Source: Alteromonas australica (GTDB lineage: Bacteria > Pseudomonadota > Gammaproteobacteria > Enterobacterales > Alteromonadaceae). From it: a stretch of 64,000 bases of DNA. Where the stretch lies: contig NZ_CP008849.1 of NCBI RefSeq assembly GCF_000730385.1, forward strand, positions 248,001 to 312,000, in the 5' to 3' direction. Below the pieces are notes generated by a model that was not told the origin of the DNA, searched no databases, and saw only the letters and a program-made list of their open reading frames with translations. Each line of letters opens with the position of its first letter. Within the stretch, counting starts at the first letter, position 1. Below are positions 1-64,000 of the stretch, piece after piece. A program made the position numbers and the translations under genes.

Positions 1-1400
1 CAGTATTCATCTATTTCGATGATGAACTCCCCCCGCCGCCTGACGCTATGGTTGAAGCAAAAGTGGCTCAGCTCAAACGTGCGCTGAACGAAAAAATTGA
101 TAAGGCGAAGCAAGGGTACTATTCGGCGAGCGATCCTAAAGAGCAGTCATTATACAGCGATAGAATAGACTCCCTGCGGGCCGAATTTCACAACAAGCCT
201 TCATTGCAGCGCAAAGCCATTCAACAACTAATGCATGCCATGTCGTTAGACGAAATTCCACTATTGCGGTTAGTAGAATATGGTAAGTTTGCGTTTGGTG
301 AAGAAGGCTTTCGTCGCTTTTTAAAAACGCCCAATAAAGGTCGTCTTATCTATTCACCAAAAAACTTTCTAGGGGCGTCGCTAGACAGCGATCAAAAACA
401 CGCTTTTATTGGCATTATTGCGAAGCAACTTGCCTATTTTAAACGTTGTGCAGAAGAGCAGCTTAATCGCCATGTTTCTACAGCAGTGATAGGTAGACCC
501 GTTAAGTTTCATGGTACACGGGGAGAAGAAGGCAACGCTCAGGCCATTCAGATAATGACAGAAGCAGCTAGGTTAGCAGGTTTTTCGGGAGTTAATTTTC
601 TCGATGAGCCAATAGCTGCTGCGTACAAAATAGAGCGTACACTTCCAAAAGACACGACTACGCTTATTGTAGATATTGGCGGCGGTACAACAGATATTTG
701 TTGTATTAAATTATCTCCCAAGCGAACAAATCAGCTAGATCGTAGCCAAGACTTATTGTCTGTTACTGGCCGTAGACTAGGTGGAATGGATTGCGACAAG
801 GGCTTACTGCTGAAAGCGGTAGCCCCTGACATGGGCATGGGGCTTAAAATGATAAACGGCTTACCTGTTCCCCCGACGTATTTTTCTGATATGTGCGCGG
901 TTGATAACATACCGGCGCTTACACGATTCTTCTCAGACGACTATGGGCTGGATATTTCACAGACCATGTCTGTTACAAGAGAGCCTGCTCAGCTTGAGCG
1001 TCTCTTGACTGTTCAAGAAGAAAAACTATCTGCTCGCGTAGTCAACTCTGTGCGTATGGCGAAGGAATTGCTATCGTCAAAGTCAACGATCACCCTGCCA
1101 TTACACTACATAGAAGAAGGTTTTGATGTCAATATTAGCCAGGAAATGCTGAAAATAGCGCTAAAACCTTGGTTAGACAAAGTTAAAAAACTTGTGGTTG
1201 AGTGTTTAGATAAAAGCCCTGAAAAGCCAGAGATGGTTATGATTACAGGTGGGATGAGCTTGTCACCAATTGTTGTGGATGCGTTATACGAAGCATTATT
1301 AACGGGCCTGCCTAGGCTAGAGAATGACGCCTTTAACTCTGTTTGTGAAGGGTTAGCGATACAAGCTGCAAAGCACGAATTTGACAGCCACACTGGCTAA
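1..1400 (+). CDS. Hsp70-like chaperone, YegD family (5' end outside window)
   Basis: Actin/Hsp70-fold ATPase of the YegD type, a divergent DnaK relative whose client is not known. The reading frame is open back to the window edge, so the first ATG at 48 is internal and the N-terminal part of the nucleotide-binding domain lies upstream. Seen: a motif close to KNFLGAS, then VIGRPVKF, then the phosphate-binding DIGGGTTD motif and a late ITGGMS adenosine-binding motif. All fall in the order found in E. coli YegD. There is no substrate-binding lid like that of DnaK, as expected for this short family. The gene is convergent with uvrA, with a hairpin between them. The family assignment is by recall of sequence similarity and is fairly sure; the function is not. 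Confidence 0.85.
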   Translation, partial: VFIYFDDELPPPPDAMVEAKVAQLKRALNEKIDKAKQGYYSASDPKEQSLYSDRIDSLRAEFHNKPSLQRKAIQQLMHAMSLDEIPLLRLVEYGKFAFGEEGFRRFLKTPNKGRLIYSPKNFLGASLDSDQKHAFIGIIAKQLAYFKRCAEEQLNRHVSTAVIGRPVKFHGTRGEEGNAQAIQIMTEAARLAGFSGVNFLDEPIAAAYKIERTLPKDTTTLIVDIGGGTTDICCIKLSPKRTNQLDRSQDLLSVTGRRLGGMDCDKGLLLKAVAPDMGMGLKMINGLPVPPTYFSDMCAVDNIPALTRFFSDDYGLDISQTMSVTREPAQLERLLTVQEEKLSARVVNSVRMAKELLSSKSTITLPLHYIEEGFDVNISQEMLKIALKPWLDKVKKLVVECLDKSPEKPEMVMITGGMSLSPIVVDALYEALLTGLPRLENDAFNSVCEGLAIQAAKHEFDSHTG

Positions 1401-1410
1401 TAGTACCTGC

Positions 1411-1446
1411 AGATAAAAAGACACCCACAGTCAAAGTGTGGGTGTC
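1411..1446 (-). terminator. Intrinsic terminator of uvrA, shares the GTGGGTGTC motif
   Basis: A perfect 10-bp inverted repeat (1420-1429 with 1437-1446) with a 7-nt loop. Read on the minus strand it is followed by a run of five T, so it fits rho-independent termination of uvrA. The plus-strand side has no T run. The right arm plus flank (GTGGGTGTCCATGTT) is the same word found in the palindromes near 7.3 kb, so this may be a REP-like unit used as a terminator. Confidence 0.75.
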
Positions 1447-1486
1447 CATGTTTCGGGGGGCTATGTGTCGTTGTATTAGCTTGGTG

Positions 1487-4321
1487 CTAGCGCTGTTTCT
1501 CAAGCATTGGTTTTAGGAATCGACCGGTATGAGAGACCTCTTGTTCAGCTACGTGCTCAGGCGTGCCCTCTGCGATTATTTGGCCACCACCTGAACCACC
1601 TTCAGGGCCCAAGTCTACAATCCAGTCTGCAGTTTTTATTACATCCAGGTTGTGCTCAATAACCACCACAGTATTGCCATGGTCACGTAGTCTATGCAAT
1701 ACCGCAAGTAACTGTTTAATATCGTGAAAGTGTAGGCCAGTGGTGGGCTCATCTAGAATGTATAAAGTTTGCCCAGTATCTCGCTTTGACAGCTCTTTTG
1801 CTAATTTAACCCGCTGTGCTTCGCCGCCTGATAGGGTGGTAGCAGCCTGCCCTAAACGTATATAAGACAATCCTACATCAATGAGTGTCTGCAACTTACG
1901 TGAAATTGCCGGGATAGCGTCAAAAAAGTTACGCGCATCTTCAACCGTCATTTCTAACACTTCATGGATGTTTTTGTCTTTATATTTAACTTCAAGCGTT
2001 TCTCTGTTATAGCGTTTCCCTTTACATACATCGCAAGGTACATAAACATCTGGAAGAAAGTGCATCTCTACCTTTATGACCCCATCGCCCTGACACGCTT
2101 CACATCGTCCGCCTTTAACATTAAAGCTGAACCGGCCCGGTTTGTAGCCACGAGAGCGAGCTTCTTGCGTTCCGGCAAACATTTCCCTAATTGGGGTAAA
2201 TATACCCGCATAGGTGGCAGGGTTTGAACGTGGCGTTCGCCCAATAGGACTTTGGTCAATATCCACAACCTTATCGAGGTTTTCCAAACCATGCATAGAT
2301 TTATGAGGGGCAGGCTCGGAGGCTGTCGCTTTGTTTAATTCTCGTTGTGCTATCTTGTAAAACGTGTCGTTAATAAGGGTAGATTTACCCGATCCAGACA
2401 CGCCTGTGACGCAAGTCATCACCCCAGTAGGAATTTTTAAGTCTACCGACTTAAGGTTGTTCCCCGTTGCGCCCTCTAACGTTAACCATTGGTCATTCTT
2501 AACCGCGTTTCGCGCTGTAGGTATTTCTATTTTTTCTCTACCAGAAAGGTACTTTCCAGTAAGTGATTGCTCACTTTTTAAAATGTCATCCAACTGACCT
2601 TCTGCGATAATTTGGCCACCATGCACACCTGCACCCGGGCCAATATCCACCACGTAGTCTGCTTCTCGAATGGCGTCTTCATCGTGCTCTACTACTAACA
2701 CGGTGTTACCGAGGTCACGTAAATGCGTTAGCGTTTTAAGCAGGCGTTCGTTGTCTCTTTGATGCAACCCGATAGAAGGTTCATCCAACACATACATAAC
2801 ACCCACTAATCCCGCGCCTATTTGACTGGCAAGGCGAATACGCTGTGCTTCACCCCCTGAAAGGGTGTCGGCACTTCGTGACATCGACAAATAATTAAGA
2901 CCAACGTTAACCAAAAAACGTAAGCGGTCGAGGATTTCTTTTAATATCTTCTCTGCAATTTGTGCTTTTTGACCGGCTAAATCTAAGTTCTCGAAGAATT
3001 CATAAGCACCCGCAATCGACATCTCTGCGATGGCCGGTAGCGTTGTATCCTGAATAAACACATTTCGGGCTTCCACCCTCAAGCGGGTTCCATTGCAGCT
3101 ACTGCAATGTTGCTGACTTAAATATTTAGCTAATTCCTCACGCACCGAATTCGATTCAGTCTCTCGGTAGCGGCGTTCCATGTTTGGAATAATGCCTTCA
3201 AACGGATGCTTACGCTCCATAATGTCACCACGTTCATTGATGTACTTGAACGTAAGTGATTTACCTTTAGAACCGTAAAGCACAATTTCTTTGTGTTTAT
3301 CATCTAAGGATTCAAACGGTACGGATAAGTCGAAGCTGTAGTGATCAGCTACCGCTTGTAGCATTTGAAAATAATAGTAGCTACGTTTATCCCAGCCGCG
3401 TATGGCACCGCCGGCTAGGCTTAATTCTGCGTTCCCGACTACCCGTGCGGGATCGAAGAACTGGCGAGTGCCTAGGCCATCACATGTTGGACACGCACCA
3501 GCGGGGTTATTAAAAGAAAACAGGCGGGGTTCGAGTTCGCTTAAGCTGTAACCGCAATGCGGGCAGGCGAAATTGGCAGAAAAAATGATTTCCTCTGCGT
3601 CTTTGTCGTCCATATCAGCCACAACGGCGTTTCCGTTAGCAAGACTTAAGGCGGTTTCAAACGACTCTGAAAGCCTTAGGGCCATGTCTTCACGCACCTT
3701 AAAGCGGTCTACAACCACTTCAATCGTGTGTTTTTTATGAAGGTCGAGTTCTGGTGGATCTGAAAGGTCGCACACTTCGCCATCAATTCGACAACGAATA
3801 AAACCTTGTGCCGACAGGTTTTGTAGCGTTTTAACGTGCTCGCCTTTGCGCTCTTTAACAATAGGCGCTAAAAGCATGAGCTTACTGCCTTCGGGCATCG
3901 CCAACACTTTATCAACCATTTGGCTGACGGTTTGTGCGTCCAGCGGCACATCGTGGTCGGGGCATCGTGGTGTACCCACTCGTGCAAACATCAACCTTAA
4001 GTAATCGTATATCTCTGTGATAGTGCCCACCGTCGAGCGGGGGTTATGTGATGTCGATTTTTGCTCAATGGATATAGCAGGTGAAAGCCCCTCAATGTGG
4101 TCGACATCGGGTTTTTCCATCATGGAAAGGAATTGACGCGCATAGGCAGACAACGATTCTACATATCGTCGTTGCCCTTCCGCATAAAGGGTATCGAAAG
4201 CAAGGGATGATTTCCCCGAGCCAGAAAGTCCGGTTATCACCACCAGTTTGTCTCTTGGCAGTGTTAAATCGATGTTTTTTAAATTGTGGGTGCGGGCACC
4301 GCGAATTTCGATTTTATCCAT
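1487..4321 (-). CDS. uvrA: UvrABC nucleotide excision repair, ATPase subunit UvrA
   Basis: Damage-recognition subunit of nucleotide excision repair. It dimerises, loads UvrB at lesions and is an ABC-type ATPase in the cytoplasm. Seen: 944 residues (E. coli about 940), first Walker A GLSGSGKS at residues 31-38, a second GVSGSGKS later, two ABC signatures of the form LSGGEAQR, and CxxC zinc-finger pairs ([15 protein letters not shown] with CDVCKGKR). The ATG start is followed at once by the conserved [15 protein letters not shown]. It is divergent from the MFS gene across a 199-bp gap, the usual uvrA arrangement in this group, although ssb now lies 11 kb away. No convincing LexA box (CTG-N10-CAG) was found in the gap. 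It does hold a short dyad, ATACTC-GCT-GAGTAT, at 4400-4414. Confidence 0.98.
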
Positions 4322-4520
4322 TGAAGCCTAAGTGAGAGAAAAAAGAATCAGTATGCCATAGGTGTCAAGCAAAGTGATATGGCAACGTACCTTGAAATTA
4401 TACTCGCTGAGTATTGAAGGGATCACCTTAAGATTAGATTAATCGGTTTTTAGAAACGTGGGAAGGCGCTTATATTATGCTACACTTCGCGCCCATCATG
4501 AATTAGAGGACTTTAACGGT

Positions 4521-5861
4521 TTGAACGTTCTGGAATTGCGCGCCTCACTGGCGCTTGCCTTGGTGTACGTTTTACGTATGTTGGGTTTGTTTATGGTGAT
4601 GCCTGTATTGGCCGTTGCAGCCATGGACTATCCTGATTATTCCCCGTTAATGGTGGGCCTTGCTGTTGGTGGTTATGGCCTCACGCAAGCCGCGTTACAA
4701 ATTCCCATGGGTATGATGTCTGATAAATGGGGTAGAAAACCGGTTATTTTGTTGGGCTTAGCAGTGTTTGCTTTGGGCAGCTTTATTGCCTCCCAAGCTG
4801 ATACTATGGCGTGGATGATAGTGGGTCGCATACTGCAAGGCGCCGGTGCAATTGCCGGAGCCATTATGGCATTGGCCACTGATGTTAGTCGAGAGAGCCA
4901 GCGGGCCAAAGTGCTCGCTATTATCGGGATTGCCATCGGATTTTCTTTTTACCTTGCGGTTATCATTGGGCCTCTTATTGCTAAAAGTTGGGGGCTAGCC
5001 GGTATTTTTTCGGTGACTGGGGTGCTCGCTGTACTTTGTATGCCCCTCGTTAAATGGGTTGTTCCCAATGGCGTTAAGGTGAGCAGCGGTGATACCCTCC
5101 CGCAAAAAGGTCAACTTGCCGAGCTCGTCTTCTCTTCTCAACTATGGCGTTTAAATGTAAGCGTTATGGTGTTGCACATGCTAATAACACTACTTTTCGT
5201 ACAGCTGCCCGTGACACTTTTGCATTTTGACATGACTTTGGACAGTCACTGGACACTGTATTTACCCGTACTGGGCGTGTCTGTCCTGGGGCTCATCATT
5301 ATGATGGGGATGGCGCGAGGAAGAACGCCTAAATCATATCTTTTTGTGGGTGTCTCACTGATGGGCGCTGCGTTCTTAGGACTCGCACTCAAAGACAATA
5401 GTTGGTGGGTTACGTCGGCTGCTGTGGTGTTGTTTTTTACCGGCTTTAACTATTTAGAAGCAAACTTTCCCGCTTTAGTTTCAAGTATTGCCCCTGCCGG
5501 ACAAAAGGGCACTGCAATGGGGATTTACGCCAGCTTCCAGTTTTTCGGCGCGTTTTTAGGTGGTATGCTTTCAGGCATTGTCACCAATATTTTCTCACCA
5601 GAAGCGGCTTATTTAGTGGGGGCCATAAGTACTCTCATTTGGGTCGTGGTGTTGAGTGGGTTAAAAGAAGTGAGCCGAGTAAAGCGTATCACCATGAGTT
5701 TGGACAATACTGTGGCACCTAATCACCATTTATCCGCAAAGCTAATGCAGGTGTCAGGAGTATTAGAAGTGACGTTAAACAGTAATAGTAATGCGGCATA
5801 TTTAAAAGTGAATCGAGACTTCAATGCGGTAGAAGCGCGTAAAGTGTTGGAAAGTGGCTAA
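4521..5861 (+). CDS. MFS transporter, YajR-like with C-terminal YAM domain
   Basis: Proton-coupled major facilitator carrier of the inner membrane; substrate unknown. Seen: about twelve hydrophobic segments, the loop 2-3 motif DKWGRKP, the motif VGRILQGAGAIAGA, and a soluble tail of about 55 residues (LMQVSGVLEV, AAYLKVNRD). The tail resembles the YAM domain of E. coli YajR. I start at TTG 4521, because AGAGGA at 4505-4510 gives correct spacing and the protein then begins NVLELRASLALALVYVLRMLG. An upstream GTG at 4458 only adds a non-membrane leader. The gene is divergent from uvrA. In relatives this MFS gene usually sits between uvrA and ssb; here ssb is displaced. The fold is certain, the subfamily likely. 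Confidence 0.88.
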   Translation: MNVLELRASLALALVYVLRMLGLFMVMPVLAVAAMDYPDYSPLMVGLAVGGYGLTQAALQIPMGMMSDKWGRKPVILLGLAVFALGSFIASQADTMAWMIVGRILQGAGAIAGAIMALATDVSRESQRAKVLAIIGIAIGFSFYLAVIIGPLIAKSWGLAGIFSVTGVLAVLCMPLVKWVVPNGVKVSSGDTLPQKGQLAELVFSSQLWRLNVSVMVLHMLITLLFVQLPVTLLHFDMTLDSHWTLYLPVLGVSVLGLIIMMGMARGRTPKSYLFVGVSLMGAAFLGLALKDNSWWVTSAAVVLFFTGFNYLEANFPALVSSIAPAGQKGTAMGIYASFQFFGAFLGGMLSGIVTNIFSPEAAYLVGAISTLIWVVVLSGLKEVSRVKRITMSLDNTVAPNHHLSAKLMQVSGVLEVTLNSNSNAAYLKVNRDFNAVEARKVLESG

Positions 5862-5925
5862 GCGCTATACTCCCAAAACAAGATAACGTAAAAAAGAGTA
5901 TTGGCTGAGCAAGGAGGAGACACCA

Positions 5926-6516
5926 ATGATAGATTTATCACGCTACCAAGGTATCATTTTTGATATGGATGGTACCTTAGTGGATTCTATGGGCGTTCAC
6001 GTTGAAGCTTGGCAAGTAACTTGTCGTGAGTTTGGTTACCCATTTGATAGAGAATACCATCATAGCCTTGGTGGTGTCCCTACTGCTGAAACGGCTGTTT
6101 TATTGAATAAACGGTACGGCTGTAAGCATGACCCATATGTCGTCGCGGCGTTCAAAAAGAAGGTATTCGATGAGCTTGAAGACCTTCCAGCGCTTATTGA
6201 AGACACCCATATTATTTTTCAACGATACATAGGCAGTAAGCCTATTTCAGTAGGGACTGGCTCTGACAGAGCACATGCCACCTGGTTGTTATCTCAGCAC
6301 AATTTACTTGACCCATTACACGCGTTGGTGACATCTGATGATGTCGCTAAAGGGAAGCCTCACCCGGATACCTTTTTGCTAGCAGCTAAAAAAATGGGTA
6401 TTGCGCCGGAAAACTGTGTTGTATTTGAAGATACAGAAATGGGTAGGCAGGCCGCAGTGAATGCCGGTATGGCCTGTATTATGGTCATCAACGGCCAAGT
6501 GCAAACTGGACTGTAA
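5926..6516 (+). CDS. HAD-family phosphatase, YqaB-like sugar phosphatase
   Basis: Haloacid-dehalogenase phosphatase of the beta-phosphoglucomutase subgroup. The closest remembered relative is E. coli YqaB, which acts on fructose-1-phosphate and related small phosphosugars. Seen: motif I DMDGTLVDS near residues 14-22 with the nucleophile and acid/base aspartates, motif II VGTGS, the lysine of motif III in KGKPHPDTF, and motif IV VFEDTEMG. Length is 196 residues (YqaB 188). A strong AAGGAGGA ribosome-binding site lies just before ATG 5926. It is 64 nt downstream of the MFS gene and may be co-transcribed. The substrate is an inference from family, not shown by the sequence. Confidence 0.88.
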   Translation: MIDLSRYQGIIFDMDGTLVDSMGVHVEAWQVTCREFGYPFDREYHHSLGGVPTAETAVLLNKRYGCKHDPYVVAAFKKKVFDELEDLPALIEDTHIIFQRYIGSKPISVGTGSDRAHATWLLSQHNLLDPLHALVTSDDVAKGKPHPDTFLLAAKKMGIAPENCVVFEDTEMGRQAAVNAGMACIMVINGQVQTGL

Positions 6517-6523
6517 TATATTG

Positions 6524-7099
6524 CTAAACGCATAAGTGAAGTAAGCCGGTCTTAACTCTTTGACTTGCTTGACTTATCGCTTTTTTTACCGCAAGAGAAT
6601 AGACGCGATTTTTGCTCTCCTTTTCATCAGATCTCTCAGTTTCAGCCAGTATGAAGCTTTGCCCTCGATACACTTGAGATGATGAGAACTCGGTATCAAC
6701 ATTGGTTTTATGCGCAACGTTTAACACAACGGTGGCTGATATCTTGTCATTGAGGGTTTTTAAAAAGGCGCGTTCAAGTGAGACGTTAACGCTAACCTTG
6801 TTATCTGTATCTGATAAAACGTTCATTTCGGTCAAACTTTCGCTCAGCCATTGGAAAACAGGGTCCGATAGACTTTCATTATTTGTTTCATGTAAGACAA
6901 GCGTTTTGCTGGTTCGGTTGTCTGTTAATGACGATAGTGTTAAAGCGCACCGCTTTGCATTGGCTAACGTTTTTTGGTGGGCCTTTTTATTAGCTTCAGG
7001 AATGAGTGTGGTTTCTAAATCTTGGGTAGATTCACACGCATATAACGTAAAGGTGGCCAGTAAGAGCAGCTGAAATTTTAATGGTACTTTCATTTTCAT
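6524..7099 (-). CDS. Small lipoprotein, possibly YajG-like
   Basis: Predicted lipoprotein of unknown function. Seen: a lysine-bearing N-terminus, a hydrophobic stretch and a lipobox ending LYAC at residues about 19-22, so the mature protein starts at the cysteine. The body of about 170 residues has a DNR motif (SLTDNRTSK), then alternating strands (VSVNVSLERAFL, SATVVLNVAHKT). This pattern recalls YajG-type lipoproteins, but the similarity is weak. It contains one other cysteine near each end of the mature domain, which could form a disulfide. It converges on the HAD gene with only 7 bp between the stops, and the REP-like cluster lies upstream of its start. Confidence 0.7.
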   Translation of the reverse strand: MKMKVPLKFQLLLLATFTLYACESTQDLETTLIPEANKKAHQKTLANAKRCALTLSSLTDNRTSKTLVLHETNNESLSDPVFQWLSESLTEMNVLSDTDNKVSVNVSLERAFLKTLNDKISATVVLNVAHKTNVDTEFSSSQVYRGQSFILAETERSDEKESKNRVYSLAVKKAISQASQRVKTGLLHLCV

Positions 7100-7193
7100 T
7101 GATAATAAATTCCAATCTATGTGTGTGGTTAACGGTGTATCTTAATCGCCAATCATTCTGAGTATATCGCTAGCTAATAGGTTTAAGAATGGA

Positions 7194-7323
7194 ACATGTG
7201 TGTCAACTTGTTTCAAACGGCATGACTGAGACACACATGTAAAAAGATGAGCAACATGGACACTCACTTTTAAAGTGGGTGTCCATGTTGCTCAGTGTGT
7301 GTCTAAATAAAAGTGGGTGTCCA
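7194..7323. repeat. REP-like palindrome cluster
   Basis: Nested and adjacent inverted repeats in a gene-free stretch. ACATGTGTGTC (7194-7204) pairs with GACACACATGT (7230-7240). A 45-bp near-perfect palindrome spans 7249-7293 (22-bp arms, one mismatch, centre 7271). An outer stem AGACACACA / TGTGTGTCT flanks it. The word AAGTGGGTGTCCA occurs at 7273-7285 and again directly repeated at 7311-7323. The same word is in the uvrA terminator. This looks like the repetitive extragenic palindromes mobilised by RAYT transposases, but no such gene is in the window. Confidence 0.7.
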
Positions 7324-7404
7324 ATAAAGAGGGGATTGATGAGCTGTGCTTGTCTCGCACCCATGAGTTTGCTTTAATGAACACTTATTCATCAAGGATT
7401 GAAT

Positions 7405-8268
7405 GTGAAAATGACGAGAGGATTGATAGTTTTCTTTATTGCTATTGGGTTAAGTGCGTGCGCAATAAATGTAACGCCAAGTGCTTTCTTCTACCAAGAC
7501 AACCAAAACAAACCATTAAATACCACCAAACTTCATGCAGCCATTCAGCAGGACAAAACATCTGCAGGTATCACCCGAGTTGAAATAACCAATGCGCAGG
7601 GCCTTGTGTTAAGAGGCGTCGCGGCGTCATACCCAAAACCGAAAGTAAATATTATTTTCTACCCCGATAACCGAATGCCGCTAAGCGAAAACAACAGCAT
7701 TTTACATCGCCTAGGTACACTACCAGCTAATATCTTATGGATGGATTACCAAGGTGTTGGTGCCAGTGAAAAGTCGGGTAAACTTAGTATTAATGCGATT
7801 AAAGACGATGCATTGACCATTTTTGATTATGCAGAAGGTATTTTTGATGAAGCGTTGCCCACCATAGTACACGGGCGAGGCGTGGGAAGTTATTTTGCAA
7901 GCTACGTGGCTGCCAATAAGCCTATCGACGGTCTAGTACTTGATGGTGCATTTAACAATATCTCTGATCTCATTGCCAACATGGTTCCTTCGTTTTCAAA
8001 TTCAATCACTTCAATGAAGCTGCATCCTGAAGTTCACTTGATGCAGATAGCACCGATTTTACGGCATTACGAAGGGCCATTGTGGATGCTTGTAGGCGCA
8101 GACGACAGTGTTACCCCGCCAGCGATTAGTCAGTCACTAATGAATAATGCTGCGAGTACTCAAAAACGTCTTTCTATTATTCCCAAGGCTACGCACAATG
8201 CCACACTGAAAAGCGACCGTGCTATTGCAGACTATCGCGTTTTTATCGCTAGTTTGTCAGATATTTAG
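7405..8268 (+). CDS. Alpha/beta-hydrolase-fold lipoprotein lacking the serine nucleophile
   Basis: Predicted membrane-anchored protein of the alpha/beta-hydrolase fold. Seen: a hydrophobic N-terminus with lipobox LSAC, a long core with fold-typical strands, GLVLDGAF after the nucleophile elbow, the acid-loop region LVGADDSVTPP, and a candidate histidine in IPKATHN. The elbow reads G-R-G-V-G (VHGRGVGS) where active enzymes have G-x-S-x-G, so the nucleophile is glycine. It is therefore probably not a classical esterase; a binding or scaffold role is possible. Start choice: AAGGA at 7394-7398 best serves GTG 7405, though TTG 7399 and ATG 7411 are in frame. Upstream lie the REP-like repeats. No operon partner is evident. 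Confidence 0.78.
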   Translation: MKMTRGLIVFFIAIGLSACAINVTPSAFFYQDNQNKPLNTTKLHAAIQQDKTSAGITRVEITNAQGLVLRGVAASYPKPKVNIIFYPDNRMPLSENNSILHRLGTLPANILWMDYQGVGASEKSGKLSINAIKDDALTIFDYAEGIFDEALPTIVHGRGVGSYFASYVAANKPIDGLVLDGAFNNISDLIANMVPSFSNSITSMKLHPEVHLMQIAPILRHYEGPLWMLVGADDSVTPPAISQSLMNNAASTQKRLSIIPKATHNATLKSDRAIADYRVFIASLSDI

Positions 8269-8291
8269 CAGTGTGGCCTAACGATGTGGCC

Positions 8292-8510
8292 TGTGGATAA
8301 AGTGTGGATCAACTTGTTATTAACTCACAAATTGCCACAGGGTGGGGTCTGGTCGAGATCCCACCAATGAAGCTGGTCGGATCACGTTAGCGCAATAATA
8401 TCAAGGGTTGTGGCGTATTTATTCAAGATCACTGCGTAGATTGATCGTCATCTGAGTAAGGATCACGCAAACTGGTCTCTTGGGGATAAAGATTTTTCTT
8501 TACCGATCAC
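8292..8510. promoter_or_regulatory. GATC-dense stretch with DnaA box
   Basis: Gene-free DNA (8269-8565) between two convergent genes. It holds a perfect DnaA box (TGTGGATAA, 8292-8300), a near match 11 nt on (TGTGGATCA, 8303-8311), and seven GATC sites at 8307, 8357, 8380, 8427, 8443, 8461 and 8505. Fewer than one is expected by chance in that length. Four of them share the oriented word GATCAC. A 9-bp stem (8341-8349 with 8357-8365) is embedded. GATC clusters bind SeqA and are Dam targets; whether this one acts on replication control is not known. Confidence 0.5.
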
Positions 8511-8565
8511 TATCAAAGCGTTGTCAATACCACGCATCCATGAAATTTTTTATATGGAAGTGGCG

Positions 8566-9567
8566 TTAAACGCGGGTCAATGAGTCACGTTTAACAATGG
8601 TAGGGGTATATTTAAAGGTTAAGCCTTCCTCTGGCTGAATCGCACTTGCATATTTAAGGGCAAGCTCAGCGGCCTTTGCCGCCATCATTTCAATAGGATA
8701 GCGCAGCGTCGTCAATTTAGGTCGGCAGTATTTCGCAAGTAACACATCATCGTACCCAACTACCGAAACGTCGTCTGGTACGCTTATGCCGTGATCTTGT
8801 AGCATTGTCATTGCGCCTGACGCCATTGCATCGTTATAGGCCAACACAGAGGTAAATTTAGCCCCAGTCGCCAATAAGTTCTGCATAGCAAGTTCGCCGC
8901 CTTCCTGGTCTGGAGACGCGTATTCAATCATGCTTTCAGGCAAATCGATGCCAGCGGCTTTCATTGCTTCTCGTATACCCTGTAATCTGTGATTAGGGTC
9001 GTCAATCCTGTATTGGCTGCTAATTACGGCCAAGCTTTTGTGGCCTTGGCCGATAGCGTACTCTGCCATCAACCGCCCACCCGTCACGTTATCAAGCCAC
9101 ACGCATCGATTAGCAATTTCGGGGATATAACGGTTAATCAGTACAAAACCGGGAATTTGTTTGGCAAAGTCAATAAGAGTTTGGTCGTCAAGGGCTTTGC
9201 TATGAACCACCATCGCTTCTACTCTGTGTTCAAGTAAAATTTCTATGGCGCGGCGTTCGGTGTCTTGTTCAATGGAGCCAGCACTAAGCAGTATTTGAAC
9301 ATTATTCTTACGAGTAACGGTTTCTACGCCGTGGGCTAACATGGCAAAGAAGGGGTCGTGCAATTCGGCTAATACCACACCTAAAGAAGCGCTACGTTTG
9401 GTTACCAGCGCTCGGGCATTTGCATTGGGACGGTAACCCATTTCTTCCATAATGCGTTTTACCCGTTTGCGAGTTTCCTTCCCAACCTTGGGGCCATCGT
9501 TAATGACGCGAGATACGGTTGCTAGGGATACACCAGCTGCTTGTGCAATATCTTTTATTGTAGCCAT
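8566..9567 (-). CDS. LacI/GalR-family transcriptional regulator of galactose genes
   Basis: Sugar-responsive DNA-binding regulator. Seen: an N-terminal LacI helix-turn-helix (IKDIAQAAGVSLATVSRVIN, residues about 4-23), the hinge helix region YRPNANARAL, and a periplasmic-binding-protein-like effector domain through VVGYDDVLLAKYCRPKLTTLRYP. Length is 333 residues, normal for the family. It is divergent from galM across 268 bp. The gene neighbourhood points to galactose or a Leloir intermediate as effector, and to the GGTnAAACGTTTACC sites listed here as its operators. Both points are inference. The name galR is not assigned because other LacI members (for example GalS or RafR types) look alike at this level. 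Confidence 0.9.
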   Translation of the reverse strand: MATIKDIAQAAGVSLATVSRVINDGPKVGKETRKRVKRIMEEMGYRPNANARALVTKRSASLGVVLAELHDPFFAMLAHGVETVTRKNNVQILLSAGSIEQDTERRAIEILLEHRVEAMVVHSKALDDQTLIDFAKQIPGFVLINRYIPEIANRCVWLDNVTGGRLMAEYAIGQGHKSLAVISSQYRIDDPNHRLQGIREAMKAAGIDLPESMIEYASPDQEGGELAMQNLLATGAKFTSVLAYNDAMASGAMTMLQDHGISVPDDVSVVGYDDVLLAKYCRPKLTTLRYPIEMMAAKAAELALKYASAIQPEEGLTFKYTPTIVKRDSLTRV

Positions 9568-9747
9568 GAGAACAAATATGCAGTCTTTTAATTAGTTAAA
9601 TAAGGGCAAATCGACACTAGTGCCTAAAATAAAGGCATAGAATTGCCGATGAAAATGGGTGTCTCTGTATTCGTTTTAGGGGTACAGCGTACAGGAATTT
9701 TACAAAAAATCATAAACATGTTGTTTTATTAGGTGATGTAAATTTTC

Positions 9748-9762
9748 AAGAAAACGTATACC
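9748..9762. promoter_or_regulatory. Degenerate operator-like site before galM
   Basis: AAGAAAACGTATACC matches one half of the GGTnAAACGTTTACC palindrome (here GGTATACGTTTTCTT on the minus strand). It sits 74 bp before the galM start in the divergent regulator-galM gap, the expected position for control by the adjacent LacI-type protein. It is weaker than the other three sites. Confidence 0.35.
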
Positions 9763-9835
9763 CTCCTTAACATCTATTGAGCAGACACTGCTAATGCAGT
9801 GCCAATCATCAATTGTGAAAGGTTAATATATTGTT

Positions 9836-10852
9836 ATGAAAGTTCAAAGCACTGAGTTTGGTGTTTACCAAGGAAAGGTGGTTAATGCCTTTACGCTGAT
9901 TAACGACAATGGCATGAAAGTCACGCTACTTAGTTTAGGTGGGATTATTCATGATATTCAAGTGCCTGACCGAGCAGGGCAGCCACATGCTTGTGTTCAA
10001 TCACTTCCCGATTTACACGCCTATATTGACGACCCTAGTTACAAGGGGGCTATTGTGGGTCGGTTTGCAAACCGCATAGGTAATGCAACTTTTACCCTTG
10101 ATAACGCAGTGTACAAGTTGGATAAGAATGGCGGCGAACATAATCTGCATGGCGGCATTCCTGGCTTTCATAAAAAGGTATGGCAGTCGAAAGTCTGCAA
10201 ATCTGACAGTGAGGTCTCTGTCCATTTTTCACTTAGTAGTGAAGACGGTGAAGGGGGATTCCCTGGAAACGTTGAGGTTACAGCGGTGTATACACTTGGC
10301 AATGACAACGCCTTAATGCTGGAGCTTCATGCCACCACCGATAAAGCTACCCCGCTAAGCTTAACCCAACATGCCTATTTTACTCTCAGTAAGCAGGCCA
10401 CAGTGGGCACTACAGAAGTTCAAATACATAGCCAAAAAATAACCGATGTGGATAGCACTCTATTACCCACGGGGCGCTATGAGGATGTCGCCAATACCCC
10501 GTTTGATTTTAGTCAGCAAAAGGCCATTGCGACGCAAAGCAATAAGTCTCATCCACTTTATGAGCTGGTGGGTGGCTACGACCACAACTATGTGCTTTTA
10601 CCCAGTGTAGAGGGGCAGCCTCAGGCGAAAGTGGCGAGCTCAGACACGGGGATTTGTATGTCGCTCTATACTGATTTGCCCGGTTTGCAGTTTTACACGG
10701 GAAGCTTGCAATCAACTTCTCAATTAGGCGCACTCTGTTTAGAGCCGCAGTATTTTCCTGACTCGCCGAATCGCCCAGAGTTTCCTGATTGTATTGCGAC
10801 CCCCGAGGCTCCTTACAAGGCGTACATTCGCTACACATTCGAGCACATTTAA
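9836..10852 (+). CDS. galM: Galactose mutarotase (aldose 1-epimerase)
   Basis: Interconverts beta- and alpha-D-galactose so that galactokinase receives the alpha anomer; cytoplasmic, Leloir pathway. Seen: 338 residues, the family motif GRFANRIGNA near residue 65, the histidine-bearing NGGEHNLHGG, the catalytic-histidine motif SLTQHAYFTL, GGYDHNYVL, and the late catalytic glutamate in ALCLEPQYFPDSPN. These are the usual aldose-1-epimerase landmarks. The start is ATG 9836 after AAAGG at 9818-9822. It is the first plus-strand gene beyond the divergent LacI-type regulator. A 193-nt gap with a strong operator separates it from galT, so galT probably also has its own promoter. Confidence 0.96.
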   Translation: MKVQSTEFGVYQGKVVNAFTLINDNGMKVTLLSLGGIIHDIQVPDRAGQPHACVQSLPDLHAYIDDPSYKGAIVGRFANRIGNATFTLDNAVYKLDKNGGEHNLHGGIPGFHKKVWQSKVCKSDSEVSVHFSLSSEDGEGGFPGNVEVTAVYTLGNDNALMLELHATTDKATPLSLTQHAYFTLSKQATVGTTEVQIHSQKITDVDSTLLPTGRYEDVANTPFDFSQQKAIATQSNKSHPLYELVGGYDHNYVLLPSVEGQPQAKVASSDTGICMSLYTDLPGLQFYTGSLQSTSQLGALCLEPQYFPDSPNRPEFPDCIATPEAPYKAYIRYTFEHI

Positions 10853-10960
10853 CGAGAGACAAATAGGTAAGTGGCAATAAACGTAAACAAAACGTGTAAT
10901 TTATTTAACAAATAGTTTTCTTTCTCGTTTGAAATTAAGCTAGGCTTCGTTTACTATTTA

Positions 10961-10977
10961 GGGTAAACGTTTAACCC
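10961..10977. promoter_or_regulatory. LacI-family operator before galT
   Basis: A 17-bp palindrome, GGGTAAACGTTTAACCC, 69 bp before the galT start. Read on the minus strand it contains GGTTAAACGTTTACC, matching the sites at 21018 and 27862. The central CG and symmetric AAACGTTT are typical of LacI/GalR-family operators. Confidence 0.65.
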
Positions 10978-11045
10978 GTAATTCAGACAGGTGGCCAGGC
11001 ATCGCTTTTTGGCATGTCTGGCCTTCTAATATGGTGAGAGTATTT

Positions 11046-12101
11046 ATGGCAACCCCGTTCGACCCCACAAACGATCCCCATCGTCGTTATAACCCGCTAC
11101 TTGGCGAGTGGGTGTTGGTATCGCCACATCGCGCAAAACGTCCTTGGCAGGGGCAATCTGAAGAGCCTTCAAACGAGCAAAAACCAAGTTACGATCCTAA
11201 CTGTTATTTATGTGCAGGTAATACCCGTATTAATGGTGAAATTAACCCTGACTATACGGGTACTTTCGTATTTGAGAACGACTTTGCAGCACTGAAAAAA
11301 GACACGGAAGACGCCAGTGAATCAGAGGGGCTTTTTCAATTCCAAACAGAGCAGGGGTGTAGCCGAGTTATTTGTTTTTCGCCGGATCACAGTAAAACAT
11401 TGCCTGAACTGACCAACCACCAGCGTATGCAAGTTGTTGATTGCTGGAAGAAGCAAACCGCGGACTTAGGTCAACAATACCAATGGGTCCAGGTGTTTGA
11501 AAATAAAGGCGCTATGATGGGGTGTTCAAACCCTCACCCCCATGGGCAGGTATGGGCGCAGCAGCATTTGCCATCCGACCCAGCGAAAAAGTTAACCCAA
11601 TTGGGCGAGTATTACAGCACGTACTCTCGTCCGTTATTGCTCGACTATGCTCGCCAGGAAGTAGAAAAACAAGAACGTGTGGTTTGTCAAAATAACCATT
11701 GGGTTGTGGTTGTACCTTATTGGGCGGCTTGGCCATTCGAAACCTTGTTGTTACCTCTGTTTGATGTGCAGTCGTTAGATAGCATTAGTGACCAACAAAC
11801 CGAGTCGCTAGCAGAAATTATTGGCGAAATTACTACTCGCTACGACAATTTATTTGAAACTTCCTTCCCGTATTCAATGGGATGGCACAGTGCGCCTTTT
11901 GACAATCAGGCACACCCTGAGTGGACGCTTCATGCGCATTTCTTTCCGCCACTTCTTCGCTCCGCAAGTGTTAGAAAGTTTATGGTGGGTTACGAAATGA
12001 TGGCTGAAGCACAACGGGATTTAACCCCTGAGCAGGCAGCCGACCGTTTAAAGGCATTGCCCGTTCAGCACTATAAGAAACGTGAGAATAACAATGGATA
12101 A
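11046..12101 (+). CDS. galT: Galactose-1-phosphate uridylyltransferase
   Basis: Transfers UMP from UDP-glucose to galactose-1-phosphate through a uridylyl-histidine intermediate. Seen: [25 protein letters not shown] split across the usual N-terminus, a zinc-type CYLCAGN, the active-site [10 protein letters not shown] with its HPH triad (nucleophile is the second His), and a late [11 protein letters not shown]. Length is 351 residues, as in E. coli. I start at ATG 11046 because GAGAG lies 6 nt upstream and the protein then begins MATPFDP; the ATG at 11031 lacks a site. The stop overlaps the galK start by 8 nt, which implies translational coupling. Confidence 0.97.
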
Positions 12102-13233
12102 GCAATTGCTGTCTGCAGAATTTGAACAACATTTTGCCCACGCACCAGCCCTCGTTGCCCATGCTCCTGGGCGCGTAAACCTCATTGGCGAGCATACAGA
12201 TTATAATCAGGGTTTCGTCTTTCCCGCCGCCATCAATTTCGGCACCTGGGTGGCAGCGTCAGCCCGCGATGACAACAAAATTGTGGTGACAGCGAGGGAC
12301 TATAGCAATGCAACTAACGCCTTTGCCATCGACAATATTGAATATGATGAAGAGCAGGGATGGGCAAACTATGTACGTGGTGTCGTTAAGGTTCTACACG
12401 AAGACGTTGCCGGGCTTAAAGGGGCAAACCTCTTTGTGACTGGTAACGTGCCACAAGGGGCAGGCCTAAGTTCTTCAGCTTCCTTTGAGGTTGCTATTAT
12501 TAAAGCCTTGAGTGCGTTGTATGAATTACCCGTAGATGGCGTGAAAGCCGCCCTCCTGGGGCAAAAAGCGGAAAATACCTTCGTTGGTTGTTCGTGCGGT
12601 ATCATGGATCAGCTGATTTCAGCGATGGGTAAAGAAGGTAATGCGATGTTGTTGGATTGCCAGTCGCTAAACATTGCTCATTCGCCTTTACCCGCATCTC
12701 ACCAAATTGTCATCATTAATTCCAATGTGAAACGTGGTTTGGTGGACAGTGAATATAATTTGCGACGAGAACAATGCGAACAAGGCGCGTCTTTATTAGG
12801 TGTATCTTCATTGCGTGAAGCATCTATCGACATGCTTGAAAAAGCGAAGCCTCATATGCCTGACGTGGTGTATCGCAGAGCCAAGCACATCATTACCGAG
12901 AATGCGCGCACCCTAAGTGCCAGTACCGCTTTGAAAAATGGCGATATCGTCACTGTTAGTGAGGCAATGGCAGCGTCTCATGCGTCAATGCGAGATGACT
13001 TTGAAATTACCGTTCCGCCCATTGACTACCTCGTTAAAATTATTCATTCACTTATCGGCAACACTGGTGGTGTACGAATGACGGGGGGCGGTTTTGGCGG
13101 TTGTGTTGTCGCGCTAGTACCCACAGACCGCGTCAACGATGTTAAGCAATGTGTCGCAGATAACTATTTTAATGAAACCGGATATCATGCCGACATTTAC
13201 GTGTGTACTGCTACGCAAGGAGCCTTTGCGTAA
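12094..13233 (+). CDS. galK: Galactokinase
   Basis: Phosphorylates alpha-D-galactose at C1 with ATP; a GHMP-family kinase. Seen: the galactokinase signature [15 protein letters not shown] near residue 28, the GHMP ATP motif [14 protein letters not shown], the catalytic-aspartate region CGIMDQLIS, and the third motif [13 protein letters not shown]. Length is 379 residues. Start ATG 12094 overlaps the galT stop (ATGGATAA), with GAGA upstream. Followed by a strong intrinsic terminator, so galT-galK form a two-gene unit and the symporter downstream is transcribed separately. Confidence 0.98.
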
Positions 13234-13295
13234 TTTAACATTTTCTTTTTTCTTTTCCCTAATAGCACCGTTATTTTTATAGCGGAGTGTCCCTT

Positions 13296-13329
13296 ACGCC
13301 GCATTGCATACGTATGCGGCGTTTTTTTT
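13296..13329 (+). terminator. Intrinsic terminator after galK
   Basis: A 9-bp stem (ACGCCGCAT 13296-13304 with 13314-13322) is followed by eight T (13322-13329). It lies 63 bp past the galK stop. Confidence 0.92.
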
Positions 13330-13499
13330 ATCTAAAAATCACCTCCCTCGGTGAAAAAAGTTAAATAAATGTGATATTAATAGCGAACTTTCCTCTTTTA
13401 TGAGGCAGTCGTGTAGCGGCAACACATAACAACGATAGAGCGTGCAATTTTAATTGGGCGCTATTACTCGTCGCATCTAATTTTACTGTGGGAAGAGAT

Positions 13500-15062
13500 A
13501 TGAAGTTAGCATCAATAGATATTACGGTTTTCGTGATATATGTGGTTGCACTTGTGGGGATTGCGTGGTGGGTGTCACGTGAAAAACAAGGGCATAACAA
13601 AGACACCAATGATTACTTTTTAGCAGGTTCTAGTTTGCCTTGGTGGGCCATTGGAGCATCATTAATTGCCGCCAATATTTCTGCCGAACAAATTATTGGC
13701 ATGTCGGGTTCTGGGTATCAAATAGGGCTGGCTATCGCTTCTTATGAATGGATGGCAGCCATAACACTTATTATTGTAGGGAAATACTTTCTCCCCATTT
13801 TCCTAAAACACAAAATTTACACCATGCCGCAATTTCTAGAGCAGCGATATGATCACCGCGTGCGCAAGGTTATGGCTATTTTTTGGTTAGGTGTGTATGT
13901 CTTCGTAAATTTAACGGCTGTGCTTTGGTTAGGAGCATTGGCTATTAATACCATTGCCGGTGTAGATATGATTTACGGCATGATGTTCTTAGGCGTATTT
14001 TCACTGGCCTATTCACTGTATGGTGGTTTAAAAGCTGTCGCCATGACTGACATCATTCAAGTGGTGTTATTGGTGGCGGGTGGCTTATTTCTGTCCTATA
14101 CGGCGCTCAACCTTATTAGCGATGGCAAGGGTGCTATACAAGGCTTTATTCATTTAACGGAAGCCTTACCAGAAAAATTCGATATGATCCTTGCCAAAGA
14201 CAATCCTCATTATATGGATTTACCTGGTTTGTCAGTACTTATCGGCGGCATGTGGATCATGAATTTATCGTACTGGGGCTTTAACCAATACATTATTCAG
14301 CGCACATTAGCCGCAAAAAGTGTGCAAGAGGCACAAAAAGGTATTGTGTTTGCAGCATTCTTAAAGCTACTAATGCCGCTTATTGTGGTGCTACCGGGCA
14401 TTGCCGCTGTCCTTATCGTGCCGGATTTAGGCAAAGCTGATCAAGCCTACCCAAGCCTTATGACGCTAATGCCTGTAGGGCTGAAAGGCGTTATTTTTGC
14501 CGCGTTAGTCGCCGCCATTGTTTCGTCATTAGCCTCAATGACAAACAGTGTATCCACCATTTTTACTATGGACTTATATAAAGATAAGCGGCCTGACGAA
14601 TCACAACAGCATTATGTCACGGTAGGGCGTATCGTGAGCTTCGTTGCACTTGCTATTGCGATGGTTGTGGCTAAGCCATTGCTTGGAAATTTTGATCAAG
14701 CTTTTCAATATATACAAGAGTTTACGGGCTTCTTTACACCCGGAATCTGTGCACTATTCGTGTTGGGTATGTTTTGGAAGAAAACCACAGCGAATGGCGG
14801 GTTATCAGCAGCATTGGGCTCGTTCATTTTAAGTTTGGTCTTTTGGCAGTTTTGGCCTGCGCTACCCTTTATCGATCGCGTCGGTATCGTCTTTCTTCTT
14901 TGTACAGCACTGGCGATTGTGGTGTCTCTAGTGGAGAAAAAAGGCGAGAGTGTTAGTGCAGTGCAACTGCATGATGTTGAATTTAAAACGACCTCAAGTT
15001 TTAACGTTGCGTCTGCAGCTGTAATTATCCTAACAGCCGCATTTTATATTGCTTGGTGGTAA
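13500..15062 (+). CDS. Sodium/galactose symporter, vSGLT-like (SLC5 family)
   Basis: Inner-membrane sodium:solute symporter. Seen: about fourteen hydrophobic segments, DYFLAGSSLPWWAIG, the run NISAEQIIGMSGSGYQIGLA, and YGGLKAVAMTDIIQV. All are very close to the remembered Vibrio parahaemolyticus Na+/galactose transporter vSGLT, including the NISAEQ stretch near the sodium and sugar sites. Length is 520 residues. I prefer ATG 13500 with GGAAGAG at 13490-13496; an in-frame GTG at 13488 overlaps that site. Placed directly after galTK, it most likely supplies galactose (or glucose) to the pathway. No operator of the GGTnAAACGTTTACC type is seen in its 266-bp upstream gap. Confidence 0.92.
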   Translation: MKLASIDITVFVIYVVALVGIAWWVSREKQGHNKDTNDYFLAGSSLPWWAIGASLIAANISAEQIIGMSGSGYQIGLAIASYEWMAAITLIIVGKYFLPIFLKHKIYTMPQFLEQRYDHRVRKVMAIFWLGVYVFVNLTAVLWLGALAINTIAGVDMIYGMMFLGVFSLAYSLYGGLKAVAMTDIIQVVLLVAGGLFLSYTALNLISDGKGAIQGFIHLTEALPEKFDMILAKDNPHYMDLPGLSVLIGGMWIMNLSYWGFNQYIIQRTLAAKSVQEAQKGIVFAAFLKLLMPLIVVLPGIAAVLIVPDLGKADQAYPSLMTLMPVGLKGVIFAALVAAIVSSLASMTNSVSTIFTMDLYKDKRPDESQQHYVTVGRIVSFVALAIAMVVAKPLLGNFDQAFQYIQEFTGFFTPGICALFVLGMFWKKTTANGGLSAALGSFILSLVFWQFWPALPFIDRVGIVFLLCTALAIVVSLVEKKGESVSAVQLHDVEFKTTSSFNVASAAVIILTAAFYIAWW

Positions 15063-15130
15063 GCAAAAACTAGGCTGAAGGTCAGCTGATACTTACGTTA
15101 AATGTTGTTAGCTTTATGGGTAAAGTTAAG

Positions 15131-15159
15131 GTACGCGAAAAACTCTCTTTTTCGCGTAC
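15131..15159. repeat. Perfect 12-bp inverted repeat upstream of ssb
   Basis: GTACGCGAAAAA (15131-15142) and its exact complement (15148-15159) flank a 5-nt loop. It lies between the symporter stop and ssb. There is no T run on either side, so it is not a standard terminator. A possible -10 (TATACT) follows at 15168-15173. Confidence 0.75.
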
Positions 15160-15269
15160 AAAATACGATATACTAATCGGCTATTATCGATGAACTTTAG
15201 TGCTTGTTGCTGTCATAGCTTTTAGAAGCTGACGGCTGCAAGCCAACAATTACGTTACAGGAGACATCA

Positions 15270-15839
15270 ATGGCAACGAAAGGCGTTAATAAGGTTATTC
15301 TTGTCGGAAACCTTGGCAATGATCCTGAAGTAAGATACATGCCAAACGGAAACGCCGTTGCGAACTTAAGCCTTGCCACCAGTGAAAGCTGGAAGGACCA
15401 ACAGGGTCAGGTTCAAGAACGCACTGAGTGGCACCGTCTTACCATGTACCGTCGCTTAGCAGAAATTGCCGGAGAGTACCTGAAAAAGGGCTCGCAAATT
15501 TACGTTGAAGGTAAACTTCAAACCCGTAAATGGCAAGATCAACAAGGGCAAGATCGCTATACTACAGAAATTATTGTCGACCAAATGCAAATGCTTGGCG
15601 GCCGTGGTGGAGAAGCTGGTGGCGGCAGCGGTGGTTATCAGCGTCAGCAGAGCAATCAAGGTGGTGGTTACAACCAAAACCAAGGTGGTGGATATAATCA
15701 GCCTGCTCCACAAGGCGCTCCGCAAGGTGGTCAACAAGGCGGATATAATCAAGCGCCACAAGGTGGCGGTCAGTCGCAGCCTAAAACACCGCCAATGGCA
15801 GAGCCAGACTTTGATTTTGACGATGACATTCCGTTCTAA
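15270..15839 (+). CDS. ssb: Single-stranded DNA-binding protein
   Basis: Tetrameric protein that coats single-stranded DNA in replication, repair and recombination. Seen: an OB fold in the first ~110 residues ([55 protein letters not shown]), then a glycine/glutamine/asparagine-rich linker from about 115 to 175. The acidic tail ends DFDDDIPF, which recruits partner proteins. Length is 189 residues. A good AGGAG precedes ATG 15270. In relatives ssb sits near uvrA; here the galactose cluster and other genes lie between. No clear LexA box was found upstream. Confidence 0.98.
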
Positions 15840-15866
15840 ATCAAGTCAGCACAAGCCATATTGATG

Positions 15867-15891
15867 AAAGCCGCTTTTATGCGGCTTTTTT
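15867..15891 (+). terminator. Intrinsic terminator after ssb
   Basis: AAAGCCGC (15867-15874), loop TTTTAT, GCGGCTTT (15881-15888), then a T tract to 15891. It lies 27 bp past the ssb stop. Confidence 0.92.
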
Positions 15892-16096
15892 ATTGTCTTT
15901 TTATAGCTAAGTCTGTTATCAAGAAGAGTGATGAATACGTTTTCCCTCTAAATGTTAAATTTAACGCGCTTTCTGTTCGTTTAATTACTTAAGCTTATTT
16001 ATTAAAATTCATTTAAATAATGGGCTTGTGCTTGTATGTTGTGGGATGCAGGGTAATATAAAAGCATCTAATAATTCACAAAGTATTAGCATTAAA

Positions 16097-17365
16097 ATGA
16101 AAACGTTATCCCTACTACTTGTTGCCACCACAATAGTCAGTGGCGCCACCTTTGCTGCCCAAACTCTATATAAAGATTATCCCGCAGATGTTATGCCTGA
16201 ACTGAGTGAATCCGGTGAATTCCCAGTTGGCGTTACCACAATGGAAGTGACCTACCCTGAGGCCGCGATGACCATGGAAGGTAAAATGGAAACCCGGGGA
16301 CTTACGTTAGAAGTCTGGTATCCCGCGCAGAAAGCTACCGAGAACACGTTGTATTCTGATGAAACACGCAGTGGCCAAGTATTTGAAATTCAGGCTGATG
16401 CTTCTCGTGATGTTGCAATAGCGGAGTCTGAGAGTAAGTTCCCTATTGTGGTTGTGTCTCATGGTTACACAGGATACCGCACATTAATGTACTACTTAGG
16501 TGAGCACCTTGCTTCCCATGGGTATGTTGTGGCGGCCATCGACCACACTGACTCTACTAATAAAGATGTTAATTTTGCAGAAAACCCTTATTCAGGTTTT
16601 CCTAGCACCTTACTCAACCGTTCAAGAGACCAAGTGTTTACCTTAAATGCTGTTACCGATAGTGAATTCTTCAACGCTAGCGTGGATGCGACTAAAGCCG
16701 GCGTTATCGGCTATTCAATGGGGGGCTTTGGCGCTGTAAGTACCGTTGGGGGGTGCTATGCTTTTAACGACGAGGCGGCGGCTACTTTTACGGGTACTAA
16801 AGATCCAGCGGTTATCGCGTTAGTCAAACAAGCGTTAAATACCTGCGCGGGTGGAAAGGCTAGCAGTGACGATACATTAAGTGCCTGGAAGGCCGCATTA
16901 GCCCTTGCACCGTGGGGCGGTCAGCACCAAATATTTGACGTGGATTCCCTTAATAATATAAACGTACCTGTTTTATACGTAGCAGGGGACAACGATGATA
17001 TTTCAGGCTACGACGGAATTCGTTGGTTGTTCGAAAATACGGGAAGCAAAGACAGCAAGCTACTCACCATTAAAAACGCACGTCATAATGTGGCTCCCCA
17101 TCCGGCACCTAAGGAAGCATTTGGCAACGAATTTGATATTGGTTCTTACCTCGAGCCCGCTTGGGATACACAAAAGCTAAATGCTATTAACGAGCACTTT
17201 GCGTTGGCATTGATGAATTGTCATGTGAAGGATATGGCTGAGTTTTGTGATTACCTCAATGTAAAGGGCAGTAGCGACCAAGTACTTGTTGAAGGGAAAA
17301 AGCCTACTCCTTGGAAAGGCTTCGACGACCGTTGGGCACTTGGGCTCGTCGTTGAAGGTAAATAG
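16097..17365 (+). CDS. Secreted alpha/beta hydrolase (PAF-acetylhydrolase/dienelactone-hydrolase-like)
   Basis: Predicted exported serine hydrolase; substrate unknown. Seen: a signal peptide starting MKTLSLLLVATT with probable cleavage after TFA, the strand-turn IVVVSHGYTGYRTLMYYLGEHLASHGYVV (oxyanion region, residues about 120-148), and the nucleophile elbow GYSMGG. An aspartate candidate lies in LYVAGDNDDISG and a histidine in NARHNVAPHP. So a full Ser-Asp-His set is plausible, unlike the protein at 7405. I start at ATG 16097 because it places the signal peptide at the N-terminus; the frame is open to 16028. Paired cysteines (GGCYAF...NTCAGG, NCHVKDMAEFC) fit a periplasmic protein. A terminator follows. 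Confidence 0.85.
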   Translation: MKTLSLLLVATTIVSGATFAAQTLYKDYPADVMPELSESGEFPVGVTTMEVTYPEAAMTMEGKMETRGLTLEVWYPAQKATENTLYSDETRSGQVFEIQADASRDVAIAESESKFPIVVVSHGYTGYRTLMYYLGEHLASHGYVVAAIDHTDSTNKDVNFAENPYSGFPSTLLNRSRDQVFTLNAVTDSEFFNASVDATKAGVIGYSMGGFGAVSTVGGCYAFNDEAAATFTGTKDPAVIALVKQALNTCAGGKASSDDTLSAWKAALALAPWGGQHQIFDVDSLNNINVPVLYVAGDNDDISGYDGIRWLFENTGSKDSKLLTIKNARHNVAPHPAPKEAFGNEFDIGSYLEPAWDTQKLNAINEHFALALMNCHVKDMAEFCDYLNVKGSSDQVLVEGKKPTPWKGFDDRWALGLVVEGK

Positions 17366-17403
17366 AACACATGTGCTAATGGCGACATAAAGCAAACCAT
17401 AGG

Positions 17404-17425
17404 AAGGGCGTTAAGCGCCCTTTTT
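17404..17425 (+). terminator. Intrinsic terminator after the secreted hydrolase
   Basis: AAGGGCG (17404-17410), loop TTAAG, CGCCCTT (17416-17422), followed by T residues to 17425. It lies 39 bp past the stop. Confidence 0.85.
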
Positions 17426-17637
17426 CATTTTTATTCATCGACCTTCCTTCCTATTTCCTCATTCCTTTGTCGCGTGTTCCGACGTGTTTGCGCAACGCTA
17501 GCATTTTGTTACAGAAAGCATTTTAATTTATAGACGGGCTAACGTAGATTAGAAAAAGCGCGAATGTGCAACCTATGAAGATGTCTCACGCCATGGTGTG
17601 AACAGTTGCTCGACTATACTTAATCAAAGGATGTGAT

Positions 17638-18720
17638 ATGAACCTAAAGAAATTAGCGATACCGCTTTTGTGTGTCACTACATTGTCTGCTTCATCTATG
17701 ACTGTGGTTGCTTCGACCGCCGAGACTAACCAGCAAAGCCAGCAAACGGTAGATTTCGAATGGCTTTTTCAGCAAGGTGCTTTCGAAAAAATTATTGAGG
17801 CACTTAGCGAAATAAAAAATAAAACACCCGAACAACACAACATGCTTGTTTCTGCACTTATGAACACGGATTTAGATGATGCAGAAGAGGCATCAGAGCG
17901 CTTTATAAGGGCCTATTCTAATGACTATAGGGCGTATCATACCCATGCGAGCGTCATGGGGGCGCAAGCTTCAAGCAGTATTTTTTCTGCTTTAGGTTAT
18001 GCAAAAAAAGCCAAGCAGAGCCTAGAACAAGCGGTTGAAATAGCCCCCGATGAAATTGCTGTTTATCAAGCACTAATGCAATTTCATCTTATGGCGCCTT
18101 CTATCGCCGGTGGCGACATTGATGAGGCAAAAAAACTCGCGCAACATATTGCAACACTGGACGACATTGAAGGGCAATTTGCTTTAGCAAAAGTGTACTT
18201 AGAAGATGACCAAGAAGGTGAAGCGAAAACACTCTACGCCCCTTTATTGGAAAGGGACGATACGCAAATACGCGCCCGTTTTGAACTTGGGAATTACTAC
18301 TTAACTGACGAGCAGTTTCAGGCGTCCTATGACATTCTGCTCCCCCTTTCTGCTATGCAGGTGCCTGTCGTTGATAAAGCGGATAACGAGCAGTGGGATA
18401 AGTACGAAGAAAGCATGAGCCGGCTGCTGTATGGCAAATACCGACTAGGCCAGGTTGCGGTTAAAAGTGGTCAATATACGCAAGAGGGTATTCAGGCCCT
18501 TAAACGTTATCTGCAAGAGTATGACGATACCATCATCGACACCCAAAGCCTTCCCACACCGAGTTGGGCTAAGTTACGTTTAGCTGAATTACTGCTTAAC
18601 GCCAACGCGCTAAGTGAGGCCGAAGACCTCATAAAGCAAATTGGCGAAGATGACGACAAGAACTTTTCGAAAATTCTTAAACAACTCAAAAAAGAGTTAA
18701 AAAAACGAGCGGCGGTGTAA
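17638..18720 (+). CDS. Exported TPR-repeat protein
   Basis: Predicted periplasmic protein built of helical tetratricopeptide-like repeats; role unknown. Seen: a signal peptide (MNLKKLAIPLLCVTTLSASS, cleavage near VVA-ST). Repeated helix pairs follow through the whole chain, with TPR-type residues, for example AKKAKQSLEQAVEIAPDEIAVYQAL near residues 121-145 and LRLAELLLNANALSEAEDLI near 310-330. The C-terminus is strongly basic (LKKELKKRAAV). AAGGATG precedes ATG 17638. The gene stands alone between a terminator and the convergent alpha-galactosidase gene. Such proteins usually act as docking scaffolds; no partner is evident here. Confidence 0.8.
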   Translation: MNLKKLAIPLLCVTTLSASSMTVVASTAETNQQSQQTVDFEWLFQQGAFEKIIEALSEIKNKTPEQHNMLVSALMNTDLDDAEEASERFIRAYSNDYRAYHTHASVMGAQASSSIFSALGYAKKAKQSLEQAVEIAPDEIAVYQALMQFHLMAPSIAGGDIDEAKKLAQHIATLDDIEGQFALAKVYLEDDQEGEAKTLYAPLLERDDTQIRARFELGNYYLTDEQFQASYDILLPLSAMQVPVVDKADNEQWDKYEESMSRLLYGKYRLGQVAVKSGQYTQEGIQALKRYLQEYDDTIIDTQSLPTPSWAKLRLAELLLNANALSEAEDLIKQIGEDDDKNFSKILKQLKKELKKRAAV

Positions 18721-18786
18721 TACCGCACAGCTCGCTTACTCGCATTTTCTCTATGTAGCGCTTAGAAAGCCATAGCGTTTAGAAAA

Positions 18787-20916
18787 CTACAGGGCTTTAA
18801 CAGTATAAATCAGGGCTGTCTGTGGGAAGAGTACCGGCAGCTGCATACCGTATTGCATCAATACTTCGCCAGAGAATACGTGCCCTTCGGTTTGTTGCAA
18901 AATAGACGGTGTGTATTCTTTTAGCTTCTCAGGCCATACACGCTCAATGGTGTATTGCTTATTAGCATCGAGACCTGCGAAGTAGAAACGGTTCGGCGTA
19001 GTGCGTACGGTTTCTGTAACACTATTATAAGCAAAAATGCCTTCCTGTTTGTCTTTAGACACATAACCAAATTTCACATTCATGCCGTCATCGTCCATGC
19101 GGAATAGGTCGCCGCCGTGGGTAATATGACGATATTTCTTATAAAGCGAAATGGCATCGGTTAACACTTTTTGTTCGTGCTCTGTTAGTTCACGTGGGTC
19201 CATTTCTATACCCATATGCCCAAACAACGCTACTGCTGAACGAATTTCAATAGGTAGGTTTCGCCCGGTAATGTGACAGTCACGTGGGCCCACATGCGCG
19301 CCCATCACTTCAGATGGGAAGAAATAAGAACAACCCCGCTGAATGTAAAGGCGATCGAGTGCGTCGTTTGAATCTGACGTCCAGAATCGGTCTGTGTGAG
19401 GTAATATCCCTAGATCTACGCGACCACCACCAGAGCAGCAACTTTCAATTTCAACACCAGAATGCGCGGCTTTTACACGGTCAATCAGGCCATACAGCGC
19501 AGCCATTTGACCATGCATTGCGGGTTTCCCTTGTAGGTTGCCCGGGTGGTTTACGTCGCGGTTCATGTCCCATTTGATGTAGCTGATTTTTGGGTACGCT
19601 TTTAGTACGTCGGTAATAACCTTATACAGGTATTCCACGACCTCAGGGTTGGTTAAATCTAAAACGTATTGATTTCGGAAGGGAACATGGGGGTTGTTCT
19701 CAGTTTGTAGCGCCCATTCAGGATGCGCGCGATACAAGTCGCTATCAGGGTTAACCATTTCTGGCTCAAACCAAATGCCGAATTCCATGCCAAGGCCAGT
19801 AACATGGTCGATTAGCCCATCTAAGCCTTGAGGATAAATGGTTTCGTCAACAAACCAATCACCTAAGCCTGCTTTGTCGTGTCGACGGCCTTTGAACCAA
19901 CCATCGTCCAACACAAAGCGCTCAATGCCTAGCGGCGCTACTTTATTAGCAAGTGCCTTTAATGTGTCTTCGTCATGGTCAAAGTAGATGCCTTCCCATG
20001 TATTGTAGTGCACAGGACGGGGTTTAGACTCTGCGCTATGGCTCAGAACTTTGCTGCGAATAAAGTTGTGGAATTGCTGAGATAGAGACGAGAAGCCTTG
20101 GTCCCCGTAGCCTACATATAATACCGGAGAGGTATAACTGTCACCCGATTGCAATACCACTTCACCTGGAAACAGGAGTTCACCAAACTGCACGTAGCTT
20201 CTTCCATCAGCCATCAACTCTGCGCGCAATTTGTGGTTGGCTGACGCGCCTAGGTGAAAACCAAAACATTCACCTTGAAGTTCACCTGTATGTTGTGGGA
20301 ATGCAATTAAACCGGGAAAGGTGTCGTGGGAGGTTTTACCTCGACGGTTTTCTCGTACATAGCTTCCGAAGAATAAGTCATGATCTTTGGTTTGGAATTC
20401 AGCAGACCAACGACCTTCGAAAGTTTTAATTTTACTAACCGTAGTGGGAAGTGGAAGGCTTGCAGCATTCAGGTAGTTGAGGTTTAGCGCGCTGCTGCCA
20501 GTGTTTTCAACACGAGATACATATTTAACCACACTGGTATCTGTATCGAGTTCCGCCGTTGTAATAAGGCGCATACCGCGGTGCGCATCTTCAGCAGTGA
20601 AGGACACCGATTGACCGTCTTGGTTTATGTTCACCAAAATAAAGCCTGCTGACCATTGATCTGCATCGCCAGATATTTCTAGCCCGGGCTGACCGGTCCA
20701 CCCTTCACCATGGGTAGGAACCAGCGTGACGGGCGGCTCGATAACGGGGGCGCATTTTGCTTCTTGGCGAGTATTTAAAACGCTAAGCATTTCTGGCGTG
20801 GTGGCCTCACTTAGGGTCGCCCCATAATAAATCACCTTTGGCATTCTGCCTGTGCAATCGAAGGTAAGTGAAACCCGTGAATTCTTTAAACTAACAAACT
20901 GGGGTAATGAAGACAT
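18787..20916 (-). CDS. GH36 alpha-galactosidase
   Basis: Retaining glycoside hydrolase that removes terminal alpha-1,6-galactose from raffinose, melibiose or galactomannan oligosaccharides. Seen: 709 residues, an N-terminal beta-sandwich, then a TIM barrel with VLDDGWFKGRRHDKAGLGDW, FGIWFEPEMVNPDSDL, the nucleophile D450 in YIKWDMNR and the acid/base region SDSND at 514-518. CCSGGGRVDLGIL lies between them. These are hallmark GH36 motifs. No signal peptide is visible, so it is probably cytoplasmic and acts on imported oligosaccharides. The start ATG has GAGGAG just upstream. A 142-bp gap with an operator-like site separates it from the SapC-like gene, so it may have its own promoter. Confidence 0.95.
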   Translation of the reverse strand: MSSLPQFVSLKNSRVSLTFDCTGRMPKVIYYGATLSEATTPEMLSVLNTRQEAKCAPVIEPPVTLVPTHGEGWTGQPGLEISGDADQWSAGFILVNINQDGQSVSFTAEDAHRGMRLITTAELDTDTSVVKYVSRVENTGSSALNLNYLNAASLPLPTTVSKIKTFEGRWSAEFQTKDHDLFFGSYVRENRRGKTSHDTFPGLIAFPQHTGELQGECFGFHLGASANHKLRAELMADGRSYVQFGELLFPGEVVLQSGDSYTSPVLYVGYGDQGFSSLSQQFHNFIRSKVLSHSAESKPRPVHYNTWEGIYFDHDEDTLKALANKVAPLGIERFVLDDGWFKGRRHDKAGLGDWFVDETIYPQGLDGLIDHVTGLGMEFGIWFEPEMVNPDSDLYRAHPEWALQTENNPHVPFRNQYVLDLTNPEVVEYLYKVITDVLKAYPKISYIKWDMNRDVNHPGNLQGKPAMHGQMAALYGLIDRVKAAHSGVEIESCCSGGGRVDLGILPHTDRFWTSDSNDALDRLYIQRGCSYFFPSEVMGAHVGPRDCHITGRNLPIEIRSAVALFGHMGIEMDPRELTEHEQKVLTDAISLYKKYRHITHGGDLFRMDDDGMNVKFGYVSKDKQEGIFAYNSVTETVRTTPNRFYFAGLDANKQYTIERVWPEKLKEYTPSILQQTEGHVFSGEVLMQYGMQLPVLFPQTALIYTVKAL

Positions 20917-21017
20917 ATGCTCCTCGCGTTAATTGCGCCGCCTATAAGTGTGGCGGTCATGTATAACATAGATAATACGGTTAATTAAGATTTGCGCTAG
21001 TTCGCTTACATGCTTTG

Positions 21018-21032
21018 GGTTAAACGTTTACA
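21018..21032. promoter_or_regulatory. LacI-family operator before the alpha-galactosidase gene
   Basis: GGTTAAACGTTTACA lies 102 bp upstream of the GH36 start and differs from GGTTAAACGTTTACC by one base. It lies in the gap between the SapC-like gene and the GH36 gene, which suggests a separately controlled promoter. Confidence 0.6.
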
Positions 21033-21058
21033 TTTTTGAGATTAGTCACTGCTTAAAT

Positions 21059-21805
21059 TTAATCTTTCGCTAGTTTTAAACTCACTTTCACTGCGCTGTT
21101 CTCGTGGTGTTGGCTCAGTTGTACTAGGCGATTGTATTGCCTTAACGACAGCATCATTGCGTGAATGGCAATCAGCACGCCTTGTTCGTGTAATTCCACG
21201 ACGGTATCTTTTTCCAATTCGGCTAGACGGGTTTCATCTATGGTAAGCAGGTCATTTGAGACGACTTCTTGCCCATCTTGTAAGGTGAGTGTGGTTGAAA
21301 GGGGCGTGAGTAAATTCAGATTTGCGATTATCTCTATAAACGCCTTCGCCTGTTGTTGGCCAGATACTAAGTTTGACAGAATACTTTGATAGTGTTTCAG
21401 CAAGCTGGTTGGCTGACCATCGGAAGAAAATAGGCGGGTGGAAGGCGTCGCTTGCTGGCTCACTCTCTCATCGGCGTCATTGATGAGTACCCTTAATGAT
21501 TGGTTGTCTAGGGCGTAATTAAAAGGATGCGATTGAATACTTAAAGGAATCGCATGGCCTAGCCACTGCGCTTTCCCACAAAATAAATTATCAAAAGGCG
21601 CCATGCCCACCACAGCAGCTAAAGTGTACTCTGGCTTTGTGTGATTCACGATGACAATAGGCATGCAGCCGCTTAAACTGGCTATTTCGTTAAAGCCTAT
21701 AGTAACCAAGTTAAATGCACGGGCATGAGAAAAACCAGGATCCTGGGTAATGCCCGTATCTTTATGCTGTTGCGTATCTAGAGTGACGTAAGAAGGTCGT
21801 GTCAT
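21059..21805 (-). CDS. SapC-like protein of TonB-receptor sugar loci
   Basis: Small protein resembling the family annotated SapC, which recurs beside TonB receptors and halogenase-like genes. Its biochemical role is not known, and it is not the SapC permease of the sap peptide transporter. Seen: 248 residues, no signal peptide or membrane span. The pattern FNEIASLSGCMPIVIVN, then PEYTLAAVVGMAPFDNLFC, then a helical C-terminal half (LTIDETRLAELEKDTVVELHEQGVL read in pieces) fits remembered members. Its start is 9 bp from the halogenase-like stop, so the two are co-transcribed and probably act together. Confidence 0.72.
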   Translation of the reverse strand: MTRPSYVTLDTQQHKDTGITQDPGFSHARAFNLVTIGFNEIASLSGCMPIVIVNHTKPEYTLAAVVGMAPFDNLFCGKAQWLGHAIPLSIQSHPFNYALDNQSLRVLINDADERVSQQATPSTRLFSSDGQPTSLLKHYQSILSNLVSGQQQAKAFIEIIANLNLLTPLSTTLTLQDGQEVVSNDLLTIDETRLAELEKDTVVELHEQGVLIAIHAMMLSLRQYNRLVQLSQHHENSAVKVSLKLAKD

Positions 21806-21814
21806 AACTGCTCA

Positions 21815-23392
21815 CTAAGATTGGAAAAAGCTTTCAACTAACCCTCGATGGGAAGGAAGACGCTCTTTTAGTTGGCCAATGAGTGTTTGGTTTAATTGCC
21901 CTTGTTTCGTGGCAAAGTTGTGGTGCTTTAGCGAGCGTTCTGTGGTGCTCATATCCCAATTGAAATCGGTTTTAGGCCCCATACCATACAATATGTAGCG
22001 GTAACTCTGTGCACTAAACGCTTCGTTTGCTTGAGGAAAATCACTGTCGAGTATAGGCCGATAGCGCCATTCTTCAAGCAAGTCTGCCAATCGTTCGGGA
22101 ATACTTCCTCGCTGTTTATTGTCTTGCCAAAATGCTTCGGGCCGGTTGCTCAAAACGTAATGGAGTTTTAAAAATTCGATGGTGCGTTCCCACAAATAAG
22201 TCAACCGGCTATTAAAACGCTGGCTGACCTTCGACATTATTGTCGTATTGGCCGGTAGCTGCTCGGCCAGTAGCATTGCACTTTGCTCAATTAGCATTAG
22301 TGACGAGGCTTCAAGGGGTTCTAAAAATCCGCTAGAGAGGCCAATGGCTACACAGTTGTTGTGCCAAAACGTTTCTCGATAGCCTGTTTTGAATTGAATT
22401 TCCCTAAATGCATCCGGGGTAGCCATAGAAGGGGCTACTTGAGACAAATAGCGAGAGAGCGTGTCCGCTGCGCGATCTACATCTTGGTGCTCTCGAGAAA
22501 ATACATAACCTGTGCCCCGCCGGTGTTGTAAGCCAATATCCCAAATCCAGCCTGCTTCTTGCGCCGTTGAAAGAGTATGACACGGGATAGGGGCGGTCTC
22601 GTTTTCAAAAGGGGCCTGACACACTAAAGCGCTGTTGGCAAATAGGTGATGGCTGGCGTCTTTTAGTTTAACGCCTAATGCTTTGTTAATGAGCAGCCCA
22701 GAAAAACCAGAGCAATCAACAAATAGGTCACCCTCTATCTTTCCCGATTGCTGGGTCTGTAAACTTACAATTCCCGCTTCAGGTGAATCTGCTTGGGTAT
22801 TAACCTGTGTCACTTTATCAACAAGGTGGGTCACACCCAGTCGATTTACACAATGGCGTCGCAGTAACGAAATAAACTGCCCAGCATCTAGATGATACCC
22901 ATAGTTGGCAGTAAAACTTTGTTTACCATGTGCCGTTAACTTAGGCGCAAGCCCTGCGTCACACAATGCGGGCTGGAAACATACATCTTGCGCATAGTGG
23001 CTGTGTGTTTGTGCTGTGGTTAACCAGTACGGGGTGATATCTAACGTAGCAGAACCTTGCGGTGCGCTAAAAGGGTGATAATAACTGTTGTCTTGATTGC
23101 GCCCGTTATCGCTATACCAATTCACAAACTTACTGGCTTGCTTAAACGTGGCGCTGGCTTGGGTAACGAGTTCAGCCTCTGAAATACCTATGGTCGCCAG
23201 CGTGCGGCGCATAGTAGGCCAAGTGCCTTCCCCCACCCCAATAGGCGGAACAGCATCAGATTCAATAACGGTAACGGATAAGCGTTGCCCGTTATTGTCC
23301 GCACCACTGTGAGTAGCGGCAAGCAGACCGGCAGTTAACCAACCCGCTGTGCCACCACCCACAATGACAATGCGATTAACCTCACTCATCAT
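21815..23392 (-). CDS. Tryptophan-halogenase-like flavoprotein
   Basis: FAD-dependent protein of the PrnA family; substrate unknown. Seen: the dinucleotide motif VGGGTAGW at residues 11-18, PIGVGEGTWPTMR near 50-62, a lysine at 84 (ATFKQASKF) where I place the catalytic lysine of PrnA, and DLFVDCSGFSGLL. It carries GWIWDIG with tryptophans at 282 and 284, where free-tryptophan halogenases have WxWxIP. Length is 525 residues. It lies in a tight minus-strand series with the symporter (34 bp) and the SapC-like gene (9 bp). The genomic setting argues for action on a glycan, peptide or envelope component linked to galactoside uptake rather than natural-product synthesis; this is inference. Confidence 0.85.
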   Translation of the reverse strand: MMSEVNRIVIVGGGTAGWLTAGLLAATHSGADNNGQRLSVTVIESDAVPPIGVGEGTWPTMRRTLATIGISEAELVTQASATFKQASKFVNWYSDNGRNQDNSYYHPFSAPQGSATLDITPYWLTTAQTHSHYAQDVCFQPALCDAGLAPKLTAHGKQSFTANYGYHLDAGQFISLLRRHCVNRLGVTHLVDKVTQVNTQADSPEAGIVSLQTQQSGKIEGDLFVDCSGFSGLLINKALGVKLKDASHHLFANSALVCQAPFENETAPIPCHTLSTAQEAGWIWDIGLQHRRGTGYVFSREHQDVDRAADTLSRYLSQVAPSMATPDAFREIQFKTGYRETFWHNNCVAIGLSSGFLEPLEASSLMLIEQSAMLLAEQLPANTTIMSKVSQRFNSRLTYLWERTIEFLKLHYVLSNRPEAFWQDNKQRGSIPERLADLLEEWRYRPILDSDFPQANEAFSAQSYRYILYGMGPKTDFNWDMSTTERSLKHHNFATKQGQLNQTLIGQLKERLPSHRGLVESFFQS

Positions 23393-23426
23393 GTATTAGC
23401 CTATATCAAAACCTGTGAATGGCCGC

Positions 23427-24908
23427 TTATTGGGCGGCGGAGTCTTCATCAATAAGTCGACCTCGCCATTGCGCACTTTGTTTGAAGACGACCTTGTTCA
23501 ATATAAGTGCAAGCGCTATACAGCAAACAAGGGTGACTAGCATTAAATGAATATAGTGCAGGCCAAATGGTGCGTGTACAAAGCTAAAGTAAGCGTAAAG
23601 GAGCACACCGAAAATCACCGAGGCAATCCCCGCATTTGCATTCACGTTGTTAAACAGCAGCCCAACGATAAAGATAGACAATATAGGCATGCTTAATAAA
23701 CCGAATAACTGTTGCAGTAGGTTAATGATGCTCTCTGCTTGCGCATAAACTGGCACCATAAGTAACGACACCACAGTAAGAAGAGCGGTAACGATGCCGC
23801 TCAATCTGGCAACGTTAGGCTTTTTGTCAACGTATGCTTCATGAATATCACACACATAAAGGGCCGTCGCTGAGTTTAAGTTACTGTTATAGGTTGTTAG
23901 TACAGCGGCGGCTAAGGCCGCGGCGAACACGCCAGATAACCAGTCTGGCAGTACATCGCCCACTAGCGTACCGTAAGCCGCATCGTTGATATCACCATAC
24001 AGCTTAAAAGAGATAATTCCCGGCACCACAATAATGGTAGGGACGATGATAAAACGGATAATGGCTGCGGCGTAAACCCCTTTTTGAGCCTCTTTTAAGT
24101 TAGGTGCTGCCATAGCACGCTGTGTAATAACTTGGTTAGTACTCCAGTAAAAGGTTTGGATGAAAATCATACCGGTTAACAGCGTGTGCCATGGAAGGGG
24201 AGAGTCGTTATCGCCAATTAACGTAAGACGCTCAGCGGGTATGCCGGAAAAGTCAAAATCAATGGCAAACAGTGCAAGTACCACAACAACAATGGCCATG
24301 GTCAGCAATAAAATGCCGGAATAGGTATCTGACACGGCTACCGCACGTAAGCCACCGAATATGGCGTAAAAAGCGCCAATAAGGGCAAATGCGGTGGCGA
24401 CGTACATAAGAGGGATATCAACATTGAACATGTTGATCATGAACAGCGAACCTGAGTAGATAACCGCTGGCATAAAAATAAAGCTGCTCCCTAGGAAGAA
24501 AAGCAAGCCAATTAAGGCGCGGATGTGCTTATTGTTATAGCGCATCTCTAGTAATTCTGTGGTGGTAGTACACTGATAATGGTAATACACGGGTAAAAAC
24601 ACCCGAGCCAAGATGATAAGACCTGCCACCGCGGCAAATTCCCACCATGCGAGTAATGCCATCTGATTACCATTCATGCCCACGAGTTGGTCGGTACTTA
24701 AGTTCGTTAATGTAATAGAGCCAGCAACAAATATCCAAGTAAGCCCACCGCCCGCGAGAAAATATTCTTTGTTTTCGCTCGCTTTACTGTGGCCATGGCC
24801 ACGACATTTCAGGTAGGTAAGCAAGCCGATGAGTGCGGTAATGAAAATAAAAACTAAAAGTTGGGTTAAGCTGCCAGACACGTAAAACTCCTCAGCAGTA
24901 AAAGACAA
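23427..24908 (-). CDS. SLC5-family sodium:solute symporter of the alpha-galactoside locus
   Basis: Inner-membrane sodium-coupled carrier, distinct from the vSGLT-like one at 13500. Seen: about fourteen hydrophobic helices, NKEYFLAGGGLTWIFVAG near residues 45-62, SITLTNLSTDQLVGMNG, and FGGLRAVAVSDTYSG. Length is 493 residues. It follows the TonB receptor with a 39-bp gap and precedes the halogenase-like gene with 34 bp, so one transcript is likely. The neighbouring alpha-galactosidase suggests melibiose, raffinose-type oligosaccharide or galactose as the substrate, but that is inferred from context only. Confidence 0.9.
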   Translation of the reverse strand: MSFTAEEFYVSGSLTQLLVFIFITALIGLLTYLKCRGHGHSKASENKEYFLAGGGLTWIFVAGSITLTNLSTDQLVGMNGNQMALLAWWEFAAVAGLIILARVFLPVYYHYQCTTTTELLEMRYNNKHIRALIGLLFFLGSSFIFMPAVIYSGSLFMINMFNVDIPLMYVATAFALIGAFYAIFGGLRAVAVSDTYSGILLLTMAIVVVVLALFAIDFDFSGIPAERLTLIGDNDSPLPWHTLLTGMIFIQTFYWSTNQVITQRAMAAPNLKEAQKGVYAAAIIRFIIVPTIIVVPGIISFKLYGDINDAAYGTLVGDVLPDWLSGVFAAALAAAVLTTYNSNLNSATALYVCDIHEAYVDKKPNVARLSGIVTALLTVVSLLMVPVYAQAESIINLLQQLFGLLSMPILSIFIVGLLFNNVNANAGIASVIFGVLLYAYFSFVHAPFGLHYIHLMLVTLVCCIALALILNKVVFKQSAQWRGRLIDEDSAAQ

Positions 24909-24947
24909 AAAGGGGGCAAGAGAGCCCCCTTTACTTTCTTCGTTTAA

Positions 24948-27689
24948 TTAGAAGCTAGCACGTACACCTACAGCGTAACGTGAGCCATCAGCAACTTGCT
25001 GAACAAAATGTTCAGATAGACGGCCGCGACGGGTAAGCTCTTCATCAGTGATGTTAATACCTTCAAAGAACACGGTGAAGGTTTCATTTACATCGTAGCT
25101 TACACTCATGTCTACTTGGGTGTAAGTTTCCGTGAAGCGAGGTTCTGTGCCACCTAGTGAACTTACCGCTTCTTGCATAAAGGTTTCACGGTTGTTAAGC
25201 GCTACACGGGCTTGGAAAGCATCTTTTTCGTAGAACACCGTAATGTTCTGCGAGTTACCTAAGCCAGGTAGGCTAAACTCTGAATCAGAATCCACAATGG
25301 TGGCGTTGGCTTGAATACCAAAACCGTTTTCAAGTGTATGTAACCAAGCTAGCTCTAAACCATCAACTTCAAGGGTTTCACCATTACGTGGGCGAAGTAC
25401 GCTAAATACATATTCACCGCTGTCGAGGAACAATGACTCATCAGCCGTATCCGACGAGATGAAATCTTCTACTTCCTTGTTGAACGCCGCGGCAGAGAAG
25501 TAGCTAGTGTCATCGTAGTACCATTCTAGTGATACATCCCAGCTCGTTGCTTTATAAGGTTCAAGTTCAGTATTACCGGCTTGTGCCTGCAAGTTGCCTG
25601 GACGGGAAACCGTCACGTTAAACACAGGTACTAAGTCGTCCATCATTGGACGAGTCAGTGTTTGAGAGTATGCATAACGCAAGTACACATCGTCAGTCAG
25701 TTGTAGTTTAACGTTTACATTAGGCAGTAACGACGAATAGCTATTCGTTTCGTTAACCGGCTCACCTGCGTCAGTTTCATATACCACGTTCAAATCAGAC
25801 GGATCGTTTGGAATTGGCTCAAGATCTTTCACCACTTGGCTGGTTCCGTCCACTGAGGTATCGGTTTGGCTGTAACGGAAGCCAAAGTTGATATCTAGCG
25901 GCATTTCAGACACTTCGGTAGAGAAGTAGAACTGCGCATACGCGCTAAGAATTTCTTCACCTACCACATAGGAATCGTTGCTTGGCTGAGGATCAGCAAT
26001 GTTAGTTGCATCTACAGCGTCGCGGACGGTATCAAAGTCTAGCCCTGTTGCATCAGCAATTTGTTGTACTGCTTCATCAGAGGTAGCGTAATCAAAAAAG
26101 GCTTCTGGGTCGTAGGTTAACCACTGATTTGGTACGCCACTGAAATAGTTTTCAGCAGTAAATACAGACAGTAACTCATCGGGGAAATCAAAGGTGTAAC
26201 CACAGTAAATGTCACAACCAGAGGCGAAACGGCGTGTATTTGTTTTCTCACGATCTTGGTAATAAAGGCCAAAGTCAGCTTTATAGAAAGCGTTGTCTGA
26301 ATCAGGCACCCACGTGAAATCTGCGCGGTACTCTGAAATGGTATCTTCAGTGTCAAACCCATTTCTTTCGTTGTAGTGCATGCGACCTAACGATGGGTCT
26401 TGAAGGGCTGAGTCGCCGCCAGCAACCGTTAAGGTAGGTGTGGTACCTGAATAATCAACACTGTACTCGTTGTTATAACCGATAACCGTGAAGAAGTTGT
26501 CACCACCACTATTGTCTTCTGCTGTCGAGGTTGATACATCAATGGTGGCCGTTAAGTTATCATTAACTAGCCACTCGAAATTGGCACCAAACGCTTGAAT
26601 TTCAACGTCACGGCCGTAACGACGACGGATAAAGTCAGTGGCGCCACCCACGCCGTCAACCACGGTACTTGTCACGCCAGTTAAGCTACCGTTGTCATTG
26701 AAAGTCATATCATCAAGGTTACTATCAGAGAACCAGTGCCCCACACTATGAGCATCCGAATCCACTTCAAACTTTGAATAGAGACCGTCTAGGGTTAGGG
26801 TCATGTCGTCATTCGGCGCATATTGAACAACCAAGTTACCCGACGTTCTTTCACGGTCCACAAGGTCAACAATTTGGTCGAAGTTTTGCGGAACATACAC
26901 ACCATTGTACTGGGCATTGTCCGCGTAATCTGGGTTATCTAACTGAGAACGATCAGTAATGCTCACTTCAGGACGCCAGTAACGAGTTTCTAGCATGTTC
27001 GTTTGTAGCTTACGTTGCTGGAACGACGCAGCGGCTAGCACACCTAACTTGCCGTCTAAGAAGGTATTCGTTACCAACCCTGATAGTTGCGGGGTGGTTT
27101 CTTCAGAAATATCTTCGTACATACCTTTAACGCTAGCTACAGCTTTAAAGCCGTCAAAGGCAAATGGGCGAGCGGTAGTCACTTCAACCGTAGAGCCGAT
27201 ACCGCCTTCTTGCATAGAAGCCAATGGGCTTTTATATACTTTCGCGCCGCTAATTAATTCTGCGGGTAATGTGTCGAAGCTAAATGCGCGACCTTGGTTT
27301 TCAGTCGCAATTTGGCGACCGTTAACGAGTACCGTGTTAAAATCGGGGCCGAATCCACGGACAGTGATATATTGACCCTCACCACCTGAACGGTCAATGG
27401 CAACACCTGTAATACGTTGAAGTGACTCTGCAACGTTTTGATCAGGGAACTTACCTAAGTCTTCAGCAGTAATACCATCATAAACCACATCGGATGCTTT
27501 TTTATCTAGCATCGAAGCTTTAAGTGAGCTGGTAAAACCTTTTACTTCGATGACTTCAACTTGGTCATCGGCAGTATTTGCTTCTTGAGCAAATGCCATA
27601 GGTGCGTGTAGAGCAGAGGCGATAGCCACTCCTAAAAGTGAGCGTCTCGCGATGGGGCCTAACTGTGATGTGTTAATTTTATGTGTCAC
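24948..27689 (-). CDS. TonB-dependent outer-membrane receptor (oligosaccharide type)
   Basis: Energised outer-membrane porter. Seen: 913 residues, a long signal peptide (cleavage near AFA-QEAN), a TonB-box-like region before VIEVKGFTSSL, and the plug domain from about residue 55 (KASDVVYDGITAEDLGKFPDQNVAESLQRITGVAI in pieces, then VRGFGPDFNTVLVNGRQIA). A barrel follows, ending in aromatic F (AVGVRASF). LGKFPDQNVAESLQRI is the wording of carbohydrate-type receptors of Alteromonadales, Xanthomonas and Caulobacter. As first gene of the operon, it has an operator-like site 170-190 bp upstream. The substrate is probably an alpha-galactoside (inference from the GH36 gene). Confidence 0.93.
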   Translation of the reverse strand: MTHKINTSQLGPIARRSLLGVAIASALHAPMAFAQEANTADDQVEVIEVKGFTSSLKASMLDKKASDVVYDGITAEDLGKFPDQNVAESLQRITGVAIDRSGGEGQYITVRGFGPDFNTVLVNGRQIATENQGRAFSFDTLPAELISGAKVYKSPLASMQEGGIGSTVEVTTARPFAFDGFKAVASVKGMYEDISEETTPQLSGLVTNTFLDGKLGVLAAASFQQRKLQTNMLETRYWRPEVSITDRSQLDNPDYADNAQYNGVYVPQNFDQIVDLVDRERTSGNLVVQYAPNDDMTLTLDGLYSKFEVDSDAHSVGHWFSDSNLDDMTFNDNGSLTGVTSTVVDGVGGATDFIRRRYGRDVEIQAFGANFEWLVNDNLTATIDVSTSTAEDNSGGDNFFTVIGYNNEYSVDYSGTTPTLTVAGGDSALQDPSLGRMHYNERNGFDTEDTISEYRADFTWVPDSDNAFYKADFGLYYQDREKTNTRRFASGCDIYCGYTFDFPDELLSVFTAENYFSGVPNQWLTYDPEAFFDYATSDEAVQQIADATGLDFDTVRDAVDATNIADPQPSNDSYVVGEEILSAYAQFYFSTEVSEMPLDINFGFRYSQTDTSVDGTSQVVKDLEPIPNDPSDLNVVYETDAGEPVNETNSYSSLLPNVNVKLQLTDDVYLRYAYSQTLTRPMMDDLVPVFNVTVSRPGNLQAQAGNTELEPYKATSWDVSLEWYYDDTSYFSAAAFNKEVEDFISSDTADESLFLDSGEYVFSVLRPRNGETLEVDGLELAWLHTLENGFGIQANATIVDSDSEFSLPGLGNSQNITVFYEKDAFQARVALNNRETFMQEAVSSLGGTEPRFTETYTQVDMSVSYDVNETFTVFFEGINITDEELTRRGRLSEHFVQQVADGSRYAVGVRASF

Positions 27690-27861
27690 TGTGTTTTCTC
27701 CGTGAGTAGGCTACGTTTTAACGTACTTTGCGTCAAAATTACGTTCTAAGTATGTGCGGATCAAGCCTTATTAACATTACTTTTACACATTTATTGCAGA
27801 ATTTTTTAATTTATTATTCGTATCTATATGAAAATTAAGCAATTTACGTTTTAAGGTAAAA

Positions 27862-27876
27862 GGTGAAACGTTTACC
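27862..27876. promoter_or_regulatory. LacI-family operator upstream of the TonB-receptor operon
   Basis: GGTGAAACGTTTACC, embedded in a perfect 10-bp inverted repeat (TTAAGGTAAA 27851-27860 with TTTACCTTAA 27871-27880). It is upstream of the minus-strand TonB receptor. A further dyad, ACATTGT-AATG-ACAATGT, sits at 27902-27919. The rest of the gap 27690-27994 is AT-rich and shows no gene. Confidence 0.62.
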
Positions 27877-27943
27877 TTAATTTTGATACTAACATAAAAT
27901 TACATTGTAATGACAATGTTATAAAAAATATTTTCTTATAAAA

Positions 27944-27968
27944 AAAGCGTAGTCGATAACTACGCTTT
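27944..27968 (-). terminator. Intrinsic terminator after glpK
   Basis: AAAGCGTAGT (27944-27953), loop CGATA, ACTACGCTTT (27959-27968). Read on the minus strand the stem runs into at least six T, placed 27 bp past the glpK stop. Confidence 0.9.
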
Positions 27969-27994
27969 ATTAACAAATGTGCTTAATTTAGCGG

Positions 27995-29479
27995 TTAACT
28001 GCAACGAATCCGCGCTACAGCGGCTTTCCAACCGTCGTAGGCAACATCTCTTTGCGCTTTGGAGAGGCGAGGGGTGAAAACGCTATCACTACGCCAACAT
28101 TGGGTAAGATCGTCCACCGAATTAAAGATACCGGCTTGCAGGCCAGCTAAGAAGGCGGCACCTAACGCGGTGGTTTCGGTAATCTCCGGGCGTTCGACTT
28201 CGGCCCCTAGAATGTCAGATAAAAAGCCCATCACCCAATCGTTACGTGACATACCACCATCTACCCGAATTGTGGTGGGCCTTGCGCCATCGCTTTCCAT
28301 GGCTTTTTGGAGATCTTTTGTTTGATAACAAACAGACTGAAGGCCAGCGGCAACAATTTCACTGATGCCTGTGTCTCGGGTTAACCCTAAAATGGCACCA
28401 CGGGCGTCAGGGTCCCAATAAGGGGCACCAAGGCCTGTGAACGCAGGCACTAAAAACACCCCATTATCTTGCCTGGCACGTTGAGCCAGTGCTTCTGATT
28501 CTGCGGCATCGTCAATCAGTTTGAGTCCATCTCTTAGCCATTGCACTGTGGCACCGGCCATAAAGATGCTGCCCTCTAGAGCGTAGGTGGTTTTCCCATT
28601 GAGTCGATAGCCGACGGTGGTAAGCAAGCGATTTTTCGACTGCAGTGGTTTATCACCGGTGTTTAAGATCATAAAGCAACCTGTGCCGTAGGTGCTTTTT
28701 GCCATGCCTTTTTCAAAACATGCCTGCCCGACTAAAGCCGATTGCTGATCGCCAGCCACGCCCTGTATTGGTATCGCTTTACCGAGTAAGGTTTCATCTA
28801 CCGTACCGAAATCGGCGGCACAGTCCATAACGTCCGGCAACATAGCTTTGGGAATATTAAAAGCCGCAAGCAGTTTGTCGTCCCAGCATTGCTGGTTTAT
28901 ATCAAACAACATGGTGCGAGAGGCATTAGTGGCATCGGTTTTATGAGCTTGACCATTGGTAAGACGCCATATCAAGAAGGTGTCAACGGTGCCGAATAAA
29001 AGCTCGCCGTTGTCGGCTTGTGCTCTCGCGCCTTCTACATTATCCAGTATCCAGGCTATTTTGGTGGCAGAAAAATAAGGGTCAAGTAACAAGCCTGTCG
29101 ACTCAGTAATATGCTCGACCAAGCTTTCATCTTCGCTAAGTTGTCGGCATTGCTCTGCTGTTCGTCTGTCTTGCCATACAATGGCGGGGTAAATGGGCTT
29201 GCCGGTGGACTTATTCCAAACTAACGTGGTTTCTCTTTGATTCGTTATCCCTATAGAAGCAATATCTGCCGGTGACAAGGCACATTTGTCGAATACGGTG
29301 TTTAATGTGGTTTTCACGCTTTCCCATATTTCTTCAGGATCATGTTCTACCCATCCATCTTTCGGGTATTTTTGCGAAAACTCTTGTTGCGCAATAGCAA
29401 CAATAGCGCCCTTAGGCGAAAAAATAATACTGCGTGAGCTGGTTGTGCCTTGGTCAATGGCAAGAATATGTTGTCCCAT
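27995..29479 (-). CDS. glpK: Glycerol kinase
   Basis: Phosphorylates glycerol to sn-glycerol-3-phosphate in the cytoplasm; a FGGY-family kinase. Seen: [14 protein letters not shown] near residues 7-20, [12 protein letters not shown], the substrate-contact run [25 protein letters not shown], and [39 protein letters not shown] comes late in the chain. Length is 494 residues from ATG 29479, chosen because GGAG lies 8 nt upstream and the protein then begins [11 protein letters not shown]. An in-frame ATG at 29506 would add nine atypical residues. It is divergent from glpR with GlpR-like half sites between. No glpF facilitator gene is adjacent. Confidence 0.97.
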
Positions 29480-29542
29480 GAGGTCACTCCAAGAGAAAAT
29501 TTTCATAGAGTTTGCATCATTTACACCCGTTTAACAATGCTA

Positions 29543-29575
29543 TGTTTTCGAAAACGAACATTTACATGTTCGATT
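29543..29575. promoter_or_regulatory. GlpR-like operator region between glpK and glpR
   Basis: TGTTTTCGAAAACGAACA (29543-29560) is an imperfect palindrome centred on TTCGAA, and ATGTTCGATT follows at 29566-29575. The TGTTCG/CGAACA words match the remembered core of DeoR-family GlpR operators. The position between divergent glpK and glpR fits repression of both. Confidence 0.55.
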
Positions 29576-29647
29576 TTACATGGGAACTTCATAAATAACG
29601 CCGTATACTACGCGTAAATTCGAATGAAAAAGTAAAAGGCAAACAGA

Positions 29648-30406
29648 ATGAACCAAACGCAAAGACACGAAAAAATCGTAAATTTAGTGAAGCAGCACGG
29701 TTTTATGTCTATTGATGATTTGGTCTCTGCGTGTGATGTCACGCCGCAAACCATTCGAAGAGATTTAAATCAATTGGCTGACAATGGCGTGATAAGTCGG
29801 TTTCATGGCGGTGCAGGATTAAACAAAAGCTGGGAAAACACCCCCTATCAGGAACGTAAAACCCAAAATAGCGCGGTAAAAGAACGTATTGCCGAAGCGG
29901 TGGCTGCCATGATCCCCGATGGGGCATCTTTGTTCATTAATATTGGTACGACAACAGAACTTATCGCTAAAAAGCTCCTCAATCATAAGAATCTTCATGT
30001 TGTGACTAATAATATCCACGTAGCTACCATCCTATCTGCGAAAGAAGACTTCTCAGTCATTATCGCGGCTGGAGAAGTACGCTATAGAGATGGGGGCATT
30101 ATAGGTGAAGCCACCTGCGACTTTATCAGTCAGTTTAGAATGGACTACGGCATTATAGGTATCAGTGGCATTAGCGCGGATGGCGCACTCCTTGATTTCG
30201 ACTTTCGTGAGGTGAAAGTTTCACAAGCAATTCTTGAGCACACACAACACGTTATTCTTGCCGCAGACTACAGTAAGTTTGAGCGCCGCGCCATGGTTGA
30301 ACAAGGCCACATTTCACAAGTTGATTGTCTTGTTTGTGACAAAACTCCCCCGCAAAGTATTAATAAAATCATCAAAGAAAACAATATTACCTTTGTCAAA
30401 GCCTAA
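29648..30406 (+). CDS. glpR: DeoR-family repressor of glycerol-3-phosphate genes
   Basis: DNA-binding repressor released by glycerol-3-phosphate. Seen: 252 residues, an N-terminal DeoR helix-turn-helix (HEKIVNLVKQHGFMSIDDLV, CDVTPQTIRRDLNQLADNG, about residues 7-47), RFHGGA after the wing, and the sugar-phosphate-sensing domain with INIGTTTELIAKKL and DGALLDFDFREVKVSQAIL. E. coli GlpR is also 252 residues. Start ATG 29648 follows AAAGGC. It is flanked by glpK (divergent) and glpD (downstream, 176 bp away), with GlpR-like sites before each, which supports the name. Confidence 0.93.
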   Translation: MNQTQRHEKIVNLVKQHGFMSIDDLVSACDVTPQTIRRDLNQLADNGVISRFHGGAGLNKSWENTPYQERKTQNSAVKERIAEAVAAMIPDGASLFINIGTTTELIAKKLLNHKNLHVVTNNIHVATILSAKEDFSVIIAAGEVRYRDGGIIGEATCDFISQFRMDYGIIGISGISADGALLDFDFREVKVSQAILEHTQHVILAADYSKFERRAMVEQGHISQVDCLVCDKTPPQSINKIIKENNITFVKA

Positions 30407-30495
30407 GCTAATTTTGACACCTTGCTGGCGGCAAATCTTGTTCTTGTGACGATAAAGGCGCAGTACATTGTGAAGGGTTAATAAATTTTCATTAA

Positions 30496-30531
30496 TGTTC
30501 GGTTGTGTTCGTTTTATGTTGACATATGTTC
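30496..30531. promoter_or_regulatory. glpD promoter with GlpR-like half sites
   Basis: TGTTCG occurs at 30496-30501 and again at 30506-30511, with TGTTC at 30527-30531. TTGACA (30519-30524) is a likely -35 placed among them. Repression by the upstream GlpR is the expected reading. The -10 is not clear. Confidence 0.5.
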
Positions 30532-30582
30532 TTTTTGGCGGTCAAATAGCCAGCATATCCAGTGAGCCACAAGAGCATGAAG

Positions 30583-32121
30583 ATGACACAAGAAAATAAC
30601 AATCCCCCCCAAGCCGTTGACGTACTCGTTATTGGCGGCGGCGTAAACGGCGTGGGTGTAGCGTTAGACGCAGCTGGGCGAGGGCTAACCGTTGCCTTGT
30701 GCGAAAAGGGTGATTTAGGTGGCGCAACCTCATCATCTAGCAGCAAGTTAATTCATGGTGGCTTGCGGTATCTGGAGCATTATGAGTTTCGCCTTGTCAA
30801 AGAAGCGTTAGCAGAGCGGGAAGTATTATTGAAAAAAGCCCCTCATATTATGTGGCCGTTGCGTTTCAGATTGCCTCATCAAAAACACCTAAGACCCGCT
30901 TGGATGATTCGTATTGGCCTGTTCTTGTACGACTCGCTAGCAAAGCGAAATATGCTGCCACGATCGAAGAAGCTTTCTACCACGCCCGATGGCCCCCTAG
31001 ATGAGTCTATCTCAACGTGTTTCGAGTACTCAGACGGCTGGGTCGATGACGCTCGGTTGGTGGTATTAAATGCGTTGGCCGCGCAAGATCAAGGGGCTAA
31101 GATTTTCGCCAGAACAGAATGTTTGCATGCGCAAAAGCATGAGAATCATTGGCTAGTCACTTTACGTAACTGTGAAGGGAAAACGTTTACAGTTCAGGCT
31201 CGTTCGCTGGTGAATGCAGCGGGGCCGTGGGCGGTTTCATTGTTAGATAGATTTTCTGACATTAAAAATCCTAATGCCATGCGCATGGTAAAAGGCAGTC
31301 ATTTTATCGTGCCAAGGCTTTATGAGTCAGAAGAAGCTTATATTCTGCAAAATAAAGACGGCAGAATAGTGTTCGTTATTCCCTATGAAGACGATTTTTC
31401 ATTAGTGGGCACCACGGACGAAAACTACACGGGTGACCCGTCAGCGGCGTCGATTTCTGATGCCGAAACTAAATACCTCATCGACGTGGTGAACACCTAT
31501 TTTAAAACCAAAATCGGTGAAAAAGACATTGTGCATAGCTACAGTGGTGTCAGGCCTTTGTTAGAAGAAGCAAATGCCTCGGCACAGGAGCTTACCCGAG
31601 ATTACAAAGTTGAGCTGATTGGCGAAAAGGACGCTCCCATACTACTGAATATTTTCGGTGGCAAAATCACAACCTATCGTAAACTTGCTGAGCACGCGGT
31701 AGATAAGCTGTGTACATTGTTTCCCAGAGCAGGGAAAGCATGGACAAAAGAGGTGCCGCTGCCCGGTGGCGCGTTTGAGAATCAGGAAACACTTTGCGCA
31801 AACCTTGAAGCACAATACCCGTGGTTACCTGAAGCCGCTAGAGTGCGATATGTTCGTCAGTACGGGCTATTGTGTAGCAAGTTTTTGAAAGGCAAACAAA
31901 CATTGAGCGATTTGGGTGAAGACTTCGGTGCACATCTTTATCAAGCCGAAGTCGATTACCTAATTCAATACGAATGGGCCTATACCCTCGATGACATTAT
32001 TTGGCGTAGAACTAAACAAGGGTTAAGGCTAACTGAAGCGCAAAAGCAAAGATTACAGACTTATGTGTCTGAAAAAGTGGGCTCATACCTAGTGCAAGAT
32101 ACGTTTAAAGTATCAGCATAA
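30583..32121 (+). CDS. glpD: Aerobic glycerol-3-phosphate dehydrogenase
   Basis: FAD-linked, membrane-associated enzyme that oxidises sn-glycerol-3-phosphate to dihydroxyacetone phosphate and feeds electrons to quinone. Seen: the dinucleotide-binding VIGGGVNGVGVALDAAGRG, SSSSKLIHGGLRYLEHYEF, RIVFVIPYEDDFSLVGTTD, YSGVRPLLEEANAS, and FGGKITTYRKLAEHAVDKL. Length is about 513 residues, close to E. coli GlpD (501). Start is uncertain: AAGAG at 30571-30575 best serves ATG 30583, but ATG 30577 and GTG 30562 are in frame. With glpK and glpR it makes a compact glycerol-use cluster. Confidence 0.96.
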   Translation: MTQENNNPPQAVDVLVIGGGVNGVGVALDAAGRGLTVALCEKGDLGGATSSSSSKLIHGGLRYLEHYEFRLVKEALAEREVLLKKAPHIMWPLRFRLPHQKHLRPAWMIRIGLFLYDSLAKRNMLPRSKKLSTTPDGPLDESISTCFEYSDGWVDDARLVVLNALAAQDQGAKIFARTECLHAQKHENHWLVTLRNCEGKTFTVQARSLVNAAGPWAVSLLDRFSDIKNPNAMRMVKGSHFIVPRLYESEEAYILQNKDGRIVFVIPYEDDFSLVGTTDENYTGDPSAASISDAETKYLIDVVNTYFKTKIGEKDIVHSYSGVRPLLEEANASAQELTRDYKVELIGEKDAPILLNIFGGKITTYRKLAEHAVDKLCTLFPRAGKAWTKEVPLPGGAFENQETLCANLEAQYPWLPEAARVRYVRQYGLLCSKFLKGKQTLSDLGEDFGAHLYQAEVDYLIQYEWAYTLDDIIWRRTKQGLRLTEAQKQRLQTYVSEKVGSYLVQDTFKVSA

Positions 32122-32145
32122 ATAGTGTGTAAGGAGCAAAACCCC

Positions 32146-32189
32146 AAACAGGAAAACCCAAACAGTAAAACCCTGAACAGGAAAACAAG
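32146..32189. repeat. Three imperfect 14-15 bp tandem repeats
   Basis: AAACAGGAAAACCC (32146-32159), AAACAGTAAAACCCT (32160-32174) and GAACAGGAAAACAAG (32175-32189) lie between glpD and the phosphatase gene. The last unit runs into the AAGGA used as ribosome-binding site for the next gene. Confidence 0.7.
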
Positions 32190-32197
32190 GATGCACG

Positions 32198-32746
32198 GTG
32201 AAAGAGATAATACTGGTTAGGCATGGAAAGCCCGCCTCGGCCCACAATCAAAAAGTTAATGCTGTTGATTACGCTAAATGGGTTAGAAATTACAATAAAT
32301 CTGAACTAGACCCGAATAGCCAACCACGTAAAAAAGTGTGCCTGGAAAATAGCTACATAGGCGTGAGTCCGCTGCATCGTGCAAAATGCTCTGCTGCGTA
32401 TTATGGCGCATCTCACATACATGAAGAGCTTGCTGATTTACGTGAAATGGATATTCCCTATTACCATTTACCTTTCACGCTAAAAGCGTGGCATTGGGTG
32501 GTGATTTCACGCGCCTTGTGGTTTCTGGGCAGAAAAGGGCGGTTTGAGCGTTTTACCGACGCCAAACAACGGGTTGAAAGGTTAGCTGTGTACCTAGACA
32601 CATTGTCGAAGCAAGAACCTCGCATTGTCCTCTTTGGCCACGGTATGGCCCATTTTTTTCTACGTAAATCCCTTGTAAAGCAGAAATGGCGTATAACAGA
32701 AAAAGACGGGGAATTCTGGGGCGTCACGCGTTTAGAGAAAATGTAA
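32198..32746 (+). CDS. Histidine-phosphatase-family protein
   Basis: Phosphoglycerate-mutase-like phosphatase; substrate unknown. Seen: the N-terminal RHG motif (ILVRHGKPAS, residues 5-14) with the phospho-accepting histidine, SPLHRAKCSA with the second arginine, an ELADLREMDIPYY acid region, and the second catalytic histidine in VLFGHGMAHFFLR. Length is 182 residues. The start is GTG 32198 with AAGGA 7 nt upstream. It follows glpD by 76 nt across tandem repeats and could be in the same transcript. The middle is unusually basic and tryptophan-rich (KAWHWVVISRALWFLGRKGRF read in pieces). Confidence 0.82.
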   Translation: MKEIILVRHGKPASAHNQKVNAVDYAKWVRNYNKSELDPNSQPRKKVCLENSYIGVSPLHRAKCSAAYYGASHIHEELADLREMDIPYYHLPFTLKAWHWVVISRALWFLGRKGRFERFTDAKQRVERLAVYLDTLSKQEPRIVLFGHGMAHFFLRKSLVKQKWRITEKDGEFWGVTRLEKM

Positions 32747-32865
32747 CAGCCTAAAAACCCGTCTTGTAAAATCTCTTGAACGGCTTCTTTAAAGCCTTTG
32801 AAGGATTTCGCTATAATTTTTTTCATTTAGCAGTAATATGAGGCATGAAAACAAGGATAACAATC

Positions 32866-33378
32866 ATGCGTCGTGCCAAGTCAAAGAAAACGCCCGCCAG
32901 TTTCTGGGGCACACTGTTAAAAGTATTGGTTATTGTCATTTTTGCTGCGTCACTTTTGCTGGCAATCAAAACACTGAATACCGCGGATGAAGACACGAGT
33001 CATGGGGCCTTTATTCAGTATCAACAGCGCTTTGAAGAGCACGTGACAGCGGCCCACTGGAAATGGCGAGCGGTGCAACCTGCCACAATGATTATGCTGG
33101 TGCATTACGATAGTAACGGCCAAGAAACAAACAGAAGCCCAGTAAAAATGAGTGCCAAGGGGTGGCCGGCGGCAGAGCAATCAAGCTTAGGTTGTAAGAA
33201 GATTTGGGCTGCATTAGTCGCACTTCCCTTACAGGTTGACGGTTTTAATATTCGTGCCGACTACTTTGCACCTGATGGGAACGATGAGGAAAGGTACTGG
33301 TGTCGCTATAGCTTAACGTCTGGCCCATACTTCGACTATTTCCCAGAGCGGGGCGATGTTGTCGCTTCTGAAAAATAA
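32866..33378 (+). CDS. Single-span membrane protein of unknown function
   Basis: I do not recognise this protein. Seen: a basic N-terminus (MRRAKSKKTP), one hydrophobic segment at about residues 14-36 (a typical signal anchor), then a periplasmic domain of about 130 residues. The domain has WKWRAVQPATMIMLV and two cysteines (GCKKIW, YWCRYS) that could pair outside the membrane. I choose ATG 32866 because AAGGA lies 9 nt upstream; ATG 32845 lacks a site. It sits 267 bp before mreB on the same strand. The domain shape recalls small accessory proteins of pilus or secretion systems, but no specific family can be claimed. Confidence 0.65.
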   Translation: MRRAKSKKTPASFWGTLLKVLVIVIFAASLLLAIKTLNTADEDTSHGAFIQYQQRFEEHVTAAHWKWRAVQPATMIMLVHYDSNGQETNRSPVKMSAKGWPAAEQSSLGCKKIWAALVALPLQVDGFNIRADYFAPDGNDEERYWCRYSLTSGPYFDYFPERGDVVASEK

Positions 33379-33621
33379 ATACAGTAAGTTGAACTTTTAA
33401 AAGAGATAATTGTCTTCCTTCGGTTGGGTGATAGAAGACCTTATAAGTGCAACTAAGCACGGATAACTTGCATATGCGAACGGGGAAGCGGCACAAGGTA
33501 ATTTATTTTGCACTAAGCCGATGCATCACTTGCCCAAATATGCCCCCATTGTTAAAGTGTGCGGATAAATATCGACTTCACGTTAAAGCGTCGTCATCTC
33601 ACCTTTGCTAACACGCGTTAA

Positions 33622-34689
<1,068 letters not shown>

Positions 34690-34695
34690 GCAGGA

Positions 34696-34718
34696 AAGGC
34701 AACCTTCAAGGTTGCCTT
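34696..34718 (+). terminator. Attenuator-like hairpin between mreB and mreC
   Basis: AAGGCAACCT (34696-34705), loop TCA, AGGTTGCCTT (34709-34718), followed by ATTTGT. The stem is a perfect 10 bp but the T tract is weak, so partial termination or mRNA-end protection of mreB is likelier than a full stop. mreC begins 10 nt beyond. Confidence 0.6.
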
Positions 34719-34727
34719 ATTTGTATC

Positions 34728-35597
34728 ATGGATACTATATTCACACGCGGCCCTTCATTAAATAACCGATTAGCACTGGCACTGGTTTTGTCTGTGCTAC
34801 TTATTTTCGTGGATCATAAGCTTGATGGCTTTAAGTCCAGTCGTGTTTATCTCAATTCCCTCATGAGCCCCATTCAGTACTTAGCCAACTTACCAGGGCT
34901 AATGTTGAGCGAGAGTGCTCAGCGCCTTACTTCTCAAGAAGACCTGCTAGAAGAAAACGACCAATTGACCAACCAATTGCTGTTAATGAGTGAAAAGTTA
35001 CAGCAATACGAGGTGTTGGAGCAAGAAAACAAACAATTGCGTGAGCTTCTATCTGCGCCCGTTAGAACCGATGCTCGAAAAATGGTTGCTGAACTCATGG
35101 CGGTAGATAAAAACCCCTACAGTCAACAAGTGGTCATCAACAAAGGCGCCATTGATGGGGTGTATTTGTCACAACCGGTGATTGATGACAGAGGCATTAT
35201 TGGCCAAGTTACGGAAGTGGGTTCTACCAACAGTCGGGTGTTGCTTATCGCTGATGTAACGCACGCTATACCTGTGCGCTCATTAAGAAATAATATTCGC
35301 TTTATTGCGACGGGTAGCGGTGTGTTGTCAGAACTGTATTTAGAACACGTCCCGCATAGTGTAGATGTTCAAGAAGGCGATGTGCTGGTGTCGTCAGGGT
35401 TAGGCAAAGTTTTTCCTGAAGGCTATCCCGTTGCCCGTGTAACCGCTGTGGTTCGAGACGAAAGCCGACCATTTGCCCGCGTTACCGCTGAGCCTTTAGC
35501 CCGCTTGGACCGTCTCAAATACTTACTTTTATTGTGGGCTGATAATCTTACACCTAGCAATGCAGAAGTGAATGAGGAATTCGCCAATGATTCGTAA
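34728..35597 (+). CDS. mreC: Rod-shape-determining protein MreC
   Basis: Bitopic inner-membrane scaffold that links MreB filaments with periplasmic PBP2 and RodA. Seen: a short cytoplasmic N-terminus, one hydrophobic span (ALALVLSVLLIFVDHKL, residues 13-29), a coiled coil (about 66-105, rich in Leu/Glu/Gln), then two beta-barrel-like domains (VVINKGAIDGVYLSQPVID, GIIGQVTEVGSTNSRVLLIAD, LVSSGLGKVFPEGYPVARV in pieces). Length is 289 residues. No strong ribosome-binding site precedes ATG 34728, as the nearby AAGG lies in the hairpin. The stop overlaps the mreD start by 11 nt. Confidence 0.97.
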   Translation: MDTIFTRGPSLNNRLALALVLSVLLIFVDHKLDGFKSSRVYLNSLMSPIQYLANLPGLMLSESAQRLTSQEDLLEENDQLTNQLLLMSEKLQQYEVLEQENKQLRELLSAPVRTDARKMVAELMAVDKNPYSQQVVINKGAIDGVYLSQPVIDDRGIIGQVTEVGSTNSRVLLIADVTHAIPVRSLRNNIRFIATGSGVLSELYLEHVPHSVDVQEGDVLVSSGLGKVFPEGYPVARVTAVVRDESRPFARVTAEPLARLDRLKYLLLLWADNLTPSNAEVNEEFANDS

Positions 35598-36066
35598 ACG
35601 TCATTCTGTCATCGTTAGCAGCTTAATTATCGCCTTAGTGCTGCAAATTGTGCCACTGCCTATACAAGTTGACTTGTACCGCCCAGATTGGGTATTGGTG
35701 GTGTTATCTTACTGGTGTATGGCGTTGCCTCACCGAGTGAATGTTGGCATTGCGTTTGTGACAGGTATTGCTGTGGACATTCTCGTTGGCACAACCTTGG
35801 GTATTCATAGCCTTGGGCTATCTATCTGTGTGTACATTTTAGCGGCCAATTATCAACGGCTTAGAAACTATTCCGTGTGGCAACAAGCCATTGTTATTGG
35901 CTTACTGTCGTCTCTTTATCACTTGCTCACGTTTTGGGTGCAACATCTTCTTACTGACATTTACTTTCAAGTTGATTACCTGTGGCCTGTGCTTACATCA
36001 ATGGTGATATGGCCGTGGGTGTTTTGGTTGTTGCGTAAGACCCGCCGACAATTGTCTATTACCTAG
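35587..36066 (+). CDS. mreD: Rod-shape-determining protein MreD
   Basis: Polytopic inner-membrane protein of the elongasome. Seen: about 159 residues with five or six hydrophobic segments (VIVSSLIIALVLQIVPL, VLVVLSYWCMALP), the family-type RPDWVLVVL, the run GIAVDILVGTTLGIHSLGL, and a basic C-terminus. I choose ATG 35587, which has GAGGA 8 nt upstream and starts MIRKRH; the ATG at 35572 would add five residues. It overlaps mreC, so translation is coupled. The maf gene begins 13 nt after the stop. Confidence 0.95.
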   Translation: MIRKRHSVIVSSLIIALVLQIVPLPIQVDLYRPDWVLVVLSYWCMALPHRVNVGIAFVTGIAVDILVGTTLGIHSLGLSICVYILAANYQRLRNYSVWQQAIVIGLLSSLYHLLTFWVQHLLTDIYFQVDYLWPVLTSMVIWPWVFWLLRKTRRQLSIT

Positions 36067-36079
36067 AAGAGGATAACCT

Positions 36080-36670
36080 GTGAGTGCATCTCTCGTACTT
36101 GCTTCTGCGTCGCCAAGACGCACGGCATTGCTCAATCAACTAGGGATAGAACATCAGATTTACCCGGTTGATATTGATGAGTCTGCAAAGCCAGAGGAAA
36201 CACCTGAAGCTCAGGTCGCGCGCTTGGCTTATGAGAAAGCGAGTACTGCATTAGCCCGACTGGCATCTTCTCAAACGTTAACCCAGTCGACGGTAGTGCT
36301 TGCCTCAGATACTTTGATTGCCTTCGCAGGTAAAAGCGTGGGGAAACCCAAGAATTTAGAGGACTCTAGACGCATTTTAAGTATGCTATCTGGCCAACAG
36401 CACAGTGTACTGACCGCCATTTGTGTCGCCAATGAATCTCGACAGGTAACACAAACTATCACCACAAAGGTGACATTTGGTGCATTGACGAACGCCCAAA
36501 TTGACGCATACTGGGAAACAGGCGAACCTGCGGATAAAGCGGGAAGTTATGCCATTCAGGGCATTGGCGGACAATTTGTTATCGCAATAGAAGGCAGCGC
36601 AAGTGCTGTAGTGGGCCTGCCTTTGTACGAAACAAAACAGCTACTCAGTGAATTTGGAGTCGTAGAGTGA
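36080..36670 (+). CDS. yhdE: Maf-family nucleotide pyrophosphatase (YhdE type)
   Basis: House-cleaning enzyme that hydrolyses dTTP, UTP and modified pyrimidine nucleotides to monophosphates; cytoplasmic. Seen: 196 residues, LVLASASPRRTALL near the N-terminus with the phosphate-binding Ser-x-Arg-Arg, VLASDTLIAF with the conserved aspartate, GKPKNLEDSRRILSMLSGQQHSVLTA in pieces, and GSYAIQGIGG. The mreD-yhdE-rng order is that of E. coli, which supports the YhdE rather than the YceF subgroup. The start is GTG 36080 with AGAGGA upstream. It overlaps rng by 4 nt (GTGA). Confidence 0.95.
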   Translation: MSASLVLASASPRRTALLNQLGIEHQIYPVDIDESAKPEETPEAQVARLAYEKASTALARLASSQTLTQSTVVLASDTLIAFAGKSVGKPKNLEDSRRILSMLSGQQHSVLTAICVANESRQVTQTITTKVTFGALTNAQIDAYWETGEPADKAGSYAIQGIGGQFVIAIEGSASAVVGLPLYETKQLLSEFGVVE

Positions 36671-38133
36671 GTGCAGAGCTACTAATCAATGTTACACCAT
36701 CAGAATCCCGTGTTGCCCTAATTGAAAACGGCATTTTGCAAGAAATTCACGTTGAACGGCACACAAAACGAGGCTTGGTAGGCAATATTTACCGCGGTAA
36801 AGTAAGTCGTGTTTTGCCTGGTATGCAAGCTGCGTTTGTGGATATAGGCTTGGAAAAAGCCGCCTTTTTGCATGCGTCAGATATTGTTATTCACAACGAA
36901 ATTGCAGAAGAAGTCTCTGCCAGTCATATCCAAAAGCAGGATATTCGCGAACTCGTGAGAGATGGACAAGACATTGTGGTTCAGGTGGTTAAAGACCCCA
37001 TTGGCACCAAAGGTGCGCGACTAACCACGGACATTACTATCCCCAGCCGTTATCTCGTCTTTATGCCCAGTGTTACCCATGTAGGCGTATCGCAGCGTAT
37101 TGAAGAAGAAGCCGAGCGTGAACGGTTAAAAGACTTGGTGCAAGAATTCTGCGATGAAAACGGGGGCTTTATATTACGCACCGCCGCAGAGGGGGTAGGC
37201 AAAAACGAATTACAGCAAGACGCCGCCTTTTTACGCCGCCTTTGGGACAAAATTCAGTCACGCATGAAAAAGCGCAAATCGAATGTGCTTTATGAAGATC
37301 TTCCTTTGGCCCGAAGGGTGTTAAGAGATTTTGTGGGGACAGAATTAGACCGCATCCGTATAGACTCGAAATTGTCCTTCCAAGAACTGTTTCAGTTTAC
37401 CAAAGAATATGTGCCAGAAATGAATGGCAAACTGGAGTACTACACCGGCGATCGGCCGATATTTGATTTATACGATGTGGAAAACGAGGCGCAGCGGGCC
37501 CTTGAGCGACGGGTCGATTTAAAATCTGGTGGTTATTTGATCATCGATCAAACCGAAGCCATGACCACCATTGATATCAATACAGGTGCGTTCGTTGGCC
37601 ATCGAAACTTAGAAGAAACAATTTTCAATACCAATACAGAAGCCACGCAAGCCATTGCGCGTCAACTTAGGCTTAGAAACCTAGGCGGTATGATCCTGAT
37701 AGATTTTATCGATATGATTGAACCCGATCACAAACGCCGTGTCTTACATAGTCTAGAGGTGGCGACGAGCAAGGACAGAGCGAAGATTAATATTCACGGG
37801 TTTACGTCGCTAGGGTTGATTGAAATGACCCGTAAGCGAACTCGGGAAAGTATTGAACATATATTGTGCGGTGAGTGCCCGGTTTGTAAAGGGCGGGGCA
37901 CCGTGAAAACCATTGAAACAATCTGCTTTGAGATTATGCGGGAGATTGTGCGAGTAAACCGTGCCTACGATGCCGACAAATTTGTGGTTTACGCCTCCCC
38001 TAAAGTGGTTGATGCCCTTATGGGTGAAGAGTCTCACATGTTGGCCGAGTTAGAAGTGTTCGTGTCAAAACAGATAAAAGTTCAAACGGAAACCTTGTAC
38101 AATCAGGATAAGTACGACGTCGTCATGATGTAA
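36667..38133 (+). CDS. rng: Ribonuclease G
   Basis: Endoribonuclease that processes the 5' end of 16S rRNA and decays some mRNAs. Seen: 488 residues (E. coli 489), an S1-like RNA-binding domain (GNIYRGKVSRVLPGMQAAFVDIG in pieces, about residues 38-60), the catalytic-domain aspartates in TTIDINTGAFVG and ILIDFIDM, and the Zn-link CGECPVCKGRG. None of the long RNase E scaffold tail is present, which separates it from Rne. The start is GTG 36667, overlapping the maf stop by 4 nt. yhdP follows after 24 bp. Confidence 0.98.
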   Translation: MSAELLINVTPSESRVALIENGILQEIHVERHTKRGLVGNIYRGKVSRVLPGMQAAFVDIGLEKAAFLHASDIVIHNEIAEEVSASHIQKQDIRELVRDGQDIVVQVVKDPIGTKGARLTTDITIPSRYLVFMPSVTHVGVSQRIEEEAERERLKDLVQEFCDENGGFILRTAAEGVGKNELQQDAAFLRRLWDKIQSRMKKRKSNVLYEDLPLARRVLRDFVGTELDRIRIDSKLSFQELFQFTKEYVPEMNGKLEYYTGDRPIFDLYDVENEAQRALERRVDLKSGGYLIIDQTEAMTTIDINTGAFVGHRNLEETIFNTNTEATQAIARQLRLRNLGGMILIDFIDMIEPDHKRRVLHSLEVATSKDRAKINIHGFTSLGLIEMTRKRTRESIEHILCGECPVCKGRGTVKTIETICFEIMREIVRVNRAYDADKFVVYASPKVVDALMGEESHMLAELEVFVSKQIKVQTETLYNQDKYDVVMM

Positions 38134-38157
38134 CGTTAACGATTTATAAGGCCCAGT

Positions 38158-41100
38158 GTGACAAAAATTACGTCGATAGCCGCCTATTTAGTTAGAAAGC
38201 TTTGGCTGCTACTCGCTATTTTGCTTGTTGTGTTTGCGCTTATTTTAAGCGCCGCACGCTATGCGCTTCCGCATGTCGAACATAAGAAGCATTTGATAGA
38301 AGATTACATTAACGAACGTTATGGCGTTAGTCTTAGCATAGGCAGCGTGCATGCTGTATGGCAAAGTACAGGCCCCAGCATTGTACTTAACTCGGTGTCA
38401 CTTCAACAAGACGAGGCCTCTCCCGTTGCCTTAGACATTCGACAAATCTACGTCGAACTGGATTTTTGGCAATCGTTAGCGCAGCAACTTATTTCTTCCC
38501 CCCGCTTTGAATTACGAGGCCTAAAGCTTCATATTGACGCTGACAGGTTAGGCGGCAAAGGGAAAAATAACTTCCCCGTGGTATCTGCATTAGAAAGCCT
38601 TTTTCTTGAACAACTTCAAAGCTTTTCATTAGAGGATGGCATTGTCAGTGTGACGCAAAATCAGGACGTTAATTCCTTTGATGTCGCCCGCTTAACCTGG
38701 AATAACCGAGAAAATCGTCACCAAGGCTTAGGAGAAATAAGGGTAGCCGAGTTAGCGTCTAACTCGGCTTCGTTTATTATCGATATTCAGGGTAGTAAAG
38801 AAGATTTCGACGGCGTTTTTTATGCCAAAGCGGACGATTTAGACATCTCGCCCTGGGTGAGTGATTTAATCAAAACCAAGCGCCCACTGACGAAAAGCCG
38901 TGCAAACTTTGAGATATGGGCAAACCTAGATAGCGACGCGATTCAAAGCATTCAGGTAGAGCTGGATAATAGCTTGTTAGAGTGGGGGGGAGACAATTAC
39001 TCTCCCTTAGTGACAGGGGTGACTGGCGGCAGCATTCAGGCCCTGCCACATGAAAATGGTTGGAACCTGCGAGTGGATCAGCTTAAGGTGAACTCCAGCG
39101 ATGAAACCTTAGTGACTGATTTGATTGGGCGTGTGGAACAAGGAGGCGATCTCTTGTTAAACACGGTGAAGCCGGTTCAAATCAACCCTTTCCTTATGCT
39201 TGCACCGCTGTTCATGGACGACACCAGTGATGAAGAAATACGCACCCTCGATCCAAAAGGCCAGATAGCGACCTTACAACTTCTCGTGCGTAACCGTGGG
39301 CTCGAACTGGCTGCTAAAGTGTTGGATTTGTCATGGTCCCAGTCTAGCCGTGTGCCGGGTTTAAGTGGAATCGACGCGGATATTTATTGGTATAAAAATG
39401 CGGGGGCATTCTACTTTGAAAGCAAAGATACCACCCTCTTTACCGATAACCTCATTCAACAGAACCTGGCAATTAACCAATTCAATGCCGATGTTTTTGT
39501 CTATAAAGCACAAGTTGACGAGAGTGAACATTGGCTATTAAGTGCCTCTGATATTGTCTTTGATACCGATAAGGTGGTGCTGAACCCTTCATTTAGTGTG
39601 GATTTAACTTCAACGATGGTGGAAGCCTACGTCAATGTGTCACCACGAAAACTTGATGGTATAAATGCGCTATTCCCCACCGGCGGGAAAGTGAAAAACA
39701 CCTTCAAATATCTTGATAGAGCGTTTACCGGAGTTGGCAATGTGACCAACGCACAAGTACTTTGGCGTGGGAAGCCGCAGGATTACCCATTCACCGACAA
39801 TTCGGGCATCTTTCAAGCCTACGTGGATATTACCGCTAGTGAGTTTGCTTTTTCGACAGCGTGGCCATCACTGACAGATTTAGATTTATCGTTGTATTTC
39901 GTGAACGATGCATTAGTCATGGAGAGCCCTAAGGGTAAGCTTGGCGGGCTGAATATCAGCGAAATGTCAGCGGCTATTCCCCGTCTACATCCTTCTTCTT
40001 CACTGACTATTTACGCCCAAGGGGAAGGCAGTGGTGAGTCGCTAACGTCCATTATGACCCAGTCGAGTCTGTCGGCGTCATTAGGAAAGCTATTAGATAA
40101 AGACGTTAAGGTGTCTGGACCTTTAACGGCAAAGCTTAAATTAGATATTCCATTAACTAAGGGTAAGCAGGTGCGTGCCAAAGGCGAAGCCACCTTATCT
40201 GACAATGATGTTTATATCACCAGTACAAAGATGCGCTTTAAAGAAGCGTCGGGCGCAGTGGCTTTCGATAACGCCAGTATTGATGCCACCAATCTAACTG
40301 CCCGTGTGCTTTCGCAGCCGGTTAGTCTTTCGTTTACCGGGCGGCAAAAAGAACACTACGAACTTGATGTTAACATGCAAGGGATGTGGCATGTGCACCC
40401 CCTGGTGAAGACGGTAAACGAACGTTTTGTGGATTACCTCGATGGTGAATCGAAGTGGAATCTGGATGTGTCTTTGGCTTTTTCAAAAAGTGACTTTTCC
40501 TACCAAGCACAATTAGATGCTGACTTAGCGGCCACCCACAGCTTAATGCCTGCACCTTTTAATACCTCAGAAGGCAGCCCGTTACCTTTATCCATTCATA
40601 GTAAAGGCAACTTAAATGCCTCTACTATTGATGCCACCTTGGGCGATCAAATACGCTTTGACGGTGTGCTGCCGCACAAGGAAATGCAGTTTTCTCGTGC
40701 GCATCTAGCCCTAGGCAATCCCGAGCCTATCACCGTAGGTACGGGCTTTAGTATTGCCGCGCAGCTACCTGATGCCGATGGCATTAGTTGGTTCAATACG
40801 CTGCATACCTTGCTCTCTCCCCAAGACAAAGATAAAGGGCGTACACAAAATTCAAATGCAACGGAAGCCGCGCCCAAACGGGTGTTGTTTCCTTCACCGT
40901 CGCGAATTTTTGTGACGGCAGAGACCTTCACGCTGGCTGGGCATAGCTTCGACAATGTGGTGATGACAGCCAAACAACAAAGTAATGATTGGCTAATGAA
41001 TATTGATGCCAGTGACATGCGCGGCACCCTGCGTATTCATTCCGACGTGATGGAGCAAGGCATCGATATACATGCTGATTATTTGCGGGTCACTAAACCG

Positions 41101-42090
41101 CCTACTGCTGAAAGCCATGACACTGAAGGCCTTGTCACCACCAATACACCGAAACAGGGGATTGATCCTCTTGATATACCGCCTCTTTATTTTTCATGCC
41201 AACGATGTGATGTTTATGGCGTTGACCTAGGCGAAGTGATCCTTGATACCGCTAAAACAGCGCAAGGCCTGAAGGTACGTCAATTGGTTACCCGTTCTGA
41301 TGATGCGCAGCTAAACGCGACAGGAATGTGGGCGCGAGACAGTAACAATACAATTACCACGCAATTGACAGGTAAAATAACGTCGCCAGATGTTGGCGCT
41401 ATGCTAAAACAATTTGATGTGTCATCTGGTATTAAAGACTCAGGTGCCGACATTGATTTTGATTTGGCGTGGCCTAACTCACCGTTTGACTTTAGTTTGG
41501 TTGATGTGAATGGCGATATTGCTTGGTCATTATCCGACGGCTACCTAACGGAGTTGAGCGATAAAGGTTCCCGCATACTGACGTTATTTAGTTTAAATTC
41601 CTTAGTTCGAAAGCTAAGCTTAGATTTTAGAGACGTGTTTGCGAAAGGCTTCTTCTATGATGATATGAGTGGCACAGTGCAAATTGCAGACGGGCGCGCC
41701 TTTACCGCAGATACAGAAATAGACGGTGGCGCTGGTGAAATTGAAATTAATGGCTACACCGAGCTTGATACAGGAAAGCTAAATTACAATGTGTCTTTTG
41801 CGCCTAACGTGACAGGGAATTTACCTTTTTTAGTGTATTTTTTGGCCACGCCGCCTACTGCGCTGGCCGCCCTTGCTCTGGATCAGGTGCTGACATCGGC
41901 AAAAGTGATTTCTAATGTCAATTATAAGGTGACAGGCACCATTAGCGAGCCACAATTTGATGAAGTTGAACGCAACAGCAAAGATATCAGTTTGCCGGCA
42001 AATAATGTTCCAGCGACTGAACCGTTAGAGGATAGGCCGCTTACAAAAGAGGATGTTCAGCGACTAAAAATGGAGGTTATCGATGGTTAA
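38158..42090 (+). CDS. yhdP: AsmA-like envelope lipid-transport protein YhdP
   Basis: Giant inner-membrane-anchored protein thought to bridge the periplasm and move phospholipids to the outer membrane, together with TamB and YdbH. Seen: 1310 residues (E. coli 1266), one N-terminal hydrophobic span (WLLLAILLVVFALILSAARY, about residues 15-34), then a long beta-rich chain of repeat-like segments. The C-terminal AsmA-type part has LTLFSLNSLVRKLSLDF and GNLPFLVYFLATPPTALAAL. The start is GTG 38158 with AAGG upstream. Its stop overlaps the nitrilase start by 8 nt. A probable single transcript runs from yhdE or rng to tldD. Confidence 0.95.
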   Translation: MTKITSIAAYLVRKLWLLLAILLVVFALILSAARYALPHVEHKKHLIEDYINERYGVSLSIGSVHAVWQSTGPSIVLNSVSLQQDEASPVALDIRQIYVELDFWQSLAQQLISSPRFELRGLKLHIDADRLGGKGKNNFPVVSALESLFLEQLQSFSLEDGIVSVTQNQDVNSFDVARLTWNNRENRHQGLGEIRVAELASNSASFIIDIQGSKEDFDGVFYAKADDLDISPWVSDLIKTKRPLTKSRANFEIWANLDSDAIQSIQVELDNSLLEWGGDNYSPLVTGVTGGSIQALPHENGWNLRVDQLKVNSSDETLVTDLIGRVEQGGDLLLNTVKPVQINPFLMLAPLFMDDTSDEEIRTLDPKGQIATLQLLVRNRGLELAAKVLDLSWSQSSRVPGLSGIDADIYWYKNAGAFYFESKDTTLFTDNLIQQNLAINQFNADVFVYKAQVDESEHWLLSASDIVFDTDKVVLNPSFSVDLTSTMVEAYVNVSPRKLDGINALFPTGGKVKNTFKYLDRAFTGVGNVTNAQVLWRGKPQDYPFTDNSGIFQAYVDITASEFAFSTAWPSLTDLDLSLYFVNDALVMESPKGKLGGLNISEMSAAIPRLHPSSSLTIYAQGEGSGESLTSIMTQSSLSASLGKLLDKDVKVSGPLTAKLKLDIPLTKGKQVRAKGEATLSDNDVYITSTKMRFKEASGAVAFDNASIDATNLTARVLSQPVSLSFTGRQKEHYELDVNMQGMWHVHPLVKTVNERFVDYLDGESKWNLDVSLAFSKSDFSYQAQLDADLAATHSLMPAPFNTSEGSPLPLSIHSKGNLNASTIDATLGDQIRFDGVLPHKEMQFSRAHLALGNPEPITVGTGFSIAAQLPDADGISWFNTLHTLLSPQDKDKGRTQNSNATEAAPKRVLFPSPSRIFVTAETFTLAGHSFDNVVMTAKQQSNDWLMNIDASDMRGTLRIHSDVMEQGIDIHADYLRVTKPPTAESHDTEGLVTTNTPKQGIDPLDIPPLYFSCQRCDVYGVDLGEVILDTAKTAQGLKVRQLVTRSDDAQLNATGMWARDSNNTITTQLTGKITSPDVGAMLKQFDVSSGIKDSGADIDFDLAWPNSPFDFSLVDVNGDIAWSLSDGYLTELSDKGSRILTLFSLNSLVRKLSLDFRDVFAKGFFYDDMSGTVQIADGRAFTADTEIDGGAGEIEINGYTELDTGKLNYNVSFAPNVTGNLPFLVYFLATPPTALAALALDQVLTSAKVISNVNYKVTGTISEPQFDEVERNSKDISLPANNVPATEPLEDRPLTKEDVQRLKMEVIDG

Positions 42091-42901
42091 TCTAGTAGCG
42101 CTTCAAATGACGTCTACGCCTGACGTAGACGAAAACCTAGATACGGTTGCACAGGCATTAGCACATGCAGATATTGCCAACGACAGTGTGGTTGTTTTGC
42201 CGGAATGCTTTGCGTGTTTTGGTACCAAAGATGGTGAGCTACTTAGCGTGGCTGAACCCAAAGATAGCGGTAAAATTCAAAAGCGTTTAAGCGCCTTAGC
42301 GAAGCAGTATCAGTGCTATATTGTGTCCGGTACCTTTCCCATGCAAACCAGTGATGATAGTAAGTTTTCTGCCGCGTGTTTGCTCTTTGGTCCAAACGGT
42401 GAAACCCTCGCAGACTATCGCAAAATTCATTTGTTTGATGTGTCGGTGAATGACAATACAGGCAGTTATAAAGAGTCGCGCTTTACACAGCCGGGGGAGC
42501 AGGTGGTTGTGGCGCAAACACCTATAGGCAACATTGGTCTTGCGGTATGTTATGATGTGCGCTTTCCAGGCTTGTTTACGGCCATGGGGGATATCGACAT
42601 TCTCGTGCTGCCAGCGGCATTTACCCAAAAAACCGGTGAAGCGCATTGGCATACCCTGGTTAAAGCTAGGGCAATTGAAAAACAATGCTACGTGGTGGCG
42701 GCGAACCAAACCGGCGTTCACCAGAACGGTCGAGAAACCTTTGGTCACAGTTTAATCGTTTCTCCATGGGGAGAAACTTTGGCAGAATTACCCACAGATA
42801 AAGGCGTAATTCAGGCCCGCGTGGACACGAGCAGGCGGCAAGCCATTCAACAGAATATGCCGGTTGCCGAACACAATCGATTCAGGAGTCACTTTGTCTA
42901 A
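42083..42901 (+). CDS. Nitrilase-superfamily amidase (YbeM/NIT2-like)
   Basis: Carbon-nitrogen hydrolase. Relatives repair deaminated glutathione or act as omega-amidase, so a metabolite-repair role is likely. Seen: the catalytic triad in order, Glu in [10 protein letters not shown] (about residue 46), Lys in [10 protein letters not shown], and Cys in [12 protein letters not shown]. The late motif [20 protein letters not shown] is also present. Length is 272 residues. The start ATG 42083 has GGAGG upstream and overlaps yhdP; its stop overlaps the tldD start. The position between yhdP and tldD is shared by many gammaproteobacteria. Confidence 0.93.
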
Positions 42902-44336
42902 ATCTGTAGAACGCCACTTATTATCTGACGCTGGTCTAGATGTTTCTGCGTTAGAAAAGGCTTTAGCACACATACATCGGCATGACACGGATTATGCCGA
43001 TTTGTATTTTCAGTCTAGTCAGCACGAAAGCTGGGTACTAGAAGATGGCATTATCAAAGAAGGGAGTTACAACATTGAACGCGGCGTTGGTGTGCGTGCC
43101 ATCAGTGGTGAGAAAACCGGCTTTGCGTACTCAGACGATATTAGTGAAGATGCCCTCACCAAAGCGTGTGGCGCTGCCAGAAGTATCGCGCCATCCGGTG
43201 GGACTCAGCAGGTGTCTTCATTAGGAAAGGGCGAGTTTACCCCAAGATATCAAGCTGATAACCCTATTTTGGCAATGCAAGATGCTGAAAAAATTAGTCT
43301 CTTAAAAACCGTAGATGCCTACATTCGCCAGCAAGAGCCGTCTGCTAACCAGGTGGTGGTAAGCTTAAGTGGTGTATACGAGGAAGTGTTAGTGGCGGCT
43401 AGCGATGGTACATTCGCTACCGATATTCGCCCTCTTGTTCGCTTAAATTGTTCTGTATTAATAGAGCAAGGCGAGCGCAGAGAGCGAGGTAGCGCTGGCG
43501 CTGGAGGCCGTTATGCTTATTCATTTTTTACCCGTGACGAAGACGGCAAACCGTTTTACGAACAATTAGCCGACGACGCATTGCATATGGCAAGAGTTAA
43601 TATGCAGTCAGTTGCCTCGCCTGCAGGGGCTATGCCCGTAGTATTAGGTAATGGTTGGCCTGGCGTGCTTTTACATGAAGCTGTAGGCCATGGCCTAGAA
43701 GGTGATTTTAATCGCAAAGGTGCCTCTACTTTTAGCGGAAAAATAGGCCAGCGCGTGGCTGCAAAGGGTGTCACTGTGGTTGATGATGGGACGTTAGCTG
43801 ATCGTCGAGGCTCTTTATCTGTCGATGATGAAGGCACACCTAGTCAGCACAACGTGCTGATTGAGGACGGCATCTTAAAAGGTTATATGCAGGACAAGCA
43901 CAATGCGCGCTTAATGGGCGTCTCCCCAACAGGGAATGGTCGTCGTGAATCTTATGCGCACCTGCCGATGCCACGTATGACCAATACCTATATGCTTGAA
44001 GGTCAGCATGATCCGAAAGAAATCATCAGCACCATTAAAAAAGGCATTTATGCCCCAAATTTTGCTGGTGGCCAAGTGGACATCACCTCGGGCAAGTTCG
44101 TCTTTTCCAGTGCAGAAGCCTATCTGATTGAAGAGGGTAAAATTACTGCACCGGTGAAAGGCGCAACATTAATTGGAAACGGCCCTGAAGTTATGCAGAA
44201 GATTTCTATGATTGGAAACGATGTGGCGCTTGATAAAGGCGTAGGGGTCTGCGGAAAAGATGGTCAAAGTGTACCTGTAGGTGTTGGACAACCTACCCTT
44301 AAGGTTGACGAGCTTACGGTGGGTGGAACCGCGTAG
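42894..44336 (+). CDS. tldD: Metalloprotease TldD (TldD/TldE complex)
   Basis: Catalytic subunit of the TldD/TldE protease, which trims unstructured peptides such as microcin B17 precursor and CcdA. Seen: [37 protein letters not shown] in pieces near the N-terminus, the zinc motif [12 protein letters not shown], and [35 protein letters not shown] in pieces. About 480 residues from TTG 42894. I choose this rare start because AGGAG lies 5 nt upstream and the protein then matches E. coli TldD (MS.., about 481 residues). The longer frame to 42864 runs inside the nitrilase gene. A 15-bp terminator follows. Confidence 0.96.
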
Positions 44337-44357
44337 TACGTTAGTGCTAGCGCCAAC

Positions 44358-44390
44358 CCTAAAAAAAGCACCTCGGGTGCTTTTTTTAGG
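44358..44390. terminator. Bidirectional intrinsic terminator between tldD and yjgA
   Basis: A perfect 15-bp inverted repeat (44358-44372 with 44376-44390) around loop TCG, with seven A on the left arm and seven T on the right. It serves the two convergent genes. Confidence 0.95.
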
Positions 44391-44404
44391 TGGCTATATC
44401 AAGA

Positions 44405-44956
44405 CTAGTCTTCGTGAATAACTTCTTTTAGGTATTGGAAAAGCTCACGAAATGCCCGTGGGGGCGCATTTTTTTCTTGCTCTTTTTTCACTTGGCGGTG
44501 AAATTGACGCAGCTTTTGACGATCAAGGCTTGGGTACTCTTCAATAAGTGCCTGAATGGCAGAGTCACCTTGTTCAATTACCGCCTCGCGGGCTTTTTCT
44601 AGCTTGTGAAACGCGACGTTGCTAGCTTGATGCTGGTGAGCCAGCTTTGCCATCGCTTCTTCTATTGCGGTGGTATCTCGTTGACGCAACAGCTTTCCGA
44701 TAAACTGTAATTGTCGACGAAAGCCTTCTTTTTTTCTGCTCACGTTGCGGGCAACGTTAACCGCATCTGCCAATTCTTCATCTAGAGGCACAGTGTCTAG
44801 GTGTGCAGGTGTTAGATTGACTATACTCTCTCCAAGCTTTTGATGCTCTTTGGCTTGCCGCTTTAACTCGGTTTTACTAATGAAGTTTTCGTCTTCCAAT
44901 TCATCATTAAATTGGGGATCTTGCTGTGAATTAGGGTTTCTGTCGCTCATTGCCAT
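44405..44956 (-). CDS. yjgA: Dual-action ribosomal maturation protein DarP (YjgA)
   Basis: Small cytoplasmic protein that associates with late 50S assembly intermediates. Seen: 183 residues, an acidic N-terminus (FNDELEDENFISKTELKRQAKEHQKLG in pieces), IVNLTPAHLDTVPLDEELADAV, RRQLQFIGKLLRQRDTTAI, AFHKLEKAREAVIEQGDSAI, and a C-terminus with KKEQEKNAPPRAFRELFQYLKE. This is a clear match to E. coli YjgA. It lies between tldD (convergent) and pmbA (divergent, 66 bp). yjgA beside pmbA is a common pairing. Confidence 0.95.
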   Translation of the reverse strand: MAMSDRNPNSQQDPQFNDELEDENFISKTELKRQAKEHQKLGESIVNLTPAHLDTVPLDEELADAVNVARNVSRKKEGFRRQLQFIGKLLRQRDTTAIEEAMAKLAHQHQASNVAFHKLEKAREAVIEQGDSAIQALIEEYPSLDRQKLRQFHRQVKKEQEKNAPPRAFRELFQYLKEVIHED

Positions 44957-45022
44957 CTCATAAGTGTTACACTTTAGCTAAATTGTAACTATCACAGTCG
45001 GATTTAGACAGCGAAACTTACT

Positions 45023-46354
45023 ATGCAAATTGATCAGCAGTTAGTAGACATTCAAAATGTCGTTGATGATGTACTGAAATTAGCCCTAAAAAAGGGGGCT
45101 ACACAAGCTGAAGCCAGTATGTCGAAAGTACAAGGTATTGCGGTTTCTTCGCGTATGCAAGAAGTCGAAAATGTTGAATTTACTAATGATGGCGGCTTAG
45201 GTATAAGCGTGTACGTGGGTAAATGCAAAGGCAGTGCATCCACGGCAGACCTCAGTAAAGAGGCGCTAACCCTCGCGGTAGAAAAAGCGGTAGATATTGC
45301 GCGCTACACCAGTGAAGACCCGTGCACGGGGCTGGCGGATGCTGAACTTATCGCCACAGAATTTCCAGATTTAGACTTATATCACCCACAGGTGTTGGAC
45401 ACTGAGAAAGCCATTAAAACGGCTATCGAAACGGAAGCGGCGGCTATGTCCTATGATAATAGGATCACCAATTCTGATGGGGCTTCATACAATGCAAACT
45501 TAGGCATGCGAGTGTACGGAAACACGCATGGCATCAACGCCGGCTACCCAAGTAGCCGCTACAGCTTAAGTTGTATGGTGATTGGTGCTGAAGGTGATGA
45601 TATGCAGCGTGATTATGCCTATACGGTTAACCGCAAAGCGAATTTACTGAACACTGCCCAAGCTGTGGGTGAAGAGGCGGCTCGCGCCACGGTAGAGCGC
45701 CTAGGCGCGCGAAAAATCAATACGGCCAATGTGCCTATTATTTTGCACAAAGATATAGCATCAAGTTTGTTTGGGCATTATGTAGGGGCAATTAGTGGCG
45801 GAAGCTTGTATCGTCGGTCTTCTTTCTTACTCGACAGTTTAGGGCAACAAATCTTCCCTGAGTGGCTAAACATTGAAGAACGTCCGTTTATAAAAAATGG
45901 CTTAGCCAGTTCTAGTTTCGACAACGAGGGTGTTGCGACTAGGGATATGACGATTGTGGAGGGGGGCAAACTTTCCACTTATTTGTACACCACCTATTCG
46001 GCGAGAAAACTTAATACGAAAAGTAATGGCCACGCAGGCGGCATTCACAATTGGATTGTGGGTGACACAGGGCATAGTGACGCCGAGTTATTGAAGGAAA
46101 TGGGCACAGGTTTATTCGTGACCGAATTGATGGGGCAGGGCGTTAACATTGTTACCGGAGATTATTCCCGCGGCGCTGCTGGCTTCTGGGTAGAAAACGG
46201 CGAAATTCAATATCCTGTTCACGAGGTGACTATTGCGGGCAACCTTAGAGATATGTTTGCTGGGGTCACTGCAATTGGGCGTGACAAAGACGTCCGTGGC
46301 AGCGTACAAACAGGTTCTATTCTCATTGATAATATGAAGATTGCGGGAAGCTAA
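45023..46354 (+). CDS. pmbA: Metalloprotease-like subunit PmbA (TldE)
   Basis: Non-catalytic partner of TldD in the TldD/TldE protease. Seen: 443 residues (E. coli 450), ATQAEASMSKVQGIAVSSRM near residue 26, ITNSDGASYNANLG, GHYVGAISGGSLYRRSSFLLD in pieces, and MGQGVNIVTGDYSRGAAGFWVENGEIQYPVHEVTIAGNL in pieces. It lacks an HExxxH zinc motif, as expected for TldE. It is divergent from yjgA. The stop codon overlaps the stop of the convergent AraC-type gene, leaving no room for a terminator. Confidence 0.96.
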   Translation: MQIDQQLVDIQNVVDDVLKLALKKGATQAEASMSKVQGIAVSSRMQEVENVEFTNDGGLGISVYVGKCKGSASTADLSKEALTLAVEKAVDIARYTSEDPCTGLADAELIATEFPDLDLYHPQVLDTEKAIKTAIETEAAAMSYDNRITNSDGASYNANLGMRVYGNTHGINAGYPSSRYSLSCMVIGAEGDDMQRDYAYTVNRKANLLNTAQAVGEEAARATVERLGARKINTANVPIILHKDIASSLFGHYVGAISGGSLYRRSSFLLDSLGQQIFPEWLNIEERPFIKNGLASSSFDNEGVATRDMTIVEGGKLSTYLYTTYSARKLNTKSNGHAGGIHNWIVGDTGHSDAELLKEMGTGLFVTELMGQGVNIVTGDYSRGAAGFWVENGEIQYPVHEVTIAGNLRDMFAGVTAIGRDKDVRGSVQTGSILIDNMKIAGS

Positions 46355-47262
46355 CCTTGCTGGGTGTGTTGCTCTCTATAATGACTGGGCGGCACACCTT
46401 CCGATTTCTTAAAGCGCTTTGAAAAAGTAAAGACATTGCTGTATCCCACATAATTGGCAATGTAAGCGATGGGCCACTGGGTATTTAACAGCAGATTTTT
46501 CGCTCTCGCCATACGCAAATAAATCACTTGTTGCATTGGGCTTCTATTGAAATGGCTTAGGCACAATCTATGAAGGTGTGGGGCCGAATAGTGGGCGCGC
46601 TCGCTTAGTAATTTCACGTTCCAATTTAGTTGTAGTTGCTTTTCCACATGCTCAAATAAAGCGATTAATCTAGACGGTAAGGGCTGATCCTTTGGCTTCG
46701 CTACCGACGATAGATAGTCTTTAATAAGCGGAATGAGGGCATGGCGGTGCTCACTGCTTTTACTCAAATACAATAATTCCATGGCATGATGTAACCCTTC
46801 AAGCGGCAAGCGCTCTAGCAGAGGTGCGTCTATCTCATATAAATAATGCCATTGTGCTGTGTCGGCCAGATTCACCCAAATGATGTCCCAGCGTTCACTT
46901 TCTATGCTTACCTCAAAACTTTGCTTTGCCGGCAATATGGCTAATTGCCCCGGTGTTACCGTTAAGCTCCCTTTTGGGGTGCGTATTTTCCCCATGCCAT
47001 TTAACGAATAAAACAAGGTGTGGTTGGGCGGGTTAACGCGCCCTACTTGATAAGGGGCTGATAAATTCGAACAACCGGCAAGCTCAATATCTAAAGCTTT
47101 AATTTCAGGCGTGTTAGTGCTGTCTATAAAGCGCTCTACACAGTGTTGGCCGATATTAACAATGTCATAGAACTCTGTGGCTGACATGAACTTTGATAGT
47201 TTTGGATAAATGAAAGAGAGGTTTAAGCATAAAGGATTACGCCGTAATTCGCTATATTTCAT
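46351..47262 (-). CDS. AraC-family regulator, probable control of beta-galactosidase
   Basis: Sugar-responsive transcription factor. Seen: an N-terminal cupin-like ligand domain (NHTLFYSLNGMGKIRTPKGSLTVTPGQLAILP in pieces) and a C-terminal double helix-turn-helix. The latter reads WNVKLLSERAHYSAPHLHRLCLSHF, then PMQQVIYLRMARAKNLLL, then VGYSNVFTFSKRFKKSEGVPPSHYR in pieces. Length is 303 residues if ATG 47262 is used. ATG 47187 is an alternative that removes 25 residues, and neither has a good ribosome-binding site. It is divergent from lacZ across only 33 bp, which is the basis for the proposed target. It overlaps the pmbA stop. Confidence 0.88.
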   Translation of the reverse strand: MKYSELRRNPLCLNLSFIYPKLSKFMSATEFYDIVNIGQHCVERFIDSTNTPEIKALDIELAGCSNLSAPYQVGRVNPPNHTLFYSLNGMGKIRTPKGSLTVTPGQLAILPAKQSFEVSIESERWDIIWVNLADTAQWHYLYEIDAPLLERLPLEGLHHAMELLYLSKSSEHRHALIPLIKDYLSSVAKPKDQPLPSRLIALFEHVEKQLQLNWNVKLLSERAHYSAPHLHRLCLSHFNRSPMQQVIYLRMARAKNLLLNTQWPIAYIANYVGYSNVFTFSKRFKKSEGVPPSHYREQHTQQG

Positions 47263-47283
47263 TCTATTCTACATTATTGATGA

Positions 47284-50424
<3,141 letters not shown>

Positions 50425-50457
50425 TAGGGCTTTATATCACTGGGGTTCATAGCGAAT

Positions 50458-50492
50458 AAAAAGGCCGCTGTTATCACAACAGCGGCCTTTTT
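50458..50492. terminator. Strong intrinsic terminator between lacZ and arcA
   Basis: A perfect 15-bp inverted repeat (50458-50472 with 50478-50492) around loop ATCAC, with A5 on the left and T5 on the right. It can act in both directions for convergent lacZ and arcA. Confidence 0.95.
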
Positions 50493-50563
50493 GAATTTAC
50501 ACTGGCTTTCGGTTTGTTTGCTTCTGCCCCCGCGACAAGCGTTGTGCAGAAAGCTAGCTTTAA

Positions 50564-51271
50564 TTAGCCGTCTACCGAGCCACAGAAACGGTAGCCTTCA
50601 CCGTGAATGGTCACTATCAACTCTTCATCTGAAGGGTCAGACTCAAAGTGCTTACGAATTCGACGAATGGTGACGTCAACAGTACGGTCATTCGGGCGTA
50701 ATTCACGGCCTGTCATTTCCATAATAAGCTGCTCACGGGTAAGGATTTTACCTGGGTTACTTAGGAAAAGGTGTAAGGCACGGAACTCACTGCGAGGTAA
50801 GCGGAACTCTTTACCGGTCGGCGAAATAAGAGAACGACTGTCGCCGTCTAGTGTCCAACCGTTGAAGCTTACGCGGCTTGGTAAATCGTCATCCTCTGCA
50901 GAGCTTGTGGTACGAGAAAGCAGGTTTCTTGCTCGTATCGTCAGTTCGCGAGGGTTGAAGGGTTTTGTTAGGTAGTCATCGGCACCAATTTCAAGCCCCA
51001 AAATACGATCAACATCGTTATCACGACCGGTAAGGAAAATAAGACCTACGTTTTTACGATCTCTCACCTCTCGAGCTAATATAAGCCCGTTCTTACCTGG
51101 AAGGTTAATATCCATGATAACTAAGTTAATGGCGTGATTTTCGAAGAAATCATGCATTTGATCACCATTCTCAGCCTCAAATACATTGTATCCTTCTGCT
51201 TCGAACAAACTCTTTAGTGTGGTTCGTGTTACCACTTCATCTTCTACAATTAACACATTTGGCGTCTGCAT
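50564..51271 (-). CDS. arcA: Redox response regulator ArcA
   Basis: OmpR/PhoB-type regulator that represses aerobic metabolism under low oxygen. Seen: 235 residues, a receiver domain with the acidic pocket E10-D11, the phospho-acceptor D54 in [54 protein letters not shown] in pieces, and a winged-helix domain with [25 protein letters not shown] in pieces. It ends GEGYRFCG. It is near identical to E. coli ArcA over long stretches. A histidine-kinase gene lies 157 bp upstream on the same strand, whereas E. coli arcA stands alone. No arcB-type hybrid kinase is in the window. Confidence 0.98.
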
Positions 51272-51428
51272 GGTGCTCTACACTCTTTCTCTAAAATCGG
51301 TTTTAGCAATTACTGGTTAAATTTTAATATCCACAAGCGCGTTTGCAAGCAAATACTTAATATTCATAATTTTAAGGTATTGGGGTTAGCCAACAAAATT
51401 CAAGAAAAGTTCAAAAGTTATACACGTT

Positions 51429-53084
51429 TTATACACTTTTCGCACTCGCAATTGGAAAAATAATCACAAACTCCACACCTTGACCCTCTTCACTGGTTAA
51501 CGTAATAGAACCATTTAAAGCTTGGGTTACAAGATTATAGACCAAATGCATGCCTAGACCCGATCCGCCTTGACCCCGTTTAGTGGTAACAAAAGGGTCG
51601 AAAATACGCTTTCGAATGTCGTCGGGAATGCCTTTTCCATTGTCGCGATATACTAACTTGAATTTTTCCGGCGTAGCCAATTCGGCGATGATATCAATTT
51701 CGCCTTTTTCTATGTTTTCAAATCCATGAATAACCGAGTTCATAATCAGGTTAATCAGAATTTGATTTATCGGGCCAGCTTTCGTTTCAACGCATAAGGT
51801 AGGGTCGCAATTTACGTTGATGTTGTGCTTTAATTTTTTTAAACGAGGCTGTAAAGACAATAGTATCTCATTAACTAGCTGTGCAAAGCAAAAAGTTCGG
51901 TTACTTTCGCTTGATTGATCCACAGCCACCTGTTTAAAACTGGAAATTAACTCTGCTGCGCGGTTTAGATTGCGATAAATAATGTTGAGGTTTTCATTAC
52001 TTTCTTCTAAAAAGCGCTTCATCGCACTGGCTTTCAATGTCTTATTTTCGAAATCTTTTTCAATGACCGCTATTCTATCAAGCATCATGGTGGAGGCAGT
52101 TACCCCTAAACCTATTGGGGTATTTACCTCATGCGCTACGCCGGCCACCATATCGCCAAGAGACGCCATTTTTTCGTTTTGTACAATTTGACGCTGAAAC
52201 TGGTGCAGCTTTTCCAAGGTTTGAATTAACTCTTGGTTAGCACTCTTTAATGCCATGGTTCGCTGATTAACCATTTCTTCTAGTGACGCGTTTAACCTGC
52301 GGTGTTGTTCTTCCGCTTGACGTTGCTTTTGCATGTACTCTTGAATGCGTACCAGCATAACGTTTACCGAGTCTGATAAAATATCCAACTCACGAATACT
52401 AGAGTTTTCAATACGTGCAGAGTAATCACGCTGACGAGAGGTACGCTGTAAAAAGTCGGCCAGTCGTTCAATAGGCGAAGTCACCATCCGTTGAAACCGC
52501 ACTGCCAATAAAAAGCTGAGTAACAGCAATACACACATTGCAGAGAGGGTCAGTAAAAACGATTCTCCTACTAACTTATTAAAGCTGTCTGCCGACATGC
52601 GTATGTATATCCACCCTAACACGCCCCCAGTCTTTTGATCGTAAATGCGTTCGGACACTTCGAGAAAGTCATTTTCAGAGATAAATTGAGGCGATGACGC
52701 TAAGTCAGCCAGTTGATTTTCTTTACTGGCGATGAGGTATTCACCGGCTTTGTTGTAAGAGGCAAAACTCACGACTTTAGTGTCTAAGGCTTGATAGCTC
52801 TCAAGACTTTTATAAATATGGACATTGAGGATTTGGTCGGCGAAGGCTAAGTTGTTGAGTTGTTCTTCGAGGTATATTGCATTGTTTTCAATCAGAGAGT
52901 TTGCTGAGCTTTGGCCAATAAGTTTAGCCAGTGTAACAATACTTAATTCTATCTCTTGGCGGTAGCTTTTAACCTGGGTATACATTGACAAGCCGGCTGA
53001 TATTACCAACGACACTGTCGCAATAGACATTACAGCCCATAAAAATAAGCTTCGAATTGAAAGCTTGACTACCCGATCCGTCAT
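51429..53084 (-). CDS. Membrane sensor histidine kinase
   Basis: Two-component sensor kinase; signal unknown. Seen: two hydrophobic spans (about residues 11-31 and 177-197) enclosing a periplasmic sensor domain of ~145 residues, a HAMP segment (VRFQRMVTSPIERLADFLQ), and a coiled coil at about 230-290. The dimerisation/phospho-acceptor region has H318 in GVAHEVNTPIG, and the ATP-binding domain has N box NQILINLIMNSVIHGFE, G1 DNGKGIPDD and G2 GQGGSGLGMHLVYNL. Length is 551 residues. No receiver or HPt domain is present, so it is not ArcB. It lies directly upstream of arcA and downstream of glgA. Whether it phosphorylates ArcA is open. Confidence 0.93.
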   Translation of the reverse strand: MTDRVVKLSIRSLFLWAVMSIATVSLVISAGLSMYTQVKSYRQEIELSIVTLAKLIGQSSANSLIENNAIYLEEQLNNLAFADQILNVHIYKSLESYQALDTKVVSFASYNKAGEYLIASKENQLADLASSPQFISENDFLEVSERIYDQKTGGVLGWIYIRMSADSFNKLVGESFLLTLSAMCVLLLLSFLLAVRFQRMVTSPIERLADFLQRTSRQRDYSARIENSSIRELDILSDSVNVMLVRIQEYMQKQRQAEEQHRRLNASLEEMVNQRTMALKSANQELIQTLEKLHQFQRQIVQNEKMASLGDMVAGVAHEVNTPIGLGVTASTMMLDRIAVIEKDFENKTLKASAMKRFLEESNENLNIIYRNLNRAAELISSFKQVAVDQSSESNRTFCFAQLVNEILLSLQPRLKKLKHNINVNCDPTLCVETKAGPINQILINLIMNSVIHGFENIEKGEIDIIAELATPEKFKLVYRDNGKGIPDDIRKRIFDPFVTTKRGQGGSGLGMHLVYNLVTQALNGSITLTSEEGQGVEFVIIFPIASAKSV

Positions 53085-53188
53085 TTTTAAGTTTTCTACA
53101 TCCTCTTTACATCAATAGTGGCGCATAATTGTATAAAAAGAAAGCGAGACTATTGAAAATCCCCACCTAGGTGGGGCGAAGCCAATGT

Positions 53189-54616
53189 CTACGCTTGAAA
53201 CATCGCAAGATATAAACGTAAATAATCTTTTGCGGCAGCTTCCCAGGTGAATCGGGTTTTCATGCCCCTTTCCTGCATGTCTTTAAATTGTGTTGGCCAC
53301 TCGTAGTAAAACAGCAGGGCGCGACGAATACAGGCTAACAATGCCCGTGGGGTAGGTTCATCGAACACAAAGCCCGTGGCACCGTGACCGGTATCAAGGT
53401 CTACAACCGTATCTTTTAACCCGCCCACAGCGCGCACAATAGGCACAGTTCCATAGGCTAAACTGTACATTTGATTCAACCCACAGGGTTCAAACTGAGA
53501 GGGCATCAAAAAGAAATCTGCACCCGCTTCCACTAAATGAGCATGCTCTGAACTAAACCCATTAATAAAAGCAAACTGGGTGGGGTGTTGCTGGGCAAAT
53601 TCGCCTAAGTCCATGCACACTTTAGGATCGCCGGTGCCCACAATCACTATTTGTAGGTTGTGCTGCACTAGATCATCTAAGATAGGAAGAATATAACCAA
53701 AGCCTTTTTGTTCAGTAAGGCGGCAAACCATGCCGATAAGCGGCACACTCGCATTTTCTGGTAAACCCGAACGCGTCTGGAGGGTGGTTTTACATACCCG
53801 CTTGGGTTGCAAATTATCAACACTGTAATTTTCAGGGAGGTAGGCGTCTGTTGCTGGGTTCCATTGACTATAATCACAGCCATTTAATATGCCCGATAAA
53901 TCGGCCTTTCGTTTAACTAAGCGTTCGTGAAGGCCATGGCTGCCTAAGTCGGTGAGCAACTCATCTGCATAGTTTGGGCTAACAGTTGTCACCTTGCTGG
54001 CACACTCAATGCCGGTTTGCAGCATATTGATATAGCCGCCATGCACTTGGGAAAAAATATGGGGGTGATGACGCAAAAATGGAATCTTCTCAAGGGAATG
54101 AACTCCCTGAAACGCCGCATTATGAATAGTGAAGACAGTCTTGGTTTGCTCAAAAAAGCCTGAGCGCTCATGATTCAATAAATAGGGAAGCATGGCCGTG
54201 TGCCAATCATGGCAATGGATAACGTCAGGGGTAAACGAAAGTGCCTGCAAGGTTTGAAGCACGGCACCACTGAAAAAGCTGAAACGTTCACCATTGTCTT
54301 CATAGGCGTCGTAAGCATTCGAGTATAGGCCGTCACGCATGAAGTATTCGGGGTAGTCGACGAAATAGACGGTAATGCCGTGCCACGCTAACGCCCTGAC
54401 ATCAAAATGATACACCTTTCCTTCGGTGAACAGGGTTTGGGTGTCGCAAATGGTATCTAAATGAAAGGTGTCGGCAATAGATTTGTAATAAGGCATGACA
54501 ATGGCCACATCTTCACCCTCACTATGCAAGGCAAGGGGTAATGCCTTTCCTACATCGGCTAAGCCGCCGGTTTTAACCAATTCTTCTACTTCAGATATTG
54601 CAAAAACAATTTTCAC
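53189..54616 (-). CDS. glgA: Glycogen synthase
   Basis: GT5 glucosyltransferase that extends alpha-1,4-glucan from ADP-glucose. Seen: 475 residues (E. coli 477), the ADP-glucose-binding KTGGLADV near residue 16, DVIHCHDWHTAMLPYLL, TVFTIHNAAFQG, VSPNYADEL, the C-terminal-domain GMVCRLTEQKGF, and the catalytic-glutamate motif PSQFEPCGLNQMYSLAYGTVPIVRAVGGLKDTV in pieces. It stands apart from glgB, glgC or glgP in this window. The sensor-kinase gene starts 104 bp downstream. The upstream gap to rsmC (147 bp) should hold its promoter. Confidence 0.97.
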   Translation of the reverse strand: MKIVFAISEVEELVKTGGLADVGKALPLALHSEGEDVAIVMPYYKSIADTFHLDTICDTQTLFTEGKVYHFDVRALAWHGITVYFVDYPEYFMRDGLYSNAYDAYEDNGERFSFFSGAVLQTLQALSFTPDVIHCHDWHTAMLPYLLNHERSGFFEQTKTVFTIHNAAFQGVHSLEKIPFLRHHPHIFSQVHGGYINMLQTGIECASKVTTVSPNYADELLTDLGSHGLHERLVKRKADLSGILNGCDYSQWNPATDAYLPENYSVDNLQPKRVCKTTLQTRSGLPENASVPLIGMVCRLTEQKGFGYILPILDDLVQHNLQIVIVGTGDPKVCMDLGEFAQQHPTQFAFINGFSSEHAHLVEAGADFFLMPSQFEPCGLNQMYSLAYGTVPIVRAVGGLKDTVVDLDTGHGATGFVFDEPTPRALLACIRRALLFYYEWPTQFKDMQERGMKTRFTWEAAAKDYLRLYLAMFQA

Positions 54617-54763
54617 GGCGACCTCTCATTTCTTGTTGCTATGAGCTACCTGCACACACATTTTATAGTGTGTATGAATAGATAACAGAAACGGGTAAGA
54701 AGGTTTACCCGTTCTCGGTTTAAACATGATTAAGCTACGTTAGCACTTTTTTAGATAAAAGGG

Positions 54764-55849
54764 CTATGACAAAGCGGCTTGATAGAGCGAAAACTGCGTA
54801 GTTTGTGCTGTTGTTAGCACATGTGAAAAGTGCGCAGACAGCAACCCTGGGTAGGGAAGGAATCGATTTGCAACCATTTGCAACGTACCGCGTTGGGTGA
54901 GCAACTTAGTGGCATCTTCGATAAACCGCTTGGTGACGGTGTAGTCTGTTTTTACGCCCGTGTGAAATGGCGGGTTGGTCACAATATGCTGCACTCTTGC
55001 CTCAATGCCTTGTAATCCATTTGCAGCAAACAAGGTGGCTGATTGTGCATTTTTAACAAGGGTGAGCGCTGTACAGTAAATGGCCAACGCACTCACATCT
55101 GAAAAATGAAAGTTAACGTGGGGGTAGCGCTTTTTGAGATAGCTTCCTATCACGCCAGCACCACAGGCGAAATCTAATACGGTACCGCTTAAATGAGTGT
55201 CGTGTTTGTCTAGCAGAAGCGCAGTGCCCTTATCTAATTCACCGTGACTGAATACACCAGGCATAGACACAACAGGCCATTCAATATCCTGTAAGCAATA
55301 CGTGTCTTCTTGTAGCCATGCTTCGGGCTCAAAAGCTAAATGCGCGTGCTCAACTTGGGTAGTAATAAGGCTACAATGTCTGGCGGAATCGACCTTTTGA
55401 GTAGCACCAAATTGTTGCATAAGCTTGGCTGCACTCTTGATACCACCCTTATTTTCTCCAACCACATGTATTTGACCGCCTAGGCCCACTAAGCCGGCAG
55501 CCATTCGCAGTAACATAGAAAAATGGGATTTCGCCTTAGGTAAAAAAATCAGTGCGTGATTGTGTGTTTTTTCTCCGCGCAGGAAAGGGGTGAATATATG
55601 TTCATGTGACCCTATTTTTTGCGATACCTCAAAGCCTTGCTTGGCAATATCTCGGCTATCAAAAGTCAGCGAAGGTACTACGCGTACACTTTCTGAAAAG
55701 ATATCAAAATATTGATGCATCACCGTTATGTTCAGGTGCTTTAACTGGTCGAGAAAATACGCATCAGAGGGATTGATTATCACCCACTTCCCTTGCTCAA
55801 ACATGCCGATATTGCGCTCTAATAGCTGGCTTTGAGGAGTAAGAATCAT
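54764..55849 (-). CDS. rsmC: 16S rRNA m2G1207 methyltransferase RsmC
   Basis: SAM-dependent methyltransferase that modifies G1207 of 16S rRNA in the 30S subunit. Seen: 361 residues, an inactive N-terminal methyltransferase-like domain (GGQIHVVGENKGGIKSAAKLM in pieces), the linker SMPGVFSHGELDKGTALLL, SAM motif I VLDFACGAGVIGSYL, DVSALAIYCTALTL, and the catalytic NPPF in VTNPPFHTGVKTDY. FLPYPGLL comes late, as in E. coli RsmC. RsmG/RlmG are related, but the length and the GVFS motif favour RsmC. Its ATG overlaps the trmB stop (TAATG), so the pair is translationally coupled. Confidence 0.92.
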   Translation of the reverse strand: MILTPQSQLLERNIGMFEQGKWVIINPSDAYFLDQLKHLNITVMHQYFDIFSESVRVVPSLTFDSRDIAKQGFEVSQKIGSHEHIFTPFLRGEKTHNHALIFLPKAKSHFSMLLRMAAGLVGLGGQIHVVGENKGGIKSAAKLMQQFGATQKVDSARHCSLITTQVEHAHLAFEPEAWLQEDTYCLQDIEWPVVSMPGVFSHGELDKGTALLLDKHDTHLSGTVLDFACGAGVIGSYLKKRYPHVNFHFSDVSALAIYCTALTLVKNAQSATLFAANGLQGIEARVQHIVTNPPFHTGVKTDYTVTKRFIEDATKLLTQRGTLQMVANRFLPYPGLLSAHFSHVLTTAQTTQFSLYQAALS

Positions 55850-56574
55850 TACTTAGTACGCTCGTATATTAAGTCCCACACACCGTGACCTAACTTTTGG
55901 CCTCGTGTTTCAAACTTAGTGATAGGACGATAATCAGGACGAGGGACATAATCCCCCTGCGCTGCGGTATTAGTGTAGCCGTCAATATTATTCATTACAT
56001 TTGCCATATGCTCTGCATAGGGTTCCCAATCCGTCGCCATATGAAAGCATCCGCCCAAGGCCAGTTTACTGCGAACCAACTCTGCAAATTCTGTTTGCAC
56101 AATGCGGCGTTTGTGGTGACGTTTTTTATGCCAAGGATCAGGGAAGAACAGTTGCAAACGGCTGAGACTGCCATCGGGGATCATATTCTTTAGCACTTCA
56201 ACGGCATCGTGCTCCATAAGCCTAAGGTTTGTTAGTGATTGCTCACCTGCTTCGGCCAGACATGCTCCCACACCGGGGCGATGAACCTCTATGCCAAAAT
56301 AGTTTTTCTCGGGAGAAGCTGCCGCCATCTCCACTAGCGACTTACCCATACCGAAGCCAATTTCTAGTACTACAGGAGCATCCCGGCCGAAAGTGTCGGT
56401 GAGATCAATGGGGGTAGCTTGATAATCTACGCCCATGGTAGGCCAGTATGTTTCTATTGCACGGGTTTGGGCTTTGGTAAGTCGCCCTTCGCGCTTGACG
56501 AAACTCTTTACCTTACTGATGTATACTCCAGCGGCTTCTGCTTCCGCCTGACTTTTGAATTGCCTCATTTGCAA
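55849..56574 (-). CDS. trmB: tRNA (guanine-46-N7)-methyltransferase
   Basis: Methylates G46 in the variable loop of tRNAs. Seen: 241 residues, [16 protein letters not shown] (SAM motif I, about residues 69-84), [37 protein letters not shown] in pieces with the catalytic aspartate of the FPDPW motif, and [31 protein letters not shown] closes the chain. These match the TrmB family throughout. It heads a two-gene unit with rsmC. trmB and mutY-yggX are close here (about 1 kb, opposite strands), as in E. coli where trmB, mutY and yggX are neighbours. Confidence 0.97.
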
Positions 56575-56661
56575 TGCCTTTCTAACCCAAATTTACTGGT
56601 GGCGCATTATCCACTTAGTGGCTATTTATGCAACGGTAACGTGAATAATTCCGGTGTTTTT

Positions 56662-57366
56662 TTAAGCGCTGATGAATGACGTGACGAGTTCCGCCAACTG
56701 GGCGGGTTGTTCCAGCGGTAGCATATGGCCACTATCATTAACCGTGTAGCGGATTGCCGTTGGAATATTGTCGGCCATTTTCATCAATTGACTATACATG
56801 GCGATACGGTCATCTTTAGCGGCAATAATGCCAGTAGGTAATGCCAATTGCGCCAACGTGTTAACCATGTTTTCTCGTGGTGTAGTGGCTTGTGTATGCG
56901 CTAACAACGTATTCTTTCCTAGGTCTTCGCCCATCCCCTGAACCACACCCACCACGTCTTCGTTTTGTTGTTGGGTAGGATGAACAAACCGAGCAAGGTA
57001 TTGCGGATTATCCAACCGAAACGTCCCGTTTTTCAGCAAGGAGACCATTTGTTTTCTGCGCGCAATTTCGTCGGCAGATAAACCATAGCCATCATAACCA
57101 ATCAAGGTTAACGAGGCCACGTGTTCGGCGTGTAAACTGGCCCATTTGGCGGCAATAAAGCCGCCCATTGAATACCCAACCACGTGGACTTTTTCATCGC
57201 TGAGTACTCTGTCTGAGGTAAGTGCAAGCATGTCTTCTAAACTACTGGCCCATTGCAACGGAACAAACCGGCGTTGGTTTATGTTCATGTGTTTCCACAT
57301 AGGCATAAAAATTCGCTCATCACATAAGGTGCCAGGCAAAAATAAAACGGGGCGGCCAATACTCAC
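56662..57366 (-). CDS. Alpha/beta-fold hydrolase (BioH-like shape)
   Basis: Cytoplasmic serine hydrolase; substrate unknown. Seen: VLFLPGTLCDERIFMPMW with the oxyanion region, the nucleophile elbow GYSMGGF (about residue 66), acid candidate in IIAAKDDRIAMYSQL, and catalytic histidine in NDSGHMLPLEQPAQLAELV. So the full triad is present, unlike the protein at 7405. Length is 234 residues, no signal peptide. It lies between trmB and mutY, divergent from mutY by 130 bp. Pimeloyl-ester or small-ester hydrolysis would fit the size, but nothing in the context decides it. Confidence 0.86.
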   Translation of the reverse strand: MSIGRPVLFLPGTLCDERIFMPMWKHMNINQRRFVPLQWASSLEDMLALTSDRVLSDEKVHVVGYSMGGFIAAKWASLHAEHVASLTLIGYDGYGLSADEIARRKQMVSLLKNGTFRLDNPQYLARFVHPTQQQNEDVVGVVQGMGEDLGKNTLLAHTQATTPRENMVNTLAQLALPTGIIAAKDDRIAMYSQLMKMADNIPTAIRYTVNDSGHMLPLEQPAQLAELVTSFISA

Positions 57367-57496
57367 ACATTATCCTAAAATATCTACTTTGTACGCCATG
57401 ATACCATAGCGAGCCAGATAAATTTAAACGGCCACTGAGCCAAATCGTGTATGGCGCTGGTATACTATAACCCTATGATAAAAATGTGCAGTTAAC

Positions 57497-58561
57497 ATGA
57501 CAACACTGGCAACTCCCTCTACTTTCGCATCACGGGTTTTAGCGTGGTTTGATGAACACGGACGTAAACATTTACCCTGGCAGCAAGACATTACAGCGTA
57601 CAAAGTGTGGGTGTCTGAAATTATGTTGCAGCAAACTCAAGTGAGTACGGTTATTCCTTACTTCGAGCGCTTTATGCAGTCGTTTCCTACCGTTTCGCAC
57701 TTAGCCCACGCTGAGCAGGATGATGTTCTTCATCATTGGACGGGCCTAGGGTATTACGCAAGAGCGAGAAATTTACACAAAGCGGCCAAGCAAATAGTGG
57801 AAAAGCATGGTGGGATTTTTCCTACTCGGTTTGACGATGTGGTGGCGCTACCCGGAATAGGGCGTTCTACCGCAGGGGCGGTGTTATCGTTAGCGTGCCA
57901 CCAAAAGCACGCGATATTAGACGGCAACGTAAAACGGGTATTAGCACGCTACTACGCTATTGATGGATGGCCCGGTAAAAAAAATGTAGAAAACGCCCTG
58001 TGGGAAGTGGCAGAAAAAAATACACCAGAGCGTCGCTGTCACCACTATACCCAGGTGATGATGGACTTGGGCGCGATGGTTTGCACACGGAGCAAACCGA
58101 AATGTGATAGTTGCCCCCTTCAGTCAGACTGTATTGCTTATGCCCAGGGTAAACAATCCCAGTACCCAGGTAAAAAACCTAAAAAAGCGATACCTGAACG
58201 ACAAACCCTATTAGTGGTGCCTGTGTTTAACACGCAAGTCTTTTTAGAGCAGCGCCCACAAAGTGGCTTATGGGGCGGGTTATATGGCTTCATTGAGGCG
58301 CAAGATATAAATAGCGCGGAACAAGCATTATTCAAACGCGGCATGCAGAATGTGACATTGACTGCTCATACGGCCTTTCGTCACACCTTCAGCCACTTTC
58401 ATTTAGATATAACCCCGGTGGTTGCCGTGCTAAACTCACCTCCACAAAAACAGGTGCAAGAGGCGCAAGAAGGGCACTGGTTTGATTTTTTCCAGCCTAT
58501 TGAGGTTGGTTTGGCCGCGCCGACTAAAAAGATTATTCAGCAGTTAGAACATATGCTTTAG
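57497..58561 (+). CDS. mutY: A/G-specific adenine DNA glycosylase MutY
   Basis: Removes adenine mispaired with 8-oxoguanine. Seen: 354 residues, [13 protein letters not shown], the catalytic glutamate region [23 protein letters not shown] in pieces, the helix-hairpin-helix [18 protein letters not shown], the aspartate in [13 protein letters not shown], and the 4Fe-4S cysteines [19 protein letters not shown]-terminal Nudix-like domain for 8-oxoG reading (about 230-354, with [10 protein letters not shown]) is also present. ATG 57497 follows a modest site. yggX is 61 bp downstream on the same strand and probably co-transcribed, as in E. coli. Confidence 0.98.
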
Positions 58562-58622
58562 TGCTGTGATTTTTTATGGCCTTTAGGTAGTTAAGAAAGA
58601 AGAGCAGGTTAAGGATTTTAAA

Positions 58623-58895
58623 ATGAGCAGAACAGTATTTTGTCAACGCCTTCAAAAAGAGGCGGACGGATTAGACTTTCAACTTTACCCAGGTGACATT
58701 GGTAAGCGCATTTACGACAACATTTCAAAAGAAGCATGGGGTGAATGGCAGAAAAAGCAAACCATGCTGATTAACGAGCATAAGCTAAACATGATGGATC
58801 CGAATGCAAGGTCGTTTTTAGAAGAAAAAATGACGGCCTATTTGTTTGATGGCATTGAGCCCACCATTGACGGCTACGTGCCGCCTGAAAAGTAG
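58623..58895 (+). CDS. yggX: Fe(2+)-trafficking protein YggX
   Basis: Small protein that protects Fe-S clusters from oxidants and is co-expressed with mutY. Seen: 90 residues (E. coli 91), [19 protein letters not shown] with the conserved cysteine at position 7, PYPG-type [33 protein letters not shown] in pieces, the C-terminal [15 protein letters not shown], and PP near the end. ATG 58623 follows AAGGATTTTAAA. The tRNA-Phe region starts about 70 bp downstream of its stop. Confidence 0.97.
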
Positions 58896-58965
58896 GCAAA
58901 AAAGGCTTTTTTGGGTAAACAATGTGCAAACAGTCACAAAAGCGAAAAAAAACCGACAAAAACGG

Positions 58966-58994
58966 TTGACTTGTTAGCGCGAAATCCGTTTAAT
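58966..58994 (+). promoter_or_regulatory. Probable original tRNA-Phe promoter
   Basis: TTGACT (58966-58971), 17-nt spacer, TTTAAT (58989-58994), then a GC-rich stretch before the tRNA-like DNA. It directly precedes the 38-nt tRNA fragment and is 219 bp from the intact gene. Confidence 0.6.
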
Positions 58995-59044
58995 ACGCAT
59001 CCACAGCGAGACAGGCAGTAAACGCCAAATCGCAAACGAGTTTC

Positions 59045-59082
59045 GCCTCGATAGCTCAGTTGGTAGAGCAGCGGATTGAAAA
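59045..59082 (+). pseudogene. 5' half of tRNA-Phe (38-nt exact copy)
   Basis: Identical to the first 38 nt of the intact tRNA-Phe at 59213: acceptor strand, D arm, 5' anticodon stem and the anticodon GAA with two following A. Identity stops inside the anticodon loop. The rest of the tRNA is missing, replaced by 130 bp of unrelated DNA. It sits behind what looks like the native tRNA promoter. It cannot fold into a tRNA. It most likely marks a recombination or integration event with its crossover in the anticodon loop. Confidence 0.93.
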
Positions 59083-59100
59083 GTGCAAGCACTTCCAATC
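59074..59100. repeat. Dyad at the tRNA-fragment junction
   Basis: GATTG (59074-59078) pairs with CAATC (59096-59100), and AAGTGC (59081-59086) with GCACTT (59089-59094). The left half lies in the tRNA anticodon loop and the right half in non-tRNA DNA. This symmetry across the end of identity is what a tyrosine-recombinase core site would look like. Confidence 0.5.
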
Positions 59101-59161
59101 AGATTTACCAAGAAAGCTTTTAGAGCAATAGTTTTAAAGTTAGTAAGCACTTCGATAAAGC

Positions 59162-59190
59162 TTGCAAAGTTTTGCAAAGTTTTTTATAAA
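59162..59190 (+). promoter_or_regulatory. Promoter inside the 130-bp insert, likely drives intact tRNA-Phe
   Basis: TTGCAA (59162-59167), 17-nt spacer, TATAAA (59185-59190), 22 bp before the intact tRNA. The word TTGCAAAGTT occurs twice here and AAAGCTT three times in the insert. The intact gene thus appears to carry a new promoter. Confidence 0.55.
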
Positions 59191-59212
59191 GCTTACATAG
59201 CACAGCTTAAGT

Positions 59213-59288
59213 GCCTCGATAGCTCAGTTGGTAGAGCAGCGGATTGAAAATCCGCGTGTCCCTGGTTCGATCCCGGGTCGAGGCACCA
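59213..59288 (+). tRNA. tRNA-Phe (anticodon GAA)
   Basis: A 76-nt cloverleaf. The acceptor stem GCCTCGA pairs with TCGAGGC, with the D arm GCTCAGTTGGTAGAGC, the anticodon stem around GATTGAAAATC with GAA at 59246-59248, and the T arm with GGTTCGATCC. The encoded 3' end is ACCA. It closely matches E. coli tRNA-Phe. A terminator follows 6 nt later. Tyrosine-recombinase elements often use tRNA genes, and the DNA beyond is accessory in character. Confidence 0.98.
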
Positions 59289-59294
59289 TCATTC

Positions 59295-59324
59295 AAGCCC
59301 TTGCAGAAATGTGAGGGCTTTTTT
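59295..59324 (+). terminator. Intrinsic terminator after tRNA-Phe
   Basis: AAGCCCT (59295-59301) pairs with AGGGCTT (59314-59320), followed by T residues to 59324. Confidence 0.9.
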
Positions 59325-59359
59325 GTTTTTAAAACTTAAAATAAATTTGACGCTAATCA

Positions 59360-59569
59360 TCATTTATCTACGTTATCAATCTTCTTTTTGTTTGGGTTAG
59401 CCCTAACATACTCCTCACCATTTATATCGATTACATGAAAATTTGGGTGTTTGTTCTTTTTGACTTCGCTTACTAACTGGCTTCTCTTCACAACACCTCT
59501 TCCTGGTATTGTATACGATTCGTTTTGTCCATTGCTTCCATCGGCATTGCCGTTGATGTGATTTGCCAT
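59360..59569 (-). CDS. Small DUF3892-like protein
   Basis: A 69-residue hydrophilic protein of unknown function. Seen: a flexible Asn/Gly-rich N-terminus (MANHINGNADGSNGQNE), then a compact domain YTIPGRGVVKRSQLVSEVKK...NFHVIDINGEEYVRANPN. This matches my memory of the DUF3892 family, which often lies in mobile or defence-related DNA. AGAGG lies 9 nt before the ATG. It is the first gene after the tRNA-Phe terminator and is divergent from the operon at 59736, sharing the 166-bp gap that holds three phased repeats. Confidence 0.65.
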   Translation of the reverse strand: MANHINGNADGSNGQNESYTIPGRGVVKRSQLVSEVKKNKHPNFHVIDINGEEYVRANPNKKKIDNVDK

Positions 59570-59629
59570 GACTAATTACCTCTCAATTTTTGTATACGCA
59601 TTTAAAATCTTAAGTTAACCCACTTTTGG

Positions 59630-59712
59630 TTGACTTAATTTAATTTTAGCCCCACTTTAGTTGACATTCAATTAAATTTGCATGATATTGGTTGACATAT
59701 ATCGAAATATGC
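59630..59712. repeat. Three 21-bp repeats phased at exactly 31 bp
   Basis: Copies at 59630-59650, 59661-59681 and 59692-59712 all start TTGAC and end GC, with AT-rich middles of the form TTGACwTn..AAwTwtGC. Starts are 31 bp apart each time, about three helical turns, so proteins bound to them would face one side of the DNA. The first two also share CCCACTTT just upstream. They lie in the divergent gap before the XRE-ImmA operon. They are probably operators, and the TTGACA words may double as -35 elements. Confidence 0.72.
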
Positions 59713-59735
59713 AAATTTTAAGGTTGTTTAAGGTT

Positions 59736-60398
59736 ATGAGCAGTGCTGAATTAGAGTCCCCTTTTGAGTTATGCCCCGAGTTAAATGAAGTCTTTCTGGA
59801 TGAGTTGTCATTCATGATTTTGAAGGTTGTAGAAATGACAATGCTAAATTTAAATTCGGATTTTGATGATAACTACACGAGGGAAACCTGTATTTATGGG
59901 CGTGTGAGACAATTGTTCCTGCAACTTGCACGAGACGCGAGCAAACCTTGGGTAACCGTTAAAAGTAAAACAATGGACTATGTTCCAAGCATATGTAATA
60001 TACCTGTCCGAGTTTTTAGGGACGATCCACTTAACCCTAAAAAGAAGAAGGTTTTTTTTAAAAATGATTGTGAGCAGAGTCAGCTAGCCTTACTGTTTGA
60101 AGATTTTGACACTCAGTTGGCTAGTCAGATAACTTGGCGATTATTCATTCAGGCTCCTGATAGCAATCTAGAAGATGGTGAGCTAGAAGACTTGGAAGAT
60201 GATTTTCGTGTAGTCCTAGTGGGCTTTTCTGCAATGACTGGAGAGATTCGTTCGATGTGGCAATCTAAATCAGCCTCTCGTACCGTACCATATGCTATTG
60301 ACGCTGAATTGCCAGAAGCAAATATTCTTGAAAGAAAACCTGTTAAATCAAAAGAAGTAGATACTGGTTTGGCAAATGAAAATGGAAAACAAGTTTAA
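59736..60398 (+). CDS. Unknown protein coupled to an XRE-ImmA/IrrE gene
   Basis: I do not recognise this protein. Seen: about 220 residues from ATG 59736 (the frame is open to ATG 59682). It is acidic overall, with no signal peptide or membrane span. It has a helical N-terminal half (VFLDELSFMILKVVEMTMLNL), a middle with basic NPKKKKVFFKND, an acidic run (SNLEDGELEDLEDDF), and a strand-rich end. The stop overlaps the next gene by about 23 nt, so the two are made together. By analogy with two-gene modules carrying an ImmA/IrrE protease, it could be the substrate, toxin or sensor. Start is uncertain because only a weak AAGG precedes the ATG. Confidence 0.65.
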   Translation: MSSAELESPFELCPELNEVFLDELSFMILKVVEMTMLNLNSDFDDNYTRETCIYGRVRQLFLQLARDASKPWVTVKSKTMDYVPSICNIPVRVFRDDPLNPKKKKVFFKNDCEQSQLALLFEDFDTQLASQITWRLFIQAPDSNLEDGELEDLEDDFRVVLVGFSAMTGEIRSMWQSKSASRTVPYAIDAELPEANILERKPVKSKEVDTGLANENGKQV

Positions 60399-61485
60399 AT
60401 TAAATCCCTATAGAGGAGATAAATTAAGGTTAGCTCGGTTGGCCAAAGGCTATTCACTGGAAGAGCTGGGAAACATTTTAAATGTTACTCGTCAAAACAT
60501 ACATAAAATGGAAGCAGGACAAGAGCCTACATCTGAGCAAATGCCTTTATTATGCAAAGCCTTGAATGTTGAAAATAGTTACTTCTTTACAGATCGAAAT
60601 ACACCTGTAGTAGAAGAGCAGTGCCATTTCAGAAGTTTGAAATCCAGAACTAAAGCACTGACACATACTGTAATGGCCCGAGCAGAGATCTTGGATCAGG
60701 TTATCGGAGCGGTTGAAGAATTTGTAGACCTTCCAACATTTGAGGTTCCAAATGTCGATGACCTCGATTTCAGTATTAGTGAAAGTATTGAGGTTGTCGC
60801 TGAGCGGATAAGAGATATTTGGGGGTTGGGTGATGGCCCTGTCGAAGATATAACAATTGCGGTTGAAAACGCAGGTGTAATTGTCGCAGTAGTCGAGGGT
60901 GTTGATGAAAAGGTTGATGCTTTTTCAATGTCCAGAAAGAGGCCTGTTATTATTAGAAATTCATCTAAAGAAAATCCTTGTCGGTATCGATTTGATATAG
61001 CGCACGAATTAGGGCATTTAGTGATGCATGATGGAGTGGTAACCGGTTGTAAGTTCACAGAGAAACAGGCTAATTACTTTGCTAGCGCATTTCTTATGCC
61101 GAGACGTCTGTTTTTGGCTGCTACTCAAAAGTATCCTCTGATTAGGGGGCTAAAAAGTTTAAATTGGCAAAGCTTGTTTAGCTTAAAGAGATATTTCAAA
61201 GTGAGCTTCAAGGCACTACTTTATCGAGCGAAATCTCTAGGAATCATTAATGAAGCCCAAATGAAATCTGGTTATATATATTTAAATAAGAATGGTTATA
61301 CTAAGAGTGAAGAATTAGATGACTTACTCCCTATGGAGGAGCCTAGGTTGTTGTCTGATATTATTGAAAGTATAGGAAGTTCAAAATGGCAAAAGCTTAT
61401 TCTTGAACTAGGTATTTCCGGAGAATTTATCACATCTATATTACCGAGAGTTAAAATGCCAAACAAAGCTTTATTCGTTGTTTGA
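60376..61485 (+). CDS. XRE-family regulator fused to ImmA/IrrE metalloprotease domain
   Basis: Combined DNA-binding and zinc-protease protein. Seen: a helix-turn-helix at about residues 16-67 (LRLARLAKGYSLEELGNILNVTRQNIHKMEAG in pieces), a linker, then a peptidase M78 domain. The domain has H210-E-L-G-H214 (FDIAHELGHLVMH) and a downstream KQANYFASAFLMPRRLF with the third zinc-ligand region. A further ~120-residue tail includes LNWQSLFSLKRYFKVSFKALLYRAKSLGI in pieces, typical of the family. Length is 369 residues. Relatives cleave a partner repressor on stress (ImmA/ImmR, IrrE/DdrO). Here the HTH is in the same chain and the phased repeats are its likely binding sites. Confidence 0.9.
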   Translation: MKMENKFKLNPYRGDKLRLARLAKGYSLEELGNILNVTRQNIHKMEAGQEPTSEQMPLLCKALNVENSYFFTDRNTPVVEEQCHFRSLKSRTKALTHTVMARAEILDQVIGAVEEFVDLPTFEVPNVDDLDFSISESIEVVAERIRDIWGLGDGPVEDITIAVENAGVIVAVVEGVDEKVDAFSMSRKRPVIIRNSSKENPCRYRFDIAHELGHLVMHDGVVTGCKFTEKQANYFASAFLMPRRLFLAATQKYPLIRGLKSLNWQSLFSLKRYFKVSFKALLYRAKSLGIINEAQMKSGYIYLNKNGYTKSEELDDLLPMEEPRLLSDIIESIGSSKWQKLILELGISGEFITSILPRVKMPNKALFVV

Positions 61486-61492
61486 GTAAGAA

Positions 61493-61512
61493 AGTGGGTT
61501 ATTAAACCCACT
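61493..61512. repeat. Hairpin just after the XRE-ImmA gene
   Basis: AGTGGGTT (61493-61500), loop ATTA, AACCCACT (61505-61512), 8 bp past the stop. There is no T run on the plus strand. It may protect the mRNA end or act with the terminator at 61620. Confidence 0.6.
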
Positions 61513-61926
61513 GAAAGCGAATATTACATGTGAGTCAACGCTCTGAAACTTTATCATGTTTGCTTTAGAGAGTAATTAATACTAATGTCGACTCTCATTT
61601 CATACAGGGAGCAGGTTGTAGCTGAGCATGGCCGGCCTCAGCTGTTTTTTCCTTTGTCAGCAATGTTGTGAGGCTGTAAAACTTCCCTAAAATAGCTTCA
61701 TACCTTTTTAAAGTTCTTCGGCGTAAACTGAGCCAAGAACGAAGAACGCTCCCATGATAGACCGAGTGATCTGAGACCATGCTAATATTTGAGCAAATAT
61801 GAACAGGCCGAAACCTCTAATTGTGGATGTAACTAATTAGAGGAGGTTTACACTATTCTTAACGTATTGAATTCTCTAGTATTCGTGGTAAACGTTACTT
61901 TGAAAAATTTTTAATGTGCCAAAAAG
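61513..61926. other. Gene-free stretch with terminator, palindromes and possible mobile-element remnant
   Basis: No clear gene is seen here. It holds a terminator (61620-61650), a perfect palindrome ATATTTGAGCAAATAT (61785-61800), and a stem CCTCTAATT/AATTAGAGG (61814-61822 with 61835-61843). A 61-codon minus-strand frame (61595-61780) is rich in Arg and Leu, and its end (EKTAEAGHAQLQPAP) gives the impression of a transposon or IS remnant. That impression is weak. Confidence 0.4.
61620..61650 (+). terminator. Intrinsic terminator downstream of the XRE-ImmA operon
   Basis: AGCTGAG (61620-61626) pairs with CTCAGCT (61637-61643), followed by six T at 61645-61650. The GC-rich loop can pair further. 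Confidence 0.8.
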
Positions 61927-63042
61927 TTAAGAACTGCCACCGTTTTTTAACGTGTCGTGAAGTTTTAATTTTGATTTCTCAAGAATTTTAAGTGTTCTTT
62001 CTTTAACTGCTCCGGCTAAAGATCTGTTACTACCATTTTTGAATCGTATATTTAACACCTTTATTGATAATTCGGAGCTATTGTCCAGCTTCGAGATAAA
62101 CTCCGGAAATTCATATGATATTTGACAGGAGCCGCTGCAATCATCGTAATCAAAGCTATAAGATGCCTCTACTCGATATACCTTTATATATTCATGATAT
62201 TTTTTTTGCCTAATGAAAACTGTAGAGTGAAGATTTTTTCCCTGAAGAAGTAAGTTTGTAATTTTTTCTTGCATCCACGATATATCGTCAGGGAGTGTTT
62301 GTGTTTCATCTGGACAGAACCCTAGATCCCTAGTGTCCTTAAAGTAAAGCTCGTTTGAGGTTTGTTCCTTACTAAGCTTGTTTAAAAATTTGACTCTGTT
62401 TTCATTTGTGAAATCGTTGAATCTAATTTTCCTAATCACTTCATCATTTTTAACAAAACCAGCTAATTTAAGTCTATTAACCATCTCTTTAGATATGACC
62501 GAAGCAACTTCTTTTGTCTCAGGAGACGTATGGGATAAACTTATATTAATATCCAGCTCGTCATCTATTTTACTAAATCGTACCTTACCTGAAAATTGCT
62601 TTGTATTCTTATCCCAACTTTTAGTATGGTCGGTTCTTTCTATAATGAAATCTAACTCTACTTCTCCTTCTATACTACTAACAAAGTTTGGTATACCAAT
62701 GAGTTCATAATTTGAAAATGGCTTTTTAACTAGCTCATGAATTTCATCACTTGATGGTAATATAGATAATAAATCTACTTCCGGTACACTACATTTTATA
62801 GTCTGTGTCAGAGCTTTAGGTTCTTCTTCAGTTTCACTTATATTTTGATAAAGCTCCATTAATTCATTTGGCGTAATTCCTCTTGTTACTAAGTGTGGAA
62901 TAGTCGTAGTTTTATCATCTTCACGAGTAAAAATGCCACGATTTCTTAAAATCCCTTTTAGTTCGGATTTGCTGATATTTCCGTCTGCTAAAAAATCTCG
63001 AAGAGCATCACCATACGGTAAAATATTTTTAGTTTCATCCAT
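61927..63042 (-). CDS. Partner protein of a predicted two-gene defence system (GAPS4b-like)
   Basis: About 371 residues, no signal peptide or membrane span. Seen: an N-terminal domain of about 80 residues (ILPYGDALRDFLADGNISKSELKGILRNRGIF in pieces, then TTTIPHLVTRGITPNELMELY) that reads like a winged-helix or SAP-type fold. A longer strand-rich body follows, with FDYDDCSGSCQISYEFPEF. The N-terminal pattern matches my memory of the GAPS4b N-terminal domain; this needs a profile search. I start at ATG 63042, one base after the nuclease stop, with AGAGGA 8 nt before it. An upstream in-frame start at 63084 lies inside the nuclease gene. It is AT-rich relative to the core genes. Function: unknown, probably regulator, sensor or antitoxin for the nuclease. 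Confidence 0.6.
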   Translation of the reverse strand: MDETKNILPYGDALRDFLADGNISKSELKGILRNRGIFTREDDKTTTIPHLVTRGITPNELMELYQNISETEEEPKALTQTIKCSVPEVDLLSILPSSDEIHELVKKPFSNYELIGIPNFVSSIEGEVELDFIIERTDHTKSWDKNTKQFSGKVRFSKIDDELDINISLSHTSPETKEVASVISKEMVNRLKLAGFVKNDEVIRKIRFNDFTNENRVKFLNKLSKEQTSNELYFKDTRDLGFCPDETQTLPDDISWMQEKITNLLLQGKNLHSTVFIRQKKYHEYIKVYRVEASYSFDYDDCSGSCQISYEFPEFISKLDNSSELSIKVLNIRFKNGSNRSLAGAVKERTLKILEKSKLKLHDTLKNGGSS

Positions 63043-63043
63043 T

Positions 63044-63985
63044 TTATTGTCCTCTGAAGTCAGAGTTATATGAACTAACCTCAATGCTTAAATCTTTCTC
63101 TTTAGCTTGAACAAGACCTTTGACTGTCTCTACTGTATCTTCGTGTTCGAGGGCATTATAGTCAGGAAATAACAACTTAAATTTTTTAGTGAACTCTTGA
63201 GAAACATCACTTACAAAGTTCATCAACCGTTCCAAGTTTTCTTTCGAGAATTTTTCTCTAATTACTACACAAAAAATAACACTTTTGTCTTTTTCGCTGA
63301 TTAGACGAAAAGGCAAAATGTCGGATGTTAAATACTCAACTGGTAAAGCTTTTCCATATCTTTTTAAATTTGTATCAGTGTAGTTGGCCGCGGTAAAGGA
63401 ATAGTGAAAATTAATTTCATGTTCTTTAAAACTATTCTTTAAAAAACTTATTGAATCATATATGAACGCAGCTCTTGAGTTGTCGACTAGATATATTGCG
63501 GAGAATGTCAGATTCTTATCAATCACTATATTTGCAACTTTACTAACCACATCCTGATATGAATCGTTATCATTAGTAAGCCAAAATAGTACCCCTACAT
63601 CATTCGTTCTTTTAACTCCTCTTCCATTATAATCAATGATGGTCGAGTTTCTGACTTCGGATTTAGAATAACACTCAATACAATGAGCAAGATCTTTGAA
63701 GTGCTCTCTGAATTTCGTATTAGGATGATTAGGATATGCTTTTGATGTGAATTTCACAGAACAGCATACATTATCTAAGGTGAAATCTTGTAGTTGAGAG
63801 CGTGCAGAATAAAGTATGTCCACACCGTGTGTATTTCGACCACTGCCTTTGGTCCTTTCGTGCTTTTGAGGATGTTTACATCTTATCTCAACACCGGTGC
63901 GCAACCCAGTCCATCCGATTAAAGTAAGGAACTCCTTTACAAGAGCTTCACCATGCTCGCCTACCTTCTTTGAAAATTCACCCAT
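63044..63985 (-). CDS. PD-(D/E)XK-like nuclease of a predicted defence pair (GAPS4a-like)
   Basis: A 313-residue soluble protein. Seen: an N-terminal restriction-endonuclease-like core with helix glutamates E13/E18 (GEHGEALVKEFL), D56 in HGVDILY, and S76-V-K78 in CCSVKFTS. This gives an E...D...(S)xK layout in which the usual acidic residue before xK is serine. The rest has helix and strand segments of no known type. The start ATG 63985 follows AAGGA. It is the first gene of a coupled pair and ends one base before its partner starts. The pairing and N-terminal signature recall GAPS4, an anti-phage system found in marine vibrios. The assignment is from memory and tentative; nuclease activity is plausible but unproven. 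Confidence 0.62.
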   Translation of the reverse strand: MGEFSKKVGEHGEALVKEFLTLIGWTGLRTGVEIRCKHPQKHERTKGSGRNTHGVDILYSARSQLQDFTLDNVCCSVKFTSKAYPNHPNTKFREHFKDLAHCIECYSKSEVRNSTIIDYNGRGVKRTNDVGVLFWLTNDNDSYQDVVSKVANIVIDKNLTFSAIYLVDNSRAAFIYDSISFLKNSFKEHEINFHYSFTAANYTDTNLKRYGKALPVEYLTSDILPFRLISEKDKSVIFCVVIREKFSKENLERLMNFVSDVSQEFTKKFKLLFPDYNALEHEDTVETVKGLVQAKEKDLSIEVSSYNSDFRGQ

Positions 63986-64000
63986 CGCATATCCTTTACT

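Follow-up and report, generated by a model that had tools for sequence, protein, structure and literature searches.

The described systems closest to the gene pair analysed here are GAPS4 and Rst_3HP. GAPS4 is reportedly the system named by Mahata et al. 2024 and is said to have been first described in the setting of a Gamma-Mobile-Trio island, although to our knowledge that setting is not a defining feature of the system. Rousset et al. 2022 (PMC9122126) described a system of three genes that lacks clear predicted domains and gives E. coli protection from P1, and from DefenseFinder naming (PMC9090908) we infer that this system is Rst_3HP.

The window, meaning the whole stretch of 64,000 nucleotides that was analysed, comes from a complete host genome of 4.31 Mb in one contig with a single copy of GapS4a. 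The gene pair in it is, judged by profile matches, an ordinary member of the GAPS4 anti-phage system. The best explanation overall, to which we give a probability of about 70%, is a GAPS4 system borne on a mobile element in which GapS4a would be a DNase and GapS4b its partner. The features concerned are the following.

59213..59288, plus strand, tRNA-Phe (ARAGORN); the AT-rich island starts after this tRNA
59682..60398, plus strand, RmrT of the RosmerTA pair (PADLOC RmrT, 1.8e-39); a neighbour, not part of GAPS4
60376..61485, plus strand, RmrA of the RosmerTA defence or toxin-antitoxin pair (PADLOC RmrA, 7.8e-98; Pfam HTH_3 and Peptidase_M78, IrrE-type); not part of GAPS4
61927..63042, minus strand, gapS4b, 371 aa, predicted partner protein (NF047934, AlphaFold2)
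63040..63046, minus strand, gene junction TAA-A-ATG, with the single base 63043 between the gapS4a stop and the gapS4b start (sequence)
63044..63985, minus strand, gapS4a, 313 aa, ATG...TAA, predicted PD-(D/E)XK nuclease-type protein (NF047933, AlphaFold2, PDB matches, conservation)

The preliminary description had placed two genes one base apart in an AT-rich island, and their positions, the minus strand and a GC content of 33-36% across gapS4ab, against ~46% over most of the window, bear this out. The longest open frame of the region was 386 codons in the real sequence compared with 154 in shuffled versions (n=200). The open reading frame list gave gapS4b as a 385-aa frame with a TTG start and a 41-base overlap with gapS4a; a start at the internal ATG at 63042 fits both the family start and an AGAGGA ribosome site located just upstream of gapS4b, within gapS4a. 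A promoter scan returned fewer sites than in shuffled sequence.

The description's remark that the pair looks like GAPS4 is supported by the HMM search, in which both proteins passed curated cut-offs. GapS4a scored 370 bits against NCBIfam NF047933 (cut-off 270) over model positions 1-302 of 302 and GapS4b 395.1 bits against NF047934 (cut-off 300) over positions 1-354 of 355, and chance can be excluded since the E-values of these matches were 1e-110 or better. The genes are adjacent, co-directional and ordered a-b, and the pair resembles GAPS4 in gene order, spacing and invariant residues as well as in the cut-offs passed. It differs from GAPS4 as first described in that it lies on a different tyrosine-recombinase element rather than on a Gamma-Mobile-Trio island. 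The pair can look new because neither PADLOC 2023 nor Pfam holds a relevant model for either protein; GapS4a had no match in Pfam and no relative by sequence in PDB.

An alignment of 21 GapS4a proteins was assembled from loci found in whole-genome, plasmid and contig searches and covered Gammaproteobacteria, Desulfobacteraceae, Bacteroidota, Bacillota and Cyanobacteria (at least five phyla). A further row, L031, was from a contig binned as Saccharibacteria, where a binning error is possible as the locus resembles the Bacteroidales ones. The residues E13, H53, G54, D56, S76, K78 and C105 were invariant in 21/21 proteins, and the numbering of E13, D56 and SxK78 (S76-x-K78) given earlier is correct. 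Window GapS4a grouped inside the family with the proteins of Shewanella, Pseudoalteromonas, Desulfobacteraceae and Ectothiorhodospiraceae (support 98/96), and its identity to the Shewanella sairae protein is 53%. Because Ser76 is invariant and the window protein is nested inside the GapS4a clade, the serine is, as far as the alignment goes, a signature of the family rather than a mark of divergence. The preliminary description had drawn the opposite conclusion from it, that the pair might be a divergent or new branch only resembling GAPS4, and a serine at the acid position of (D/E)XK is indeed unusual for the superfamily in general. That reading is refuted by the tree and the Ser76 invariance among aligned proteins, and with both curated cut-offs exceeded by ~100 bits we give it next to no credence.

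GapS4a is rare: among the genomes sampled, proteins above the cut-off were present in 7/395 from the order, counting the host genome itself, and in 2/369 from the class. An alignment-based contig scan identified 19 GapS4a loci, while a single-sequence scan of genome contigs identified no relatives. No phage record carried GapS4a and no E. coli genome carried similar DNA. The a-b order was kept in Shewanella, Pseudoalteromonas, Pantoea, Ewingella, Leptolyngbya, Bacteroidales, Seinonella and other relatives. A gene for NA37, the 37-kD nucleoid-associated protein (PF04245; E 1.9e-33, 1.9e-33 and 3e-16 in the three loci tested), directly adjoined gapS4ab in eight loci (L007, L026, L028, L029, L031, L032, L033 and L035), seven of them from Bacteroidales, Bacillota and the L031 contig and one gammaproteobacterial (L007). 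It is possible that these loci represent a three-gene variant of GAPS4, which may help to show what GAPS4 senses; window GAPS4 has no NA37 gene. In three relatives (L021, L028 and L036) gapS4b seems broken by frameshift or truncation with gapS4a open, which could be decay or assembly error.

The AlphaFold2 model of GapS4a (17-sequence alignment) had a mean pLDDT of 85.8 and a pTM of 0.86, and a PD-(D/E)XK fold is confidently predicted for its N-terminal domain. The N-terminal half is ordered as helix 2-22 containing E13, strands 29-35, 52-62 (D56) and 69-80 (S76 and K78), helix 90-106 and strand 126-137. The model thus has D56 and K78 of a PD-(D/E)XK core on strands 52-62 and 69-80, with serine for the acid of (D/E)xK. 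When this first half was compared to PDB with VIA-align, AF1548 matched with Z 8.9 over 116 residues at 2.9 A, and other matches included McrBC, Cdn1/Can2, N.BspD6I, SduA and LmuA. The nuclease match is based on Z values of 7-9, near the background of such lists, and Foldseek alone puts unrelated proteins first for GapS4a; against viral models, no Foldseek match reached E 0.001. The fold match to PD-(D/E)XK nucleases nonetheless agrees with the PD-(D/E)XK-like core that had been proposed from the letters. The Mrr/AF1548, McrC, Can2/Cdn1 and LmuA groups resemble the first half of GapS4a in predicted fold, with no sequence similarity detectable in Pfam or PDB, and carry (D/E/Q)-x-K where GapS4a has S-x-K.

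Residues 169-308 of GapS4a aligned in VIA-align to the RPB5-like chain 8q3k_E (Z 9.3 over 116 residues) and also to the nuclease domains of EndoMS (Z 7.1) and Cap4 (Z ~6). The N-terminal domain of RPB5 has a nuclease-like fold, and a link to RNA polymerase suggested by this top match was not adopted. Like RPB5, EndoMS and Cap4, the region has a nuclease-like fold in the model, but no conserved acid and lysine set of the D...(D/E)xK kind was found there in the family alignment. It is therefore probably a second nuclease-like domain that is non-catalytic.

Relatives also gave weaker matches (20-45 bits) in searches with the GapS4a model, and those examined belonged to another operon, that of PADLOC Hp1/Hp2. 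A retron identity of Hp1/Hp2 was considered and dropped: members of this operon carry the labels Rst_3HP Hp1, Hp2 and Hp3 in a Vibrio phage record, and no retron paper was matched. In profile-profile comparison with hhalign, Hp1 matched GapS4a (probability 97.5, E 6.9e-12) and Hp2 matched GapS4b (probability 84.7, E 6.7e-6), and neither window protein was matched by the PADLOC Hp1/Hp2 models at E up to 10. On these profiles GAPS4 and the three-gene system Rst_3HP are homologous, with the same gene order, and since both partners match, the two genes seem to have been inherited as a pair. GapS4a and Hp1 form separate clades (support 100/100). Rst_3HP differs from GAPS4 in its third gene, Hp3, for which GAPS4 loci have no counterpart; an Hp3 profile found nothing in the island nor in other GAPS4 loci. 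Further Rst_3HP operons (L063-L070) were from Vibrio, Aliarcobacter, Azospirillum and Enterobacter plasmids, a P2-like Klebsiella phage and a filamentous (Tubulavirales) Pseudomonas phage, and the third gene was present in every annotated record read among them.

The motifs of the two families differ in a way that bears on the active site. All 14 Hp1 proteins have D-L-K and H-P-x-D with position 13 not conserved (E in six, N in three, K in two, G in two and T in one), whereas all 21 GapS4a proteins have S-x-K, H-G-x-D and E13. D-L-K of Hp1 lies two columns downstream of S-V-K in MAFFT and four in hhalign, so that the lysines are not co-aligned; from the motif and the spacing (22 residues from D56 to the lysine in GapS4a and 21 in Hp1) we infer that they are equivalent. 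The simplest reading of these alignments is that the helix glutamate of GapS4a would do the job of the strand aspartate of Hp1. An invariant D-L-K in Hp1 together with a free position 13 fits the replacement of the missing acid by the helix glutamate in GapS4a. GapS4a is probably a metal-dependent DNase with a putative active site of E13 in the first helix, D56 and K78, in which Glu13 would take the metal-ligand role of the acid replaced by Ser76. The comparison identifies target residues for mutation in each system, and if the three-gene system of PMC9122126, described without a clear predicted domain, is Rst_3HP, it would give that system a nuclease assignment.

A serine in place of the canonical acid in every GapS4a, and a C-terminal nuclease-like domain without conserved catalytic residues, would also suit a catalytically dead nuclease fold serving as DNA binder or scaffold, with defence by another route. 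We regard this as unlikely: a working site would be expected to show the strict invariance that E13, D56 and K78 have across at least five phyla, and E-D-(Q/S)xK sites are known in active PD-(D/E)XK enzymes, including Mrr-type enzymes (QxK) and Cfr10I (SxK with a displaced glutamate). If GapS4a is an active nuclease as we favour, its fold matches leave the substrate undecided, and some PD-(D/E)XK proteins of the Can2/Card1 type, which is represented among the matches, can act on RNA too. Among the nuclease matches, however, DNases and DNA nickases (McrBC, N.BspD6I and BstEII) predominate, and RNA rather than DNA as the substrate is considered improbable.

The AlphaFold2 model of GapS4b had a mean pLDDT of 75.5 and comprises a small helical domain (~1-70) and a two-lobed alpha/beta region (~72-367). 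The small N-terminal domain attributed to the partner in the preliminary description is present in the model as the helical domain, but at a pLDDT of ~50-60 over the first 70 residues it is too poor to name. Region 72-367 weakly matched Iml3/CENP-L (Z 8.9, 178 residues), and its longest match, also weak, was the DNA-ring protein RdgC (Z 7.1, 225 residues, 5.5 A), which suggests a DNA-binding partner in so far as the model can be relied on. GapS4b may be a non-enzymatic, nucleic-acid-binding partner that restrains GapS4a or aims it at infection-specific DNA, and this role is the weakest step of the proposed mechanism. Phage infection would release or aim the GapS4a governed by GapS4b, and the complex would then cut DNA of the phage, the host or both, so that phage production would stop. 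Alternatively, the pair could be a toxin-antitoxin module with phage defence as a secondary effect, one protein being toxic when expressed by itself and neutralised by the other. The tight coupling of the two genes and the nuclease fold would suit such a module, and a toxin-antitoxin-type pair, RosmerTA, lies nearby. This seems rather unlikely given a large partner of 371 aa with no antitoxin-like domain found in Pfam and two families named for anti-phage activity, although toxin-antitoxin and defence functions are not mutually exclusive.

The genomic setting agrees with the defence reading of the pair. Same-genus genomes matched the window DNA to ~59320 in a genus-wide DNA search, where the GC content drops, and the island then runs in the order tRNA-Phe, a DUF3892 open reading frame, RosmerTA on the plus strand, GAPS4 on the minus strand and genes beyond the window end. 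RosmerTA between tRNA-Phe and GAPS4 makes this a defence island. Past GAPS4 are a membrane-anchored Mrr-type endonuclease (plus strand), a NYN/LOTUS protein (plus strand), a protein with an RNase H N-terminal domain, DUF2787, DUF6641, a double-AAA ATPase and a XerC-type integrase (minus strand). RosmerTA, the Mrr-type endonuclease and the integrase are neighbours in line with a defence role, and GAPS4 is probably cargo on a mobile element integrated next to tRNA-Phe. The island is not a Gamma-Mobile-Trio because GmtY and GmtZ models were far below their cut-offs over the whole genome (best 27 bits against 340 and 18 bits against 600), so the pair is one more GAPS4 locus outside such islands.

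The same backbone was found at a different site in a same-genus genome (G1309), with seven genes at 41-82% protein identity, and there Rst_3HP occupies the place and orientation of GAPS4 beside the Mrr, NYN, AAA and integrase genes. This makes it a single cargo slot, filled by one or the other of two homologous systems. We lean slightly towards a wider reading in which GAPS4 and Rst_3HP would be two branches of one nuclease-plus-partner superfamily, with an active site rewired between D-x-K in Hp1 and S-x-K with an obligatory helix glutamate in GapS4a, which replace one another at a single position in a mobile element and have acquired third subunits of different kinds (Hp3, or NA37 in Bacteroidota, Bacillota and one gammaproteobacterium). 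What the present analysis adds is the family-wide serine signature, the homology and slot exchange of GAPS4 and Rst_3HP, and the form linked to NA37.

Several smaller observations concern the island and its ends. The backbone lies at L002 6151-12139, beyond the window end, and its Mrr-type endonuclease has membrane segments and a Zn ribbon. Past the integrase, L002 13213-16710 encodes a DUF3987 protein and a replication-initiator-like open reading frame without a Pfam match, and may represent another element, stacked within the island. No repeat of the tRNA-Phe 3' end of at least 13 bases, which would mark the far end of the island, was found within ~38 kb. At the tRNA itself, a 38-base copy of the tRNA-Phe 5' half at 59045-59082 repeats 59213-59250 with a repeat unit of 168 bases. 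The segment enclosed by this repeat is absent from most same-genus genomes, and 59045-59250 probably reflects an insertion into tRNA-Phe at its anticodon-loop point, or the remnant of one.
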